From: Halomonas denitrificans | GTDB taxonomy: Bacteria > Pseudomonadota > Gammaproteobacteria > Xanthomonadales > Wenzhouxiangellaceae | NCBI GenBank assembly: GCA_019800895.1 | Contig: JAHVKF010000001.1 | Location: 620,001 to 684,000, forward strand | Direction: 5' to 3' | DNA length: 64,000 bases | Part shown: positions 1 through 64,000 of the stretch, piece by piece | Position numbering within the stretch: position 1 is the first letter of the stretch | Layout: each line of letters opens with the position of its first letter | Notes under the pieces: model-generated | What the model saw: the letters and a program-made list of their open reading frames with translations, nothing else | Told to the model about the DNA's origin: nothing | Databases searched by the model: none | Position numbers and translations under genes: made by a program

Positions 1-213
1 CGTCGATCGGTAGCTGCGCTTGCGGATGCCGAGCAGCGACAGCCAGACGATCAGCACCGCGCCCGCCGCACCCAGCGTGTAGCCCTGCCAGCTCCCGCCG
101 TTGGGCGGCAGGTCGCCGTCCTGGGTCAGGTAGAGCGCGATGGCGGCGACCACCAGCACCACGGCGACCTTGAAGTAGCGTCGATCGCGGTACTGGAGCA
201 GGTTGCGGAACAC
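1..213 (-). CDS. membrane protein, N-terminal part only (runs off the window)
   Basis: The first 71 residues are visible. The start is a GTG at 213, four bases after the stop of the flavin/cNMP/iron-sulfur gene, so the two are probably co-transcribed and translationally coupled. Two hydrophobic segments can be read, roughly residues 14-33 and 46-65, joined by a short polar loop (GDLPPNGGSW) and followed by a basic stretch (RKRSYRST). A membrane partner or anchor for the preceding soluble redox protein is plausible from position alone. The rest lies outside the window, so the family cannot be named. Confidence 0.6.
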   Translation of the reverse strand, partial: MFRNLLQYRDRRYFKVAVVLVVAAIALYLTQDGDLPPNGGSWQGYTLGAAGAVLIVWLSLLGIRKRSYRST

Positions 214-217
214 GGGC

Positions 218-2851
218 TCAGCGCTTCACGATGACGTCGGCGAAGCGGTCCGGCCCGATCCGGATCGCCGCGCCGGTCGGGCAGGCGCGCACGCAGGCCG
301 GGCCGCCGGAGAGCTCCATGCAGCCGTCGCACTTGACCGCCACCTTCGACGATGCGTCCCTGTCGGCGTGGTCGACCGTCGCCGTCGCCGTCGACGCCTC
401 GCCCGGCGCCGGCCCGAGGCCGAGCAGCAGCCAGGCGAGCAGGCCGGTCTTCCCCACCTGGCGCGGGGCCAGGTGGATCGCGTCGTAGGGGCAGTGGGTC
501 TCGCAGTTGCCGCAGCCGATGCACGAGTCGTCGATGAACACCTCGCCGCTGCGCGCGCGGTGGATCGCGTCGACGGGGCAGTCCTTCATGCAGTGCGGGT
601 GCTCGCAGTGGCGACAGGAGATCGGCACCTGGACCGAGGCGAAGCTTGCACCGCTCTTGCGGTCCAGCCGGCTGATGCCGCCGTGGGTCTCGGCACAGGC
701 CTTCTCGCAGTGGTCGCAGCCCACGCACAGGTCCTCGTCGATCAGCATCGCGTTCGTCGCCTCGCCAAGCCCTTCGGACATGAAGAAGGAGACGATGCTG
801 CCGCCTTCGGGCATCGAGCCGAGCAGCGTCTCGACCTTCAGCTGCTGCTGCGTTTCGCGCTGGATGTCCGCGATCCGCTGCGGGTCCTGGTTCAGGAGCG
901 CCAGGAACTCGGGACTGCGCAGCGCGATGGTCTCCGTGCGCACGGCCGCGGTCGCGGTCTCGCGCCGCGTCGGGTCGCCCATCAGCGCCATCTGGCCGAA
1001 GATCCGACCGCTCTGCAGGTGATCGATGGCGATCGTCCTGCCGTCGACCTCGCGGGTCATCGCCACCGTGCCGCTGCGGATCAGGTGCAGCACGTCGCCG
1101 GTGTCCCCTTCGCGATGGATCGTCTCGCCCGCCGCGTATTCTCGCTGCTCGGTCCGGCCGGCGATCCTGCGCAGCACGTCGAGCGGCAGGTCGGGGGCGA
1201 AGGTCTTCTGCAATGCGCGAACGACGAAGACCCAGTCGATGCCCCGCTTGACCTCCTCGTTGGAGTTCATCACCTTGATCATCATCCGGCGCGGGGTCTC
1301 GAGCAGGATGGTCCCCGGGCCGATCTCGGCGAAACCGCTGCGCGGCCGGCCCGAGATCAGGCTCATCTCGCCGAAGAACTGCCCGGCCTTCAGCGTATGG
1401 ACCGGTCCGTCGTTCTCGTACCGGAGCCGGACCTCGCCCTCGGCGATCGTGTAGAAGGTGCTGGTGTAGTCGCCGTCGCGGTAGATCGTCGACCCCTCCT
1501 CGACGATGCGCGTGGACCGCGGGCGCTCCGGCGGCGCGCGGTCGGCGTCGCCGATCGGCTCGCCCTGCGCCTTCAGCTCGCGCAGCGATTCCTTGTGGCG
1601 GTTCATCAGCTGCTTCCAGCGTTCTTCCTCCACCGCTTTCGTCTCGGCTTCGGCCTCGCGCCGGGCGTCCTCGTCGGGCACGCTGGCGATCACCCGGCTC
1701 TCGAGGACCAGCTCGCGGAACTGGAGCGCGTTCATCCGCCGGAACATCGGCAGGCGCTGCTGGTAGAGGTCGAGGATCTCCTCCGGGTCGGCCACGTAGG
1801 GCAGGCCCGCGAACTGGAGCCTGAGGAGCTCGTAGTCGACCGGCTTGACGTCGTTGCCGCGAAGGGTCTCGACCACGTCGAAGCCCTGGTTCATGGCCTG
1901 CTTGATCAGCGGATAGCCGCCGAGCGCGCCGATCACGTACAGGCCCGGCACGTTGCTCTCGTAGCGGCTGCTCAGCTCCGGCAGCGCCGTGGGCCGATCG
2001 TCGGGGAACTTCACCCCGCAGGCCTCGACGAAGCGGCGCGGCGGCACGGACCCCAGCCGCGCGATGATCCGGTGGCAGGCCACGCGCTTCTCGCCTTCCG
2101 GCGTGTCGAGCACGATGGCGCCGGGCTGGCCGGCGGCCTCTGGCGCCTCGACGCGCTTGACGTTGCTCTCGTAGAAGCACGAGAACGCCACGCCGGGATC
2201 GTTGATCGCCTTCAGCACCGCATCGAGGTTGCCCTGCTTGGCGCGGGCGAACTCGGCCCGGCGGTTGACGATGTGGACCGTGTTCTGCTCGGCCAGCCCC
2301 AGCGCGTTCTCGATCGCCGCGTCGCCGGCGCCGACCACGACGATCGTCTCGTCGCGGTAGGCCTCCGGGTCGTCGAGCTGGTACTGCACGATCGACGCGT
2401 CCTCGCCGGGCACGCCGAGCCTGCGCGGATTGCCCTGGGTGCCGATCGCGAGGACCACGGTCTCGGCCTCGACGACCTCGCCGTTGTTCAGCGAGAGGCG
2501 GAAATCCCCCCGCTGTCCCTCGATGCCGGTGACCTCGGCGCCGAAACGCACGTTGACCTGCTTCTCTTCCAGGCCCTTGCGCCACCAGTCCAGGATCTGC
2601 TCGCGCGTCCCGGCCCGGAAGCGCATCGGTGATCTCAGGTCGAGGAAGTTGGGCTCGGCCATCACGTGCTTGCCCTTCTGGTAGCGGTGGATGGTCTTGG
2701 CCGGGCCGTCGAAGGCCTCGAGGAGGATGTGCGTGGGGGCGTGGTCGGGGTTCGTCTCGCGCGCAATGGCGTCGTACTCGGCCGCGCGTGCCGCCGCACT
2801 CAGGCCTCCCGGTCCCGAGCCGACGACTGCGACGTGATACCTCTCGGCCAT
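218..2851 (-). CDS. FAD-dependent reductase fused to two cyclic-nucleotide-binding domains and a 4Fe-4S ferredoxin module
   Basis: 877 residues. An N-terminal FAD fold (GSGPGG at about 11-16) and an NAD(P) fold (VVVGAGDAAIENA near 170) make a thioredoxin-reductase/YpdA-like domain covering about the first 330 residues. Two cNMP/CRP-type beta-roll domains follow (about 445-560 and 570-690; each has the GExFGxM-like element, seen as GQFFGEMSLISGRPRS and GRIFGQMALMGDP). The C-terminus is a DmsB/HybA-like multi-cluster ferredoxin with CVGCDHCEKAC, CRHCEHPHCMKDCP, CIGCGNCETHCP and CDGC...CVRACP. This architecture suggests an electron-transfer enzyme gated by a small ligand or by redox state. The substrate is unknown. 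It sits four bases upstream of a membrane protein gene. Confidence 0.9.
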   Translation of the reverse strand: MAERYHVAVVGSGPGGLSAAARAAEYDAIARETNPDHAPTHILLEAFDGPAKTIHRYQKGKHVMAEPNFLDLRSPMRFRAGTREQILDWWRKGLEEKQVNVRFGAEVTGIEGQRGDFRLSLNNGEVVEAETVVLAIGTQGNPRRLGVPGEDASIVQYQLDDPEAYRDETIVVVGAGDAAIENALGLAEQNTVHIVNRRAEFARAKQGNLDAVLKAINDPGVAFSCFYESNVKRVEAPEAAGQPGAIVLDTPEGEKRVACHRIIARLGSVPPRRFVEACGVKFPDDRPTALPELSSRYESNVPGLYVIGALGGYPLIKQAMNQGFDVVETLRGNDVKPVDYELLRLQFAGLPYVADPEEILDLYQQRLPMFRRMNALQFRELVLESRVIASVPDEDARREAEAETKAVEEERWKQLMNRHKESLRELKAQGEPIGDADRAPPERPRSTRIVEEGSTIYRDGDYTSTFYTIAEGEVRLRYENDGPVHTLKAGQFFGEMSLISGRPRSGFAEIGPGTILLETPRRMMIKVMNSNEEVKRGIDWVFVVRALQKTFAPDLPLDVLRRIAGRTEQREYAAGETIHREGDTGDVLHLIRSGTVAMTREVDGRTIAIDHLQSGRIFGQMALMGDPTRRETATAAVRTETIALRSPEFLALLNQDPQRIADIQRETQQQLKVETLLGSMPEGGSIVSFFMSEGLGEATNAMLIDEDLCVGCDHCEKACAETHGGISRLDRKSGASFASVQVPISCRHCEHPHCMKDCPVDAIHRARSGEVFIDDSCIGCGNCETHCPYDAIHLAPRQVGKTGLLAWLLLGLGPAPGEASTATATVDHADRDASSKVAVKCDGCMELSGGPACVRACPTGAAIRIGPDRFADVIVKR

Positions 2852-3048
2852 GATCGACGTCCTTGCCCCGGACTCGCCGGGCGCAGGTCCATCCCCTTCG
2901 TGCGGCGGCCGATCGGAGCTCCCCGCTCCGCCGATCGCCGGCTCCGACTCCCGCTCCAGAATAAGCGCCCGCCCCGGAATTGCAAGCCGGCGCGCCGGCG
3001 CGGACCGATGGACTAGAATCCCGAAGCGCCCACCGACCCGGACTTGCC

Positions 3049-4341
3049 GTGACCTCCACCATCCCGTCCACGCCGAAGTGGACCCGCGTGCCCGCCGCCG
3101 GAAAGCAGATCAACACCTGCGCGATCACGCCCGACGGCCACCGCGTGGTCTGCGGCACCTGGGTCGAGCGCGGACCGGGCGTCAGCGGGGACTTCCACGT
3201 CTACTGCTACGACGCCTCGGGCGACCTGCTCTACTCGATTCCGGTCTCGGACGAGGCGATCGAGCACGGCGTGTACTGGGTCGCGATCAGCGACGACGGT
3301 TCGACGCTCGCCGCCGGCGGCGAAGTGTCCGACACCGAGGGCTTTCTGCGCGTCTACGGCATTCATCCCGACGCGCCGCCGAACACCATGCGGCTCGTCC
3401 CCCTGCTCGCCACGTCGACGCCGAGCCGCGTCAACGAGGTCAGCCTCGGCGCGGACGGCAGCCGCCTGGTCGCCTGCTACGGCAGCACCGTTGCGCTGTA
3501 CGGCGCCGACGGCAGCTTCGAGTTCCGATTGCTCGACACCTTCGACGCAGGGGCCGAGGCCGACGTCCAGAGCGTGATGATCGACGAGGCCGGCCGGCGA
3601 GCGGTGGCCGCGTCCCGGACCTACGGAGCAAACAATGCCACCACCGGCAAGCTGGTCCGGCTCGAGATCGGCAGCGAAGGATTCACGTCGCACCGCGTCA
3701 CCCCCTTCGACAGCGGCGTGATGCGCGTGGCGATCACCGCCGACGGCAGCGCCTGGGGCGGCAGCCTGCACGACGGCAGCTGCGTGTGCTTCCAGGACAA
3801 CGTAAGCGAGGAACCGGCCTGGCGCTTCAAGCCGACCGGCGACCAGCTGCCGAAGGGCCAGGCGATCTCCCTGGCCTATGGCTTCGCCATCTCGGGCTCG
3901 AGCGCCGGCACCGTGCACGTGGCGGTCGGCGCGAACCTGGACCGCCCCGCCACGCCCGCGGCCGACCCGTCCTACGGCGGTGTCGTGTACTCGCTGGCCT
4001 CGAAGCAGTCCGACGGAACGGTCGCCTCCGACTTCCTGTGGAGTCGACCGACCGCGTTCGGCGTCAACCCGGGCGTGGGCCTCGACGAGGCCGGCCTGCA
4101 CGTCACCGCCACCGACGGCAAACCCGCCGACCACGGCCACGGCGTCCACGAGAGCGCCGGGCACTTCTACCTGTACGACAACGCCACCGGCGACCTCGCC
4201 TGGTCCGTAAAGACCCGGACCATGAACTGGCCCATGGCGATCTCCGCTGACGGCCACGCCATCGTCGGCGGCAGTGACGACGGCAGCCTGTACTACTGGA
4301 CGGCAGACGCCGAGCAGGACGCAGCGACCCCGGCCCCGTGA
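3049..4341 (+). CDS. WD40/PQQ-like beta-propeller protein
   Basis: 430 residues from a GTG start. An in-frame ATG at 2980 would add 23 residues (MQAGAPARTDG...) that do not look conserved, and a TAGAAT box at 3014 sits between the two, so the GTG is preferred. The protein is a series of repeats of about 45-60 residues carrying AITPDG, AISDDGS, AITADGS and AISADGHA motifs, typical of quinoprotein/WD40-like propellers. No signal peptide is visible. It diverges from the reductase fusion and its stop overlaps the GTG start of the diguanylate cyclase, so the two are likely one unit; a sensory or scaffold role is inference. Confidence 0.75.
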   Translation: MTSTIPSTPKWTRVPAAGKQINTCAITPDGHRVVCGTWVERGPGVSGDFHVYCYDASGDLLYSIPVSDEAIEHGVYWVAISDDGSTLAAGGEVSDTEGFLRVYGIHPDAPPNTMRLVPLLATSTPSRVNEVSLGADGSRLVACYGSTVALYGADGSFEFRLLDTFDAGAEADVQSVMIDEAGRRAVAASRTYGANNATTGKLVRLEIGSEGFTSHRVTPFDSGVMRVAITADGSAWGGSLHDGSCVCFQDNVSEEPAWRFKPTGDQLPKGQAISLAYGFAISGSSAGTVHVAVGANLDRPATPAADPSYGGVVYSLASKQSDGTVASDFLWSRPTAFGVNPGVGLDEAGLHVTATDGKPADHGHGVHESAGHFYLYDNATGDLAWSVKTRTMNWPMAISADGHAIVGGSDDGSLYYWTADAEQDAATPAP

Positions 4342-5756
4342 GCGATACCACGCGGTCGCGCTGGCTCGAGAGCGTCGCGCTGTGCGCGGCCTGGCTGGGC
4401 ATCTGGGGGCTGGGCCACCTGGCCGAGTTCACCGCCCACGCCAGCGTCTGGTACCCGCCGTCGGCGCTGACCTTCACCGCCCTGCTGGTCATCGGCCTGC
4501 GCGCCGTCCCGGCCCTGCTCGTGGCCAACGTCGTGGCCACGGTCTGGTCGGTCTGGCTCTACGACATCAGCGCCGGCTGGCAGGACATCATCGGCGGCGG
4601 TCTCGCGAACGCCGTGGTCCATATCGGCTGCTACGGCCTCGGCGCGGCGGCGCTCGGGCGCGTGGCCGACCGCCAGCAGCACAGCCTCCCGCGCATCGTC
4701 ATCGCGTTCCTGGGCATCGCGATCACCGCGTCCATGGCGACCACCGCCGGCGTCATCACCAGCCTGGTCGTGTTCGACCTGCTCGACGCCGACGCCATCG
4801 CCGGGACCTGGCTGGCCTTCTGGATCGGCGACTTCGTCGCGCTCGTCGTGCTCGGCCCGCTCTGCGGCGCCCTGCTGATCAAGCTGGTCCGCGCACCGGC
4901 GTTCTGGATCGAGCCGATGGACGGCGTGCGCAAGGACGGCCTGACCGGCTCCTTCGCCTTCAAGCTCTCGGTCAGCGCGCTCGTGGTCGCCGCGGCCATG
5001 CTCGCCGCCCAGCGCCTCGGCACGGTGGAGAGCGCGTTCCTGATCTTCTTCCTGCTGATCCCCCAGATGTGGCTGACCCACTCGGAATCGCCCCTGCGAA
5101 CGGCGGCGAGCCTGGGCGTCGTCAGCTTCCTGATCGTCGTCCTGCTCGGCGCCCTGGGCCTGGCGGAGTTCGTGTTCGTGTACCAGTTCGCGATCGCGGT
5201 GATCGCGACGACCGCGTGGTTCGGCCTGGCCCTGCCGCTGCTGGTCTCCGACAACCAGCAGCTGCGCGAACGGCTGATGTTCGACGGCCTGACCGGCGCC
5301 ACCACGCGCGACCTGTTGATCTTCCAGGCCGGCCGCGAGCTCGCCCTGGCCCGGCGCGGCACCCCCAGCTGCCTGGCCGTGGTCGACCTGGACCGGTTCA
5401 AGCGCATCAACGACGAGCACGGCCACCCCGCCGGCGACCGCGCCCTGGTCGAGCTGGCCGACCTCATGCGCCGCGAAACGCGCGGCACCGACGTCGTGGC
5501 CCGCTACGGCGGCGACGAGTTCGTGCTGCTGCTGCCCGACACCACGCTAGCCGAAGCACGCGGCAGGCTGAATGCGCTGTGCGACGCCGTCCGGTCGGAA
5601 CTGACTGTTGCGGGCGAGGCCGTCACCGTCAGCATCGGGCTGACCGAGGCGGTGCCGGACGACGACTTCGACCGCTGGTTCGAGCGCGCCGACTCGGCCC
5701 TGCTCGAGGCCAAGCGCCGGGGGCGAGATCGGGTGGAGGTTCGGGTTCCCGGCTGA
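4338..5756 (+). CDS. MASE1-GGDEF diguanylate cyclase
   Basis: 472 residues, GTG start overlapping the previous stop by four bases. The first 300 residues are strongly hydrophobic with about eight to nine membrane segments and match the MASE1 sensor layout (WYPPSALTFTALLVIGLR near the start). The C-terminal 160 residues form a GGDEF domain: GGDEF active site at 391-395, and an RxxD inhibitory site (RGTD) five residues before it. It should therefore make cyclic di-GMP in response to a membrane-perceived signal and be product-inhibited. No EAL domain is present. Confidence 0.9.
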   Translation: MSDTTRSRWLESVALCAAWLGIWGLGHLAEFTAHASVWYPPSALTFTALLVIGLRAVPALLVANVVATVWSVWLYDISAGWQDIIGGGLANAVVHIGCYGLGAAALGRVADRQQHSLPRIVIAFLGIAITASMATTAGVITSLVVFDLLDADAIAGTWLAFWIGDFVALVVLGPLCGALLIKLVRAPAFWIEPMDGVRKDGLTGSFAFKLSVSALVVAAAMLAAQRLGTVESAFLIFFLLIPQMWLTHSESPLRTAASLGVVSFLIVVLLGALGLAEFVFVYQFAIAVIATTAWFGLALPLLVSDNQQLRERLMFDGLTGATTRDLLIFQAGRELALARRGTPSCLAVVDLDRFKRINDEHGHPAGDRALVELADLMRRETRGTDVVARYGGDEFVLLLPDTTLAEARGRLNALCDAVRSELTVAGEAVTVSIGLTEAVPDDDFDRWFERADSALLEAKRRGRDRVEVRVPG

Positions 5757-6029
5757 GCACGCGCAGGATCACCGGCGCAGCGAGGCAAGCGGTGCGCCGC
5801 CCGAATCACCCGCCGCTCTCGTGGCCTTCCTGCAGGTAGACCGACTGCTGGGAGATCGTCCGACTCAAGGTATCGAACGGTCGTCTGTTGCCGCGGATCG
5901 CTGGGGCGCTTGTGAGGCAATCAGGCCGACATGTGCTACGTTTGCCCTTTGACCGCGGAGCAATCGCGCGTGTAGCGACGATCAAAGCCTTGGATCAAGT
6001 CCCTACGCGGAGCCGATTTGAAGAAGCAG

Positions 6030-6671
6030 ATGGCACAAGACTTTCGCACTCTTGTTGTTCTGGCTCTTGTCCTTGCTTCAATCGGATGTTCAAACGACGA
6101 GCCCGCGCCGGAACACGCAACTCATCCGGATACCGAAGCCGAAGCCGCAGTTTCCACTAACCAAGGATTAGGGCCGAATATCCATGCTGCACTCTGCCGG
6201 TCGCCGCTCGAGAATGATGGGGACCTGCATTATTCCGGTCAGGTCGGCGATGGAACTGGTTTACGCGTCTGGTATTACGACTGCGAAAAGGTGTTCGGCC
6301 CGCCGGTCTGCGATGACCGATACGAACCAGTACTAGGAAACAAATACACGTTCCAGGAAATTCACAGTACGACGGGGCACAGCGAGGGAGGCCTGCGGAT
6401 CAGCTATCAGTGCAAGGGACTCGATGAAACGAACCCTGTAATGACTTGCGTTGATGGCCTGAACGGCACCTTGGGACCGACGTCAGAATTCGAGACGGTT
6501 TACGAATGCAGTCGTGACATTGCTGCGCCCTGGTGCAACGCAGACTTTCAAGATAGTTACCCACCCAACTTCATGACGGATTATGCCTGGGACGGTGGCT
6601 GGGGGCCCGGCACCCTCAGCTACCAGTGCTTTCGGTTCCATCATGACCCACCACCATGGCCGCCGAGCTAG
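6030..6671 (+). CDS. cysteine-rich predicted lipoprotein, no known family
   Basis: 213 residues from the ATG at 6030; a TTG four codons upstream is possible. A signal peptide ends in a lipobox (LASIGC), so the mature protein should be a lipoprotein anchored at Cys. About nine further cysteines are spread over the mature chain, suggesting disulfides; motifs such as LCRSP, YYDCEKVFGPPVC and ISYQCKG are visible. Base composition is clearly lower in GC than the flanking chromosome. It lies at the far end of the integron array but on the opposite strand to the cassette genes. I do not recognise the family. Confidence 0.6.
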   Translation: MAQDFRTLVVLALVLASIGCSNDEPAPEHATHPDTEAEAAVSTNQGLGPNIHAALCRSPLENDGDLHYSGQVGDGTGLRVWYYDCEKVFGPPVCDDRYEPVLGNKYTFQEIHSTTGHSEGGLRISYQCKGLDETNPVMTCVDGLNGTLGPTSEFETVYECSRDIAAPWCNADFQDSYPPNFMTDYAWDGGWGPGTLSYQCFRFHHDPPPWPPS

Positions 6672-6949
6672 GTCCTGGCTCTTGATTTGACCACCAGCGG
6701 CGCCGAGGCGAGGTCTTTCAAGGCCGTGCTGAGCCGCATCGGCGTCGACCGGGTTCTCGTCGCCCTAGAAGCATGGTCGCTCGAGCGGCGGATGCAAAAG
6801 GTGGGGTGGACCTTGCGATTGACCGGGTTTCGCCCAAGGTCACCATCGACATCACCGTCCGCTCTGAATCAATAGCGGTCACCGCGGACACCGTCCCTGC
6901 GGCGACGAACCGAGCCGGCCTTGCTTTCCAGCGGCGGCGCATCTTGCGC
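6672..6949. other. spacer or decayed cassette, no convincing gene
   Basis: Short open frames exist on both strands (for example 6718-6954 minus, whose ATG sits at the cassette junction, and 6773-6964 plus), but none has a recognisable motif or a clear start signal. Because an attC-type right end (GTTATGC on the minus strand) marks 6950-6956, this stretch is probably the last, degraded cassette or the tail of the array. Confidence 0.35.
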
Positions 6950-7000
6950 GGCATAACGTGTTAGTTGGGCGGCATTTGCGACGAAAGCCAACTACAGATA
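6950..7000 (-). other. attC-like site, short and degenerate
   Basis: Read on the minus strand it ends in CAACTAACACGTTATGCC, with the common attC right core GTTATGC at 6956-6950. A short inverted repeat (GTTGG...CCAAC) lies inside. The left core is not well preserved and overlaps the stop codon region of the NUDIX gene. Confidence 0.45.
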
Positions 7001-7438
7001 CTTACGCAAGTGGTCAGGAAACAGCCGCTCAGTCGAATCCCGGAATTTCGCTGTACTAATCCAGACCACATCGTTCTTGATGCCTTGATCAATGTATGCA
7101 TAGTGCTCTGTAGCGTAGGCCGAATGATCTGAGAACTTCACCTCGAACACGAACACCACTTCATGCCCAGGTTGCCCTTCGTGCGAAAAAATATTCTCGA
7201 GAACGCATACCTGCTGCTTGCAAATAATGGGCTGACTCAACTCCTCGTAGATCTCACGGACGACAGCTTGTTCGGCAGACTCGCCAAACTCAATGCCACC
7301 CCCCGGCGGGCGCCAGCCCTTGATCTGACCTTGACTGTCCCGCACGGCCATAACCAGCACTTCCTCGGCTCGTCGGATGAGCGCGATTGACAGAGGACGA
7401 ACAGATCGCGGGGGCGCCCAAACCTTTCGGTCATTCAT
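6992..7438 (-). CDS. NUDIX hydrolase, integron cassette gene
   Basis: 148 residues. The NUDIX box is seen as GGGIEFGESAEQAVVREIYE followed by ELSQP, matching Gx5Ex7REUxEExGU except that the final Gly is Ser. Preceding residues WRPPG fit the family. NUDIX enzymes cleave nucleoside diphosphates linked to another group; the substrate here cannot be read. The ATG lies about 50 bases inside a cassette that begins at 7487 (TTAGGC...). A single small gene with a downstream attC-like end is typical of an integron cassette, as is its GC content, which is lower than the neighbours. Confidence 0.88.
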   Translation of the reverse strand: MNDRKVWAPPRSVRPLSIALIRRAEEVLVMAVRDSQGQIKGWRPPGGGIEFGESAEQAVVREIYEELSQPIICKQQVCVLENIFSHEGQPGHEVVFVFEVKFSDHSAYATEHYAYIDQGIKNDVVWISTAKFRDSTERLFPDHLRKYL

Positions 7439-7481
7439 TCTTTAGTACCTGGCCAAAATCCCGCGACAACGTTTCAGTGCC

Positions 7482-7662
7482 GCCTAACGTTTTAGCTTAC
7501 ATCTACTTGAGGCAGACCGAGCATTGCGGCAGCACCCGGAGCGCTGGGTCAAGTGGCAGGTGCAGCGCCCTGTTTGGCCTTACCTGCCACCGCTCCGAAT
7601 GTCTTCTTTCTGCCAAGAGCGTTCGCCCAAAAATCCTGAAAATCCCGCGTTACTTGTCGAAT
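7482..7662 (-). other. attC site, long form (about 180 bp)
   Basis: On the minus strand it ends AAGCTAAAACGTTAGGC, a perfect right core GTTAGGC (7488-7482). The centre holds an imperfect hairpin: GTGGCAGGT pairs with ACCTGCCAC and CGGAGCG with CGCTCCG. The left core, near 7653-7662 (TTCGACAAG on the minus strand), is degenerate. Size and palindromic layout resemble long VCR-like sites. Confidence 0.65.
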
Positions 7663-7670
7663 CGGCACAA

Positions 7671-8132
7671 TTACTCAGGCTCGTCAATCCAAGTAGTCTT
7701 TACCGGCCCTTGACCAATGATCTGAACTTCGACGGGCTCGTCGCCGCACGCGCCGTCGAAATGAACGCCACCTTTGGGATGCAAAACATACGCGCCGGCG
7801 GTAAGCGAGAGCGTATCGTCGCATCTGCCCGAATCGCCTTTTCCGAACGACCATACGCCGGATATCACAGTGATGTGTCTGTCTTGGTCATGATGATGCG
7901 GCGGGAACGTCAGACCAGGAGGAATCTGTAGGCGAACGACATACACGCCAGTCTCGGACGGATCTCCGGACAATACGGAGTAGCCCAACTCCTGCACCTC
8001 AGGATGGGGCTCATATGGCACGTCTGCCGCTTGAATATCGACGAACCCGGAGGCAGCGTCGTCAGCTAATGTCGTTGTTGCTGAGCTCGTCATAAGAGAC
8101 GAGAACACCAAAAACGAGATAAATAGGCGCAT
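7671..8132 (-). CDS. secreted cupin-domain protein, integron cassette gene
   Basis: 153 residues with an N-terminal signal peptide (MRLFISFLVFSSLM..., cleavage near TLADD). The body is a small single cupin: PPGLTFPPHHHDQDRHITVI carries the metal-binding His cluster, and the second cupin motif is YVLHPKGGVHFDG. Family members are metal-dependent and diverse; a periplasmic enzyme or binding protein is likely. Its stop is followed directly by an attC-type site, and the gene is AT-richer than the chromosome. Confidence 0.8.
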   Translation of the reverse strand: MRLFISFLVFSSLMTSSATTTLADDAASGFVDIQAADVPYEPHPEVQELGYSVLSGDPSETGVYVVRLQIPPGLTFPPHHHDQDRHITVISGVWSFGKGDSGRCDDTLSLTAGAYVLHPKGGVHFDGACGDEPVEVQIIGQGPVKTTWIDEPE

Positions 8133-8254
8133 GTTGTCTCCAAAAAGGTTGATTGTCTGCTTCGTGTCAAAAGCTGACTGTCTACGAATTCACTCACCAT
8201 TGCTTACTTTCTGGAGTAAAGCGGACGTTCAGCTGCGATCATTTTGCTGCTGCG

Positions 8255-8511
8255 GGCTAACAGTTGGCCGCTTAGCCGCCGGGGGCTGGCGGCACGGCGG
8301 GTGGACAGGCGAAAGTAGGCGCCGATGTTCGGACGAGCCAGGAACGCTGGCGCCCCCGGTCGGCCTACAGCGGCGGGTTCTGCGGCGGCCCCGGCTGTGC
8401 CCATCAGTCCGGCGTCGTGAACGCCCTCTCTACGACTTCGACCGGGGTCTCGTCCTCGACGACGACCTCGACAATGCCTCGCCGCCGAGTTCCAAAAGCG
8501 GTCTTGTTACT
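8255..8511 (-). other. attC-like pair of ends, unusually far apart
   Basis: On the minus strand the left end reads AGTAACAAGACCGCTTTTGG (8511-8492) and the right end CTAAGCGGCCAACTGTTAGCC (8275-8255). The reverse complement of the left end (AAAAGCGGTCTTGTTA) pairs well with the right end, as in an attC stem. The span of about 257 bp is longer than usual attC sites, so it may hold an insertion or be two merged sites. The stretch between has no convincing gene. Confidence 0.45.
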
Positions 8512-8541
8512 TGAAACAAGTGACCATCCCTATCTGCTTGA

Positions 8542-9456
8542 TTAGGGTTCATCAGACGAGGAGCCCTCGAGAAACACCCTGAAGAACTCCCAATAGCTCT
8601 CGCCGAGCGCGGCGAACATCGCCCGGGGAGAACCATGGCCCACGCCAGGCAGGACCTCGAACGAATGTGGGATGTTCAATGCGGTCAGGTGCTCGGAGAA
8701 CCGCCGGTTGTTCTCCAGGAGCGGATCCGACTCTCCGATCAGTTGACGCATCGCCACCTTGCCACGCACCGCGTCCGCATTCTGCTCGGCGAGGAAGATG
8801 GGGCTCTGGGACCGGAAGTATTCCTGATCTCCTCCATAAACGCGGTCGAGAGTGTCCTGCGCTCTCTCGACTCCGGCGGTGGGCGCATTCTGGGGGTCGA
8901 GCATCTCTTGCAGAGGCCCGGCATTGAGCATCGAGATTGCCCCGAACAGGTGCGGGTATTTGAGCCCCAGCCTCGCTGCACCGTAGCCGCCCATACTGGC
9001 GCCCTCAAGAATGCGCCCTGGCGCCGAAGCGATCGTACGGTAAGCGGCATCAATGTGCGGAATCAGCTCGGAAACGACGATGCTCTCCATGGGGAGACTG
9101 CCGTCCCTGGAGTCGACCCACATGCTTGCACCGAGGCCGTCCGGGAAGACGACGATCAAGGGAGGCACTTTTCCTGTCCGGATGGCTGCATCGAAGCGGC
9201 TCGAAAGGATTGCAAGCACGCCTGGCGGAAAGCCACTCCCTCCGTGGAGCCAATACACGACGGGAAAGCGTTCCTCCGGCCTCGCCTCGTAGGCTGGTGG
9301 GAGGTAGATGTGGTACCCAAGCTCCAACTGCATCGCTGCGCTGGGGTACGTCCGTGCCAGGGCAAGGTGCTCGGAGGATCCTGGCGAAACGGGCTGACCG
9401 AACGCAATCGTTGGCGACAAGAGCAGCGCGAGTGCCAGTAAAATCAGGTTTCGCAT
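8542..9456 (-). CDS. secreted esterase-D-type alpha/beta hydrolase, integron cassette gene
   Basis: 304 residues from the ATG at 9456 (another ATG three codons upstream). A signal peptide is visible (MRNLILLALALLLSPTIAFG). The fold is a putative-esterase/feruloyl-esterase type: VVYWLHGGSG, the nucleophile elbow GASMGGYGA (Ser), and a late GVGHGSP carrying the likely catalytic His. Expected location is the periplasm or outside, hydrolysing an ester of unknown identity. It is the largest cassette gene here, in the unit 8261-9518. Confidence 0.85.
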   Translation of the reverse strand: MRNLILLALALLLSPTIAFGQPVSPGSSEHLALARTYPSAAMQLELGYHIYLPPAYEARPEERFPVVYWLHGGSGFPPGVLAILSSRFDAAIRTGKVPPLIVVFPDGLGASMWVDSRDGSLPMESIVVSELIPHIDAAYRTIASAPGRILEGASMGGYGAARLGLKYPHLFGAISMLNAGPLQEMLDPQNAPTAGVERAQDTLDRVYGGDQEYFRSQSPIFLAEQNADAVRGKVAMRQLIGESDPLLENNRRFSEHLTALNIPHSFEVLPGVGHGSPRAMFAALGESYWEFFRVFLEGSSSDEP

Positions 9457-9512
9457 TTCGAGCAACGGGTCATCTGCGCGTTCTCCCGAGGAGCATTGTA
9501 ATTCGCGCCGCC

Positions 9513-9595
9513 GCAGAACGTTTTAGCTAAGCGGCGCGCAAAGCGCGTCCGATGGAGGCCCGCAGGGCCGGAATGTCTTGAGCGACTTGTTAGAA
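9513..9595 (-). other. attC site (83 bp)
   Basis: Minus-strand reading starts TTCTAACAAGTCGCTCAAG and ends CTTAGCTAAAACGTTCTGC. The middle is a GC-rich palindrome (CCGGCCCTGCGGGCC and GGACGCGCTTTGCGCGCC). It is nearly identical to the site at 10264-10348, which shows that both belong to one integron. The right core here is GTTCTGC, weaker than consensus because those bases belong to the next cassette. Confidence 0.9.
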
Positions 9596-9596
9596 A

Positions 9597-10259
9597 TCAA
9601 GTCTTGGCGACCTCCTTAAAAGTGAACCCTTTGAGATCACTTTCCTGCACTACCTTTTGAAATTGCTCACTGAAGAAAATATCGGCAACATTTCCAAAGG
9701 CAAAAATCAAAGGAGGCTCAATGTTCGAGAAATAGCGTTTTAAGTAACTCTCGATATTTTGTTGAAAATGAATACCTGCAGCAATCCAATCCGATAAGGC
9801 CTTCAGGTCAAGATCCCCCTCTGGTTTATCGCCAGGATAGTCTGGCGGTTCTGTAATACCCTCGACCTCGGGCAGTCTTGTCTTAATTGGATGGATGAAA
9901 AAATAGCTAGATTCCAATTGGACGTTACTCGTATAGCTCTCTAGTGGCTGTCCGTACCAAATTCCGGACCGTTTTTCCGCGCCAACCCCATAAAAAGAGA
10001 CAGGAATTGCCTGAAATTCTTCGGGGCTTAGAAGCTCGCAGGCTCTTTCGCTGAGCACGATTCCTTCATCACTTCTTGGGCAATCACCCAGCGGAGGAGC
10101 CGTTCCGTCCTTGACGTATACCCTGGCCCCAAGAGACTTGACATTGTCTTTGAGAGGACGCCCATTCCTGAATTTCAGCATCTGCTCTCTTGCCTCTGAA
10201 CCAAACCGTACACGCGCGAATCGTGGCGGTCTCCTACCCAGCATGAGAATCTTGGTCAT
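9597..10259 (-). CDS. imm11-like hypothetical protein, integron cassette gene
   Basis: 220 residues, no signal peptide or membrane segment. The C-terminal part (VADIFFSEQFQKVVQESDLK, then GFTFKEV) and the middle (IVLSERACELLSPEEF) resemble the Imm11/DUF1629 family, many members of which are immunity proteins in polymorphic toxin systems. No toxin gene is adjacent. The stop is two bases from the downstream attC and the ATG starts about ten bases after the upstream junction, a compact cassette. GC is markedly low for this genome. The function as immunity is inference. Confidence 0.7.
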   Translation of the reverse strand: MTKILMLGRRPPRFARVRFGSEAREQMLKFRNGRPLKDNVKSLGARVYVKDGTAPPLGDCPRSDEGIVLSERACELLSPEEFQAIPVSFYGVGAEKRSGIWYGQPLESYTSNVQLESSYFFIHPIKTRLPEVEGITEPPDYPGDKPEGDLDLKALSDWIAAGIHFQQNIESYLKRYFSNIEPPLIFAFGNVADIFFSEQFQKVVQESDLKGFTFKEVAKT

Positions 10260-10263
10260 TGAG

Positions 10264-10348
10264 TTCTAACGTCTTAGCTAAGCGGCGCGCGTAGCGCGTC
10301 CGATGGAGGCCCGCCAGGGCCGGAACGTACTTGAGCGACTTGTTAGAT
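10264..10348 (-). other. attC site (85 bp)
   Basis: On the minus strand it begins ATCTAACAAGTCGCTCAAG (left core TCTAAC, 10348-10342) and ends CTTAGCTAAGACGTTAGAA (right core GTTAGAA, 10270-10264). TCTAAC pairs exactly with GTTAGA. The central palindrome GGACGCGCTACGCGCGCC and CCGGCCCTGGCGGGCC complete the fold. Same family as 9513-9595. Confidence 0.92.
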
Positions 10349-10367
10349 TGCGGCCTCGGAAGTCTTC

Positions 10368-10640
10368 TCATAGCTGATCTCTTTCTCTCATGTCGCCAGC
10401 TATTTTCTCCAGCTCCTCCGGATTGTCCGATCGCAGGATGTGGTAGAGCATCATGATCTCACCGGGCAGAGAAAACATAACCTTGAGTAGGGGCAATACC
10501 AGAAACAGCGCAATTGCCAAAATGGCGAGCCAGTTTGAAACCTGGTAGATGGCGAAGAGCCAATAGAGGAGCGCAACAACGCCTAAAACAAAGATTATTC
10601 CAAGTAGGAATTTGAGAGTGTATTTGAGCTTTGTCTTCAT
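10368..10640 (-). CDS. small two-segment membrane protein, first integron cassette
   Basis: 90 residues. Two hydrophobic stretches, about 10-32 (FLLGIIFVLGVVALLYWLFA) and 36-58, followed by an acidic/basic cytoplasmic tail (NPEELEKIAGDMRERD). No family is recognised. It occupies the cassette next to attI (10270-10656), the position with the strongest expected expression from the integron promoter Pc, and has the low GC of the other cassettes. Confidence 0.7.
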   Translation of the reverse strand: MKTKLKYTLKFLLGIIFVLGVVALLYWLFAIYQVSNWLAILAIALFLVLPLLKVMFSLPGEIMMLYHILRSDNPEELEKIAGDMRERDQL

Positions 10641-10650
10641 CCCTGAGTCA

Positions 10651-10720
10651 ATCTAACTATGAAATATGTGACGAAAGGGCTGTATAGCGAGTAGGCGCGC
10701 GAAATGGCGCGTTAGTCCGC
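10651..10720 (-). other. attI-like primary recombination site
   Basis: The minus strand carries ATAGTTAGATTGAC with a consensus core GTTAGAT (10657-10651); the crossover point would be after the G at 10657. The same GTTAGA core recurs at the 10264 attC junction. Between it and intI lies ACTAACGCGCC (near 10710), a possible second integrase binding site. The attI body is not conserved between integrons, so its limits are a guess. Confidence 0.55.
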
Positions 10721-10905
10721 GTATTTTCGTCGCCGATTGGCTTCAAGTCTCTGATTTCCAACGCCCTGCCCCGCTCGCCTCGCGTACCTATCCTGCATGA
10801 TCGCTGTTTAGCGCGCAAGTTTCCTACCCGAATTTCGGAAATTTCCCGATGGCGATCCGCCCCTCGATGGGGTCGACTGGGCGGGAGCCCCGACGAGCCG
10901 CCCGC

Positions 10906-11862
10906 ATGGCCGAAAAACTCCTCGACCGGATGCGCCGCCTGATCCGGGTCCGGCACTACAGCCCGAAGACCGAGAAGGCGTACATCCACTGGGTCCGACG
11001 CTTCATCCTGTTCCACGGCAAGCGGCATCCGGAGACGATGGGCGCCGAGGAGGTCACGGCGTACCTGAGCCACCTGGCCACGGAGCGGGACTGCGCGGCG
11101 GCGACGCAGAACCAGGCGCTCAACGCGATCCTGTTCCTGTACCGCCACGTGCTCGAGATCGACCTGCCGTGGCTGGACGAGGTGGTGCGCGCGAAGCGGC
11201 CGCAGCGGGTGCCCGTGGTGCTGACGGTGGCGGAGATCCGGTCGATCCTTGCCCAGCTGCAGCCGCCGCACGACCTGGTCGTGCGGCTGCTCTACGGCTC
11301 CGGCCTTCGCGTCGGGGAAGCGGCGGCGCTGCGGATCAAGGACGTCGACCTCGAGCGACGCTCGATCACGGTCCGCGACGGCAAGGGCGCGAAGGACCGG
11401 ATCACGGTGCTGGCCGACCGCTGCGTCGAGCCGCTGGCCGCGCAGATCGAGCGCGCCGCGGCCGTGGCCCGGCGCGATCGCGAACGGGGCGTTGGCGGGG
11501 TGATCCTGCCCCACGCGCTGGCGCGCAAGTACCCGAACGTGCAGTTCGAGGCGGCCTGGATGTTCGTCTTTCCCGCCCGGCACGTGAGCCGGGAACCGCG
11601 CAGCGGGCGGATCGCGCGCTATCACCTGCTGACCGGCTCGATCCAGCGGGCGGTCAAGAAGGCAACGCGGCAGGCCGGCATCCGCAAGCCGGTGACCAGC
11701 CACGTGTTCCGCCACTCCTTCGCCACCCACCTGCTCGAGTCCGGTGCGGACATCCGGACGATTCAACAGTTACTCGGCCACTCGGACGTGCGCACGACGA
11801 TGATCTACACCCACGTGGTTCAGCGCGGAGCGCTGGGGGCGCGGAGTCCGCTGGATGGCTGA
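10906..11862 (+). CDS. intI: integron integrase IntI
   Basis: 318 residues from ATG 10906 (an in-frame ATG at 10849 would add 19 residues). It is a tyrosine recombinase with the catalytic set visible: Arg in YGSGLRVGEAAALRIKD, HVFRHSFATHLLESG (HxxR), LLGHSD and the Tyr nucleophile in TTMIYTHV. The IntI-specific insertion is present (HALARKYPNVQFEAAWMFVF), which separates it from XerC/XerD; the ending RGALGARSPLDG is also IntI-like. It inserts and excises cassettes by attI x attC recombination. It is transcribed away from the array, as in other integrons, and shows no frameshift, so it is probably active. Confidence 0.95.
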   Translation: MAEKLLDRMRRLIRVRHYSPKTEKAYIHWVRRFILFHGKRHPETMGAEEVTAYLSHLATERDCAAATQNQALNAILFLYRHVLEIDLPWLDEVVRAKRPQRVPVVLTVAEIRSILAQLQPPHDLVVRLLYGSGLRVGEAAALRIKDVDLERRSITVRDGKGAKDRITVLADRCVEPLAAQIERAAAVARRDRERGVGGVILPHALARKYPNVQFEAAWMFVFPARHVSREPRSGRIARYHLLTGSIQRAVKKATRQAGIRKPVTSHVFRHSFATHLLESGADIRTIQQLLGHSDVRTTMIYTHVVQRGALGARSPLDG

Positions 11863-11885
11863 GGATTCCGTGCGCGCGTGCCGGG

Positions 11886-12251
11886 TCAGGCGCTGCGCAG
11901 GATCTTCTCCATCGGCCGGCCCTTCGCCAGCTCGTCGACCAGCTTGTCGAGGTAGCGGACCTGCTTCGTCAGCGGTGTTTCGATGTCCTCGATCCGGTAG
12001 CCGCAGATGGTTCCGGTGATGCGCTTCGCGTTCGGGTTGAGTTCCGCCCGTTCGAAGAACTGCTCGAAGGTCACGCCTTCATCGATCAGCCGCTTCACGT
12101 CGCGTTCGTCGAAGCCCGTCAGCCATTCGATGACCCGGTGCAGTTCCTCGACCGTGCGGCCCTTCTTCTCGACCTTGGTGACATAGTGCGGGTAGACCGC
12201 AGCGAAGGTCAGGGTCGCCATGCGTGCATCGTGCTCGGGGGTGGTGGTCAT
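11886..12251 (-). CDS. DUF2200 family protein
   Basis: 121 residues. The conserved features are seen as FAAVYPHYVTKVEKKGRT, WLTGFD, LNPNAKRITGTICGYRIEDI and the very typical ending VRYLDKLVDELAKGRPMEKI. The family is small, cytosolic and of unknown function. An internal ATG at residue 11 (MATLTF) is an alternative start. It lies back to back with the AlkD-like gene, same strand, about 65 bases apart. Confidence 0.88.
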   Translation of the reverse strand: MTTTPEHDARMATLTFAAVYPHYVTKVEKKGRTVEELHRVIEWLTGFDERDVKRLIDEGVTFEQFFERAELNPNAKRITGTICGYRIEDIETPLTKQVRYLDKLVDELAKGRPMEKILRSA

Positions 12252-12315
12252 CGGCCCTCCTGGGGTGGGTGCGAGACGGTGAGTGCGGAATGCATTCGAG
12301 TTCGGCCCGGCGGCG

Positions 12316-13026
12316 TCAACCGCCCTGCCTGGCCAGCTTCTTCTGGAGCGGCTCGGCGGACAGGTGCCTGGCCACGTCGAAGGGGTCGCAGTTGCCGCTG
12401 GCGCTGGTGAACTCGATCGGGCCGACCCGGCGAGCGACCTTCAGCGCCGCGCTGTTCAGCGCCTTGCTGCGCTTGCCGATGCCCATCAGCGCCGTGCCCA
12501 TGGACATGCGCACGTTCTCGGGCTCGTCGTCGATCGCCCGGTCGATCCGCTCGATGTGGTCGAGGAAGTACGCGTCCTCCGGCGCCTTCTTGCCCTTCCA
12601 CTTCGAGGCCTCGTACAGCAGGCCGTAGCCGCAGTCGCGGCGCACCGGGTCGTCGCTGCGAACCCAGTCGTCGGCCAGTTCCAGCGCGAAGGGCGCCTTG
12701 GCCAGGGTGGCGTCGCAGGACGCGAACACGTGGGCCAGCATGCCGCCGGCGAGTTGCTCGACCTGGCGCTCGGCCTGTTCGCGGGTGATCTTCTTCGGCT
12801 CGTCGATCAGCAGCGCGATGACCCGGGCGTCGTAGACGTCGGTGGCCCACAGCGCTTCGGCCAGCGCATGATCGCGCCCGAACTCCTTGGCGAGCTTGCG
12901 AAGCTGGGTCAGGCCGATGCCGAAGCTGCGCAGTCCCGCCCGGCCTTCTCCAAGCTTCTCCCAGTGCTGCATGCCGCGCTCGTTGCGTTCCGCTTCGAGC
13001 CGCTCGAGGACATCGTGTTCGTTCAT
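12316..13026 (-). CDS. AlkD-like DNA alkylation repair protein
   Basis: 236 residues, all-helical, matching the AlkD/COG4912 armadillo-repeat family: FGIGLTQLRKLAKEFGRDH near residue 35, ALWATDVYDARVIALLIDEP, and the C-terminal FTSASGNCDPFDVARH. Family members remove bulky or cationic alkylated bases, but this COG4912-type branch is less studied than Bacillus AlkD and the catalytic Asp/Trp set cannot be assigned with certainty from sequence alone. Neighbours are unrelated small genes, so no operon logic is evident. Confidence 0.75.
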   Translation of the reverse strand: MNEHDVLERLEAERNERGMQHWEKLGEGRAGLRSFGIGLTQLRKLAKEFGRDHALAEALWATDVYDARVIALLIDEPKKITREQAERQVEQLAGGMLAHVFASCDATLAKAPFALELADDWVRSDDPVRRDCGYGLLYEASKWKGKKAPEDAYFLDHIERIDRAIDDEPENVRMSMGTALMGIGKRSKALNSAALKVARRVGPIEFTSASGNCDPFDVARHLSAEPLQKKLARQGG

Positions 13027-13135
13027 GGGTCCCTCCTTCGTCCGCAGTCCGGACAGACGAGCTGCCCGTTCATGTTGCCATCCTGGCCGATGCGTTTCCC
13101 GTCCGACCGACCGCCCGGCAGACCGCTCGACCCCG

Positions 13136-13495
13136 CTAGCCTTCGCTGAGCAACGCCACCGAGCCGTCCGCGTGAACTGTAAAGCGGAGCGTGCGGAACC
13201 ACTGGCCCTCCTTCGCGTAGGCCGCTTCTCCGGACGCGACCCTGCCGTCGTGGAGTTCCGCGCGATAGCTTAGCGTTCCGCCCGCCGCCTGCGGAGCGAA
13301 GAACACGCGGCCTGCGCTGTCCGGCGCGACGGGGCCGATCGAGACGCGGCTGGTCGGAAGTTCGACGACGAATTCCCGGACGGGGTGATCGGACCGGTTC
13401 TGCACGTGCACCGTCGGCGCCATCTCGCGGCCCACGAGAACGGTTACCGCGACGAGCAGCAGCCCGGCGACGAGAGCGATCGAGAGCTTTTTCAT
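13136..13495 (-). CDS. small membrane-anchored hypothetical protein
   Basis: 119 residues. N-terminal hydrophobic segment (KKLSIALVAGLLLVAVTVLV) serves as signal anchor or uncleaved signal. The rest is beta-rich: TVHVQNRSDHPVREFVVEL and LSYRAELHDGRVASGEA. It resembles small periplasmic beta-sandwich proteins but no family is recognised. The open frame extends far upstream without a stop; the ATG at 13495 is chosen because of the signal sequence. Confidence 0.65.
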   Translation of the reverse strand: MKKLSIALVAGLLLVAVTVLVGREMAPTVHVQNRSDHPVREFVVELPTSRVSIGPVAPDSAGRVFFAPQAAGGTLSYRAELHDGRVASGEAAYAKEGQWFRTLRFTVHADGSVALLSEG

Positions 13496-13587
13496 TGCAG
13501 TCTCCGCAAGGTCGGGCGTGCAGGATGCCGCGCATCGACCGTCCTGGCCCGTCCCATTGGTCCCGCTTCGACCCGGCCCGGCACCGG

Positions 13588-14517
13588 TCAGACGTCCTCG
13601 ATCAGTTCCCGGTGCACCCGCACGGCGGTATTGCGCGGCCGGATCGTCCGGCCGCGGGCCTCCAGGTGCGCGCGGCAGATCGACGCACCGATCAGCAGGA
13701 TCAGCGAAGAGTAGTTGACCCACAGCAGCAGCAGGACCAGCGAGCCGGCCGCGCCGTAGGCCGAACCGGCCGCGGTGCTGGCCAGGTACCACGCGATCAG
13801 CGACTTGCCGACGGTGAACAGCAGCGCGGTGATGAACGCGCCGGGCAGCACGTCCTTCCAGCGCAGCATCACGTCGGGCAGGATGCGGAAGATGGCCGCG
13901 AACAGCAGCGTGACCACGGTCAGCGAGATCACCGGTTCGACGGCCAGCAGCAGCAGGCCGGGAATCGGCAGCCACTGCTCGGCGTAGGCGACCACGGCGC
14001 GGACCGCGACGCCGAGGAGCAGCGAGACCAGCAGGATGAAGCCGATCGACAGCACCATGGTCAGCGACAGCAGCCGCGCCTTGACGAACAGCCAGATCGA
14101 GTTGCGCGACGGCCGCGGCATGACGTCCCAGATCTGGTTCAGCGATTTCTGCATCTGGGCGAACACGGTGGTCGCACCGAGGATCGTGGCGGCAAGACCG
14201 GCCACCGTGGGCCAGATGCCCGACTGCTCGATCTGCGAGTTCTCGATCGCGGTCTCCACGGCGCTCATGGCCTGCGGACCCAGGGCCATCTCCAGCTGGT
14301 CCATCAGCTGCTGGCGTGCGGCATCCTCGCCGAGCAGCAGGCCGAGCATGGCCACGACCAGGATGACCACGGGCGCGATTGAGAACACGGTGAAGAAGGC
14401 CAGCGCCGCGGCGTAGATGAAGGCCTGGCTGTCCAGCCAGTTCTTGCCGGCGGCCTTGAACACCGCCGCCCAGTAGAACAGGAAATCGCGGATCGAGGAA
14501 ACGGCTGAAGACATCAT
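13588..14517 (-). CDS. YihY/virulence factor BrkB family membrane protein
   Basis: 309 residues with about six membrane segments. The family pattern is clear: FIYAAALAFFTVFSIAPVVI near residue 30 and GSLVLLLLWVNYSSLILLIG at 265-285, and a cytosolic tail (RTIRPRNTAVRVHRELIEDV). Once mislabelled RNase BN; the true role is unknown, with a transporter-like fold suggested for the family. Gene stands alone between two secreted hypothetical proteins on the same strand. Confidence 0.9.
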   Translation of the reverse strand: MMSSAVSSIRDFLFYWAAVFKAAGKNWLDSQAFIYAAALAFFTVFSIAPVVILVVAMLGLLLGEDAARQQLMDQLEMALGPQAMSAVETAIENSQIEQSGIWPTVAGLAATILGATTVFAQMQKSLNQIWDVMPRPSRNSIWLFVKARLLSLTMVLSIGFILLVSLLLGVAVRAVVAYAEQWLPIPGLLLLAVEPVISLTVVTLLFAAIFRILPDVMLRWKDVLPGAFITALLFTVGKSLIAWYLASTAAGSAYGAAGSLVLLLLWVNYSSLILLIGASICRAHLEARGRTIRPRNTAVRVHRELIEDV

Positions 14518-14583
14518 GGGAAAAGGATAACGAAGCCGCGTGCGCGAATCCGTGCTTCCGGTCCGGGCCCGCAGCGCGAACGC

Positions 14584-15123
14584 TTACATCGGGTCTTCGG
14601 GCCCGCCCACGACCATCCGCACGGCCCGGGCCTCTTCGCCCCAGGGCGCGATGTTGGTCATCTGCAGCACGACGGTGCCGTCCGGCCGCTCGGCCAGCTT
14701 GATCCGCCAGTGCCAGTCGGGCCCCTCGCCGGCCGGGTAGCTGTACTCGCCGGCGATCAGCGCGCCGTGGTCGCGCACCGGCTCGAGGCGCACGCGCTCG
14801 GGCTGGTGCCAGCTGTCGGACCAGGTCCAGCCGTCGTCCCGGCGCAGCTCGCCGGTCTGCGGCGCGTCCTTCCAGGCCCAGGTGTAGACGATGCGGTCGG
14901 TCTCGACCTTCAGCGTGCCGTCGCTGTGCTCTGCTTCGTTCCCCGTGGGGTCGAGCCAGAGTTCGTTGGGGCCGGTCCACTCGGCCCCGGCGTTGGCGTC
15001 GAGCCAGGCCTCGATCGTGGTCATGGAGTCGTCCTCGCTTGCATGCAGGCTGGGATGGGCGAACGCCGCCAGACCGAGCAGGCCGGCGGCAAGAAGGCAA
15101 GGAACGGGTTCACGGTCGGTCAT
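14584..15123 (-). CDS. secreted hypothetical protein
   Basis: 179 residues. The N-terminus has a hydrophobic stretch (LLAAGLLGLAAFA) ending near HASEDD that looks like a signal peptide; without it the protein could start at the Met in MTTIEAWLDANAG (15024). The mature part is rich in Trp and acidic residues: YTWAWKDAPQTGELRRDDGW and MTNIAPWGEEARAVRM. It resembles DUF1579-like lipocalin-type proteins in general layout, but I cannot assign a family. Confidence 0.6.
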   Translation of the reverse strand: MTDREPVPCLLAAGLLGLAAFAHPSLHASEDDSMTTIEAWLDANAGAEWTGPNELWLDPTGNEAEHSDGTLKVETDRIVYTWAWKDAPQTGELRRDDGWTWSDSWHQPERVRLEPVRDHGALIAGEYSYPAGEGPDWHWRIKLAERPDGTVVLQMTNIAPWGEEARAVRMVVGGPEDPM

Positions 15124-15234
15124 GGTCGGTCTCCCGGTGTCTGGATGGGCAACGGCGCCGCACGCGCCGGCGCGGCCGGCGGCGGTCGCTCGCAGGCAAC
15201 GGCCGACGGACGCCCGCAGGCCTTCTACAGCGTA

Positions 15235-15450
15235 CTACGACCAGCCCGGCCGCCAGCGCGACGCATCCTTCAGCTCGCGCCAGTCGATCGCGCGTTCGCG
15301 CCCGGTGAGCACGGCCTCGAGCAGACAATGCACGACATTTCCGTCGTCGTCGAACTCCACCTCGCTGACCCGGAAATGCTTCTCCCGCTTCTCGGGCTGC
15401 ACCGCCGTCCACTTGCTGTTCAACAGCTTCTTCGGGTGGAGGCGGTTCAC
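15235..15450 (-). CDS. TIGR02450-type Trp-rich small protein
   Basis: 71 residues, GTG start overlapping the stop of the metallopeptidase gene (GTGA). The family signature is complete: NRLHPKKLLNSKWTAVQP, EKHF, then WRELKD, SRW and PGW at the end. Function is unknown; the family is widespread in marine and soil gammaproteobacteria. The overlap indicates that it is translated with the VanZ-metallopeptidase pair. Confidence 0.9.
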   Translation of the reverse strand: MNRLHPKKLLNSKWTAVQPEKREKHFRVSEVEFDDDGNVVHCLLEAVLTGRERAIDWRELKDASRWRPGWS

Positions 15451-16175
15451 GGGAGAAACACCTCGTCGAAGGCTTGCCCCCTGCCGATGCGGTCGAGGTC
15501 GTCGAAGAAGGTCGCGGGCCGGACCAGCGGCTCCACGGCAAGCCGCGCCGCTCGATAGTGGGTGCGGACGTCACCGGCGAAGAACGCCGCGCCGCGGTCG
15601 AGTCCGCGCACGGCTTCGATAACGTGCTCGGGCAGCTCGATGTTCTCGGGCCGGTACGGTTCCCGGTGGTCGACGATCAGCGCCGCGCCCTCGTCGAACC
15701 AGGTCGGGATCTCGCGCAGGAAGCGCCAGAAGCCGACACGGTGCTGGATCTCGGCGTGGAGCCACTCGTGCGCGATCACGTCGACGTTGCGCCCCTCGGG
15801 GCCGAGGACGATGCACGCGCCCCAGGGCGCCCGGTGCATGCTCGCCGTGGCGTTCGCACCCCAGGCCGCCGCGATCTGCTCGTCCGCCACCACCAGCATC
15901 CGCGGGCGGGACTGCGGCGCACCGAAGACGGCCTCGATCCGCGCCGCGGCGCCGTCGACGTGGCGCGCGACCTCGTCGGCCACGGCCGTCGGCACCGGGC
16001 CGGCCAGGTACAGTTCGCCGGCATGGCGGTGCTCGGCGGACAGTCGCGCACAGGCCGCGGCCGGGTGCTGCGCGGCCAGCGCGACGCCGATGCAGGTGGC
16101 AATGCAGATCGCGACGAGAAGCGCTGCGCCACCGACGGCAGCGCAGGTCCGGACCTTTCGTTTTCGCGGGGTCAT
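15447..16175 (-). CDS. membrane-anchored HExxH metallopeptidase-like protein
   Basis: 242 residues from ATG 16175, which overlaps the stop of the VanZ gene (ATGA). An N-terminal membrane segment (about 12-35) is followed by an extracytoplasmic domain with HEWLHAEIQ, an HExxH zinc motif, near residue 133, and PTWFDEGAAL about 20 residues later, where the Glu is the usual third zinc ligand (gluzincin pattern). It resembles peptidase_MA-type proteins. Substrate unknown. The three overlapping genes VanZ, peptidase and Trp-rich form one operon. Confidence 0.75.
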   Translation of the reverse strand: MTPRKRKVRTCAAVGGAALLVAICIATCIGVALAAQHPAAACARLSAEHRHAGELYLAGPVPTAVADEVARHVDGAAARIEAVFGAPQSRPRMLVVADEQIAAAWGANATASMHRAPWGACIVLGPEGRNVDVIAHEWLHAEIQHRVGFWRFLREIPTWFDEGAALIVDHREPYRPENIELPEHVIEAVRGLDRGAAFFAGDVRTHYRAARLAVEPLVRPATFFDDLDRIGRGQAFDEVFLP

Positions 16176-16783
16176 TCGCGTTCCTGCCTCCTCGTCGATC
16201 CGGCCCCGCGGCTTCGCCCTGCGGCTGCGCGCGCCGCCGATACCGCCCGGGACCCCAGCACGGCGATCACCGCGGCCGCGACATTGACGGCCACGTCGCG
16301 CAGGTCGAACACGCGCGCCGGCAGCACCCACTGGATCGCCTCGTCGACCACGCCGGCCAGGCCGGTCGCCGCCACGGCCAGCAGGCGCGGTGCCGGGACG
16401 CGCCTGCCGTTCGAGCGCCGCTCCAGCAGGGCCTCCTGGACCAGCAGGGCCAGCACCCCGTACTCCATCAGGTGCGAGCGCTCGGGGATGCCCATGCGCA
16501 CGAACAGCATCAGGTAGACGGCGAACACGCCCGCCAGCACACCCCATTCCAGTCCGCGCCGCCCGACCGCCAGGCCCTGCAGCACGATCGCCGCGCCGAT
16601 CAGCACGAAGGCCAGGATGAAGGCCGGGTCGAGCACGCCGCGCTCACCCAGCGCGTCGACCAGGCGCGCGGCCAGGCCCAGCGTGGCGTAGATCACCGCG
16701 AGCACCGACAGGGCCAGCAGCCAGAGCACGCGCTCGCGCCGTGAGGTGGTCCCGAACGGGCCGTCGGCGAGTGCTGTCCTCAC
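16172..16783 (-). CDS. VanZ family membrane protein
   Basis: 203 residues with about five membrane segments. The VanZ core can be read: RSHLMEYGVLALLVQEAL near 105-120 and DEAIQWVLPARVFDLRDVAV near 148-167. VanZ-like proteins include a teicoplanin-resistance factor but most chromosomal ones, like this, have no tested role. First gene of a three-gene overlapping run with a metallopeptidase and a Trp-rich protein. Confidence 0.85.
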   Translation of the reverse strand: MRTALADGPFGTTSRRERVLWLLALSVLAVIYATLGLAARLVDALGERGVLDPAFILAFVLIGAAIVLQGLAVGRRGLEWGVLAGVFAVYLMLFVRMGIPERSHLMEYGVLALLVQEALLERRSNGRRVPAPRLLAVAATGLAGVVDEAIQWVLPARVFDLRDVAVNVAAAVIAVLGSRAVSAARAAAGRSRGAGSTRRQERE

Positions 16784-16834
16784 GAAGACGCCCGCGCGGC
16801 GGTCACCGCGGACGGAACGGGCGAGCGCACCGGG

Positions 16835-17344
16835 TCAACGGTCGTCGACTGCAGCGCCGCGGTGCGCAAGGTCGGCGCCGCTCGGCTCGAAGCCCAGCAC
16901 CAGGCGCTCGGGCAGCAGGAGGTCGTGCACCGCATCGCCCTCGACCCGGGTCCACAGCACGGTCACGTCCGAAAGCGCGTGGCCGTCGTAGCGGCCCGAC
17001 CATTCGACCCGTTCGTCGCGCTCTCCGCGGTGTTCGCTGGCAAACCGCAGGTAGCCGTCCCCCCGGATGACCTCGACCGGCGCGCAGTCCTGTTCGTCGT
17101 CGATGGTCCAGCACAGTTCGCCGCCGGCGAAGGACAGCACCCCGTCGACACCGAATGCGCCGTAGACGCCGTGGGCACGGATCTCGCCGGGCACGGCCAG
17201 GCCGTCGAGCTCGAGCGAAGAATCACCCGGCTGCGCTGTGGCTGCTGGAGCCGTCGAGACGAGCAGGAGCACGAGCCCGGCGATGGTCCGGCGTCGAAGG
17301 CACGGTCGGGCGGGGCATCGAAGTCGGAAATGCGCGACGGTCAT
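16835..17344 (-). CDS. secreted hypothetical protein
   Basis: 169 residues from ATG 17344, chosen because it places a signal peptide (RRRTIAGLVLLLVSTAPAAT, then AQ) at the N-terminus; an upstream ATG at 17401 adds 19 unlikely residues. The mature part is beta-rich, with LCWTIDDEQDCAPVEVIRGD containing two cysteines that could form a disulfide. No family recognised. Confidence 0.6.
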   Translation of the reverse strand: MTVAHFRLRCPARPCLRRRTIAGLVLLLVSTAPAATAQPGDSSLELDGLAVPGEIRAHGVYGAFGVDGVLSFAGGELCWTIDDEQDCAPVEVIRGDGYLRFASEHRGERDERVEWSGRYDGHALSDVTVLWTRVEGDAVHDLLLPERLVLGFEPSGADLAHRGAAVDDR

Positions 17345-17444
17345 GGCGATCTCCTGGCGCTGGCTGCGCACGTTGCCTGAAGGTCCGACCCCGGCCGGCA
17401 CCGATCGTTCGGCCGGTGGGCGTGCGACGTGTCCATGCCGCGAT

Positions 17445-17702
17445 TCAACCGCCGCCGCCCTTGCCGGACGATCGCGAACGCTTCTCCCACAGGTTCACGA
17501 AGAAGTTGCCCACCGAACCGATCAGCATGAACAGGGAGCCGAACACGAACAGCCAGATCGCGAGGGTCTTGTAGGCCTCGAACCGTTCGAAGAACAGGAT
17601 GCTGCCGATGAAGAAGCTCAGGTTGCCGACCAGGCCGATGGTCATGTGGATCCAGCTGTAGTCCTGGACGAGGACGCGGAGCGGTTTGTTGTCGATGTCC
17701 AT
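17445..17702 (-). CDS. YrhK-like small membrane protein
   Basis: 85 residues from ATG 17702. The YrhK-like domain is plain: DYSWIHMTIGLVGNLSFFIG then FFERFEAYKTLAIWLFVFGS and a third conserved stretch FMLIGSVGNF. Two to three membrane segments; basic tail ending in glycines. Function unknown. An in-frame ATG 22 codons upstream is less likely because the extra residues are not hydrophobic or conserved. Confidence 0.85.
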   Translation of the reverse strand: MDIDNKPLRVLVQDYSWIHMTIGLVGNLSFFIGSILFFERFEAYKTLAIWLFVFGSLFMLIGSVGNFFVNLWEKRSRSSGKGGGG

Positions 17703-17799
17703 CGCGATCCCTCGATTCGGGAAATGGAGGTTCGACGAACAGGATAGCCGCCCCCGCCTGGCCTGCACGGAGCATCGCCCCTCGTCAGCGCCCCATTGT

Positions 17800-17994
17800 T
17801 CAGACCGGAGAGCCTTCGTCGTTGCCGGGGAGCGGCTCGAGCACCACCACGAGGAACGTTGCGATCGGCCCCAGCAACGGCGAGTGCAGGAACCCGTTCA
17901 GCCCGCCGCGGCCCTTGCCCTGCGCCAGGCCCGCGTTGATCAGGCACAGCGTGCCCCAGCCCGCGTACCACTCGTTGAAAAAGCCATCACCCAT
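17800..17994 (-). CDS. small membrane protein, unknown
   Basis: 64 residues. One or two hydrophobic stretches: WGTLCLINAGLAQGKGRGGL followed by LLGPIATFLVVVLEPL. The GLAQGKGR...LLGPIATF pattern recurs in small unknown membrane proteins of proteobacteria. The alternative open frame overlapping it has no such features. Confidence 0.6.
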   Translation of the reverse strand: MGDGFFNEWYAGWGTLCLINAGLAQGKGRGGLNGFLHSPLLGPIATFLVVVLEPLPGNDEGSPV

Positions 17995-18047
17995 GGTGCA
18001 ACCCGTTGTCCCGACCGCCAGTTCGAAAGCCTATCGGACCGGTGCGA

Positions 18048-18446
18048 TCACCGCGCGCACTCACCGGACTCGGAACTGTGCCACCACTCGCGGAATCGGC
18101 AGCACAACCCGTCGCCATCGAAGTCGGCGACCAGCACGCCGTCGACCTCGATCGCCTCGCCGGAGTCGCGCCGCACCAGCGACGTTCGCCAGTGGGCCAC
18201 GCCCGTTGCGCCTTCGACGGAGAGGATCTCGTAGCGAAACCGAATGTCGCGCTGCCGCTCGATGGCCTGGCCCCAGGCGGCCACGATTTCGCTTCGCCCA
18301 CGCTGCGGCGCCTCCAGCGGCGTCCAGTGGTACTCCGCATCGGTCGTGAACAGCGGCGCCGCCGCCTCCGGTCGTTCGGACATCCAGGCCCTGCCGTAGC
18401 GGTCGAGCCAGTCGCCGAACGTGTCGTGCGTGATGGGGTGTTCCAT
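18048..18446 (-). CDS. NTF2/SnoaL-like protein
   Basis: 132 residues from ATG 18446. The layout of a cone-shaped NTF2-like domain is visible: DRYGRAWMSERPEAAAPLFT, YHWTPLEAPQRGRSEIVAAW, then strands ending CRFREWWHSS. Such proteins may be enzymes or ligand binders; nothing indicates which. It is one of three NTF2-like genes within 3.3 kb. Confidence 0.75.
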   Translation of the reverse strand: MEHPITHDTFGDWLDRYGRAWMSERPEAAAPLFTTDAEYHWTPLEAPQRGRSEIVAAWGQAIERQRDIRFRYEILSVEGATGVAHWRTSLVRRDSGEAIEVDGVLVADFDGDGLCCRFREWWHSSESGECAR

Positions 18447-18465
18447 GGCAATCGTCCTATGTTCC

Positions 18466-18525
18466 GCTTGGGTCAAGTGCGCCTGGGTCCAGTGCGCTTG
18501 GTTCCAGTGCGCGTGGGTCCGACTC
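18466..18525. repeat. 15-bp tandem repeat, four imperfect copies
   Basis: Consecutive units GCTTGGGTCAAGTGC, GCCTGGGTCCAGTGC, GCTTGGTTCCAGTGC and GCGTGGGTCCGACTC. They occupy most of the gap between the NTF2-like gene and the GNAT gene, directly upstream of the former, where its promoter or leader should be. Confidence 0.85.
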
Positions 18526-18538
18526 TCCTGGGGCCGCT

Positions 18539-19543
18539 TCAGGGGCGCGCGTTCGGATGCGCCACGACGAACCGCAACACCGTTCGAGCTCCGTCCGGCG
18601 GCACGTGCTCGGACTGCAGAACACCACCGACGCGGCGAATCATCCGGGCCGAGGCCTCGTTGCCGGCATGGCAGTGGATGTGCACATCGCCGATCCCCCG
18701 GGCACGCGCCTGCTCGATCGTGCGCGCCAGCAGTTCGATCCCGAGCCCTTCGCCTCGCCGGGACGGCCGGATGCCCAGGCCGATATGCCCGCCACAGGCG
18801 CGCAGGCCGCTGTTGAGCCGATGACGGAGGTTGGAGACGCCGAGCAGGTCCTGGCCGTCGACCAGCCAGAAGGTGGAACTGGGGACGTAGCCATCCGGCA
18901 GATCGACGCCCCGCTCGAAGCGCTCGATGCGCCGGAGCATGGCGTCGAAATCCTGCGGATCGAAATCCATCGGAAAGGGATAGCGTTCCTCGTCGCCGAG
19001 TTCGTCGAGGTAGGCCCGGTAGCTGGCTTCGAAGCGACCATCGGGCCGGACCAGGCGCAGGCGACTCCGGCGCGCCTCGTCGAACCTCGAGACGTCCTGC
19101 CCGGGAAGCGTCATCACCGCCTCGCCGAGATCGTTGGACCCGCGTTCGACCCAGCCCCGACGCGCGTAGAACCCGAACGCCCGCGTATCGCGCTCCGTGG
19201 TCAGCGTCAGCGTCGCGTGGCCAGCGTCCCGCAAGGCCGCGACCAGCGGGGCCATCAGGCGGGCGCCGACGCCTTTGCCTTCGTGCTCCGGGCGAACGAA
19301 CAGCGCGTAGACCGAGCCGTCGCGAAGGTCCCCCATCGAAAATCCGACGACCGTATCGCCGTCTTCGGCGCAGAAGCAGACGTGCGAAGGCGGCTGCCCC
19401 TTGCCGAGCATGTCGGCGATCGCGCCCGCGTCGATCCCGAGCTCGGCCGCACGCGAGGAGGTCAGGACGTTTTCCTTGACCGCGAAGCGAACGGCCATCA
19501 GGTCGCGCGCGTCGGATGGCGTCGCTGGACGGACCCGGATCAC
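18539..19543 (-). CDS. tandem-domain GNAT acetyltransferase
   Basis: 334 residues holding two GNAT folds. The first (1-150) has VRPEHEGKGVGARLMAPLVA, the acetyl-CoA loop; the second (about 155-334) has IRPSRRGEGLGIELLARTIE and ARMIRRVGGVLQSE. Acetyl donor is acetyl-CoA; substrate unknown. Its ATG overlaps the stop of the upstream NTF2-like gene by four bases, so both are translated together. Confidence 0.88.
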   Translation of the reverse strand: MIRVRPATPSDARDLMAVRFAVKENVLTSSRAAELGIDAGAIADMLGKGQPPSHVCFCAEDGDTVVGFSMGDLRDGSVYALFVRPEHEGKGVGARLMAPLVAALRDAGHATLTLTTERDTRAFGFYARRGWVERGSNDLGEAVMTLPGQDVSRFDEARRSRLRLVRPDGRFEASYRAYLDELGDEERYPFPMDFDPQDFDAMLRRIERFERGVDLPDGYVPSSTFWLVDGQDLLGVSNLRHRLNSGLRACGGHIGLGIRPSRRGEGLGIELLARTIEQARARGIGDVHIHCHAGNEASARMIRRVGGVLQSEHVPPDGARTVLRFVVAHPNARP

Positions 19544-19998
19544 GGATGCTGTGCCTCTCCTGCGTCGCCGCCGCCGACCGTCAGGCCGTCTCGTTCGTCA
19601 TCCCAGGCCATGTTCGCGATCTTCCACTCGCCGTCGATCTTGTACAGCTGGATGGAATTGATGCCGCGTTTCAGAAAGCGCGTCTGCGCCGCATCCTCGT
19701 AGGCTTCGTAGGTGCTAAACACGTGCGCGATCTGGCCGAAGGTCTCGATCACGTTGTGCACTTCGACCTCGAAGAAATCGCGTCCGCCCATCTTCCGCTC
19801 GAAATTCGCCGGATAGTCCACCGCGCGAATGATCTCCGGCCGGGCCACGCAGTCGTCGCCGACGACGGTCCGGATCATGTGCGCCTGGGGCAGGAACAGC
19901 TCGGCCTCGCGCGCCCAGTCACGCGCACGGTCGCCGGGGCCCGAGACCAGCGAATAGAGCTCGGTGACCAGCGCCCGGATGGCGTCGCGGTCGCTCAC
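19540..19998 (-). CDS. NTF2-like (SnoaL-type) protein
   Basis: 152 residues with the NTF2 pattern: an N-terminal helix (DRDAIRALVTELYSLVSG), VHNVIETFGQIAHVFSTYEA, and a final strand IYKIDGEWKIANMAWDDE-like segment (LYKIDGEWKIANMAWD). Expressed in the same overlapping pair as the double GNAT enzyme. Role unknown. Confidence 0.8.
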   Translation of the reverse strand: MSDRDAIRALVTELYSLVSGPGDRARDWAREAELFLPQAHMIRTVVGDDCVARPEIIRAVDYPANFERKMGGRDFFEVEVHNVIETFGQIAHVFSTYEAYEDAAQTRFLKRGINSIQLYKIDGEWKIANMAWDDERDGLTVGGGDAGEAQHP

Positions 19999-20008
19999 GA
20001 CCGATTCC

Positions 20009-20383
20009 TCATCGGCCGGCTTCGAACAGCACGAGCGCGGCGACCGCGAAGAACACGATCCACGACAGGTGCCGCCCTCGTCCGCCCCACAGCGTGATCA
20101 GGCCGGTCGCGAAGAAGGTCGCGGCCGTAGCGAGAAGGACGCTGCGGTCGTCGAGGCGGTCGTGGGCCGCGAGCACCAGCAGCGCGGCGAAACCGAACCA
20201 GGCAACGGTCGTGATGTGCCAGGCGAAGCGGAGCACGTCGGCCATCGATTCCCGGCCGAACAGCCGCAGCGTGGGCAGCGACTCCAGGCGCTCGATGCGT
20301 TTCAGGACGAAGCGTTCGCCGAGCAGCGAATGGGCGAAACCGATGCCGACGAGGAGGACGGCTGCAAGATCGAGGACAAGCAT
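20009..20383 (-). CDS. four-segment membrane protein, unknown
   Basis: 124 residues with about four membrane segments (1-18, 50-70, 80-97, 105-122). Motifs GFAHSLLGERFVLKRIERL and FAWHITTVAWFGFAALLVLA are typical of a conserved but uncharacterised inner-membrane family. Ends ten bases before the NTF2-like gene at 19540-19998, so probably the same transcript. Confidence 0.7.
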   Translation of the reverse strand: MLVLDLAAVLLVGIGFAHSLLGERFVLKRIERLESLPTLRLFGRESMADVLRFAWHITTVAWFGFAALLVLAAHDRLDDRSVLLATAATFFATGLITLWGGRGRHLSWIVFFAVAALVLFEAGR

Positions 20384-20448
20384 CGTGGTTCCCGTGGTGG
20401 GCTCGGCGTTACCGCGGCCGCTCCAGTCTACCCGCGCTCGCCCGGCGC

Positions 20449-20796
20449 CTAGGCAGGACCGCCGGTCAGCAGGCCGGCGAACAGGTACGCGGCCGTCGGC
20501 CCGGCCAGCCCGAGATAGAGCAGCACCAGCATCCAGTAGATCACCGGCTCGCGGCTGCGCTCGAAGTGATCGATCTGGCCCCGGTAGCCCACCGTTGCGA
20601 TCCAGCCCGAGTGCAGTGCGAAAGCCGTGTAGACGATCAAGGCGAGCGCGCAGAGGATCAGCAGCGGGCTCGCGGTCCAGTCGAGGACAGCGTCCAGGCC
20701 GAAGGCGGCCGCGATGCCGAGGAGGCCGAGCGTGGTGAACGCGATCGCGGCAAGCGGCCGCCCGGCCGGGTTGCGCGGCGGTCGCTTCCGGCTCAC
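20449..20796 (-). CDS. three-segment membrane protein, unknown
   Basis: 115 residues; basic N-terminus (SRKRPPRNPAGRP), hydrophobic stretches near 15-35, 42-62 and 88-110, and a short hydrophilic loop IDHFERSREPVIYW. No family recognised. Same strand as its neighbours. Confidence 0.6.
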   Translation of the reverse strand: MSRKRPPRNPAGRPLAAIAFTTLGLLGIAAAFGLDAVLDWTASPLLILCALALIVYTAFALHSGWIATVGYRGQIDHFERSREPVIYWMLVLLYLGLAGPTAAYLFAGLLTGGPA

Positions 20797-20885
20797 GGCA
20801 GGGCCTGCTGCAGATCGGTGCGCGAGGTCCGGCCCGGGGAAGAATCGGCGAAGGAGGTACCGGTGGCCATCGCGAACGCTCCGGT

Positions 20886-21281
20886 TCAGTCCTCGCTCAG
20901 CCCGCGCCGGTCCTCGTCGGACAGCACCCGCTCGAGCGCGGCCGTGTCGTAGAAGGATCGAACCGACGCGATCCGGCCGTCGCGAACCGTGATCCAGTCG
21001 CAGGAGGGAATGACGCCGCCGGCCGAGTGGTTCTCGAAGTACACCGCCGCGCGACCCGAATCCGCCACCACGGCCTGGATCTCGAGCCGGTTGACGCTCT
21101 TGCGCGCCAGCGGCTCGACGGTCGCCAGGTAGTGGTCGCGCCCCGCCAGGCGACCGAAGGGGCTGATGTGGACGAAGTCCGCGGCCAGGTGCTCGCGCAG
21201 CCAGGCCAGGTCCATGCGCTGCCAGGCCTGGATCCAGCCGCGGGCCAGGCTGCGCACATCGCCGGAGCGGTCGGTGGCCAT
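20886..21281 (-). CDS. NTF2/SnoaL-like protein
   Basis: 131 residues. WIQAWQRMDLAWLREHLAAD, FVHISPFGRLAGRDHYLATV and the final WITVRDGRIASVRSFYD are standard SnoaL-like elements. Likely co-transcribed with the VOC protein gene that ends ten bases... upstream on the same strand begins at 21635. Function unknown. Confidence 0.8.
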   Translation of the reverse strand: MATDRSGDVRSLARGWIQAWQRMDLAWLREHLAADFVHISPFGRLAGRDHYLATVEPLARKSVNRLEIQAVVADSGRAAVYFENHSAGGVIPSCDWITVRDGRIASVRSFYDTAALERVLSDEDRRGLSED

Positions 21282-21290
21282 GCCCCGCGA

Positions 21291-21635
21291 TCAGACCTGC
21301 CAGAGCCCGTGCTGGATGCCGCCGAGCACGTAGATCGCGATCGTGCCCCGACCCGGAATCTCCATTGCCTCGAGGGCGACTTCGCCGCCGGACTCGGTGG
21401 CCGCGGCCAGGGCCCGCTCCAGGTCGTCGACCCGGTGGTACGGCCGAACGACCGGGTCTTCGTCCTCGTGCATCGGCGCCCGAACCCCGACCTCGGTACC
21501 GTCGGGCCGCGTGGCCGTTCGCGCCCCGCCCAGCTCGGCTACCGGTTCACCGAACTCGGCGCCGAGGCTCCGGGCGAGCGCGGCGCAGGTCGCATCGACG
21601 TCTGGCGTCACGAATTCCAGGTAGTGCAGGTCCAT
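21291..21635 (-). CDS. VOC (glyoxalase-fold) protein
   Basis: 114 residues from ATG 21635. It begins MDLHYLEFVTPDVDATCAAL, a classic first beta-alpha unit of the VOC fold, and ends with GRGTIAIYVLGGIQHGLWQV. Metal-binding residues cannot be assigned with confidence, so it may be an enzyme or a binding protein. A longer ATG start at 21695 adds residues outside the fold. Followed after nine bases by the NTF2-like gene. Confidence 0.82.
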   Translation of the reverse strand: MDLHYLEFVTPDVDATCAALARSLGAEFGEPVAELGGARTATRPDGTEVGVRAPMHEDEDPVVRPYHRVDDLERALAAATESGGEVALEAMEIPGRGTIAIYVLGGIQHGLWQV

Positions 21636-21666
21636 GGCGGCATCCTCGACGGGGAACGAATCGCCA

Positions 21667-22170
21667 TCATTCCACTTCCGGAGGGTCGGCTGCAATCCCG
21701 CCGGACGCGCCGACGCGGCGCCGCGCCAGCTCCAGCGAGCCCAGCGCCGCCACGCCGCCGAAGACGAAGGCCCAGACCGAGTCGTCCAGCACCAGGTGCC
21801 AGGCCACCGGGCCGTCGCCGGACAGCAGGTTCATGGTCTGCAGGAACAGCGGCACGAAGACGGCGGTGCCGGCCGCCCCGCCGAGCAGCACCGGAAAGCG
21901 GCCGAAGCGGACAAAACGTTCGCGCCGGAACAGCAGGCCGGTGATCCACCAGAACAGCGCGCCGCTCAGGACGCCGAACAGCGCGAAGCGCAGGGCCAGC
22001 GAGAGCGCGAGGACCCCGCCGCTGCCTGCGCCGTCCGGCGCGTCCGCGACGGCCATCAGCGCGAGTACCGAGCCGATCAGGCCGAAGACCAGGCCCCAGA
22101 GACCGGCATGGACGAGGCCGCCGGGGAGTCGCGATGGCGGACGGGCGGAGGCTTCGGGTTCGGGACGCAT
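21667..22170 (-). CDS. membrane protein, unknown
   Basis: 167 residues from ATG 22170. A proline/arginine-rich N-terminus (RPEPEASARPPSRLPGG) precedes four hydrophobic stretches (VHAGLWGLVFGLIGSVLALM, ALRFALFGVLSGALFWWITG, a third near 100 and a fourth near 140). Tail is polar. No family recognised. An upstream start at 22254 is possible but less likely. Confidence 0.6.
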   Translation of the reverse strand: MRPEPEASARPPSRLPGGLVHAGLWGLVFGLIGSVLALMAVADAPDGAGSGGVLALSLALRFALFGVLSGALFWWITGLLFRRERFVRFGRFPVLLGGAAGTAVFVPLFLQTMNLLSGDGPVAWHLVLDDSVWAFVFGGVAALGSLELARRRVGASGGIAADPPEVE

Positions 22171-22273
22171 GGCAGGCTCCTGGAGCGGGTCGGTGTCGAA
22201 CAGGGTACGAATATGCCATCCCGATCGGACCGCGCAGGGGCCGGAAGATGGCAATCGGCGGGCAGGTGAAGAG

Positions 22274-23860
22274 CTACAGCGCGTGCTCGGTGCTGGTCTC
22301 GATGCGATACATCATCCGGTTGGCCAGCTCGGCGGCGAGCGCCTCGGGCAGGTACGGAACGGTCCGCTCGCCGTGCGGCAGGCGCACGGTCAGCGAGGCC
22401 AGGCCGTGGCGGCGCTGGTAGGGGCTGGTGGTCACCTTGACCTGCTGGCAGCGCGCGTCCTCGAACAGGATGATCTTCGTGCCCACCAGGCCTTCGCGAA
22501 CCTGCAGGCCGTCCTCGCCGATCTGTACGCCCCAGCGCTTCCAGCGCAGGTGGATCAGGAACGCGAGCAGCACGGCGGCGGCAACCAGCGCTTCGGGCAG
22601 CCACGACCAGCCATCGCCGAAGAAGTGGTTCACCGCGGCCATCGCGAGCGGAATCGGCAGCAGCCGTTGCCAGTAGACCCGACGGAAGCGCTTGTCGATG
22701 GGTTCGAACTCCGGCGGCCGCCACTCGCGCGCCGCCATTTCCGACGCCACCGCCGGGAGGCGCTCGGGCGAAATGCCCGGCACCAGGAACCGCTTGCCCT
22801 GGTTGATGGGGTTCATCGCGTCGAGGGCGGCCTGGTGACCGACCGCGTGCCAACGGCGCAGGACGCGGCCGAACGCGGTCTGGACCAGTTCGAGGCTGTG
22901 CAGCTTGCTGCGCTTCAGGGAGGTCTCGCGCCGGTCCAGCAGGCCGTATTCGGCGTGCAGGCGTTCGGCGTCCCCGGTCAGCCGGTAGCCGTGGAAGCGG
23001 ACCACCGCGATCAGGCCTGAGACGACCAGCCCCAGCGCGATGAACAGGGCGACCAGGCCCAGCACGGCGGCCACGGCGAGCAGCGGGGCCGACGACAGCG
23101 CATCGACATCGACCACCCCGGCCTGCTCGGCCCAGTCGACCGCGTCGTCGACGCGGTCGCCGATCCGCTCGGCCAGGGGACCGCCGATCACGCCGAGCAC
23201 GATCCAGATCTGGTTCGAGGTCATGCCGTAGCGGAACAGGTCGCCGACGCTCGGCTGGTACTTGGCGTCGGCGGCCGGATCGAGATCCGCGGCTGCGCCA
23301 CCATCCCCGGCGGATGCGGCCGGGGTCTCGACCGCGTCCGCTGCCCGGGCCCGGACTCCGGCGATGCGATCGCGCAACGCGTGCGCGTCGGCGGTCGGGA
23401 TGCCCGGCAGTTCGACCTCGGTCTGGGCCGCGCCGGGGGTCTCCAGGTTCAGGCGGGTCAGGCCCAGCGGCTTCAGGTACAGGGGCTGGCTGAAGGCCAC
23501 GTTCTGGACCCGCTCGAAGCGGACCTTCAGCTCCTTCTGCTCGAACAGGCCCTTGCGCACGCGGATGGCGTCGTCGGCCACCTGGAACCGGAAGCGCCGG
23601 TGATAGACCAGCGTGACCAGCAGGCCCGCCAGCAGCAGGCCGCCGGCGATCAGGCCGGCTTCGCGCAGGCCGAAGGACTCGGACAGGAACGCGCCGGTGC
23701 CGGCGCCGAAGAACAGGAACAGGTTCTCGCGCACCGCCTTCTGGACGCCGTTGATGTAGAGCGCCGCGACCGCGCTGCCGGGCAGGCGGTTCCACGCCGG
23801 TCCTCCGGCGTCGTCCGGCGGCGTGTCCGAGGCGGAGTCCGGCGACGCGGCGTCGCTCAT
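22274..23860 (-). CDS. PH-domain membrane protein, YdbT-like
   Basis: 528 residues. Multiple bacterial PH (bPH2) repeats alternate with membrane pairs: DAIRVRKGLFEQKELKVRFE, RLHAEYGLLDRRETSLKRSK and GLQVREGLVGTKIILFEDAR are the three domain starts, each followed by a Q/R-rich strand (VQNVAFSQPL, HSLELVQTAF, CQQVKVTTSPY). This matches YdbT of Bacillus. It overlaps the YdbS-like gene by four bases (ATGA); the two usually act together at the membrane, and in Bacillus are linked to antimicrobial resistance. Confidence 0.9.
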   Translation of the reverse strand: MSDAASPDSASDTPPDDAGGPAWNRLPGSAVAALYINGVQKAVRENLFLFFGAGTGAFLSESFGLREAGLIAGGLLLAGLLVTLVYHRRFRFQVADDAIRVRKGLFEQKELKVRFERVQNVAFSQPLYLKPLGLTRLNLETPGAAQTEVELPGIPTADAHALRDRIAGVRARAADAVETPAASAGDGGAAADLDPAADAKYQPSVGDLFRYGMTSNQIWIVLGVIGGPLAERIGDRVDDAVDWAEQAGVVDVDALSSAPLLAVAAVLGLVALFIALGLVVSGLIAVVRFHGYRLTGDAERLHAEYGLLDRRETSLKRSKLHSLELVQTAFGRVLRRWHAVGHQAALDAMNPINQGKRFLVPGISPERLPAVASEMAAREWRPPEFEPIDKRFRRVYWQRLLPIPLAMAAVNHFFGDGWSWLPEALVAAAVLLAFLIHLRWKRWGVQIGEDGLQVREGLVGTKIILFEDARCQQVKVTTSPYQRRHGLASLTVRLPHGERTVPYLPEALAAELANRMMYRIETSTEHAL

Positions 23861-24474
23861 CCGCCTTCGTCCCCGGAGTCGTTTCCGGAGTCGGCCTCGG
23901 AATCACCCGCGGTGTCGGCCAGCGCGTCGCGCAGGCGGATCTGCTCGGCCAGGTGTTCGCGCAGCGTATCCGCGGTCGTCGCCTCGAGGCCGATGATGTC
24001 GAGGTCCGAGGTCATGCCGCCGGCGGTGAACAGCTTCAGGCGGGCCAGGCCCTTCCATCGTTCGATTGGCCCGCTGGACGTCTCGACGTGCTGGATGCGC
24101 GCGAACGGCAGCATCGTCACCTTGCGCCAGAAGATGCCTTCGCGCGCGGCGATGTCGTGGTCGCGCAGGGCCCAGCCACGGCGACCGGCATCGACCCAGC
24201 GATAGACGCCGATCAGCAGCGCCAGCAGGCCCAGGGCGACCGGCGCGATCAATCCGGGCAGCAGCGTGACGCCCGGGATGAAGTTCGCCGCCGCGGACGC
24301 CGCAGCGATCGGCAGCCACCAGATCGCGGTGGTGAGCACGGTGTAGCCCCGGAAGCTCCGGGCGATCGGCTCGAACTCGAGCTCGCGGTAGTCCGGCAGC
24401 GCATCGAAGCGGCGCTGCGGGTTATGGAAGCCGGGTTCCTTCGGCGCGTCCGACGCCGAGGTGCTGTCGTTCAT
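23857..24474 (-). CDS. PH-domain membrane protein, YdbS-like
   Basis: 205 residues from ATG 24474. Two membrane segments (about 45-65 and 70-92) precede one bPH2 domain: DHDIAAREGIFWRKVTMLPF then ARIQHVETSSGPIERW, which is the characteristic RIQHVE..GPIER motif of YdbS. The tail is acidic and low complexity (DSEADSGNDSGDEGG). Immediately upstream of and overlapping the YdbT-like gene. Confidence 0.9.
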   Translation of the reverse strand: MNDSTSASDAPKEPGFHNPQRRFDALPDYRELEFEPIARSFRGYTVLTTAIWWLPIAAASAAANFIPGVTLLPGLIAPVALGLLALLIGVYRWVDAGRRGWALRDHDIAAREGIFWRKVTMLPFARIQHVETSSGPIERWKGLARLKLFTAGGMTSDLDIIGLEATTADTLREHLAEQIRLRDALADTAGDSEADSGNDSGDEGG

Positions 24475-24589
24475 CCAGATCGTCCCGTTGCTGGTCGTTA
24501 CGTGCCCGCTCGTAGCGTCGAGCCCCGGGACCATTGTCGCGCAGGTTGGGGGACGGGTCGTGTGCCGGAAGTCGGAGACCGACCGCTCG

Positions 24590-26221
24590 TCAGCGCTTGA
24601 TGCCGCTGTCGTGCCAGCCGGAGGTGATCGGGTAGCGCCGGTCGCGGCCGAAGGCCTTGCGCGTCACGCGCGGGCCCGGCGCGCCCTGGCGGCGCTTGAA
24701 TTCGGCGTTCAGCACCAGGCCGGCGACCCGGCGGACCATCGCCTCGTCGAGGCCCGTCGCTTCGACGATGTCGGAGATCGGCCGGTCTTCTTCCACGTAG
24801 AGCTCGATCACCCGGTCGAGCTGCGCGTACGGCGGCAGGCTGTGCTCGTCGAGCTGGTCGGGTCGAAGCTCGGCCGACGGCGGCCGGTCGATGACGCCCT
24901 GGGGGATCGCCGGCGACTGCGCGTTGCGCCAGTCGGCCAGGTCGTAGACCATGCCCTTCAGGCAGTCGCGGATCGGGCTGTAGCCGCCGCACATGTCGCC
25001 GTAGAGGGTGCTGTAGCCCACCGCCAGTTCGCTTTTGTTGCTGGTGGCCAGGACGAGGTGGCCGAACTTGTTCGACAGCGCCATCAGCAGCATGCCGCGG
25101 GCCCGGGCCTGGAGGTTCTCCTCGGCGATGTTCTCCGGCCGGTCGGCGAACGCCGCTTCGAGCTGCTGCAGGCTGGTCTGGAAGATCGGTTCGATCGAGA
25201 TCGTGTCGGTCTGCAGGCCGAGCAGGTCGACCTGCTCGGTCGCAAGGATCAGCGACAGTTCGCTGGTGTGGCGCGACGGCATCAGGATGCCGTGGACGTT
25301 CTCGCCGCCCAGGGCATCGGCCGCCAGGGCGGCGCAGACCGCCGAATCGATGCCTCCGGACAGGCCGAGAACCGTCGACCGGAAGCCGTTCTTCAGCACG
25401 TAGTCGGCCAGGCCGCGCTGGAGGACGCGCCAGGTCACGGGGAGGGTATCGGTCTCGCCGGCGGGCCAGTGGCGGTACTCGATCCGGCCCGAGCCGGGGT
25501 CGAAGCCGACGTGCAGGAGATGTTCCTCGCAGAGGCCGGCCGGCGGCGAAAGCTCGCCGTTGCCGTCGATGCACAGCGAGTGACCGTCGAAGACCAGCTC
25601 GTCCTGGCCGCCGACGCAGTTCAGGTACAGCACCGGCAGTCCGGTTTCCGCATGGCGCGCCTTCAGGACCTCGCCGCGATCGATGTACTTGTCGTGGTAG
25701 TACGGCGACGCGTTCGAACTCAAGAGAAGTTGGGCGCCGGCGTCCGCGGCGGCCCGGGCCGCCTCCGGCGCCCAGGTGTCCTCGCAGATCAGCACGCCGA
25801 CCTTCACGCCCTTGACCTCGACGACCAGCGGCGCGTCGCCCTGGACGAAGTAGCGGCGTTCGTCGAACACCGCGTAGTTCGGCAGGTCCCACTTGTCGTA
25901 GGTGCCCAGCACCTCGCCGTCGCGGATCCAGGCCGCGGAATTGAAGCGCTTGTCGCCGTCCGCCCGCGGATAGCCCACGACGACGTCGATGCCGTGGACC
26001 GCCTCGACGATCTGGCGGAAGGTCTCCTCCGTGCGTCGCATGAAGCCGGGGCGCAGCACCAGGTCCTCGGGCGGGTAGCCGGTCAGGGCCAGCTCGGGAA
26101 ACAGGATCAGGTCGGCGCCGAGTTCGTCGCGGGCGCGCTCGATGGACGCCACGATCCGGTCGCGGTTGGCGGTGATGTGGCCGACGAGGAAATCGTCCTG
26201 GGCCAGAGCGATGTTCAGCAT
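24590..26221 (-). CDS. nadE: glutamine-dependent NAD+ synthetase
   Basis: 543 residues, two domains. The N-terminal nitrilase-type glutaminase has FPELALTGYPPEDL (Glu43), a Lys near 110 and the nucleophile in VLICEDTW (Cys). The C-terminal ATP-pyrophosphatase has the P-loop LSGGIDSAVCAALAAD and ends with the usual KRRQGAPGPRVTRKAFGRDR. It makes NAD+ from deamido-NAD+, glutamine and ATP, the last step of the pathway. Single gene; the same-strand sucD gene begins 140 bases upstream-side. Confidence 0.97.
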   Translation of the reverse strand: MLNIALAQDDFLVGHITANRDRIVASIERARDELGADLILFPELALTGYPPEDLVLRPGFMRRTEETFRQIVEAVHGIDVVVGYPRADGDKRFNSAAWIRDGEVLGTYDKWDLPNYAVFDERRYFVQGDAPLVVEVKGVKVGVLICEDTWAPEAARAAADAGAQLLLSSNASPYYHDKYIDRGEVLKARHAETGLPVLYLNCVGGQDELVFDGHSLCIDGNGELSPPAGLCEEHLLHVGFDPGSGRIEYRHWPAGETDTLPVTWRVLQRGLADYVLKNGFRSTVLGLSGGIDSAVCAALAADALGGENVHGILMPSRHTSELSLILATEQVDLLGLQTDTISIEPIFQTSLQQLEAAFADRPENIAEENLQARARGMLLMALSNKFGHLVLATSNKSELAVGYSTLYGDMCGGYSPIRDCLKGMVYDLADWRNAQSPAIPQGVIDRPPSAELRPDQLDEHSLPPYAQLDRVIELYVEEDRPISDIVEATGLDEAMVRRVAGLVLNAEFKRRQGAPGPRVTRKAFGRDRRYPITSGWHDSGIKR

Positions 26222-26360
26222 CGGTGCGGTTCCGCGTTGGACGGACGGTCACCCGCGCCGGCGGCCGGCGCGAGCGGAAACTGAAGCCCGGTGCCTGACC
26301 GGGCGGCGATCGAAGGACGGGCGCCGGCGCAGGGCCCGGGTCGAACCCGGGCCGGCGCGG

Positions 26361-27236
<876 letters not shown>

Positions 27237-27248
27237 TTTCGAATTCCC

Positions 27249-28409
<1,161 letters not shown>

Positions 28410-28582
28410 GACGATTTCCTGTTCGGTTCGGAGAAGATTCGGGTCGAGCGGCCGGTCGAACGGAGGATCGAGCGGCCGGGCCGGACAGCGCATCGCCCGG
28501 CAACCGGCGAAATATAACAAACCCGCCGCCCCGGCGCGGGCCGACGGGCCGTTGCGCGTCGGTCCGGACCGCCTTCGGACGT

Positions 28583-28610
28583 TTGCCGGAACCGGCCGAT
28601 CGGCTATAGT
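28583..28610 (+). promoter_or_regulatory. predicted sigma-70 promoter of pilSR
   Basis: TTGCCG (28583-28588), 16-base spacer, TATAGT (28605-28610), about 57 bases before the pilS start. The start itself is a TTG supported by a GGGAGG ribosome-binding site at 28657-28662. Confidence 0.6.
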
Positions 28611-28667
28611 GGCGACGTTCGCGGGCAGCCCCCGCGAACCGCGTTTCCACGGCCCGGGGAGGCACGT

Positions 28668-30305
28668 TTGAGCGACCTGTTCCAGAAGACCGCTGCCGAT
28701 CGCGACCTGACCCGTCGTTCGCTGAATTACCTCGCCCTGTTCCGGATCGGGCTGGCCGGCGTGATCGTCGCCGTGGCCTTCGGCGGCTTCAACACCGCCG
28801 TCGAAGCCGAATACAAGGTGTTCCTGGCCCGCGCCACGGGCCTGACCTACATCCTGGCCGCCTTCTCCTTCGCCTACTACCAGTGGCGTCCGACCTTCCC
28901 GTTCCAGGAACTGGCCCGCTTTTCGCTGGCCACGGACATCGTCCTGCTGCTGCTGGTGCTGCACTGCTTCGGCGGGCTGGGCAGCGGCCTGGCCATCCTG
29001 CTGATCTTCACCGTCGGCATCGCCGGCCTGCTGCTGCCGATCCGCACGGCGCTGTTCTTCGCCGCACTGATCTCCCTCGGCGTGATCGGCGAGGCCTGGC
29101 TGGCGATGAGCCAGGGGTCCGGCGACGCGCTGGTGCTGCAGGCCGCGATCTACGGCATCGCGTCCTTCGCCACCGCGCTGGGCTGTTCCCTGCTCGGCCG
29201 CTGGGGCCGCGAGTACCAGCTGCTGGCCGAGCGCCGCCGCAACGACCTGGTCGGCCTGGAACAGGTCAACGACCTGATCATCCGCCGCATGCGGTCCGGC
29301 GTGCTGGTGGTCGATGCCGAGCTGAAGGTCCGGCAGATGAACGAATCGGCCTGGTACCTGCTCGGCAATCCGTCGGTCAGCGAGGACCGATTGAACGTGA
29401 TCGCGCCTGCGCTGGTCGACCGCCTGACGCACTGGCGCAAGACCGGCCGCTCGGAAGAGGAAGGGCTGCTGCTCAAGGCCACCCAGGCCGCCGTGGTGCC
29501 CCAGTTCGTGCGGCTGCCCGGGGTGCTCGGCGAGGCAACGCTGATCTTCCTCGAGGACACCTCGGTCGTCGCCCGGCGCGCCCGCGACCTGGCCCAGGCG
29601 TCCCTGGCTCGGCTGTCGGCGTCGATCGCCCACGAGATCCGCAACCCGCTCGGCGCGCTCAGCCACGCCGCGCAGCTGCTCGGCGAATCGCCGGACCTGC
29701 CGAAGCAGGACCTGCGCCTGATCCAGATCATCCGCGACCACACGGCGCGCATGAACGACATCGTCGAGAACGTACTGAAGCTGTCGCGGCGTGAGCGGGC
29801 CCAGATCGAGCAGGTCAACATCACCGACTGGCTGCGATCCCTGGCCGACGAGTTCCGCGACCAGGCCGGACTGCCGCCGAGCCGGGTCCGGGTGGAGGCG
29901 CCGCGCAACGCGATCACCGTGCTGATCGACCCCGGCCAGATGCACCAGGCCGTCTCGAACCTGCTCGAGAACGCGTTGCGCCACGCCGGCAGCGAGAATC
30001 ACGAGCCGACGCTGACGCTGCGACTCAGCCCGATCCGCGGGCACCGGGAGATGGCGCTGGACATCATCGACGACGGGCCCGGCATTCCGCTCGAGAAACG
30101 CAGCCAGATCTTCGAGCCGTTCTTCACCACCCACAAGCAGGGATCGGGACTCGGCCTGTTCCTGGCCCGCCAGCTCTGCGACGCCAACGCCGCACCGCTG
30201 GAGTATGTTCAAATCCCCAATGCGGGGGCCTGTTTCCGTATCCTGCTGAGAAGAACCGGCCAGGACGCGGAGGCGGCCGCCCACCCCAAGCTTGCCAACG
30301 TCTGA
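28668..30305 (+). CDS. pilS: PilS-like sensor histidine kinase
   Basis: 545 residues from a TTG start. Six membrane segments in the first 190 residues (from [16 protein letters not shown] onward), a PAS-like region around 210-320, then HisKA with the phospho-acceptor in [19 protein letters not shown] and an HATPase with IDDGPGIPL and [12 protein letters not shown]. This is the six-segment PilS layout; with PilR it controls type IV pilin transcription through sigma-54. No pilA gene is in the window. pilR follows after 30 bases. Confidence 0.92.
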
Positions 30306-30335
30306 TCCGCGCCCAAACGAGAGATCGGTATCGCC

Positions 30336-31790
30336 ATGAGCCAACCCCGTGCACTGGTCGTCGACGACGAGCCGGACCTTCGTGAATTGCTGGACCTGAC
30401 CCTGACCCGCATGGGCGTCGAGGTCGAGACGGCCGAAGACCTGTCCGACGCCCGTCGCAAGCTCGGCGCCGGCGAGTTCGACTTCTGCCTGACCGACATG
30501 CGCCTGCCCGACGGCAACGGCCTGAGCCTGGTCAAGGAGATCAACCGCGATCGGCCGAACCTGCCGGTGGCCATGATCACCGCCTACGGCAAGGTCGAGG
30601 ACGCGGTGACCGCGCTGAAGTACGGCGCCTTCGACTTCGTGTCCAAGCCCGTCGATCTCGAGGCCCTGCGCAACCTGGTCCGGACCGCGATCAAGCTCCG
30701 CCAGGACGACGCCGAGAAGTCCGCGCCCGCCGACGACGAAGCGGCCGCAACGCCGAAGAAGAAGGAAGCCGACGCGTCGGCGGACAAGGCGCCGGACGTG
30801 GATCGAAAGGCACCGGCCGCGGACTCGGACCAGCAGGCGGCGATCCTCGATCGCATGATCGGACGCTCCGAGAGCATCAAGCGGGTGCGCCAGACCATCG
30901 TCAAGCTCGCACGCAGCCAGGCGCCGGTGATGATCAGCGGCGAATCGGGCACGGGCAAGGAACTGGCCGCGCGCCTGATCCACGACCTCAGCCCGCGCTC
31001 CGAGGAGCCCTTCGTCGCGGTCAATTGCGGGGCGATTCCGTCGGAATTGATGGAAAGCGAGTTCTTCGGTCACAAGAAGGGCAGCTTCACCGGGGCCGAC
31101 AGCGACAAGGACGGCCTGTTCGTCGCGGCCAACGGCGGCACCCTGTTTCTCGACGAGGTCGCCGACCTGCCGCTGAACATGCAGGTCAAGTTGCTCCGCG
31201 TGATCCAGGAAAAGCGCGTGCGGCCGATCGGCGGAAAGGAAGAATTGCCGATCGACGTTCGCCTGCTCTCGGCATCGCACAAGGCGCTCAAGCCGCTGGT
31301 CGAGTCCGGCGACTTCCGCAGCGACCTCTATTTCCGCCTGAACGTCATCGAACTGGCACTGCCGGCGCTCGAACAGCGCAGCTCCGACATTCCCCTGCTG
31401 ATCGAACACTTCCTCGAGGTCATCGCCGAACAGTGGGGCGACCCTCCGAAGACCCTGTCCGGGGAGGCGCTCGACGACCTGTGCAAGCACTCCTATTCGG
31501 GCAACGTGCGCGAGCTGTTCAACATCCTGCAGCGCGCGGTCACCCTGTGCGAGGGCGACGAGATCCAGGTCGACGACCTGCAGCTGGAGCGGGCTCGCCT
31601 CGACACCGGCGACGACCTGCCGACCGATCCGGGCGACCGCAGCCTCGACGACTACATGGAAAACATCGAGAAGCGGATTCTCGAGAACGCCCTGAAGGAC
31701 GCGCGCTACAACAAGACCGAGGCGGCGCGGCGGCTGGGCATCACCTTCCGCTCGCTGCGCTACAAGCTCGACAAGTACGGCATCGACTGA
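30336..31790 (+). CDS. pilR: PilR-like sigma-54-dependent response regulator
   Basis: 484 residues. Receiver domain with the acidic pocket (VVDDE) and phospho-acceptor Asp54 in [10 protein letters not shown]; a charged, Ala/Lys-rich linker of about 45 residues (125-170) follows; then an AAA+ domain with Walker A GESGTGKE and a GSFTGA sigma-54 contact loop (a variant of GAFTGA); and a Fis-type helix-turn-helix at the C-terminus ([20 protein letters not shown]). Activates RNA polymerase-sigma-54 promoters. Confidence 0.94.
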
Positions 31791-31838
31791 ACGCCCGCGC
31801 AGCGGCGCCGCCGTCTGCAGACCCTTCCCCGGAAACGA

Positions 31839-31875
31839 GAACGCCGCCCGGTCGAAACCGCGCGGCGTTCTTTCG
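31839..31875. terminator. predicted bidirectional terminator
   Basis: GAACGCCGC (31839-31847) pairs perfectly with GCGGCGTTC (31862-31870), followed by TTTC. It sits between the convergent ends of pilR and the DUF11-type gene. Confidence 0.75.
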
Positions 31876-31919
31876 TGGCGTCATCCGTCCGGCGTGGGCG
31901 GGGCAGGACTCGCCGGACG

Positions 31920-34001
31920 TCAGCTGGCGGAAATCGAGGTCGTCTCCGTCGCGCTGTCGTCGCCCGTATTGATCCGGGTCTCGTTGCTGCCGGTCACGGT
32001 CGCGGTTCCGGAGATGGCGTTCGCCGCCGGCGTGGCGCCGCTACCGACCGCGATCTCGACGGTCAGTGCCGCGTCGATCGCGTTGCCGGCCTCGAGGGAC
32101 GGGATCGTCCACACGCCGTTCGAGTAGCTGCCGAGGAAGTTCGAGCTGACGTTGGCGACGCTGACGTTCGCCGGCAGAACGGTGGCCAGATCGACGGTCA
32201 CGTTCGACCCGTCCGACGGTCCGACGTTGCTGGCCTGGAAGATGTAGACCAGGGTTTCGCCGGGCGCGACCGGATCGGCCGACTCACCCGAGGTGATCAC
32301 GAGATCGATCTCGCGATCCACGGTGGTCGTGACCGAAGCGGCCTCCGACGGGTCTGCGAGCACCTGGCTGGGATCGATCGACAGGTTGCCGAGGCCGGCG
32401 GCGACCACGTCGAGCGCGGCGGTCGAGGCATCGACCAGGTAGACCACGTCCACGGTTTCGGCCTGGCCCGCCGGCAGCAGGGCCAGCGACCAGCTCCAGG
32501 TGTCCGGTGCGGTCTGGACGATCGAACCGGCCGAGGCCACGATCGATTCGATCGTGGTGCCCGCCGGCGGCAGCGCGATGACCAGGTCGGCGCCGATGTT
32601 CTCGCCGTCGAAGGTGGCGTTCTCGTTGGTCAGGGTGAAGGTGTGCAGCAGGTTGCCCGGACCCGGGGCCGAACTGCCGGCGATGACCGTGGCCGGGGCG
32701 ACGGCATCGATGGTCAGGGCAACGGTCTCGGGACCGGTCACGTCGAGGCAGCGGATCGGGTCGGAATCGGCGGCGATGGACACGTCGACGCCGGCATCCA
32801 CCGGCGTCGCGGACTGGATGCCGAAGCAGAAGTTCTGCATGCCCGGCTCGTAGGAGTTGACCGTCATCGTTCCGGTCAGCTCGACCGGCAGCCCCGCCAC
32901 GACGGGGGTCCAGGTGCCGCTGACCGGGTCGTAGTCGGCGTCCGGGATATCGAACACGATGTCGCCCGACTGGGGCAGCATCACGACGAATCGGATTTCG
33001 TTGTTGAGGTCCGACGGTCCGCGAGCCGGGTCCACGGCCAGCGAGAAGTCGACGTCCTCCGGGCCGTTCGTGAGGTCGACCACGGCGGCCGGAATGGAGA
33101 CGGCGTCGACCACCAGCTCCGCTTCGCGCACGACCTCCAGGTCCACGCTGTCGGTGTTGTTGCCGAGGTTGACGTCGGACACCGACGGCGCATCGATCAC
33201 CGCGTCGGACACGGCCAGCGCGCCGAGCGGTGCATTCGAGGCGGCCAAGTAGGCCAGCTCCATCTGGACCTGCGAATCGGCGGGCAGGTTGCCGATCGTC
33301 CAGGTGCCGCTGCAGTTGGCGTCGAAACTGAAGCCGTTGCCGCCGGACACCACGGTCGGGCACGGAATGCTCCCGTCACCGGGCACCAGCACGTCGACGT
33401 CGACGAACACCGAGTCCGCGTCGAGCTGGCCGGTGTTGCTGGCCGTCAGCACCATGGAGCGCGACGCCCCGCCGCCGACGATCTCCAGCGTCTCGCCGGC
33501 CGGCGCCGTTTCCCAGACCACGCCGAGATCGGCCACGATCGGCTCGAAGCCGGCGCCGAACACCGGCGTTCCGCCCGGTGCACAGACCAGGTTCGCGCAC
33601 TCGCCGCCGGAGCAATTGGCGACCCGCGATGCGCTGGTCACGACCTCGAGCACGGCCGGGTCGCCCTGGATTGCTGCCAGCAGCTGGTTGATGGTGCCGT
33701 CGGATTCGATCACGTACTCGCCGAGCACGTCGCCGTCGTAGCTGTCGAGCGCGAACACGAAGTCGCCCGGCTGCGGAACCGGGAGCGTGACCTGCGGCCC
33801 GGCGGGGTTGATCACGCAGCGCAGATCGTCCCAGTTGGTCCGCACTTCCAGCCGCCGTGCAGCGGGCTGGTAGCTGATCTCGGCGATGTCGCTGTCGATC
33901 GAGAGCGGCGGCTGGCCGTCGATGCTCACCTGCACCTGGGCGACAGCCTGTCCGGCCAGCAGACCGGCCAGCGCGACACCGTGGAGAATAAATCGATTCA
34001 T
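31920..34001 (-). CDS. secreted DUF11-type repeat protein
   Basis: 693 residues from ATG 34001, which gives a signal peptide (GVALAGLLAGQAVAQ). The body is a series of Ig-like DUF11 repeats with the recurring pattern VTLT.SN.G.sdA..V.V.d.LP, seen as SNVGPSDGSNVTVDLATVLP and TNENATFDGENIGADLVIAL. Two Cys-containing stretches occur near 150-180 (VVTSASRVANCSGGECANLV). No C-terminal sorting tail is clear. Probably cell-surface or extracellular; the AT-rich stretch upstream (34002-34080) likely holds its promoter. Confidence 0.8.
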   Translation of the reverse strand: MNRFILHGVALAGLLAGQAVAQVQVSIDGQPPLSIDSDIAEISYQPAARRLEVRTNWDDLRCVINPAGPQVTLPVPQPGDFVFALDSYDGDVLGEYVIESDGTINQLLAAIQGDPAVLEVVTSASRVANCSGGECANLVCAPGGTPVFGAGFEPIVADLGVVWETAPAGETLEIVGGGASRSMVLTASNTGQLDADSVFVDVDVLVPGDGSIPCPTVVSGGNGFSFDANCSGTWTIGNLPADSQVQMELAYLAASNAPLGALAVSDAVIDAPSVSDVNLGNNTDSVDLEVVREAELVVDAVSIPAAVVDLTNGPEDVDFSLAVDPARGPSDLNNEIRFVVMLPQSGDIVFDIPDADYDPVSGTWTPVVAGLPVELTGTMTVNSYEPGMQNFCFGIQSATPVDAGVDVSIAADSDPIRCLDVTGPETVALTIDAVAPATVIAGSSAPGPGNLLHTFTLTNENATFDGENIGADLVIALPPAGTTIESIVASAGSIVQTAPDTWSWSLALLPAGQAETVDVVYLVDASTAALDVVAAGLGNLSIDPSQVLADPSEAASVTTTVDREIDLVITSGESADPVAPGETLVYIFQASNVGPSDGSNVTVDLATVLPANVSVANVSSNFLGSYSNGVWTIPSLEAGNAIDAALTVEIAVGSGATPAANAISGTATVTGSNETRINTGDDSATETTSISAS

Positions 34002-34271
34002 AAATTCAGTTCGCCAAATGTAATCAAGGGGTTGCATAACGGGTGCTATTATCTCACACACGCCTGTTAAAACCTCATTCAGGCACCGCGAAATCCCGGC
34101 CCGCGAGCCGGCCGCATTCTGCGCTGATCGTCACGCTTCACTCGCCTCGTTTCGAGATCGGCCACACATTTCGGGAGCCCTCGCGACACGTTCCGGGTTC
34201 CCGCACCCTCGTTATCCTATGATGGACACTCGAATCCCCCATTTGGTTCCCGGACCGGATTGCGACGAAAA

Positions 34272-35591
34272 ATGAACGCACAGGCCGCCTTCGACTCCCC
34301 GACAACGAGCGCGGGGCCCGACTTCAACGCAGTCGACGCCGCGACGCTCGACGCGGCCCTGCTGATCGACGCCTATCGTTCGGTGCGATCCGCAACCGAG
34401 CGGCTGATCGCCGACCTGGGGCCCGAGGACCAGAACCTCCAGCCCATGGCGCAGGCCAGCCCGATCAAGTGGCATCGGGCGCACACCACCTGGTTCTTCG
34501 AGACCTTCCTGCTCGAACGGGAGCTCGACGACTGGAAGCCGCAGCACCCGGCCTACGGCGAGCTGTTCAACAGCTACTACAACGGCATCGGGCGCCAGCA
34601 TCCGCGGGCCCGGCGACACCTGATCGCTCGACCCGACCAGGCCGAGGTCACCGCCTACCGGGACCGGGTCGACGATGCGATGGTCGACTGGCTGCAAGGC
34701 CTCGACGAGAAGGGCATCGAACGGGTCGCCGGCCGGGTGATTCTCGGCCTGAACCACGAGCAGCAGCACCAGGAACTGATCCTCACGGACTACAAGGCCT
34801 CGATGCCGGACAATCCGCTGGCGCGCACGCTGGGCCAGCACCCCGATCCGGTCCGGGCCGGCCGGGTCGCCGACGCGGGCTGGCGGTCCTTCGACGCCGG
34901 CGAAACCGAGATCGGACACGCCGGCCCCGGGTTCGCCTTCGACAACGAGACCCCGCGTCACCGCGCCCTGCTCCATCGACCGTTCGCCCTGGCCACCCGG
35001 ACCGTGACCTGCGGCGAATGGGCCGAGTTCATCGCCGACGGCGGGTATCGGCAGCCCCTGCTCTGGCTGGCCGACGGCTGGGCCTGGCTGCAGGAGAACG
35101 ACGTACGGGCGCCGCTGTACTGGCACGACGACGGCACGCTGGAAACGCTGGCCGGACGGCGCGAGCGCCGGGCCGACGACCCGGTGACCCACATCGGCTT
35201 CTACGAGGCGATGGCCTACGCCGAATGGGCGGGCGCCCGGCTGCCGACGGAGGCCGAGTGGGAGCACGCCGCACGCGAAGCGCCCATTGCCGGGCACTTC
35301 GCGGACGCTGGCCGCTACCACCCGGAACCCGCGGGCGACGACGGCGCGCTCTGCCGGCTGTTCGGGTCGGTCTGGGAGTGGACCCAGTCGGCCTACCTGC
35401 CCTATCCGGGGTTCGAGCCCGCGCCGGGCGCGGTCGGCGAGTACAACGGCAAGTTCATGGCCAACCAGATGGTGCTGCGCGGCGGCAGCTGCGCCACGCC
35501 GCCGGGCCACGTCCGTCCCAGCTACCGGAATTTCTTCTATCCTGTCGACCGTTGGCAATTCACCGGTCTGCGACTGGCCCGGAGCGAATAA
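34272..35591 (+). CDS. egtB: EgtB-type sulfoxide synthase (ergothioneine biosynthesis)
   Basis: 439 residues from ATG 34272. N-terminal DinB-like part with KWHRAHTTWFFETFLLE and the iron-binding NHEQQHQEL; C-terminal formylglycine-generating-type domain with GGYRQPLLWLADGW, RLPTEAEWEHAARE, FGSVWEWTQS and the ending GGSCATPPGHVRPSYRNFFY. EgtB joins cysteine or gamma-glutamylcysteine to hercynine using iron and oxygen. Overlaps egtD by one base (TAATG). Confidence 0.93.
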   Translation: MNAQAAFDSPTTSAGPDFNAVDAATLDAALLIDAYRSVRSATERLIADLGPEDQNLQPMAQASPIKWHRAHTTWFFETFLLERELDDWKPQHPAYGELFNSYYNGIGRQHPRARRHLIARPDQAEVTAYRDRVDDAMVDWLQGLDEKGIERVAGRVILGLNHEQQHQELILTDYKASMPDNPLARTLGQHPDPVRAGRVADAGWRSFDAGETEIGHAGPGFAFDNETPRHRALLHRPFALATRTVTCGEWAEFIADGGYRQPLLWLADGWAWLQENDVRAPLYWHDDGTLETLAGRRERRADDPVTHIGFYEAMAYAEWAGARLPTEAEWEHAAREAPIAGHFADAGRYHPEPAGDDGALCRLFGSVWEWTQSAYLPYPGFEPAPGAVGEYNGKFMANQMVLRGGSCATPPGHVRPSYRNFFYPVDRWQFTGLRLARSE

Positions 35592-36538
35592 TGGATTCCG
35601 AACACCCGAGCGCGGCGTTCCTGCGGGACGCCGTCGACGGACTGGGCCGCCCCCAGCCCGAGCTGCCCTGCAAGTACCTCTACGACGAGCGCGGATCGGC
35701 GCTGTTCGAAGCGATCTGCAGGACCCGGGACTACTACGTCACCCGGGCCGATCTCGCTCTCCACGAAGCACACCTCCAGGACATCGTCGACCGGATCGGC
35801 CCCGAAGCGCACATCGTCGAGTTCGGATCGGGCGCCGGCATCAAGATCCGCAGCATCCTCGAGGGCTGCGATCGGCCCCGGGCCTACACACCGATCGAGA
35901 TCTCCGGCGAAGCGCTGGACGCGTCGGTCGAGGAACTGACCCGCCGCTTCCCGAACATCGAGATCCTCCCGCTGCAGGCCGACTACACCCAGCCGGTCCC
36001 GGACGAGGTGCTTCAGCTCGACCCTCCGGCCCGACGCCGCGTGGTCTACTTTCCCGGATCGACGATCAGCAACTTCACCCACGCCGAGGCGGTCGACTTT
36101 CTGGTGAGGATGCGACGCATCGCCGGTGCCGGCGGCGGCGTGCTGATCGGCGTCGACCTGGTCAAGGACGCCTCGACGCTGCGCGCAGCCTACGACGACG
36201 CCGACGGCGTGACCGCGGCGTTCAATCGCAACCTGCTGGTCCGCCTGCGCGACGAACTCGGCGCCGATCTCGACCCGGATGCCTTCGAGCACGAAGCTCG
36301 CTGGAACGACGGCGAGGAACGGATCGAGATGCACCTCGTCGCACGCCGCGACACGGCGATCGAGCTCGCCGGCCAGCGCTTCGACTTCGCCGCCGGCCAG
36401 TCGATCCACACGGAGAACAGCCACAAGTACTCGATCGAGAGCTTTCGGGCGCTGGCCGCGAAGGCGGGCCTCGCGTCGATCCGGACCTGGACCGACCCCG
36501 AGGGCCTGTTCAGCATGCATTACCTCGAGAGCGCCTGA
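35591..36538 (+). CDS. egtD: L-histidine N-alpha-methyltransferase EgtD
   Basis: 315 residues. Motifs: PCKYLYDERGSALFEAICRT, YYVTRADLALHE, the SAM site IVEFGSGAGIK, and the signature FPGSTISNF and NSHKYSIESF. Trimethylates histidine to hercynine, the first ergothioneine step. Together with egtB this is the minimal two-gene pathway core; no egtA, egtC or egtE lies alongside, so the final C-S lyase must be elsewhere if the pathway is complete. Confidence 0.95.
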   Translation: MDSEHPSAAFLRDAVDGLGRPQPELPCKYLYDERGSALFEAICRTRDYYVTRADLALHEAHLQDIVDRIGPEAHIVEFGSGAGIKIRSILEGCDRPRAYTPIEISGEALDASVEELTRRFPNIEILPLQADYTQPVPDEVLQLDPPARRRVVYFPGSTISNFTHAEAVDFLVRMRRIAGAGGGVLIGVDLVKDASTLRAAYDDADGVTAAFNRNLLVRLRDELGADLDPDAFEHEARWNDGEERIEMHLVARRDTAIELAGQRFDFAAGQSIHTENSHKYSIESFRALAAKAGLASIRTWTDPEGLFSMHYLESA

Positions 36539-36613
36539 CCGCCGGCGCGGTGGCCGGGCTGCAGTTGGCGGACCGAGCCGCCGGCTGTCGGCGCGGCTCG
36601 TCGGTGCCCTGCG

Positions 36614-37834
36614 TCAGCCGGCGTCGCTCGCGGCCGCGCCCGGGGGCGGCAGGGGTTCGGGTGCCCTGCCCTGTTCGAGTCGAAGGGCATTCCGGTAGCA
36701 GCGAGTGGCCGCATCGAGCTGGCCGGCGCGATCGTGGACCCGCGCGAGGGCCGCGAACGCGCGGGCGTCTGGGCGCGCGCGGACGGCCTGTTCGAGATGC
36801 TCGCGTGCTCGTTCGTCGTCGCGGTGGTCCAGATACAGGCGACCCAGCGCACGATGCAGGGCCGCCGAGTCCGGCGACTCCCTCAGCCACTCCCGACAGG
36901 CCCGGATCCGGGCCGCACGATCGGCCTCGTCGGCCTCGGAGTACAGGTCGAGCAGGTCGTCGTCGAGCTCCACCGCGAGCAGGCGACGCAGCTCCGGCTC
37001 GGCCAGCTCGGCGCGGTCGAATTCCAGTGCGCGACGCGCGAACGCGGTCACCACCTCCGGATGCTGCTTCAACGCCGATTTCAGCGAGCGCCATGTGCCC
37101 TGGAGCTCGCCGACGTCGCCGGCCTCAGCCAGCTCGCGCGCGGCGGCCAGGCGGACCAGCCCGTCGGCGCGTTCCGCGTCGACCAGGCCGGCCTTGTGCA
37201 ACGCCGGCACCAGCAGGCGCACCTCGTGCCAGCGCTCGGTCTGCTGATAGGCCTGGAGCAGCAGGCGGAGCACGCCCTCGTGCTTCTTCTTCTTCAGGTG
37301 CAGGTCTTCGAGCACCGGCACCGCGTCCTCGGCCTGGCCGTCGGCCAGCAGCAACCGGGCGCGCGTCAGCATGGTGATGAAGTGCTTCTGGCCGAACCTG
37401 CGATCGGCCTGCTCGAGATACAGGTCCCTGCGCTGATCTGCCGACTGGCCCTGGGCCGCGCGCGCGGCCGCCAGGTAACCGGCGGTCGAATCGCGGCGCT
37501 TCAGGGCCCGACCCAGCGATCGCTCCGCATCGGCCCAGCGGCCCTCGGTGAGCGCCATCAGGCCGCGATCGAGGTTGCGACGGTCATTGGCTTCGCGCAG
37601 CCGACGGGCCGCTTTACCCGGCGCCCGCAGCACGGCAACGGTCAGGGCCAGGACCAGCCAGGAAAGCAGGACCGCTCCGACCAGCACGAGCAGCGACATC
37701 TGCAGCCGCAGTCCGCCGGCTTCGATCAGCACCAGCCCCGGGTCCGCCATCAGTCGCGGCGCCAGCCAGGCCCCGCCGATCACGGCAACGGCCAGCAGCA
37801 CCAGCGCCGTGACGATCACCGCGAACCGCTTCAT
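36614..37834 (-). CDS. hemY: HemY-like membrane protein with TPR repeats
   Basis: 406 residues. Two N-terminal membrane segments (about 5-25 and 40-62), then ARRLREANDRRNLDRGLMAL and AERSLGRALKRRDSTAGYLA, the HemY_N signature, and C-terminal TPRs (ALGRLYLDHRDDERAREHLE). This is the gammaproteobacterial HemY, not the protoporphyrinogen oxidase of Gram-positives; its role in heme synthesis is unclear. Overlaps hemX by four bases (ATGA). Confidence 0.93.
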   Translation of the reverse strand: MKRFAVIVTALVLLAVAVIGGAWLAPRLMADPGLVLIEAGGLRLQMSLLVLVGAVLLSWLVLALTVAVLRAPGKAARRLREANDRRNLDRGLMALTEGRWADAERSLGRALKRRDSTAGYLAAARAAQGQSADQRRDLYLEQADRRFGQKHFITMLTRARLLLADGQAEDAVPVLEDLHLKKKKHEGVLRLLLQAYQQTERWHEVRLLVPALHKAGLVDAERADGLVRLAAARELAEAGDVGELQGTWRSLKSALKQHPEVVTAFARRALEFDRAELAEPELRRLLAVELDDDLLDLYSEADEADRAARIRACREWLRESPDSAALHRALGRLYLDHRDDERAREHLEQAVRARPDARAFAALARVHDRAGQLDAATRCYRNALRLEQGRAPEPLPPPGAAASDAG

Positions 37835-39237
37835 CGCGTCGACTCCGGGCGAGTCGTCTCGAGGCCGGCCTCGACCGCCGCCGCGGCGGCATCGAAGGCG
37901 TCCGGAACGCCCGGCTCGTCCGGTTCGCGAGCCAGCTCGTCGAGCTGCTCCAGCGCCTGCCGGACAACGCGCGCCTCCGTGTCGAGATAGGCGCGGAGAT
38001 CGGCGGCGGCCCGCTCGATCAATACCGTCGCCGTGTCATGGTCGGAGCGCGCGGCGGCCACGGCGGCGGCGGCAAGCGCCGCGCGGATCCGCTCGCGGGC
38101 CCGGTCCACCTCGGCCGGGTTCGGCGCCGCGTCATCGAGACGCTCGACGCGGACCAGGCGGCCGAAGGCCGAGCCGACCCGTTCGCGCCAGCCCGCTTCG
38201 TCGTCGCGCTCGGCGGAATCCGGGCGCTCGTTCGCACCCGCCGTCGTCCCTGCCGGTCGGACTGCCGGCCATGCGTCGACCGCGGCGGCCAGCGCATCCA
38301 GGCGCTGCACGCGGCCGGCGGTATCGGTCGCCTCGAGGGCACGGGCCGCCTCGACCAGACGATCCAGCGCGTCGGCCGCCGGCGCGGGTGCTCCGGCCAC
38401 CGCTCCGACCTCCCGCAGCCGCTCCGCGGCGCGCGACCACGCGGCCCGCGCCGCGTCCACGTCGCCGTCGAGTTCGAGCCGGTCGCGTCCTTGCAGCAGC
38501 AGGGCCCGCGCGTGGACCAGGGCCAGGCGTCGCGCACTCTCCCGACCGGCCTGCTCCAGGTCGTCGCCGAGCGTACCGAGCCGCTGTTGCAGCCCCTCGA
38601 CCCGCTGCTCGATGCGCTGTTCGAGCGCGGCCATGCGCGCTTCGAGGCTGGCCTCGGCGCTGGACTGGGTGCCCTCCAGCCGACCGACGCGCCGGGTCAG
38701 GGCCTCGACCTGCGATGCGCCCTCGCCCATCGATTGCTGGATCGAGCGTTCGACCGATTCCGCGATCGACCCGTCCATCGCGTCGAGGCGCTCGGCGAGC
38801 GCATCGACCCGGGCGGCCAGCGCGTCCAGTTCGTCCAGCCCGGACTGCAGCGGATCGATGCGATCGGCAAGGCGTTGCTCGAGCCGGTCGGCAAGCTGCC
38901 GATCCAGCTGGCGCACGTCGTCGGCGGAGAGTGCGTTCGCGGACCGCCCGTCGCTGCCCTCGCCCCAGTACGGGCGGGTTGCCAGGACCAGCGCGGCGAT
39001 CGCGGCCAGCAGGGCCAGCACCGCAATCCCACGGCCGCCTCCGCGCCGGGACGGCGCCGGCTTGCGAGATGCGTCTTCCGACGCGCTTCCGGCCGAGCCT
39101 TCCGACGCGACGCCCGCCTCGTCCTTGCCCCCTGTCCGGGTCGTTTCGGTGGCCTCGTCGCCCGGCTCCGGGTCGGTGCCGGAAGCGCTCGGACCGGTGG
39201 CGTCCGGGTCGGTTTCGCTGGACTTGCGTTCGCTCAT
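37831..39237 (-). CDS. hemX: HemX-like protein (uroporphyrinogen methyltransferase-associated)
   Basis: 468 residues. A long acidic/Ser/Thr N-terminal tail in the cytosol, a single membrane segment (GIAVLALLAAIAALVLATRP), then a periplasmic coiled-coil domain of 150 residues rich in LDELDALAARVDALAERL-type heptads and a C-terminal RVQRLDALAAAVDAW region. HemX of this type is always between hemD and hemY but lacks the methyltransferase fold of CysG. Overlaps hemY. Confidence 0.9.
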   Translation of the reverse strand: MSERKSSETDPDATGPSASGTDPEPGDEATETTRTGGKDEAGVASEGSAGSASEDASRKPAPSRRGGGRGIAVLALLAAIAALVLATRPYWGEGSDGRSANALSADDVRQLDRQLADRLEQRLADRIDPLQSGLDELDALAARVDALAERLDAMDGSIAESVERSIQQSMGEGASQVEALTRRVGRLEGTQSSAEASLEARMAALEQRIEQRVEGLQQRLGTLGDDLEQAGRESARRLALVHARALLLQGRDRLELDGDVDAARAAWSRAAERLREVGAVAGAPAPAADALDRLVEAARALEATDTAGRVQRLDALAAAVDAWPAVRPAGTTAGANERPDSAERDDEAGWRERVGSAFGRLVRVERLDDAAPNPAEVDRARERIRAALAAAAVAAARSDHDTATVLIERAAADLRAYLDTEARVVRQALEQLDELAREPDEPGVPDAFDAAAAAVEAGLETTRPESTR

Positions 39238-39296
39238 CGGAATGATTCGAGGTTCGACCGACCCCCGATGCTACCGGAACTGCAGCGGTGGCGGGG

Positions 39297-40124
39297 TCAG
39301 CGAGCGGCCAGGGTCGTCAGCGCGCGGTGCATCGCGTCCGGGGACGCGCCATCGGCGACTTCGATTTGACCGGCACCCAGACCACGCAGCGCATCGGCGA
39401 GGCGGCGAGAGGACACGACGAACCCGCCGGCCAGCCAGCGATCCCGCAGCGCGGCCCCCAGTCCGCGATCGAGCCCGGCCAGGGCGGCGGCGCTCGACAG
39501 CAGCGTGATCGTCGGGCGTTTCCGGTCCAGCGCCGCGACCAGCGCATCGGACGGCGCCACGGCTTCTCGAAGATAGGGCGCGAGACGCACCACCTCCGCA
39601 CCACGGCCGCGCAGCGTATCGGCAATCAGGCGCCGTCCGCCGGGAGCCGCGAGGATCACGACCCGCCGGCCCGCAACGCGATCGGACGCGAGCTCGGGCA
39701 ATTCGAGCACGTCTTCGCTGGTCCCGCCGGACCGGGGAAACTGCACCCGGGCCTGGCCTCCCGAACGATCCGCCAGGCGCGCTGCCGTGCCGGCGCCGGG
39801 CGCGATGAGTTGCGCTTCACCGAGCCGCCCCATGCCGAGCACGTCGGCGGCGACGTCGGCCGCGTGCGGGCTGGTGAGGACCAGAACGTCGACCGGTCCC
39901 TGCGCCTCGAAGGCGGCGGCCAGCGCGTCCTCGTCGACCGGCACGCGCCGCTGCAGCGGGCAGGCCAGCGCGTCGAAGCCGTCGTGGGCCAGTCGCTCGA
40001 CGAGGCCGCTGTCGTCCGGCGCGGCGCGGGTCACGACGACCAGCGGCCTCGCGTCGGATCGGTCGGGAGTGCGCGGCGTGGGGGCGGCGGTCAAGGAAGC
40101 GGTCACGCCAGCCGGTCGGGCCAT
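39297..40124 (-). CDS. hemD: uroporphyrinogen-III synthase
   Basis: 275 residues, two Rossmann-like lobes. VVVTRAAPDDSGLVERLAHD, VLVLTSPHAADVAADVLG, APGAGTAARLAD, and FPRSGGTSEDVLELPELA, later TITLLSSAAALAGLDRGLGA are in the usual HemD order. Closes hydroxymethylbilane into uroporphyrinogen III. The start is separated from hemC by about 356 bases that hold repeats, unlike the usual tight hemCD. Confidence 0.9.
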   Translation of the reverse strand: MARPAGVTASLTAAPTPRTPDRSDARPLVVVTRAAPDDSGLVERLAHDGFDALACPLQRRVPVDEDALAAAFEAQGPVDVLVLTSPHAADVAADVLGMGRLGEAQLIAPGAGTAARLADRSGGQARVQFPRSGGTSEDVLELPELASDRVAGRRVVILAAPGGRRLIADTLRGRGAEVVRLAPYLREAVAPSDALVAALDRKRPTITLLSSAAALAGLDRGLGAALRDRWLAGGFVVSSRRLADALRGLGAGQIEVADGASPDAMHRALTTLAAR

Positions 40125-40480
40125 CGCGTCTCGCGGTGGCTCACCGCGATCGAAACGAACGAGGCCCGCTGCGCGCAGCGGGCCTCGGGGATAGATTCCG
40201 GGTGTCTGACATTGCCGACCAACGTGCAGGGGGCTTGCGTGTTGGCGTTGGCAGTAGGGGGACGCACATCAATCAACAACGTCGTGGGCGACACCCGGAA
40301 AAGCGAATCGTGGTCTAGCCTGTGGGCCTGGTCGGTCCCGGTCCGGGGAAACTGCCTGATTCCGATTCCCCCGAAGCGTTGGATCGATTGTGGCACAGGC
40401 GCGTGGCCGCTGTCCAGCCCCGCCCTGCCGCCCGTCGCTCGGCACCTGCGGCCAATCGCCACGAGCGCCTCGGTTCCGGC
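40125..40480. other. non-coding insert between hemC and hemD with a perfect palindrome
   Basis: No convincing gene: an open frame on the minus strand (40103-40462) lacks any motif. It contains GAGGCCCGCTGCG followed by its exact reverse complement (40161-40186, 26 bases), and about 15-30 bases beyond that ACCCGGAATC and GTGTCTGACATTGCCG (40201-40216), a short direct-repeat-like string. Likely a terminator/attenuator or the remnant of a mobile element, in the middle of the heme operon. Confidence 0.5.
40161..40186. repeat. 26-bp perfect palindrome
   Basis: Two 13-base arms without a loop, GC-rich. As RNA it would form a very stable hairpin; there is no T-run on the plus side, and only a mixed TTCGTTTCG on the minus side, so it is an imperfect terminator candidate. 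Confidence 0.85.
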
Positions 40481-41407
40481 CTAGCCGATGTCCACGCCCA
40501 GTTCGGCCAGGATGTCCGCGCCGCCGGACGCCAGCAAGCGATCGGCCGCCTCCCGGCCCAGGGCGTCGGCATCGCCCGTCGCGCCTTCCAGCTCGACGTC
40601 GACCAGCACCCCGCCCGTACCGCCGATCCGTGCCCGGAGATGGACCCGGCCGTCGGCGACGTGGGCCAGGGCCGCCAGCGGCATCCGGCAGTCGGCGCCG
40701 AGGCGATCGACCACGGCCCGCTCCGCCGCGACCGCCGTGCGGGTCGTTTCGCAGCTGATCGCCGCGAGCAACTCGTGCAGCTCCCGGTCGTCCGCGCGGC
40801 ATTCGATGGCGATCACGCCCTGGCCCGGCGCCGGAAGCCAGCCTTCGATCGGCAGTTCCAGCGCCTGGCGCGGCTCCACGCCGAGGCGGCGGACACCGGC
40901 CGCGGCGAGAATCGTCGCGTCGATCCGGCCGTCGAACACCGCGTTCATCCGGGTTTCGACATTGCCGCGCAGCGGGACGACCTCGAGGTCCGGGCGAAGC
41001 GCCTCGAGCTGGCGGATCCGCCGCAGGCTGGAACTGCCGACCCGGCTGCCGGCCGGCAGCTCCTCGATCGGCGTCCCGTCGCGAGTGATCCAGACATCGG
41101 CGGGATCGGCCCGGGGCAGCCAGGCGGCAAGGACCAGGCCGTCGGGCATGCGCGCCGGCACGTCCTTCAACGAGTGCACCGCGAGGTCGGCGCGGCCGTC
41201 GACGATGGCCTGTTCGAGTTCCTTCAGGAACAGGCCCTTGCCGCCGATCTCGGCCAGCGAACGATCCAGCACCTCGTCCCCGCGTGTGCTCAAGGGCAGC
41301 AGGTCCAGGGCCAGCTCCGGGTGGGCGGCCCGCAGTTCGTCGCGGACGTACTCGGTCTGCCACAGGGCCAGACGGCTCTTGCGCGTGGCGATGGTGCGTG
41401 GATTCAT
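40481..41407 (-). CDS. hemC: hydroxymethylbilane synthase
   Basis: 308 residues. TRKSRLALWQTEYVRDEL at the start, GDEVLDRSLAEIGGKGLFLK, HSLKDVPARMPDGL, RVGSSSLRRIRQLEALRPDL and the dipyrromethane cofactor Cys in LGADCRMPLAALA. Fuses four porphobilinogens into hydroxymethylbilane. ATG overlaps the stop of algR by four bases, so heme synthesis is translationally tied to the regulator gene. Confidence 0.97.
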   Translation of the reverse strand: MNPRTIATRKSRLALWQTEYVRDELRAAHPELALDLLPLSTRGDEVLDRSLAEIGGKGLFLKELEQAIVDGRADLAVHSLKDVPARMPDGLVLAAWLPRADPADVWITRDGTPIEELPAGSRVGSSSLRRIRQLEALRPDLEVVPLRGNVETRMNAVFDGRIDATILAAAGVRRLGVEPRQALELPIEGWLPAPGQGVIAIECRADDRELHELLAAISCETTRTAVAAERAVVDRLGADCRMPLAALAHVADGRVHLRARIGGTGGVLVDVELEGATGDADALGREAADRLLASGGADILAELGVDIG

Positions 41408-42204
41408 GTCGTTTTCCTGCCGGTGGCGTCATCGTCCGTCGCCGTGCTGTGCGATCGCCCGGCCGGCTTCTCGTGCGACGACTCGGCGGATTCTCCGGTC
41501 ACCAACCGTTTGACGGCGGAATGATTGCGACGCGAGACCTCGGGCTCGAGCGCGATTCCGTCGACCGCGACGCGCTCGACGCCCTCGGCGTCGCGGAACA
41601 GCGAGCGAAGGTGGGGCCGGCTGACCAGCGCCGATCGGTGGACGCGAACGAAGCGGTCGGCGTGACGGGCCTCGAGGTCCTTCAGCGTGGCGTCGCACAG
41701 CGCCTGGCCGCCGGTGGCGTGCACGACGGTGCACTTGTCTTCGGACACCAGCGCGCGGACCTGGTCGAGCGGGATCCGCAGCAGCCGCTCGCCGACCCGG
41801 GCCGCCAGGGCGCCCTCGGCAGGGGCCGGCCCGCGTCGATGCAGGCGCGCCAGCGCCGTGCGCAGCCGTTCCGCCCGGACCGGCTTGACCAGGTAATCCA
41901 TGGCCGGGATGTCGAAGGCGTCGACCGCATAGTCGTCGTGCGCGGTCACGAACACGACCGCCGGCGCGGGGTCGAGGCGGCGCAGTTCGCGCGCCAGGTC
42001 CAACCCGTTCGCGCCCGGCATCTCGATATCGAGCAGGACCAGGTCGGGCGCCAGCGAACGACAGCGCTCGACCACCCTTGATGCGCGCGACTCGCAGCCG
42101 ACCACCTGCACACCGGGTTCCGCGCCGAGCAGCGAAACCATTCGCTCGACGGCCGGGGGTTCGTCGTCGACCACCATGACCCGGCAGGCCGCCGCGGAAT
42201 TCAC
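41404..42204 (-). CDS. algR: AlgR-like LytTR response regulator
   Basis: 266 residues from a GTG start. Receiver domain with VVDDEPPAVERM, phospho-acceptor in LLDIEMPGANGL and the signature KPVRAERL; C-terminal LytTR DNA-binding domain (CTVVHATGGQALCDATLKDL, VRVHRSALV). algR-hemC-hemD-hemX-hemY order is conserved in Pseudomonas and Xanthomonas. The cognate AlgZ/FimS kinase gene, normally upstream, is absent here and an esterase takes its place. A Ser/His-rich tail is unusual. Confidence 0.92.
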   Translation of the reverse strand: MNSAAACRVMVVDDEPPAVERMVSLLGAEPGVQVVGCESRASRVVERCRSLAPDLVLLDIEMPGANGLDLARELRRLDPAPAVVFVTAHDDYAVDAFDIPAMDYLVKPVRAERLRTALARLHRRGPAPAEGALAARVGERLLRIPLDQVRALVSEDKCTVVHATGGQALCDATLKDLEARHADRFVRVHRSALVSRPHLRSLFRDAEGVERVAVDGIALEPEVSRRNHSAVKRLVTGESAESSHEKPAGRSHSTATDDDATGRKTT

Positions 42205-42890
42205 GCCGGCACTCCGAGCCGCTCGGCCAGCCAGCGATCGATGGCGGAGATCTCGTCGGGATGCACGCCGTGCGCCATCACCCAGGCCTGCCACTGCACG
42301 TCCACGTCGACCGCGACGAGCCGTTCCGCCGCGTGGCGGCCGAGCGCCATCGGCACGACCGGGTCCATGCTGCCGTGGCCCATGAAGACCGGCGCGGCGC
42401 GCCCCGGGGCCGTCGACCACGTGTCGATCTCGTCGGCCTCGAGCAGGTAGCACGACAGGGCGATCACGCCGGCCAGGCGCTCGGAGCGCGCCAGGCCGCA
42501 GCGCAGCGCGATCGCGCCGCCCTGGGAGAACCCGGCGAGGACGATCCGCTCGGCCGGGACGCCGCGCTCGATCTCGTCGTCGATCAGGCGATCGACGCGG
42601 GCGACCGAATCGGCGATCCCCTCGCGGTCCTGGTCGCGGGCGATGTCCATGCCGGCGATGTCGTACCAGGCGCGCATTTCCATGCCGCCGTTGACCGTGA
42701 CCGGACGGACCGGCGCATGAGGGAAAACGAAGCGGATCGACCGCGCGGAGCTGCGCTGGAGCTGCGGTACAATCGGCTCGAAATCGTGACCGTCCGCGCC
42801 CAGGCCGTGCAGCCAGATCACGCTGGCGTCGGGGTCCGGACCGGTTTCGGTCACGATGCATTCGAGTCGATTCGAATCGAGGTAGTTCAT
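42201..42890 (-). CDS. carboxylesterase/phospholipase-type alpha/beta hydrolase
   Basis: 229 residues. Motifs: VIWLHGLGADGHDFEPIVPQ, the family FVFPHAPVRPVTVNGGMEMRAWYD, the nucleophile GFSQGGAIALRCG, then DPVVP and AHGVHPDEI holding Asp and His. This is the EstB/abhydrolase_2 branch that includes acyl-protein thioesterases. Overlaps algR (GTGA). Confidence 0.92.
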   Translation of the reverse strand: MNYLDSNRLECIVTETGPDPDASVIWLHGLGADGHDFEPIVPQLQRSSARSIRFVFPHAPVRPVTVNGGMEMRAWYDIAGMDIARDQDREGIADSVARVDRLIDDEIERGVPAERIVLAGFSQGGAIALRCGLARSERLAGVIALSCYLLEADEIDTWSTAPGRAAPVFMGHGSMDPVVPMALGRHAAERLVAVDVDVQWQAWVMAHGVHPDEISAIDRWLAERLGVPA

Positions 42891-42972
42891 GCCACGGATT
42901 CTAACCGCTGCACCGGGTCGCCTGGACCCGGCCCGGCCCGGGTCGACGTCGCCCCGGCGGGTCGCCCGCCCC

Positions 42973-43203
42973 GTGCCGTCCAGCCTCGCGCTGGCCGGCC
43001 TCGCGCTGCTGCTGCTTGCCGGTTGCGGGCTGAAGGGCGACCTGTTTCTTCCGGCCGAACCGCCGACCGCCGCCGACCCGACCGCCTCCGACCCGGACGG
43101 CTCCGATGCGGACAACGGGCGTGACGACGACCTGAGCGACGGCGAGGACGACGCACGCAGCCACAGCCAGCCATTGCACCGGCAACCGGAAACGCCTCGA
43201 TGA
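42973..43203 (+). CDS. lptM: LptM-like small lipoprotein
   Basis: 76 residues from GTG 42973 (an in-frame ATG at 42889, overlapping the esterase start, would add 28 residues). Signal peptide and lipobox read SSLALAGLALLLLAGCGLKG followed by DLFLP, the hallmark of LptM/YifL, which assists disulfide formation in LptD at the outer membrane. The acidic tail is longer than usual. Typical position just before dapF; here one methyltransferase gene intervenes, whose ATG overlaps the stop. Confidence 0.85.
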   Translation: MPSSLALAGLALLLLAGCGLKGDLFLPAEPPTAADPTASDPDGSDADNGRDDDLSDGEDDARSHSQPLHRQPETPR

Positions 43204-43862
43204 AGCGCATTCCCGAGCCCGAACTGATGGACAGCGTGGACCAGGTCGAGGCCTACGCCGCGGCCGATTTCGACGAGGGCAACCAGGCCTTCGCCGACCG
43301 CGTCTGCCGGGCGCTGGACGATGCCTCTCCCGGGCGCCTGGTCGACCTCGGCTGCGGCCCCGGCGACATCTGCCTGCGGATCGCCGCCGGACTGCCGGAC
43401 TGGCACATCGTCGGCATGGACGCGGGCCGGAACATGCTCGACGCCGCTCGACGCGCCGTGCGCGGCGTACCGTTCGCGGAGCGGATCGAGTTCCAGCTCG
43501 CCCGCCTGCCGGACCGCAACCTGCCCGAGGCCGATTTCCAGGCGGTGGTCTCCAACAGCCTGCTCCACCACCTGCCCGAACCCTCGGCGCTGTGGATCAC
43601 CGTGCGCCAGGTCGGAGCGCCCGGTGCCTATGTCCAGGTCATGGACCTCGATCGACCGGACAGTGAGGACGAAGCGCGCGCGCTGGTCGATCGCTACGCC
43701 GCCGACGAGCCCGAGCTGTTGCGCGAGGACTTCTTCAACAGCCTGTGCGCGGCCTGGACCGTCGACGAGGTCCGCCGCCAGCTCGACGACTCCGGCCTGG
43801 CCCTGGACGTCGAGCGGGTCTCCGACCGGCACTGGATGGTGCACGGCCGCCTGCCGGAATGA
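43200..43862 (+). CDS. class I SAM-dependent methyltransferase
   Basis: 220 residues. SAM-binding motif I is LVDLGCGPGDICLRIA, motif II around IVGMDAGRNMLDAARRA; later VVSNSLLHHLPEPSALW fits motif IV. Substrate unknown. Overlaps lptM by four bases (ATGA) and precedes dapF by 25 bases, so part of the same operon. Confidence 0.88.
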   Translation: MKRIPEPELMDSVDQVEAYAAADFDEGNQAFADRVCRALDDASPGRLVDLGCGPGDICLRIAAGLPDWHIVGMDAGRNMLDAARRAVRGVPFAERIEFQLARLPDRNLPEADFQAVVSNSLLHHLPEPSALWITVRQVGAPGAYVQVMDLDRPDSEDEARALVDRYAADEPELLREDFFNSLCAAWTVDEVRRQLDDSGLALDVERVSDRHWMVHGRLPE

Positions 43863-43887
43863 AACCGACCGAACCGGTGACCCGGCG

Positions 43888-44715
43888 ATGACCGACGCGA
43901 AGCCCGGGCCGTCCTTGCTGGCCTTCGTCAAGCTCGAGGGGCTGGGCAACGATTTCCTGCTGGTCGACTCGCGTCCGGGCGGGCCCGCGCTTTCACCCGA
44001 CCTGATCCGCCGCCTGGCCGACCGCCGCCTCGGCGTCGGCTTCGACCAGCTGCTCCGGATCCAGCCGCCGCGTTCCGGGCACGCCTTCGACGTGGTCATC
44101 CACAACGCCGACGGCAGCCCCGCCGAGCAATGCGGCAACGGCATGCGCGCGCTGGCCGCCTGGCTCGACGCGCGCGGCGAACTGCCGCAAGGCGGCCTGG
44201 ACATCGGCACGCCCGCCGGTCGCGTCCGCCTCGCCCGGGCCGATGCCGCGGACGGCGCCTCCGCGTGGTCGGCCGAACTGCCGGGGCTGGAGCTCGGCCC
44301 CGGCGATGCGACGCGGCGCGACGTCCGCCTAGGCAACCCGCATCGCGTGCTCACGATCGACCGGCCGCCGGACCCGGAACGCCTGGAGGACGCGCGACGC
44401 GCGCAGCCCGACGCCGCCGAGCTGAATCTCGGCATCGCCTACGTCCGTGATCCGCACCGGATCGAACTGCGAGTTCACGAGCGCGGCGCCGGCCCGACGC
44501 CGGCCTGCGGCAGCGGTGCCTGCGCGGCGGCGGCGGCGCTGATCGACGCCGGTGCGGTCGAGTCGCCGGTCCGGGTCGAGCAGCCGGGCGGAATCGTTGT
44601 GGTAGATTGGATTCCCGGAGAGTCCCGGGTCCGACTCACCGGCCCGGCTCGCGTTGTCTTCGAAGGAACGATCGCATGGCCGACCGCCGCAACGAACCCC
44701 GACCCGACCCCCTGA
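43888..44715 (+). CDS. dapF: diaminopimelate epimerase
   Basis: 275 residues. LEGLGNDFLLVD at the start, active-site cysteines in AEQCGNGMRA and TPACGSGACAAAAA, GNPHRV in the middle. Interconverts LL- and meso-diaminopimelate for lysine and peptidoglycan. It overlaps the DUF484 gene by 40 bases. Confidence 0.97.
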   Translation: MTDAKPGPSLLAFVKLEGLGNDFLLVDSRPGGPALSPDLIRRLADRRLGVGFDQLLRIQPPRSGHAFDVVIHNADGSPAEQCGNGMRALAAWLDARGELPQGGLDIGTPAGRVRLARADAADGASAWSAELPGLELGPGDATRRDVRLGNPHRVLTIDRPPDPERLEDARRAQPDAAELNLGIAYVRDPHRIELRVHERGAGPTPACGSGACAAAAALIDAGAVESPVRVEQPGGIVVVDWIPGESRVRLTGPARVVFEGTIAWPTAATNPDPTP

Positions 44716-45542
44716 GTGGCGACATGAACGGCAACACGAATGGCGACATGAATCGCGACCCGGATTCCGGAGCGGATCGCGAAGTGAATCGTGAAGTGAA
44801 TCGTGAAGCGAATGGTGAAGCCGCCGACGGCCAACCCCTTGCCGATGACCTCGCGCCCGAGCGCGTGGCCGCGTGGCTGCTCGACCACCCCGACGTTCTC
44901 ACCGACGTTCTCACCGATTTTCTCACCGATCGGCCCGAACTGGCCGAACGGCTGCAGGTGCCGGTCGGCGACGAGGCTGTCTCCCTGACCGAGTTCCGCA
45001 GCCGGCGACTGGTCGACGAGAACGAGCGCCTGCGCCGCCAGCTGGCCGAACTCGGTGCGATCGCCGGCGAGAACGAGCAGCTGATGCGTCGCCTGCACAC
45101 GCTGACCCTGGCGCTGACCGCCACCGAGAACCCGGCCGAGCTGTTCGACGAACTGGCCCGCCGGCTGCGCGCCGACTTCCGCGCCGACACCCTGCGGATC
45201 AAGCTCCGCGTCGCCTCCGACGTGGCGGCCGAGGGAGTGCTGGTCGAGGCCTGGGACGGCGAGGTTCCGGACTGGCTCCAGCCGGTCGTCGACGAGCGCC
45301 GGCCCGAGTGCGGCCGCCTGACCCGGCAGAAACGCGAATGGCTGTTCGGCGACGAGGCCGACGAGATCGGATCGGCGGCCCTGGTCCCGATCGGCGACGC
45401 GGGCCTGCTGGCCATCGGCGCGCACGCCGACGAGCGCTTCCAGCCAGGCATGGGCACGCTGTTCCTCGAACTGCTCGGCGAAACGCTGGCGCGCCGCCTG
45501 GCCGCCCTGGCCGCCGATCGTGGGCAACGCCGCAGCGCCTGA
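44676..45542 (+). CDS. DUF484 family protein
   Basis: 288 residues if started at ATG 44676 (within dapF); ATG 44724 is an alternative. The DUF484/GAF-like core runs from AWLLDHPDVLTD to the end: SLTEFRSRRLVDENERLRRQ, DTLRIKLR, IGSAALVPIGDAGLLAIGAH. An Asn/Asp-rich N-terminal tail and the conserved region both carry 12-bp tandem repeats (REVN REVN REAN; DVLT DVLT DFLT). The family always sits between dapF and xerC; function unknown. Confidence 0.9.
   Translation: MADRRNEPRPDPLSGDMNGNTNGDMNRDPDSGADREVNREVNREANGEAADGQPLADDLAPERVAAWLLDHPDVLTDVLTDFLTDRPELAERLQVPVGDEAVSLTEFRSRRLVDENERLRRQLAELGAIAGENEQLMRRLHTLTLALTATENPAELFDELARRLRADFRADTLRIKLRVASDVAAEGVLVEAWDGEVPDWLQPVVDERRPECGRLTRQKREWLFGDEADEIGSAALVPIGDAGLLAIGAHADERFQPGMGTLFLELLGETLARRLAALAADRGQRRSA
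44778..44820 (+). repeat. 12-bp tandem repeat coding REVN/REAN
   Basis: CGCGAAGTGAAT, CGTGAAGTGAAT, CGTGAAGCGAAT plus a partial copy, in frame inside the DUF484 gene's non-conserved N-terminus. Confidence 0.9.
44892..44930 (+). repeat. 12-bp tandem repeat coding DVLT
   Basis: GACGTTCTCACC, GACGTTCTCACC, GATTTTCTCACC plus GAT, in frame in the DUF484 gene within the conserved HPD...ELA segment. Confidence 0.9.
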
Positions 45543-46455
45543 CCACGGCGCCGCGCCGAGCGAGCTGGCCGCGGCGATCGACCGGTTCCTGGCTGACGCC
45601 GAACGCGCCGGCCGCCTCAGCCCCCGCACCCTCGATGCCTACCGGCGCGACCTGCGCCGCCTGCTGGACTGGGCCCGGCGTCGCGACCTGGACCGGATCG
45701 ACGACCTCGACCTGCCTGCGCTGCGCGGCTTTGCGGCGGCGGAGATGCGCGCCGGCCTGGACCCGCGCACGATCCAGCGCCGGCTTTCGGCGATCCGCAA
45801 GTGGTTCGACTGGCTACAGCGCGACGGTCGCGTGACCGGCAATCCGGCGGCCGACCTCAAGGCGCCGCGGACGCGTCGCAAGCTGCCGGTCACGCTCGAC
45901 CCGGACCAGGTCCTGAAACTGCTCGAACTGCCCGGCGACGGCGCGCTGGACGTGCGCGACCGGGCGCTGATGGAGCTCTGCTATTCCTCCGGCCTGCGGG
46001 TCAGCGAGCTGGCCGACGCCCGCTGGTCGCGGCTCGACGAGCGCGAAGGCCTGCTGCGGGTGATCGGCAAGGGCGACAAGGAGCGGATCGTGCCGGTCGG
46101 GCGACACGCGCTCGCCGCGCTGGCCGCATGGCGTCCTCATCACCACGACGCCACCCACGGCAACGAGGACGTGATCTTCACCACGCTGAAGGGCAAGCCG
46201 CTGAGCGTGCGGGCGATCCAGCAGCGGATGGCCGTGCGCGCGCGCGAGCAGGGCCTGGGCCAGCACGTCCATCCGCACCAGCTCCGCCACTCCTTCGCCT
46301 CGCACATCCTCGAGTCGTCGGGCGACCTGCGGGCCGTGCAGGAACTGCTCGGCCACGCCAACCTGTCGACGACCCAGATCTACACCCACCTCGACTTCCA
46401 GCACCTCGCCGAAGTCTACGACCGCACCCACCCCCGCGCCCGCGGTCGCGGCTGA
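45520..46455 (+). CDS. xerC: site-specific tyrosine recombinase XerC
   Basis: 311 residues from GTG 45520, overlapping the DUF484 stop. Catalytic residues: Arg in YSSGLRVSELADARW, Lys in GKGDKERIVPVG, HPHQLRHSFASHILESSG, LLGHANLSTTQIYTHL with the Tyr. N-terminal SAM-like core domain (LSPRTLDAYRRDLRRLLDWA). With XerD it resolves chromosome dimers at dif. It lacks the IntI-specific insertion seen at 10906-11862. No dif site was recognised in the window. Confidence 0.95.
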   Translation: MGNAAAPDHGAAPSELAAAIDRFLADAERAGRLSPRTLDAYRRDLRRLLDWARRRDLDRIDDLDLPALRGFAAAEMRAGLDPRTIQRRLSAIRKWFDWLQRDGRVTGNPAADLKAPRTRRKLPVTLDPDQVLKLLELPGDGALDVRDRALMELCYSSGLRVSELADARWSRLDEREGLLRVIGKGDKERIVPVGRHALAALAAWRPHHHDATHGNEDVIFTTLKGKPLSVRAIQQRMAVRAREQGLGQHVHPHQLRHSFASHILESSGDLRAVQELLGHANLSTTQIYTHLDFQHLAEVYDRTHPRARGRG

Positions 46456-46490
46456 CGGTCAAGCCACTCAAGGCTTAGATGCAATGGAAA

Positions 46491-46718
46491 CCGCAGATGA
46501 ACGCGGATGAACGCAGATAAGAGCGGGGACCGGAACACTGCAAATTGCAGGATCGAGAGGCTGCCCTGAATTGCGGTTCCTGAGACCTGAGAACCGAGAA
46601 CTGAACCGTGTGCGGTCAGAGCACAAGGCAGCACCTCGCTTTGCCGCCGTCTTCGATCTCTGGCCTCGCCCCGCTTCCGAACGCTTTTCATCGGCGTCCA
46701 TCTGCGTTCATCTGCGGT
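46491..46718. repeat. inverted-repeat element A, arms of ATGAACGC-type units
   Basis: Left arm 46491-46520 (CCGCAGATGAACGCGG, ATGAACGCAGATAA), right arm 46688-46718 the inverse (TCCATCTGCGTTCATCTGCGG). About 167 bases between, no gene. Same arms occur at 52.7 and 55.2-55.7 kb. Fills the gap between xerC and the convergent DUF2007 gene. Confidence 0.85.
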
Positions 46719-46749
46719 AGTTATGGAAGTCTGAAATTCGCTCGAGCGG

Positions 46750-47001
46750 TCAATCTTCGGCGTCGTCGTCGGCCTGGAGGGTCTGCAGCGTGGCCATGAG
46801 TTCGGACACGATCGTCCGGGCGCGGGCTTCGAAGGTTTCCGGGACCTGGATGCGAATGGCGCTGTAGCCGTCGGCAGCACCGAACAGGGAGGCATGGCCG
46901 GCCGAGCCGAGGTGGACCGGAATGCCCTCGGCGTCCAGCTTCATGCGCACGACCTGCGCCAGGGCGGCATCGTTGAGTTTCTCGATCGTGACCAGGGCCA
47001 T
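46750..47001 (-). CDS. DUF2007 family protein
   Basis: 83 residues from ATG 47001. VTIEKLNDAALAQVVRMKLD and EGIPVHLGSAGHASLFGAAD are typical of DUF2007 (putative signal-transducing, glnB-like beta-alpha-beta fold); acidic tail. A longer frame to 47097 is rejected because its residues are basic and unconserved. Diverges from the HerA-like ATPase gene. Confidence 0.85.
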   Translation of the reverse strand: MALVTIEKLNDAALAQVVRMKLDAEGIPVHLGSAGHASLFGAADGYSAIRIQVPETFEARARTIVSELMATLQTLQADDDAED

Positions 47002-47126
47002 CGGCGACTCTCCTTCCCGTCCGGGACGGGGGCGGTGTTCTGTTTCCAGCTTACCCGCATCGCCGCGCGTGCCGCGTCGTGCCGGCTGGGCTACCATCGG
47101 TCCGAACCTATCCTCGGAGCCCCACG

Positions 47127-48650
47127 GTGACGAACCCCTCCATTCTTCTCGGCAAGGGTGCCGGGCAGGTCCGCCTCGAAGGCCGCTACGCGAATCGCCA
47201 CGGCCTGGTCGCCGGGGCCACCGGCACCGGCAAGACGGTCACGCTGATGGTCATGGCCGAGGGCTTCTCGCGAATGGGCGTGCCGGTCTTCATGGCCGAT
47301 GCGAAGGGCGACATCGCGGGCCTGGCCGCCGCCGGGACACCGCACCCGAAGATCGACGAGCGCCTCGAGTTCATCGGCATCGAGGACTACGTCCAGGAAC
47401 CGAACCCGGTCGTGCTGTGGGATCTCTATGCCGAGCAGGGGCATCCGGTGCGGACCACGATCACCGAGATCGGCCCGGTGCTGCTGGCCCGGATGCTGGA
47501 GCTGAACGACACGCAGGAAGGCGTGCTCAACGTGGTGTTCCGGGTCGCCGACGAGAGCGGCCTGATGCTGCTCGACCTGAAGGACCTGCGCGCCCTGCTG
47601 AACCACGTCGCCGAGAACCGCAGGGAGATCAGCGCCGAGTTCGGCCTGGTCAACACCTCCAGCATCGGCGCGATCCAGCGCTCGTTGCTGCGGCTCGAGG
47701 CCGACGGCGCCGAACGCTTCTTCGGCGAGCCGGCGCTGGTGCTCGAGGACCTGATGCGCCAGGACCTGTCCGGCCGGGGCGTGATCAACGTGCTGGCCGC
47801 CGACCAGTTGATCCTCAAGCCGAAGCTCTATTCCAGCTTCCTGCTGTGGTTGCTGTCGGAGCTGTTCGAGCAGTTGCCCGAGGTCGGCGACGCCGGCCGG
47901 CCGCGCATGGTGTTCTTCTTCGACGAGGCCCACCTGCTGTTCGACGACTGCCCCCCGGCGCTGCAGCAGCGTGTCGAGCAGGTCGTGCGCCTGATCCGCT
48001 CCAAGGGCGTCGGCGTGTATTTCTGCAGCCAGAACCCCGACGACGTGCCCGACGAAATCCTCGGTCAGCTCGGCAACCGGGTCCAGCACGCCCTGCGCGC
48101 GTTCACGCCCCGCGATCAGAAGGCGATTCGCGCCGCCGCCGAGACCTTCGTCCAGAACCCGGACATCGATGTCGAGGAGGCGATCACCCAGCTCGGCGTC
48201 GGCGAAGCCCTGGTGTCGACCCTGGCCGGCAAGGGCGTGCCGCAGCCGGTCGACCGCGCGCTGATCTCCCCGCCACGCTGCCGCATGGGGGTGCTCGCCC
48301 CGGAGGAGCGTGCCGCGGTCCGTGCGCGCAGCCCGATCGGGCCGAAATACGACCATGCGATCGACCGAGAGTCGGCCTTCGAACGCCTCGCCGCCCAGGC
48401 CGAGGCCGCCGCCGAAGCGGCACAGAAGGCCCGAGAGGAGGAGCAGGCCTCGCGCGAACGCGAGGCCGCAGAGAAGGCGGCCGAAAAGGCCGCGCGCGAG
48501 GCGGACCGGACCTCTCGCCGCTCGTCCGGGCGGCGCTCGAACCGCCAGAGCAGCGGCGAGGCGTTCTGGAAGTCGACGCTGCGCTCGATCGGCTCCACGC
48601 TCGGCCGGGAACTGTCGCGCGGGCTGCTCGGCGCGCTGAAACGCCGCTGA
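47127..48650 (+). CDS. DUF853 HerA-type ATPase
   Basis: 507 residues from GTG 47127. Walker A is [11 protein letters not shown], Walker [14 protein letters not shown]; the core ([40 protein letters not shown]) is that of the YjgR/DUF853 family, related to HerA/FtsK-type translocases. A long Glu/Ala/Arg coiled coil (about 430-470) precedes a basic C-terminus. Function unknown; could act on DNA or protein ends. Confidence 0.93.
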
Positions 48651-48777
48651 GCCGCGCCGCCGTCCGGCACGAAGGACCGCTTCTGCGGGCAGCCCGGCCC
48701 GGCGAACCCGACGATTCCGCTTGAGCCGCGTCCGGCGCGGCCCCATGTCGTCGGTTCACGCAACGCAGGTCAGCCGA

Positions 48778-49392
48778 ATGGTCGCTTCTCACGGCAGCAC
48801 GAACTCCCCCGGGTCCCTCGACTTCCACGGGACCACCATCGTCTCGGTCCGCCGCGGCAACCAGGTCGTCATCGGTGGCGACGGACAGGTCACGCTCGGC
48901 AACACGATCATGAAGTCCAACGCGCGCAAGGTGCGCCGGCTGTACAAGAACCGGGTCCTGGCCGGGTTCGCCGGCGCCACGGCCGATGCCTTCACCCTGT
49001 TCGAGCGCTTCGAGGCCAAGCTGGAGCAGCACTCGGGCCACCTCACGCGGGCGGCCGTCGAACTGGCCAAGGACTGGCGCACGGACCGCCTGCTGCGGCG
49101 ACTGGAAGCCCTGCTGGCCGTGGCCGACCAGGAAGCCTCGCTGATCATCTCCGGCAACGGCGACGTGATCGAGCCCGAGCAGGGCCTGATCGCGATCGGC
49201 TCCGGGGGTCCCTTCGCGCAGGCGGCCGCGACCGCCCTGCTCCGCCACTCCGAGGCCGACGCGGAGACCATCTGCCGCGAGGCGTTGGGCGTGGCCGCGG
49301 AGATCTGCATCTACACCAACGGCAATCACCTGATCGAGACGCTCGAGATCGAAAACCACGGCGACAAGGCCGGCGACGAGGAACGCTCCTGA
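48778..49392 (+). CDS. hslV: ATP-dependent protease HslV (ClpQ), with N-terminal extension
   Basis: 204 residues from ATG 48778. The catalytic Thr lies in [20 protein letters not shown], about 18 residues from the start, whereas many HslV proteins begin with Met-Thr-Thr. A propeptide ([15 protein letters not shown]) must be removed for activity. Rest is typical: [50 protein letters not shown]. Overlaps hslU by one base (TGATG). A still longer frame from 48721 is open but unlikely. Confidence 0.95.
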
Positions 49393-50738
49393 TGTCCTAC
49401 ATGACCCCGCGCGAAATCGTCCAGGAACTGGACCGCTACATCATCGGCCAGGCGGCCGCGAAACGCGCCGTGGCGATCGCCCTGCGCAACCGCTGGCGCC
49501 GGATGCAGGTCGACGAGAAGCTGCGGCCGGAGATCACGCCGAAGAACATTCTGATGATCGGCCCGACCGGTGTGGGCAAGACGGAAATCGCCCGCCGCCT
49601 CGCTGCCCTGGCCCGTGCGCCGTTCGTCAAGGTCGAGGCAACCAAGTTCACCGAGGTCGGCTACGTCGGCAAGGACGTCGAGTCGATCATCCGCGACCTG
49701 GTCGAAGTGGCCGTCAAGATGGCTCGCGACGACGCGATGCGCTCGGTGCGATCGCGCGCCGAGGACGCGGCCTGCGAGCGCGTGGTCGACCTCCTGCTGC
49801 CGAAGCGCGCCACCAGCGGCTTCGCCAACGCACCGACAGCGCCGGTCGACGGGGACCACAGCGACGAGACCCGGCGCAAGCTGATGAAGAAGCTGCTGGC
49901 CGGCGAGCTGAACGACCGCGAAGTCGAGATCGAGGTGCAGATGAACATCGGCGTCGACATCATGACGCCGCCGGGCATGGAGGAGATGACCCAGCAGCTG
50001 CAGCAGATGTTCTCCAACCTGTCCGGCGACAAGCGCCAGAAGCGCCGGATGAAGGTGCGCGACGCGCTGCCGCTGCTGATCGAACAGGAGGCCGCCGCGC
50101 TGATCAACGACGAGGAGGTCAAGCAGACCGGCCTGGCCAACGCGCAGCAGAACGGCATCGTGTTCCTCGACGAGATCGACAAGGTGTGCCGGCGCGCCGA
50201 GGGCGGCGCCTCCGGCGAGGTGTCGCGCGAAGGCGTCCAGCGCGACCTTCTGCCGCTGGTCGAGGGTTGCACGGTCAATACCAAGTACGGGCCGATCGAT
50301 ACGGACCACGTCCTGTTCATCGCCTCCGGCGCCTTCCACCTGGCCAAGCCTTCGGATCTCGTTCCCGAACTCCAGGGCCGGTTGCCGATCCGCGTCGAGC
50401 TGCGGGCGCTGACCGCGCCGGACTTCGAGCGCATCCTGACCGAGCCCGATGCATCGCTGACCGAGCAGTACCGGGCGCTGATGAAGACCGAGGGCGTGGA
50501 CCTGGACTTCGCCGACGACGCGATCCGACGGATCGCCGAGATCAGCTTCTCGGTCAACGAGGGCACCGAGAACATCGGCGCCCGTCGCCTGCACACGGTC
50601 ATGGAGCGCCTCCTCGACGAGGTGTCCTACGCCGCACCGGATCGTTCGGGCGAAGCGCTGACCATCGATGCCGCCTATGTCGACGAGCACCTCGGCGACC
50701 TGGCCGAAGACCAGGACCTGAGCCGCTACATCCTCTAG
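49392..50738 (+). CDS. hslU: HslU ATPase subunit of the HslUV protease
   Basis: 448 residues. Walker [16 protein letters not shown], the pore loop [13 protein letters not shown], Walker [11 protein letters not shown], sensor region [20 protein letters not shown], and the C-terminal [10 protein letters not shown] that docks into HslV. The inserted I-domain (about 110-230) is present. Unfolds substrates for HslV. Confidence 0.98.
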
Positions 50739-51077
50739 GCCCGAGGCGGCAGCCGGCCTCGTTCCGGGCCCGCCTCGCCCGGGCGCGGGTTGCGCGTGCA
50801 GCCGACCGAACGGAGCCCGGCTGCAAGGCGATCGGCCGGAATCCGGTCCGATTCCGTGACCCTCGGCACCTTCGCGCGTCACGATGCGTGCCGTAGAATG
50901 CGCAGCCAGGGGATGGGGAAGGCGAGGCGACGGTCCGGGAAACGCTCCGGCCGGCGTTCGTTCGACGCACTCCCTGTCCGCGGGCCGCGCTTCCACGTCT
51001 GCCCTTCGACGGGTTTCCCCTCGTTGGCCGACGGCTGCAATCGCCGCCTTGCTCCGGAACTCGCCTGGGACGTCCGA
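50739..51077. other. intergenic, no gene; likely mla promoter
   Basis: About 340 bases after hslU without a convincing open frame. A TAGAAT box occurs near 50894 (CCGTAGAATGCG) with a weak upstream match, a candidate -10 for the mla operon. The GC-rich inverted stretch CGAGGCGGCAGCCGGCCTCG near 50744 could end hslVU transcription. Confidence 0.4.
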
Positions 51078-51908
51078 ATGGCCACATCGATCATCGACCC
51101 CGACCGTCCTGCCGTGCGCATCGACGCCGTGACCGTCGTGCGCGGCGGGCGCACGGTGCTCGAGGACTTCACGCTGGACATTCCGGCCGGCCGGGTGACC
51201 GCCATCATGGGCCCGAGCGGCTCGGGCAAGACCACCGTGCTGCGCCTGATCACCGGCCAGCTGACCCCCGCGTCCGGCTCCGTCCGGATCGGCGGGACGG
51301 ACGTTCACGCGCTCGGCCGCAGCGCCCTGAACGATCTGCGCAAGCACATGGGCGTGCTGCTGCAGAACGGCGCCCTGCTGACCGACCTGACCAGCTTCGA
51401 CAACGTCGCGCTGCCCCTGCGCGAGCACACGGACCTGCCCGAATCGCTGATCCGGCGGGTGGTGCTGCTGAAACTGCAGGCGGTCGGCCTGCGCGGCGCC
51501 GCCGACCTGTACCCGGGCCAGCTGTCCGGCGGCATGAACCGGCGCATCGCCATGGCCCGCGCGCTCGCGCTGGACCCGGACCTGATGCTCTACGACGAGC
51601 CCTTCGCCGGCCTCGATCCGATCTCGCTGGCCGCCGGTGGGCGGCTGATCCGGCAGATCAATCGCGTGCTCGGCATCACCAGCGTGGTCATCACCCACGA
51701 CGTCGAGGTGGTCGAGCATTTCGCCGACCACGCCTGCATCATCTCCGGCGGCCGGGTCGTCGCCCAGGGCGAACCGCGCTCGCTGCACGACAGCGACGAC
51801 CCGCTGGTCCGCCAGTTCCTCGAGGGGCAGCCCGACGGCCCGGTGCCGTTCCACTACCCCGCCGCCGATCTCGCCGAGGACGTGCTGGCCGAGGAGACCC
51901 TGCGATGA
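51078..51908 (+). CDS. mlaF: ABC transporter ATPase MlaF
   Basis: 276 residues from ATG 51078. Walker A GPSGSGKTTVLRLI, signature LSGGMNRRIAMARALALDPD, Walker B LMLYDEPFAGLDPIS and switch His in ITHDVE. Drives lipid transport between inner and outer membranes with MlaE, MlaD and MlaB. First of the six mla genes; its stop overlaps mlaE by four bases. Confidence 0.96.
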   Translation: MATSIIDPDRPAVRIDAVTVVRGGRTVLEDFTLDIPAGRVTAIMGPSGSGKTTVLRLITGQLTPASGSVRIGGTDVHALGRSALNDLRKHMGVLLQNGALLTDLTSFDNVALPLREHTDLPESLIRRVVLLKLQAVGLRGAADLYPGQLSGGMNRRIAMARALALDPDLMLYDEPFAGLDPISLAAGGRLIRQINRVLGITSVVITHDVEVVEHFADHACIISGGRVVAQGEPRSLHDSDDPLVRQFLEGQPDGPVPFHYPAADLAEDVLAEETLR

Positions 51909-52678
51909 ACGAACCCGCCGCCGCGCGCCGCCGCGCGCCGCTGGACGCCGTGCGATCGGTGGGCCGCGCCCTGGTGTTCCTCGGCCAGGCCGTTGTCCGG
52001 ATGCGCTTCAGCCGCCTGCAGGTCGGCGAGTCCCTCCGCCAGACCTACTTCATCGGCGTGCGATCGCTGGTGATCATCATCACCTGCGGCTTCTTCGTCG
52101 GCCTGGTGCTCACGCTGCAGACCTACGACACGCTCACCCGCTTCGGCGCCGGCGACGCGGTCGGCACGGTCCTGGCCCTGTCCCTGTTCCGCGAGCTGGG
52201 TCCGGTGCTGACGGCGATCCTGTTCGCCGGGCGCGCCGGCACTTCGGTGACCGCGGAGATCGGCCTGATGAAAGCGACGGAACAGCTCGATGCGCTCGAG
52301 CTCATGGCGATCGACCCGATGGAGCGGATCGTCCAGCCGCGCCTGCTGGCCGGCCTGATCGCCGTGCCCGTGCTGACCCTGATCTTCAACTTCATGGCCC
52401 TGGCCGGCGGCGTTCTGTACGGCGTGTTCCTGATGGGCATCGACCCGAACGTGTTCTGGGGCAGCATGCAGAACAGCGTCGAACTGGGCCGCGACTTCGG
52501 CGCCGGCGTGGCCAAGTCCGCCGCCTTCGGCGCCCTCGCCGCCTGGCTGGCGGTCTACTTCGGCTGGACCTGCAAGCCGACCGGCGAAGGCGTGGCCCTG
52601 GCCACCACCCAGACCGTCATCGCCACCGCCATCTCCGTCCTGCTCCTCGACTTCGTCCTCTCGGCCTTGATGCTGTAG
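51905..52678 (+). CDS. mlaE: ABC transporter permease MlaE
   Basis: 257 residues, five to six membrane segments. GFFVGLVLTLQTYDTLTRFG, LFRELGPVLTAILFAGRAGT and EIGLMKATEQLDALELMAID are the family landmarks. Inner-membrane permease of the Mla system. Followed not directly by mlaD but by a 266-base gap with a repeat element. Confidence 0.96.
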   Translation: MNEPAAARRRAPLDAVRSVGRALVFLGQAVVRMRFSRLQVGESLRQTYFIGVRSLVIIITCGFFVGLVLTLQTYDTLTRFGAGDAVGTVLALSLFRELGPVLTAILFAGRAGTSVTAEIGLMKATEQLDALELMAIDPMERIVQPRLLAGLIAVPVLTLIFNFMALAGGVLYGVFLMGIDPNVFWGSMQNSVELGRDFGAGVAKSAAFGALAAWLAVYFGWTCKPTGEGVALATTQTVIATAISVLLLDFVLSALML

Positions 52679-52725
52679 CGGCACGGGTTCGACGAACAGA
52701 AGACCCGAGACTGGATGAATCAGGA

Positions 52726-52894
52726 CCGCAGATGAACGCAGATGGACGCAGATAAGGGCAGAGAGGAAATGCAGATCAACAACGAACACGTGTTGGACTC
52801 GAGCTCGCCAGTGCCGACTGCGCGGAATGCCGCGATGGGCGTCGCCGGAGGTGCTCATGAAGTTCATCTGCGTTCATCTGCGTCCATCTGCGGT
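52726..52894. repeat. inverted-repeat element B inside the mla operon
   Basis: Left arm 52726-52754 (CCGCAGATGAACGCAG, ATGGACGCAGATAA), right arm 52862-52894 (TCATCTGCGTTCATCTGCG, TCCATCTGCGG). Lies between mlaE and mlaD, which are normally 0-20 bases apart. No gene inside. Confidence 0.85.
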
Positions 52895-52944
52895 TTCAGT
52901 TGCTTTTCGCGTGTGGTCGACAAAATCACAGGAACCAATTCACG

Positions 52945-53427
52945 ATGAAATCCTCCAATCAGATCGAGTTCGCCGCCGGGGTGTTCCTGCTGCTCGGCAT
53001 CGCGGCGCTGGTGTTCCTGGCCGTCCAGGCCACCGACGGCGGGGCGCTGGGCAGCGACGACCGCTACCGGGTGACGGCCATGTTCACCAACATCGGCGGC
53101 CTGAAGTCCCGTGCGACCGTGAGCATGGGCGGGGTGCGGATCGGCACGGTCGAGTCGATCGAGCTGGACCGGGAGACCCTGGAGGCGCGGGTGGTGCTGG
53201 CGATCGATTCGACCTACGACGACCTGCCGAACGACACCTCGGCGTCGATCCTGACCAGCGGCCTGCTCGGCGACCAGTACGTCGGGCTGGAGCCGGGCGG
53301 CTCGCCGGACCCGCTGGTCGACGGCGACCGGGTCCTGATCACCAATTCGGCACTGGTGCTCGAGCAACTGATTTCCAAGTACCTGCTGAGTTCCGACGGC
53401 AACGACAACGACTCCGGAAACGACTGA
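52945..53427 (+). CDS. mlaD: MlaD-type lipid-binding MCE protein
   Basis: 160 residues from ATG 52945. N-terminal anchor (EFAAGVFLLLGIAALVFLAV), then one MCE domain: YRVTAMFTNIGGLKSRATVS, GGVRIGTVESIELDR and LLGDQYVGLEPG. Asn/Asp-rich tail. Forms the hexameric lipid tunnel bound to MlaFE. Starts just after element B. Confidence 0.95.
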   Translation: MKSSNQIEFAAGVFLLLGIAALVFLAVQATDGGALGSDDRYRVTAMFTNIGGLKSRATVSMGGVRIGTVESIELDRETLEARVVLAIDSTYDDLPNDTSASILTSGLLGDQYVGLEPGGSPDPLVDGDRVLITNSALVLEQLISKYLLSSDGNDNDSGND

Positions 53428-53428
53428 C

Positions 53429-54058
53429 ATGCTCCGACCCCTGCTGGCCGCCTTCGCCCTGATGCTCGGCACCGATCCGCTTCCGGCCCAGTCCGCCAAC
53501 GAGGACGACGGGCCGGTCGAGATCGTGCGCACGACCAGCAACCAGATCTTCGACCGGATCGAGATCAGCCGGGAACACTTCGAAGACAACCCGGACGCCC
53601 TGCGCACCGTGGTGCGCGAACTGCTGCTGCCGCACATCGACGTCGTCTACTCCGGCCGCCTGGTGCTCGGCCGGGCCAGTCGCGGCGTCGAACGCGACAA
53701 GGTCGTTTCCTTTGCCGAGGCGCTGAGCGAGCTGCTGATCGATCGCTATGCGACCGGCCTGCTGGAGTTCCGCACGCGCGACCAGATCGAGGTGCTGCCG
53801 CTGGAAGGCGAGAACGACGAGCGCGTCACAAAGGTCCGGACACGGGTGACGATGAACAACGGCAAGACCGCACCGGTCGACTACGTGTTCCGGCGCTCCG
53901 ATGCCGGCTGGCAGATCTTCGACGTCATCGTCGAAGGCATTTCCTATGTGGCGACCTTCCGCAACCAGATCGGCGAACAGATCCGGCGCCAGGGCTTCGA
54001 CTCGACGCTGGCGCAGCTGCAGTCGGGTAATCTGCAGCTGGACGTCGACGGCGGATGA
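53429..54058 (+). CDS. mlaC: periplasmic phospholipid-binding protein MlaC
   Basis: 209 residues, signal peptide (LRPLLAAFALMLGTDPLPAQ). VVRELLLPHIDVVYSGRLVL, RTRVTMNNGKTAPVDYVFRR and YVATFRNQIGEQIRRQGFD match the family. Shuttles lipid between MlaD and the outer-membrane MlaA complex. Confidence 0.95.
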   Translation: MLRPLLAAFALMLGTDPLPAQSANEDDGPVEIVRTTSNQIFDRIEISREHFEDNPDALRTVVRELLLPHIDVVYSGRLVLGRASRGVERDKVVSFAEALSELLIDRYATGLLEFRTRDQIEVLPLEGENDERVTKVRTRVTMNNGKTAPVDYVFRRSDAGWQIFDVIVEGISYVATFRNQIGEQIRRQGFDSTLAQLQSGNLQLDVDGG

Positions 54059-54375
54059 GCGAGATGGGCGAGAGACCCGGTAACGGAAGGGACGCATCCC
54101 GCCATCGGATCGAGGGCGACCTGACCAGCGACGAAGTGCCCGCCGTGTGGGCCCGGCACCGGAGCTGGAGGGAATCGGGCCTCCCGGACGTGATCGATCT
54201 TTCCGGCGTCGGTCACGCCGACTCCGCCGGCGTCGCGCTCCTGCTGGAATGGCTGGCCTGGGCGCGCCGCCAGGAGCGATCGCTGCGCTTCGCCAACGCG
54301 CCGGAGAGTCTGCGCACCATCGCATCGCTCAGCCAGGTCGACGGCCTGCTGGGCTGGAAGGAGACCGAGGAATGA
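54055..54375 (+). CDS. mlaB: STAS-domain protein MlaB
   Basis: 106 residues with a STAS fold: HRIEGDLTSDEVPAVWARH, VIDLSGVGHADSAGVALLLE, and LRTIASLSQVDGLL. Regulates MlaF in the ABC complex. Overlaps both mlaC and mlaA by four bases. Confidence 0.92.
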   Translation: MSEMGERPGNGRDASRHRIEGDLTSDEVPAVWARHRSWRESGLPDVIDLSGVGHADSAGVALLLEWLAWARRQERSLRFANAPESLRTIASLSQVDGLLGWKETEE

Positions 54376-55163
54376 AGCACCCGCACCGCAATCCCGGATG
54401 GACCCGCAGGCTGGCCGTGCTGCTTGCCGCAGCGCTGTTGAGCGCCTGCGCGACGATCCAGGCCCCGCCGCCGGAAGAGCGCATCGCCGCCGACCCCTGG
54501 GAACCGTTCAACCGCAACATGTACGCGTTCAATCGCGGGGTCGACCGGGCCGTCCTCCAGCCACTGGCGCGGGGCTACAACACGATCACGCCCGAGCCGG
54601 TCGAACGGGGCATCGCCAACGCACTCGACAACCTCCGCTCGGTGCCGGTCATGCTGAACCTGTTGCTGCAGGGGCGTCCCGCCCATGCCGGGCGCATGTT
54701 CGAACGCTTCTTCGTCAATTCCGTGTTCGGTCTCGGCGGCATCCTGGACGTGGCCAGCGACGCCGGCATTCCGGACTTCGACGAGGATTTCGGCCAGACC
54801 CTGGCCGTCTGGGGCTGGGAGGATTCGCGCTTCCTGGTGCTGCCCTTCCTGGGACCGTCGACGCTGCGCGACGCCCTGTCGCGCCCGGTCGACGCGACCG
54901 CGGACGTGCCGTGGCGGGAAGTCATCGACGGCCGCCTGTACATCCTGGGCGTCGACATCGTCCAGCAGCGGGCCGACCTGCTCGACCGCGAAGAGGACCT
55001 GGAGGCCGCGTTCGACGAATATCTGCTGGTCCGCGATGCGTGGCTGCAGCAGCGGGCCTACAAGATCAGCGGCGAATCGACCACGCCGGATTACGACGTG
55101 CTGCTGGAAGAAGATCCCTGGGACGACGACCTGCCGCCGACCGCCGACCCCGACGGCGACTGA
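54372..55163 (+). CDS. mlaA: outer-membrane lipoprotein MlaA (VacJ)
   Basis: 263 residues with a lipobox (AAALLSACATIQ). DPWEPFNRNMYAFNRGVDRA, FERFFVNSVFGLGGILDVAS and LVLPFLGPSTLRDALSRPVD are diagnostic of MlaA, which removes phospholipids from the outer leaflet. Acidic tail ends the protein. Confidence 0.96.
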   Translation: MKHPHRNPGWTRRLAVLLAAALLSACATIQAPPPEERIAADPWEPFNRNMYAFNRGVDRAVLQPLARGYNTITPEPVERGIANALDNLRSVPVMLNLLLQGRPAHAGRMFERFFVNSVFGLGGILDVASDAGIPDFDEDFGQTLAVWGWEDSRFLVLPFLGPSTLRDALSRPVDATADVPWREVIDGRLYILGVDIVQQRADLLDREEDLEAAFDEYLLVRDAWLQQRAYKISGESTTPDYDVLLEEDPWDDDLPPTADPDGD

Positions 55164-55213
55164 ACGGCCCGGGCTGGCTGAGAAGGACACATCATTCGAG
55201 CGCTCAAGGCTTT

Positions 55214-55670
55214 ACCGCAGATGAACGCGGATGAACGCAGATAGAGCAGCTTGAGCTGAAGCGAAAGCGAGTCTTGAATGGTGACCGCCCGGGGCCGGAC
55301 GTTTGCCGGTCGATCAGTCAGGGCGTCCTATTCCCCTTCTCTCGATCGAAACTCGACCGTCGCTGCCCAAACGGCCAATTGCTGCTACAGCGCGTTTCGT
55401 ACCGCGCAAGTCTGCGCCCCCACCCGATGTAAGCGAATGCTTTCCGGGAGGGCCTCGAACCGACCGTTCGACTCACGCTGGCCGATCCAGACCCGAATCG
55501 CGTTTTTCCCGTTTTTTTATCCCGCGCTCATCCGCGTCCATCTGCGGTAAGAAAGCCTTTCCGCCAGCGGGTTTCAGCCGGCCGCGCGAACCGTGGGATG
55601 TCGACTCGAGGTTCAACCCGCTCTTCCCGGACTTTTCATCCGCGTTCATCCGCGTTCATCTGCGGTAGAC
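55214..55670. repeat. inverted-repeat element C, two right arms
   Basis: Left arm 55214-55243 (ACCGCAGATGAACGCGG, ATGAACGCAGAT). Right arms at 55526-55550 (CTCATCCGCGTCCATCTGCGG) and 55636-55668 (TCATCCGCGTTCATCCGCG, TTCATCTGCGG). After each right arm the same AAAGCCTTTCCGCC...TTTCAGCCGGC string occurs (55553 and 55671), the second being the 3' end of typA. No gene in 55164-55693. Confidence 0.85.
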
Positions 55671-55693
55671 AAACGCCTTTCCGCCGGTAGTTT

Positions 55694-57502
<1,809 letters not shown>

Positions 57503-58107
57503 GATTCGGGACTCTCGACCGGGCAACCGGTCCGTGATGAAGGCAGCCCGCCATTATACGGGAACGCGCTGTTTTTTCGCTTTTTTCGATGTGCTCGGCA
57601 GACTCGTGGTCAGAGCCGCCCTCTGGGTCCATCGGCCCCACCAAAGCCTGTCATCCCGGCGAATTGTCATGACCATCGGCCGGGACCCAGTGTCTTTTCC
57701 GTGCCCGTCTTCCCGGGCAGACTGTCGTGATCGTTGCCGAGATCCGGTGGCGTCCCCCAGCCCCTGTCATCCCGGACTTGATCCGGGATCCAGTATCTTC
57801 AGGATTATGGTGCTGTCTTCAAAAAGCGTTTCGCCGCTGGCTCCGCCAGCTAATGCGAGTGACTCTTGTCGCAACAAAAGTCACCAAAAATGCTCATGCC
57901 GGGAAGCCACCCGCTGCGCGGGTCCCCTGCGATGCTCGGTGCGAGCGGGGCAAAAAGAACTCGCTGCGCGCCTTTGGCGCTGCGCTCAGACACCTTTTTG
58001 CCTCTTTCCGCTCGCCCCTGTGCTTCTCGGCGCCTTCCAGGCAGACGAACAACACGTCACGGTCCCGATTTACAGTTCACCTTGAAACTAGCCAGTGAGA
58101 CCCGGCC
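57503..58107. repeat. intergenic repeat-rich region
   Basis: No convincing gene. ATCCCGGA (57769-57776) pairs with TCCGGGAT (57782-57789) in a CCTGTCATCCCGGACTTG-type repeat known from many proteobacterial genomes; a decayed copy is at about 57648. Further on, GAGCGGGGCAAAAAG (57943-57957) pairs with CTTTTTGCC...CCGCTC (57994-58013), within a stretch that starts TTGTCGCAACAAAAGTCACC and reads CCACCCGCTGCGCGGGTCCC, a string that often recurs in Xanthomonadales intergenic DNA. These look like short dispersed repeats. Confidence 0.6.
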
Positions 58108-58359
58108 ATGGATCTACAACACCTCTCCACCCTGTCCGACGACGAGCTCCGCGCAATGGCCAAGGAAATGAAACGCTCCGAGCTCTGGCACGCCCTGCTG
58201 ATCGGAGCGATGGTCGGGATCATCCTCTACAGCGTCGCGAAGAACACCTGGGGCCTGGTGACGCTGATCCCCCTGTTCTTGATCTTCAGGGTCCTGCACC
58301 AACCCGAGCGGAACCGGACGCTGAAGAAGGTCCTGGCAGAACGAGAACTCGATCGATAG
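58108..58359 (+). CDS. small two-segment membrane protein, unknown
   Basis: 83 residues. A polar helix (DDELRAMAKEMKRSELWHAL) precedes two membrane segments (LLIGAMVGIILYSVAKNTWG and LVTLIPLFLIFRVL), then a basic tail. Such proteins are common in the group, function unknown. It faces the SDR-type gene across 45 bases, convergent. Confidence 0.7.
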   Translation: MDLQHLSTLSDDELRAMAKEMKRSELWHALLIGAMVGIILYSVAKNTWGLVTLIPLFLIFRVLHQPERNRTLKKVLAERELDR

Positions 58360-58404
58360 GAAATCAGCGGAGGCGAATTAAGATCGCCTTTCGCAGCGAC
58401 GATC

Positions 58405-59004
58405 TCAACCGATCGATTCCATCCGGGCCGTGCGGTTCCGCCAGCGCTCGCTGGCCAGGGCGTCGACCAGCACGGAAGCGACGTCACCGCGGGCGGCCTC
58501 TCCGTCCGGCTCGACCTCGTCGCCGAAGCGGACCTCGCGCTCCCCGTCGTCGTCGGTCAGGGCCACGGGCCGCACGATCGCGTAGCTCAGCCCGGACGCC
58601 TTCAGGTATTCGTCGGCGTCGTGCTTCGCCTTCAGATAGTGACCCAGCTCGGACTCGGGGTCGGGACTCTCCGCGCCGGCGCTGCTGAGCATGACGAAGC
58701 GCTGAACGCCGGCCGCCTTCGCCCGGTCCACGAGCGCCATGGCGCCGTCGCGATCGACCCTGTCGGTCATGTCCGCGTCCGTGTCCGCGCCCGATCCCGC
58801 CGCGAAGATGACCGCGTCGCAACCGTCGCAGACATCGTCCCGGAGATCCGTGAGATCGCCCGTGCGGGTCTCGACGCCTTCCGGTAGCACGCTGGTATCG
58901 GAACTGCTGCGGACCAGCGCCACGGCCACGTGCGCCCGCACCTGCAGGTGCTCGACGACGCGCGCGCCGGTGCTTCCCGTTGCTCCTGCGACAAGAACTT
59001 TCAT
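58405..59004 (-). CDS. NAD(P)-binding atypical SDR protein
   Basis: 199 residues. KVLVAGATGSTGARVVEHLQ is the glycine-rich nucleotide loop (GxxGxxG); later VIFAAGSGADTDAD, RFVMLSSAGAESPDPES, and YAIVRPVALTDD match the atypical short-chain reductase family (YwnB/TMR-like, NAD(P)H-binding). Substrate unknown. Confidence 0.9.
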   Translation of the reverse strand: MKVLVAGATGSTGARVVEHLQVRAHVAVALVRSSSDTSVLPEGVETRTGDLTDLRDDVCDGCDAVIFAAGSGADTDADMTDRVDRDGAMALVDRAKAAGVQRFVMLSSAGAESPDPESELGHYLKAKHDADEYLKASGLSYAIVRPVALTDDDGEREVRFGDEVEPDGEAARGDVASVLVDALASERWRNRTARMESIG

Positions 59005-59224
59005 CGGTTCTCCTCCTGCTGTGTGGATGGCGCTCGCTCGCGCTCATCGGCGCGCGGACGAACGACCCGGAGGGTGCCAGCCCGGTGAGACGATCGGGTG
59101 ATCGGCCCCGCCGGCGCCGATCGCGATGCGACGCCGCGAACGCGTGCGTTGGGATTCCTATCGGGCCACCCTTGCGCTCCTGGACAGGTCGCAGCAGGTC
59201 GACCTTCACGCGCGGTTCCCCTCA

Positions 59225-59301
59225 GTCAGGGGTCAGGGGTCAGGGGTCAGGGGTCAGGGGTCAGGGGTCAGGGGTCAGGGGTCAGGGGTCAGGGGTCAGG
59301 G
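59225..59301. repeat. 11 perfect copies of GTCAGGG
   Basis: Eleven uninterrupted 7-base units, giving ten runs of four G spaced by TCA on the plus strand. It covers the stop and the last codons of the cytochrome c/lyase gene, whose end codons (Asp-Pro) come from the repeat. Confidence 0.95.
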
Positions 59302-60482
59302 ATGAGCACCCGCCCGACGCGATTGCTGCTGCTCTGGTGGATCAGCAGGTCGCCGTCCTCGGTCACCCAGGTGTGGCGGATGATGCCGACGCCGGACGGA
59401 ACGGCCCAGCTCTGGAAGGTCTCGGTCCCGGGGTCGAAGCGCACCAGCGCATCGGGGCGCATGCCCGACTCGTTGTACCAGACGATGTCGTCGATGACCG
59501 CCATCGAATAGGGATGCGACGTCGGGCCGCTGGGCGAATCCCACTCGCGGATCTCACCGCTTTCGGGATCGAGCCGGCCGATCCGGCCGCGCGTGGAATT
59601 GACGTACCAGATCCGGCCGTCGCTGCTCAGGTCCAGCCGCCGGATCCGCGAGTCCTCGTGCGGCACCTCGTAGTACCGGACGTCCATGCTGTCCGGGTCC
59701 ATCGCGCCCAGCGCGTTGGTGCCGTTGTAGGCGATCCAGAGCGTGCCGTCGGGACCGACCTTGATCCCGTACGGTCGCGCCCGGGTCTGGATCTCGTCGA
59801 GCGTGCCGCTCTCCGGGTCGAGCCGGCCCAGCATGGCCGAGCGCTGCGACGTGAAGTACAGCTTGCCGTTCGGATGGAACACGGCCGTGTGCGGGTCGTC
59901 GGCGCGGGTTTCGTACTCCGTGACGAGCCCCGTATCCGGGTCGAGCTTGCCGATCGTGCCGTTGCTGTTGCCCGTGTACCAGATGTTGCCGTCTTCGTCC
60001 GGCACGATCGAATGGGGGCGCGCCGTCGGGGGCAGGTGGTATTCCTGCATCTCGCCGGTCTCCGGATCGATCCGGCCGGCGATCGAGGCCCACATCCCGG
60101 TCCACCAGATACTTCCGTCCGGCGCTTCGATCGGATCGCGCGAGCGCTGGCCGAGGGTCGGCACCATCCACTCCTGGATCTCGATCTCGAAATCTCCGTC
60201 GACCAGCGTGGGGTCACGGTCGGGATTCTTCGGAAAATGCTCGGCCAGGTAGGCGGCCACGGTGCGGGCCTGGGGATCGGCCAGCTCGACCATGGAATCC
60301 ATCAGCGCATGCCACTCCTCGGCGCTGTCGAATCCGGCGGACCGGGTGATCGTTGCAAGGCTGTGGCACGAGGCGCATTCCGCCTCGACGATGGCCCGCG
60401 CGGGTCCGTCGGGCAGGGACTGGGCACCGGCCAGGGTCGATAGGCCGCTCAGCGCGGCGATGAAGACGGTTCGATGGATCAT
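59289..60482 (-). CDS. secreted cytochrome c fused to streptogramin-lyase-like propeller
   Basis: 397 residues with a signal peptide (MIHRTVFIAALSGLSTLAGA). A short cytochrome-type heme site CASCH lies near residue 36, followed by a Vgb/streptogramin B lyase-type six/seven-blade propeller (EAPDGSIWWTGMWASIAGRI, DEDGNIWYTGNSNGTIGKLD, HPNGKLYFTSQRSAMLGRLD). Vgb lyases open streptogramin B, but environmental members usually have other roles. Catalytic residues are not checkable here. Ends inside the GTCAGGG tract. Confidence 0.82.
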   Translation of the reverse strand: MIHRTVFIAALSGLSTLAGAQSLPDGPARAIVEAECASCHSLATITRSAGFDSAEEWHALMDSMVELADPQARTVAAYLAEHFPKNPDRDPTLVDGDFEIEIQEWMVPTLGQRSRDPIEAPDGSIWWTGMWASIAGRIDPETGEMQEYHLPPTARPHSIVPDEDGNIWYTGNSNGTIGKLDPDTGLVTEYETRADDPHTAVFHPNGKLYFTSQRSAMLGRLDPESGTLDEIQTRARPYGIKVGPDGTLWIAYNGTNALGAMDPDSMDVRYYEVPHEDSRIRRLDLSSDGRIWYVNSTRGRIGRLDPESGEIREWDSPSGPTSHPYSMAVIDDIVWYNESGMRPDALVRFDPGTETFQSWAVPSGVGIIRHTWVTEDGDLLIHQSSSNRVGRVLIPDP

Positions 60483-60634
60483 CGAGAAGATCCTCCGCAG
60501 ATGCTGTTCGGGGCGTCGAGCGATCCATCCTGACGGGTCCGGCGCTCGATCGCAAGGCCCGGGAGCGGGGACCGGGGATCGCTACCGTCCGGCGGCAGGC
60601 CGGAGCGAAATGAACGGGCAGACCGGGGAACGCT

Positions 60635-61219
60635 CTAGGGCAATGCGTCGACCCACCCCCACGGCGCCTCCGGCGTCTCGATCGTCTCTGTCAGATCGAA
60701 ATCCACCCGAAATACCCGCTCGGTTCCCAGGCGCCGCAGGTGGTAGCTGAACCGCTCACCCGGCATCACTTCGATCCGCCAGACGTTGGCGTGCGCCGGC
60801 TCGATGATCTCGCGCGTGTGCGGGTCGGCCGGGAACACCTGCTGGGTGGCCAGGCCGAGGTTCGTGGTCGTGCCGCCGTACATCGTGATCGCGTCTTCGC
60901 TGCCGTCCTCGTGGCGGTGGTCGTGCTTCAGCTCCAGGCGCGGCTGGCCGTCGACCTCGACGCGGGTCAGGACCCAGGTGCGGGAGCGGTCCTCGCCGAC
61001 GAAGAACGGGATGCGGATGCGCTCGTCGTTGCATTCGCGCACATGCATGACCAGATCCCGGCCGGCGAACGAAGACTCCCCTGCGGGTTCGGTGATGAGC
61101 TCGCCGGCGTAGGCGTTGCCGCAGAGCGCCTGGAGGTCGGCCCAGAAGGCGTCGAGGGACGTGGCCAGCGACGGGACGGACGCGGTCAGCAGGAGGGCGA
61201 CAGGAAGGTGACGGTTCAC
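60635..61219 (-). CDS. secreted hypothetical protein
   Basis: 194 residues with a signal peptide (NRHLPVALLLTASVPSLATS). Mature part: FWADLQALCGNAYAGELITE, VMHVRECNDERIRIPFFVGE and LELKHDHRHEDGSEDAITMY. Two cysteines could pair. Conserved-looking, with a YGGTTTNLG motif, but I do not recognise a named family. Confidence 0.65.
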   Translation of the reverse strand: MNRHLPVALLLTASVPSLATSLDAFWADLQALCGNAYAGELITEPAGESSFAGRDLVMHVRECNDERIRIPFFVGEDRSRTWVLTRVEVDGQPRLELKHDHRHEDGSEDAITMYGGTTTNLGLATQQVFPADPHTREIIEPAHANVWRIEVMPGERFSYHLRRLGTERVFRVDFDLTETIETPEAPWGWVDALP

Positions 61220-61282
61220 GGCAGGTCCCTTGGCTCGGTGGGAACGTCATCCTCGCACAGCGACGCGCCCGTGGTGGTGGCC

Positions 61283-61576
61283 TGTTGGAGGGCGCTTGCG
61301 CGCGAACCGGATACGCAGGCCGCTTCAGCCCTTCGCCCGCAAGCGGCCTTCAACGGGAAATGCATGGATCGAAGCCCTCCGGGCCTGTCGGAGGGCGCTT
61401 GCGCGCGAACGACGCCGCCGCCGAATCGGCCTCTCCTGTGGGAGTGAGCTTGCGAGCGAAGCAGATCCAGGGAAAGAGTTCGCTCGCAAGCTCACTCCCA
61501 CAGGCCGGGCCGGGGTCGTCCATCGCTCGCAGGCTCTCTTCCACAGGACAGGCCGCCGCAAGCTCACTCTCACAAG
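61283..61576. repeat. REP-like repeat cluster
   Basis: Six to seven units of the form TGTGGGAGTGAGCTTGCG-AGCGAA in both orientations: 61283, 61385 and 61437 (plus), and 61479, 61523 and 61554 (minus). The units 61437-61460 and 61479-61502 are an exact 24-base inverted pair, able to form a long hairpin. This is the REP-type element known from pseudomonads and relatives. It fills the gap between the hypothetical protein and ggt. Confidence 0.85.
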
Positions 61577-61607
61577 ACCGGTCGGGCCTGACAGGCCTCC
61601 CGCCGCC

Positions 61608-63320
61608 TCAGTATCCGGCGGCCTGGCCGTCCTTGCGGACTTCGGTGGCGCCGCGATAGGTGCCGTAGTCCGGGTCGACCATGATCGCCTGGTAGCCGCC
61701 GTAGGGGCCGCGGGCGAACTGGACGCGGTGCCCCTTGGCCATCAGTGCGCGGATCGTGTCGTAGGAGAAGCCGGACTCGAGGTTCAGCACGCCGCCGTCG
61801 GTCATCTGCAGGTTCCGGCCCACGGGCTCGGTCGAGCCGTTGTGGTGGATGCGCGGCGCGTCGCCGGCTTCCTGCAGGCCCATGCCGAAGTCGACCAGGT
61901 TCATGACGATCTGGGCGTGGCCCTGGGGCTGCATGCCGCCGCCCATCAGCCCGAAGCTGACGTACGGCTCGCCGTCCCTGGTGATGAAGGCGGGGATGAT
62001 CGTGTGGAACGGGCGCTTGCCCGGCTCGTAGCGGTTCGGGTGGTCCTCGTTCAGCACGAACATCTCGCCGCGATCCTGCAGGATGAAACCGAGCCCCGGC
62101 GGCGTCATGCCCGAGCCCATGCCGCGGTAGTTGGACTGGATCAGGGACACCATGTTGCCGTGCCGGTCGGCGGTGGTCAGGTAGATCGTGTCGCCGTCGC
62201 GCAGCGCGAGGGTGCCGGGTTCCACGGCGCGGGCCGCGCGGTCCATGTCGATGCGTTCCCGCCGCTCGGCGGCATAGGCCTTGCTGATCAGACGCTCGAC
62301 ATCGACATCGGCGAAGTCGGGATCGGCGTAGTAGCGGGCGCGATCCTCGAAGGCCAGCTTCTTGGCTTCCGTGAACAGGTGCACGTGCTCCGGCGAGCCG
62401 AAGCCGTAGGAGGCCATGTCGTAGCCCTCGAGGATGTTCAGGATCTGCAGCGCGGCGATCCCCTGCCCGTTCGGCGGCAGCTCCCAGACATCGAAGCCGC
62501 GGTAGTTCGTGCTGACCGGCTCGACCCATTCGCCCTCGTGCGCGGCCAGGTCTTCGTAGCTCAGGAAGCCGTCGTGCTCGTCCATGAACTCGCCGATCGT
62601 ACGGGCGATGTCGCCCTTGTAGAACGCGTCGCGGCCGCCTTCGGCGATCTGCTTCAGGGTGTTGCCCAGGTTCGGATTGCGCCAGATCTCGCCTTCCCTC
62701 GGCGCCCGGCCGTCGATCGTGAACTGATCGGCAAAACCCGGGTACTGCGACAGGAAGTCGGCAGAGCGGTCCCAGTAGTAGGCGATCAGCTCGCTGACCG
62801 GAAAGCCCTCGTTGGCGTAGTCGATCGCCGGCTGCAGGATCTCGGCCATCGGCATCTCGCCGAACCGCTCGTGCAGCGCGAACCAGCCGTCCACGGTCCC
62901 CGGCACCGACACCGGCAGCGGTCCGTGCGACGGGATCTCCTCGTACCCGTTCTCGATGAACCATTCCAGGGTCAGCGACTGCGGCGAGCGGCCCGAACCG
63001 TTGTAGCCGTAGAGCCGCTCGGACTCCGCGTCCCAGACGATCGCGAACAGGTCGCCGCCGATGCCGTTGCCGGTGGGCTCCATGAGTCCGATGGCCGCGT
63101 TCGCGGCGATCGCCGCGTCGATCGCGTTGCCGCCGTCCTTGAGCACCTGCAGGCCCACCTGCGTGGCCAGCGGCTGCGAGGTCGCGACCATGCCGTTGGC
63201 CGCGATCACGTCGGGCCGAGAGGCATGCGTCGCCCCGGTCACCCGGTCATAGCCGGCCACGGGCGACGTCCAACCGGCCAGCGAGGCCAGAACGGCAACA
63301 CAGAGAACTCGAATCAACAT
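61608..63320 (-). CDS. ggt: gamma-glutamyltransferase
   Basis: 570 residues from ATG 63320 with a signal peptide (LIRVLCVAVLASLAGW). The family is clear: GGNAIDAAIAANAAIGLMEP and GNGIGGDLFAIVWD near the start; the autocleavage Thr nucleophile in DGDTIYLTTADRHGN; GSGMTPPGLGFILQDRG; and FGLMGGGMQPQGHAQI. Hydrolyses gamma-glutamyl bonds in the periplasm, e.g. of glutathione. The proenzyme cleaves before that Thr into two chains. Confidence 0.94.
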   Translation of the reverse strand: MLIRVLCVAVLASLAGWTSPVAGYDRVTGATHASRPDVIAANGMVATSQPLATQVGLQVLKDGGNAIDAAIAANAAIGLMEPTGNGIGGDLFAIVWDAESERLYGYNGSGRSPQSLTLEWFIENGYEEIPSHGPLPVSVPGTVDGWFALHERFGEMPMAEILQPAIDYANEGFPVSELIAYYWDRSADFLSQYPGFADQFTIDGRAPREGEIWRNPNLGNTLKQIAEGGRDAFYKGDIARTIGEFMDEHDGFLSYEDLAAHEGEWVEPVSTNYRGFDVWELPPNGQGIAALQILNILEGYDMASYGFGSPEHVHLFTEAKKLAFEDRARYYADPDFADVDVERLISKAYAAERRERIDMDRAARAVEPGTLALRDGDTIYLTTADRHGNMVSLIQSNYRGMGSGMTPPGLGFILQDRGEMFVLNEDHPNRYEPGKRPFHTIIPAFITRDGEPYVSFGLMGGGMQPQGHAQIVMNLVDFGMGLQEAGDAPRIHHNGSTEPVGRNLQMTDGGVLNLESGFSYDTIRALMAKGHRVQFARGPYGGYQAIMVDPDYGTYRGATEVRKDGQAAGY

Positions 63321-63401
63321 GGGCGAAACTCCGATCGAATTGTGGTTGGGGCATGGGCGGAGCATACCAGCGGGATGTCCGGCATTTCTTCAGCGACCCT
63401 T

Positions 63402-63645
63402 TAGAGGATGGACGCAAAGGCGCGAAGGGGCAAAGGACGCGAAGAAGACCGGTCCTGTTGTGAGAGGGGCCCGTATCAGAGCGCCTCAGGGCCATCTGCG
63501 AGGTCGAGTCAGGACGGCCTGTTTTCATCGGTTCATCGGCTTGCCCCGGCTTGCGCAGTTCGCCTGTGCGTGAGGGGTTTTTCCCGGAAATCGGATTTCT
63601 CTTTGCGTTTCTTCGCTCCTTCGCGCCTTTGCGTCCATCCTCTAG
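63402..63645. repeat. inverted-repeat element D, arms of GACGCAAAGGCGCG-type units
   Basis: Left arm 63402-63446 (TAGAGGATGGACGCAAAGGC, GCGAAGGGGCAAAGGACGCG), right arm 63594-63645 in inverse orientation (TTTGCGTTTCTTCGCTCC, TTCGCGCCTTTGCGTCCATC, CTCTAGAGG). About 150 bases between, without a gene. Related in style to elements A-C but with a different core unit. Confidence 0.85.
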
Positions 63646-63742
63646 AGGAGCCGGGCAAACTACTCGATCGAAGCCGCGGATCCCGGAGCACATGCCGGGG
63701 CGCTAAAATAGCGGGCTGCTTTCCAAATTTTCGGAGAATTCC

Positions 63743-64000
63743 ATGAAACGTCCCGTTCGCGTAGCCATTACCGGTGCGGCCGGTCAGATCGGTTACCAGC
63801 TCTGCTTCCGCATCGCCGCCGGCGACATGCTCGGCCCGGACCAGCCGGTCATCCTCCAGCTGATCGAGATCCCGCCGGCGATCGACGCGCTGAAGGGCGT
63901 GGCCATGGAGCTCGAAGACGCCGCACTGCCGCTGCTGGCGGGCATCGAGACGACGACGGACGTCAACGAAGGCTTCAAGGACACGGACTACGCGCTGCTG
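63743..64000 (+). CDS. mdh: malate dehydrogenase, N-terminal part (runs off the window)
   Basis: First 86 residues. [20 protein letters not shown] gives the NAD-binding GxxGxxG loop, then [16 protein letters not shown] and [16 protein letters not shown], the typical malate dehydrogenase (cytosolic/type 2) N-terminus, close to Xanthomonas Mdh. A TAAAAT box at 63704-63709 and a GGAG ribosome-binding site precede the ATG. Oxidises malate to oxaloacetate. Confidence 0.95.

Follow-up and report, generated by a model that had tools for sequence, protein, structure and literature searches.

Introduction

Control of the known extracellular electron conduits is generally ascribed to gene expression and quinone supply. 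The described systems closest to the locus that we present here are PCC3 and PCC4. Their inner-membrane protein is given a signature of WX3HX13H twice plus SGXXG, both systems are proposed for Fe(II) oxidisers, and electron exchange of PCC4 with the outside is proposed, not demonstrated (He et al. 2017, PMC5566968). Oceanospirillum beijerinckii is noted as having its Fe-S and membrane-protein genes annotated as joined (He et al., PMC5566968).

A further point of reference is given by the NADPH oxidases and ferric reductases. In these, cytosolic NADPH supplies electrons that leave the cell by way of flavin and a pair of b hemes (HX13H twice). The likeness to the reductase and membrane protein described below is one of function, and the system studied here would deliver its electrons to multiheme cytochromes.

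We describe a locus of Halomonas denitrificans in which a reductase, two cNMP-binding (CNB) domains and a polyferredoxin form one protein. That this protein belongs to an assembly of a head plus a conduit is highly probable. We further think it rather probable that electrons enter a PCC4-like trans-envelope conduit through the fusion, which would be its ligand-regulated head on the cytoplasmic side.

Domain organisation of the fusion protein

The fusion is encoded by an uninterrupted 877-aa ORF with an ATG start. It lies in the window, i.e. the whole 64-kb stretch of DNA that was analysed, where an Rfam search returned zero matches. Pfam and NCBIfam assign a pyridine-nucleotide-disulphide-oxidoreductase domain (Pyr_redox_2/3) to aa 5-323 and 4Fe-4S/DmsB-type and Fer4 domains to aa 702-861; Pfam also finds two cNMP_binding stretches (E = 3.5e-33). 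The features, in window coordinates, are:

218-2851, minus strand: fusion gene, NADPH/FAD reductase, CNB1, CNB2 and polyferredoxin, 877 aa (ORF and 108 aligned homologues)
1883-2839, minus strand: TrxR-type FAD/NADP domain, aa 5-323 (alignment and Foldseek)
1517-1882, minus strand: linker, aa 324-445 (alignment)
1208-1510, minus strand: CNB1, aa 448-548, with its cassette at aa 492-504 (window 1340-1378); E495 and R504 in 108/108
836-1174, minus strand: CNB2, aa 560-672, with its cassette at aa 617-632 (window 956-1003); Q620 and R629 (alignment)
269-748, minus strand: DmsB/HycB-type polyferredoxin, aa 702-861, 16 Cys (Pfam/NCBIfam, profile relatives and alignment)
1-213, minus strand: 294-aa inner-membrane protein, GTG at 213-211, running past the left end of the window (contig C1 619329-620213)

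The complete architecture is kept in orthologues, which rules out an accident of frame or assembly. The original prediction, that a reductase, two CRP-like domains and a DmsB-like ferredoxin are joined in one chain, is therefore borne out by the ORF, the Pfam matches and the orthologues. Its claim of a membrane-protein gene four bases downstream is also exact: the fusion gene ends with a TGA at 220-218, and the next one starts with the GTG at 213-211.

Our alignment comprises 108 non-identical homologues, the most distant of which share 42% identity with the window protein. Across this set the glycines of the FAD and NADP motifs and all 16 cysteines of the ferredoxin part are essentially invariant. 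Most homologues lack an insert in the linker, which in the clade of the window protein is long. The AlphaFold model has a mean pLDDT of 75, mostly below 50 at aa 750-850 in the ferredoxin part, and so resolves neither the packing of the domains nor the geometry of any gating.

The reductase carries the FAD motif GxGPxG (G11, G13, G16), E45, a GAGDAA motif (G174, G176) and a basic stretch, NRR..F.R.K, which in the NADP fold follows beta strand 2. We take this stretch to be the basic pattern typical of NADPH-type TrxR enzymes, and from this one motif we would class the domain as NADPH-type, using NADP(H). The best Foldseek matches of the model are YpdA and TrxR-like ferredoxin-NADP reductases. 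The described enzymes of this kind, i.e. the TrxR-type ferredoxin/flavodoxin-NADP reductases (3ab1, 6gas, 5ygq) and YpdA (7a7b), share with the domain their fold, the FAD and NADP motifs and the missing CxxC; they stand alone, whereas here the reductase is joined to CNBs and a polyferredoxin. With an FAD GxGxxG and an NADP GxGxxA/G in a TrxR fold that lacks CxxC, the N-terminal domain has the features of a TrxR-type ferredoxin-NADP reductase, and transfer between NADPH and ferredoxin is predicted.

Could the protein instead be a soluble disulfide reductase, acting on thioredoxin or bacillithiol, that bears regulatory domains and has no connection to the adjacent cytochromes? The best NCBIfam and PDB matches of the N-terminal domain, YpdA and TrxR, point that way. 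However, CxxC is found at the TrxR position in 0/108 homologues, so the fusion is not a disulfide reductase and we rejected a thioredoxin/disulfide reductase identity. The covalently attached four-cluster ferredoxin, the near-universal operon with a membrane protein and a decaheme, and the natural occurrence of head/membrane-protein fusions likewise count against this reading, to which we give almost no credence.

The polyferredoxin has cysteines at positions 709, 712, 715, 719, 746, 749, 754, 758, 777, 780, 783, 787, 841, 844, 853 and 857, which form four ferredoxin motifs as in the DmsB/HycB type and would be enough for four [4Fe-4S] clusters. It further has a hydrophobic loop at about aa 801-817 and a PF13247 match at aa 742-793. 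It resembles HycB3/HycB4 and subunit 2 of formate hydrogenlyase. AegA-type fused ferredoxin/FAD reductases, a weak NCBIfam match, also unite ferredoxin clusters with an FAD/NAD(P) domain in a single chain. AegA, in contrast, has no CNB, and the fusion scores 44 bits against an AegA cut-off of 1003; the AegA-type domain order is the reverse of that found here.

Membrane partner and operon

The membrane protein has five helices. W-x3-H-x13-H occurs twice in 93/93 homologues, that of the host included, and SGxxG in 92/93. Four invariant histidines suggest that it binds two b hemes. Its twofold HX13H recalls ferric reductases and NOX, and PF01292 gives a sub-threshold match only. For its model (pLDDT 92) a search of the PDB found no solved fold relative at E <= 0.001.

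The mapping across genomes that the original prediction called for places this gene next to the fusion gene, on the same strand, in 93 loci, where a median of 2 bases separates them. In one locus (L142) the two form a single 1118-aa ORF.

Most of the operon lies to the left of the window, and its order was read from the adjacent DNA of contig C1, minus strand. The fusion and the membrane protein are followed, in this order, by:

C1 617542-619323 (L005:13542-15323), minus strand: cytochrome with an FHA domain, one TM helix and 10 CxxCH
C1, ending at 615467, minus strand: two-domain GlcG/HbpS-like protein
C1 613420-615390, minus strand: porin-like protein, 656 aa
C1 609527-613498 (L005:5527-9498), minus strand: giant 10-heme protein with LVIVD repeats
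C1 608215-609594, minus strand: tetraheme cytochrome c554-like protein

A divergent cytochrome c biogenesis gene (CcmH/CycH-type) lies at the far end of the operon. The order is kept in most loci with enough DNA, where gene boundaries come from a simple ORF picker and not from curated annotation. The most stable part is a core of three genes, for the fusion, the membrane protein and the FHA-decaheme; in alphaproteobacteria the outer parts may be nearby or elsewhere.

The FHA-decaheme, with its FHA domain, TM helix and ten hemes in a single chain, is conserved alongside the fusion, and its FHA domain suggests control by phosphoproteins from the cytoplasmic side. A 'Forkhead-associated protein' with 10 hemes has been noted in 27 Gallionellaceae genomes, in a single table row (PMC10734462). 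The host genome also encodes, directly after the operon, a protein with two FHA domains (L005:2879-4135, minus strand) and a membrane protein (L005:1767-2702, minus strand).

The porin-like protein is conserved in place and was judged a beta-barrel from its sequence only; profile searches of Pfam and the PDB gave no match, nor did BLAST against the PCC4 porin. The giant decaheme keeps 63-78% identity across 12 distant carriers, with non-heme motifs that are invariant or nearly so (YHGHGWNFRA, NRGPGTG, YANDR and HMHQPNMF). A profile search found no relative of it in the PDB. It looks like an enzyme or a rigid complex more than a mere wire.

Relationship to PCC4 and PCC3

The host cluster shares much with PCC4: 10-heme and 4-heme cytochromes, the motifs of the membrane protein (93/93 and 92/93 homologues, see above) and, as in PCC4 subgroup II, a PF13247 Fe-S gene that immediately precedes the one for the membrane protein, here with a 4-base gap. 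Its porin-like protein would correspond to the PCC4 beta-barrel. PCC4 is however defined by 4-, 5- and 10-heme cytochromes. The host cluster has 10, 10 and 4 hemes and no 5-heme protein, which is why we treat it as a PCC4-like variant rather than as PCC4 itself. The 5-heme protein is replaced by the giant 10-heme-LVIVD and GlcG-like proteins, the decaheme bears an FHA domain, no homology was detected between the porin-like protein and the PCC4 porin, and the reductase is of TrxR type and fused, whereas PCC4 has a separate NqrF-like reductase gene.

Searching with the membrane protein also recovered clusters of PCC4 composition in alphaproteobacteria. These comprise a 5-heme protein, a beta-barrel-like protein, an NqrF-type FAD/NAD/2Fe-2S reductase, a 4-heme protein, an Fe-S protein of about 570 aa, the membrane protein and a 10-heme protein; the set is complete in two loci (L151 and L156) and mostly present in three others (L153, L155 and L157). 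The Fe-S protein of these clusters is a CNB-CNB-16-Cys ferredoxin, with 26-27% identity to the C-terminal half of the fusion and with both Glu and Arg in the first pocket in 6/6 proteins examined. CNB domains find no mention in the accessible part of the PCC4 paper (PMC5566968). In two hybrid loci (L158 and L160) the full fusion occurs together with 4- and 5-heme proteins like those of PCC4, so that these loci do show the heme counts of 4, 5 and 10. By their sequences, we read these clusters as one CNB-ferredoxin-membrane-decaheme core that two unrelated flavin-dependent NAD(P)H reductases would serve.

PCC3 shares the His and SGXXG motifs of the membrane protein. It differs from the host cluster in its cytochromes, whose low-complexity repeats carry about 10-60 hemes, and is not described as having a CNB head. 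One locus in our data (L150) is PCC3-like, with 13 and 21 hemes and a small Fe-S/FAD protein.

Nucleotide pockets and candidate ligands

The tandem CNBs align with the regulatory domains of PKG and PKA. These likewise have two tandem CNBs with a canonical cassette, but govern a kinase, whereas the CNBs described here sit in a redox chain. The CNB1 cassette of the window protein, FFGEMSLISGRPRS, follows the pattern FFGExxLxSGRxR, with Glu495 and Arg504 at the canonical spacing of nine. Across its 13 residues the mean top-residue frequency is 0.89, compared with 0.60 for all of CNB1.

Loss of the Glu/Arg pair had been named as grounds for rejecting the original prediction. Pocket 1 shows no such loss and keeps both residues in 108/108 homologues; pocket 2 keeps them in only 78/108 (Glu in 79/108, Arg, i.e. 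R629, in 107/108). The Glu of CNB2 is lost in 29/108, and in the clade of the window protein it is replaced by Gln (Q620), so that the window CNB2 departs from the canonical cassette. As far as an alignment can tell, the conservation of CNB1 shows selection on ligand-contact residues, whichever the ligand. We consider it likely that CNB1 binds some nucleotide, and we lean slightly towards the view that this binding gates electron flow.

Another reading is that the CNBs are purely structural, serving in dimerisation or docking with no ligand. The lost Glu of CNB2, in the window protein as elsewhere, the degenerate CNB2 of the PCC4-type proteins and the failure to find a known cyclase in the host genome would fit. 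Yet Glu and Arg of CNB1 persist in every homologue and also in 6 PCC4-type proteins that have no fused reductase, and a structural role leaves selection on exactly the ligand-contact residues unexplained. We regard this as improbable.

If CNB1 does bind a nucleotide, which one is it? The predicted control by cAMP or cGMP fares differently in the host and in its relatives. Searches with PF00211, PF01295 and PF01928 found no cyclase in the host genome (99.98% complete), so that none of classes I, III and IV can be recognised there, and E. coli-type CyaA is found in 0/200 genomes of the order sample. Most other carriers in the order do have class III cyclases (28/33, against 73/167 of the other genomes; Fisher p ~1.5e-5, with kinship ignored). 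Furthermore, in 8/13 phylum-sample loci (L137, L139, L140, L141, L146, L147, L148 and L149) a calcineurin-like phosphoesterase gene follows the core on the same strand, mostly directly behind the three core genes. Its product is closest to SpdA/CpdA and Rv0805, with NCBIfam scores below the equivalog cut-offs, and it is often the neighbour in alphaproteobacteria. Among the relatives cAMP/cGMP is thus a candidate ligand; in H. denitrificans itself it is doubtful.

In this lineage at least, the ligand of the CNBs may instead be c-di-GMP or some other nucleotide. The host genome, in which three cAMP-type cyclase classes were not found, has 35 GGDEF matches, and one of them lies about 1.5 kb upstream of the fusion gene:

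4338-5756, plus strand: MASE1-GGDEF protein, divergent from the fusion

This neighbour is a possible local source of c-di-GMP; its membership of the operon is only conjectural. The CRP homologue of the host also has a Clp-like cassette, GEMGLFMRPGKREV, and the ligand of Clp in Xanthomonas is c-di-GMP rather than cAMP (PMC5449483). Against c-di-GMP stand the canonical CNB1, the class III cyclases of the order carriers (kinship again ignored) and the alphaproteobacterial neighbour, which is a CpdA/Rv0805-like phosphodiesterase and not an EAL or HD-GYP protein. We judge it somewhat unlikely. The ligand may differ between lineages, or may be absent in H. denitrificans. Between the operon and the MASE1-GGDEF gene lies a gene for a beta-propeller-like (weak WD40) protein (window 2980-4341, plus strand).

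Proposed electron path and its direction

From the domains, motifs, operon, conservation and natural head/membrane-protein fusion we infer the following path. NADPH would reduce the FAD of the TrxR-type ferredoxin-NADP reductase domain, from which electrons would pass to the four-cluster polyferredoxin of the same chain, on to the two putative b hemes of the adjacent five-helix membrane protein and then to the membrane-anchored decaheme with its cytoplasmic FHA domain. The decaheme would hand them to a porin-type outer-membrane assembly (porin, giant decaheme-LVIVD, GlcG/HbpS-like protein and tetraheme c554) and so to an acceptor outside. The CNBs lie between flavin and ferredoxin; most likely, a nucleotide in CNB1 (and in CNB2 where its Glu is kept) would shift the ferredoxin relative to the flavin and thereby open or close the path.

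The original suggestion that the reductase feeds a membrane complex is supported, as either feeding or drawing, by the operon, the di-heme-b-type membrane protein, the natural fusion and the downstream multiheme and porin-like proteins. We favour export. For electrons from NADPH, the way out via flavin, Fe-S clusters and two b hemes would be downhill and would follow the membrane potential, as it does in NADPH oxidases.

Its serious rival is the same conduit run in reverse, with external donors (Fe(II), Mn(II), electrodes or partner cells) supplying the electrons that reduce NADP+ via ferredoxin and flavin. TrxR-type ferredoxin-NADP reductases work in both directions, and one carrier, a Haliea MAG (L059), has an isolate name that mentions a biocathode. 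The proposal of PCC3 and PCC4 for Fe(II) oxidisers (PMC5566968) agrees with uptake as well. However, strong RuBisCO matches occur in only 9/33 order carriers, and none in the host genome, so that the conduit does not in general serve to fix CO2 through the Calvin cycle. Inward flow to NADP+ would moreover be uphill in potential and against the membrane potential, and an NADPH-type reductase with two HX13H motifs recalls the outward chemistry of NOX and ferric reductases. We therefore hold uptake to be unlikely. A gene for an NADP-specific glutamate dehydrogenase adjoins the operon in 14 distinct gamma- and alphaproteobacterial loci (L041, L043, L044, L056, L137, L147 and others), which fits NADP(H) chemistry and is silent on direction.

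With export as the preferred direction, a broader and more tentative proposal is that of a widespread conduit under allosteric control, in which CNB1 by binding a nucleotide, and probably the FHA domain by binding a phosphoprotein, gate NADPH-driven flow, and in which PCC4 shares this gate. If true, this would be ligand-gated extracellular electron transfer, and hundreds of Proteobacteria would have a post-translational switch for the conduit. PCC4, of which little has been described, would gain a donor and a regulator, with E495 and R504 as residues to test. A literature search for links between FHA and decahemes, or CNBs and conduits, found none beyond the table row in PMC10734462, and 'cyclic nucleotide-binding' and 'extracellular electron transfer' co-occurred in a single, unrelated paper among those searched. 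The signalling layer appears to be undescribed so far.

Taxonomic distribution

The fusion has at least 563 confirmed relatives, in hundreds of Gamma-, Alpha- and Betaproteobacteria. Carriers make up 33/200 genomes of the order and 15/398 of the phylum. Within the host's genus it was found only in the host's own genome out of six sampled, hence its distribution is patchy. Its nearest named relative among the matches listed is from a Wenzhouxiangella MAG (73% identity), which probably places the host close to Wenzhouxiangellaceae, and cultured marine carriers include Marinobacter salexigens, Pseudohalioglobus lutimaris, Haliea and Zhongshania. The operon also turns up in public MAG records labelled Klebsiella pneumoniae and Bordetella parapertussis (L122, L129 and L131), labels that are probably wrong.
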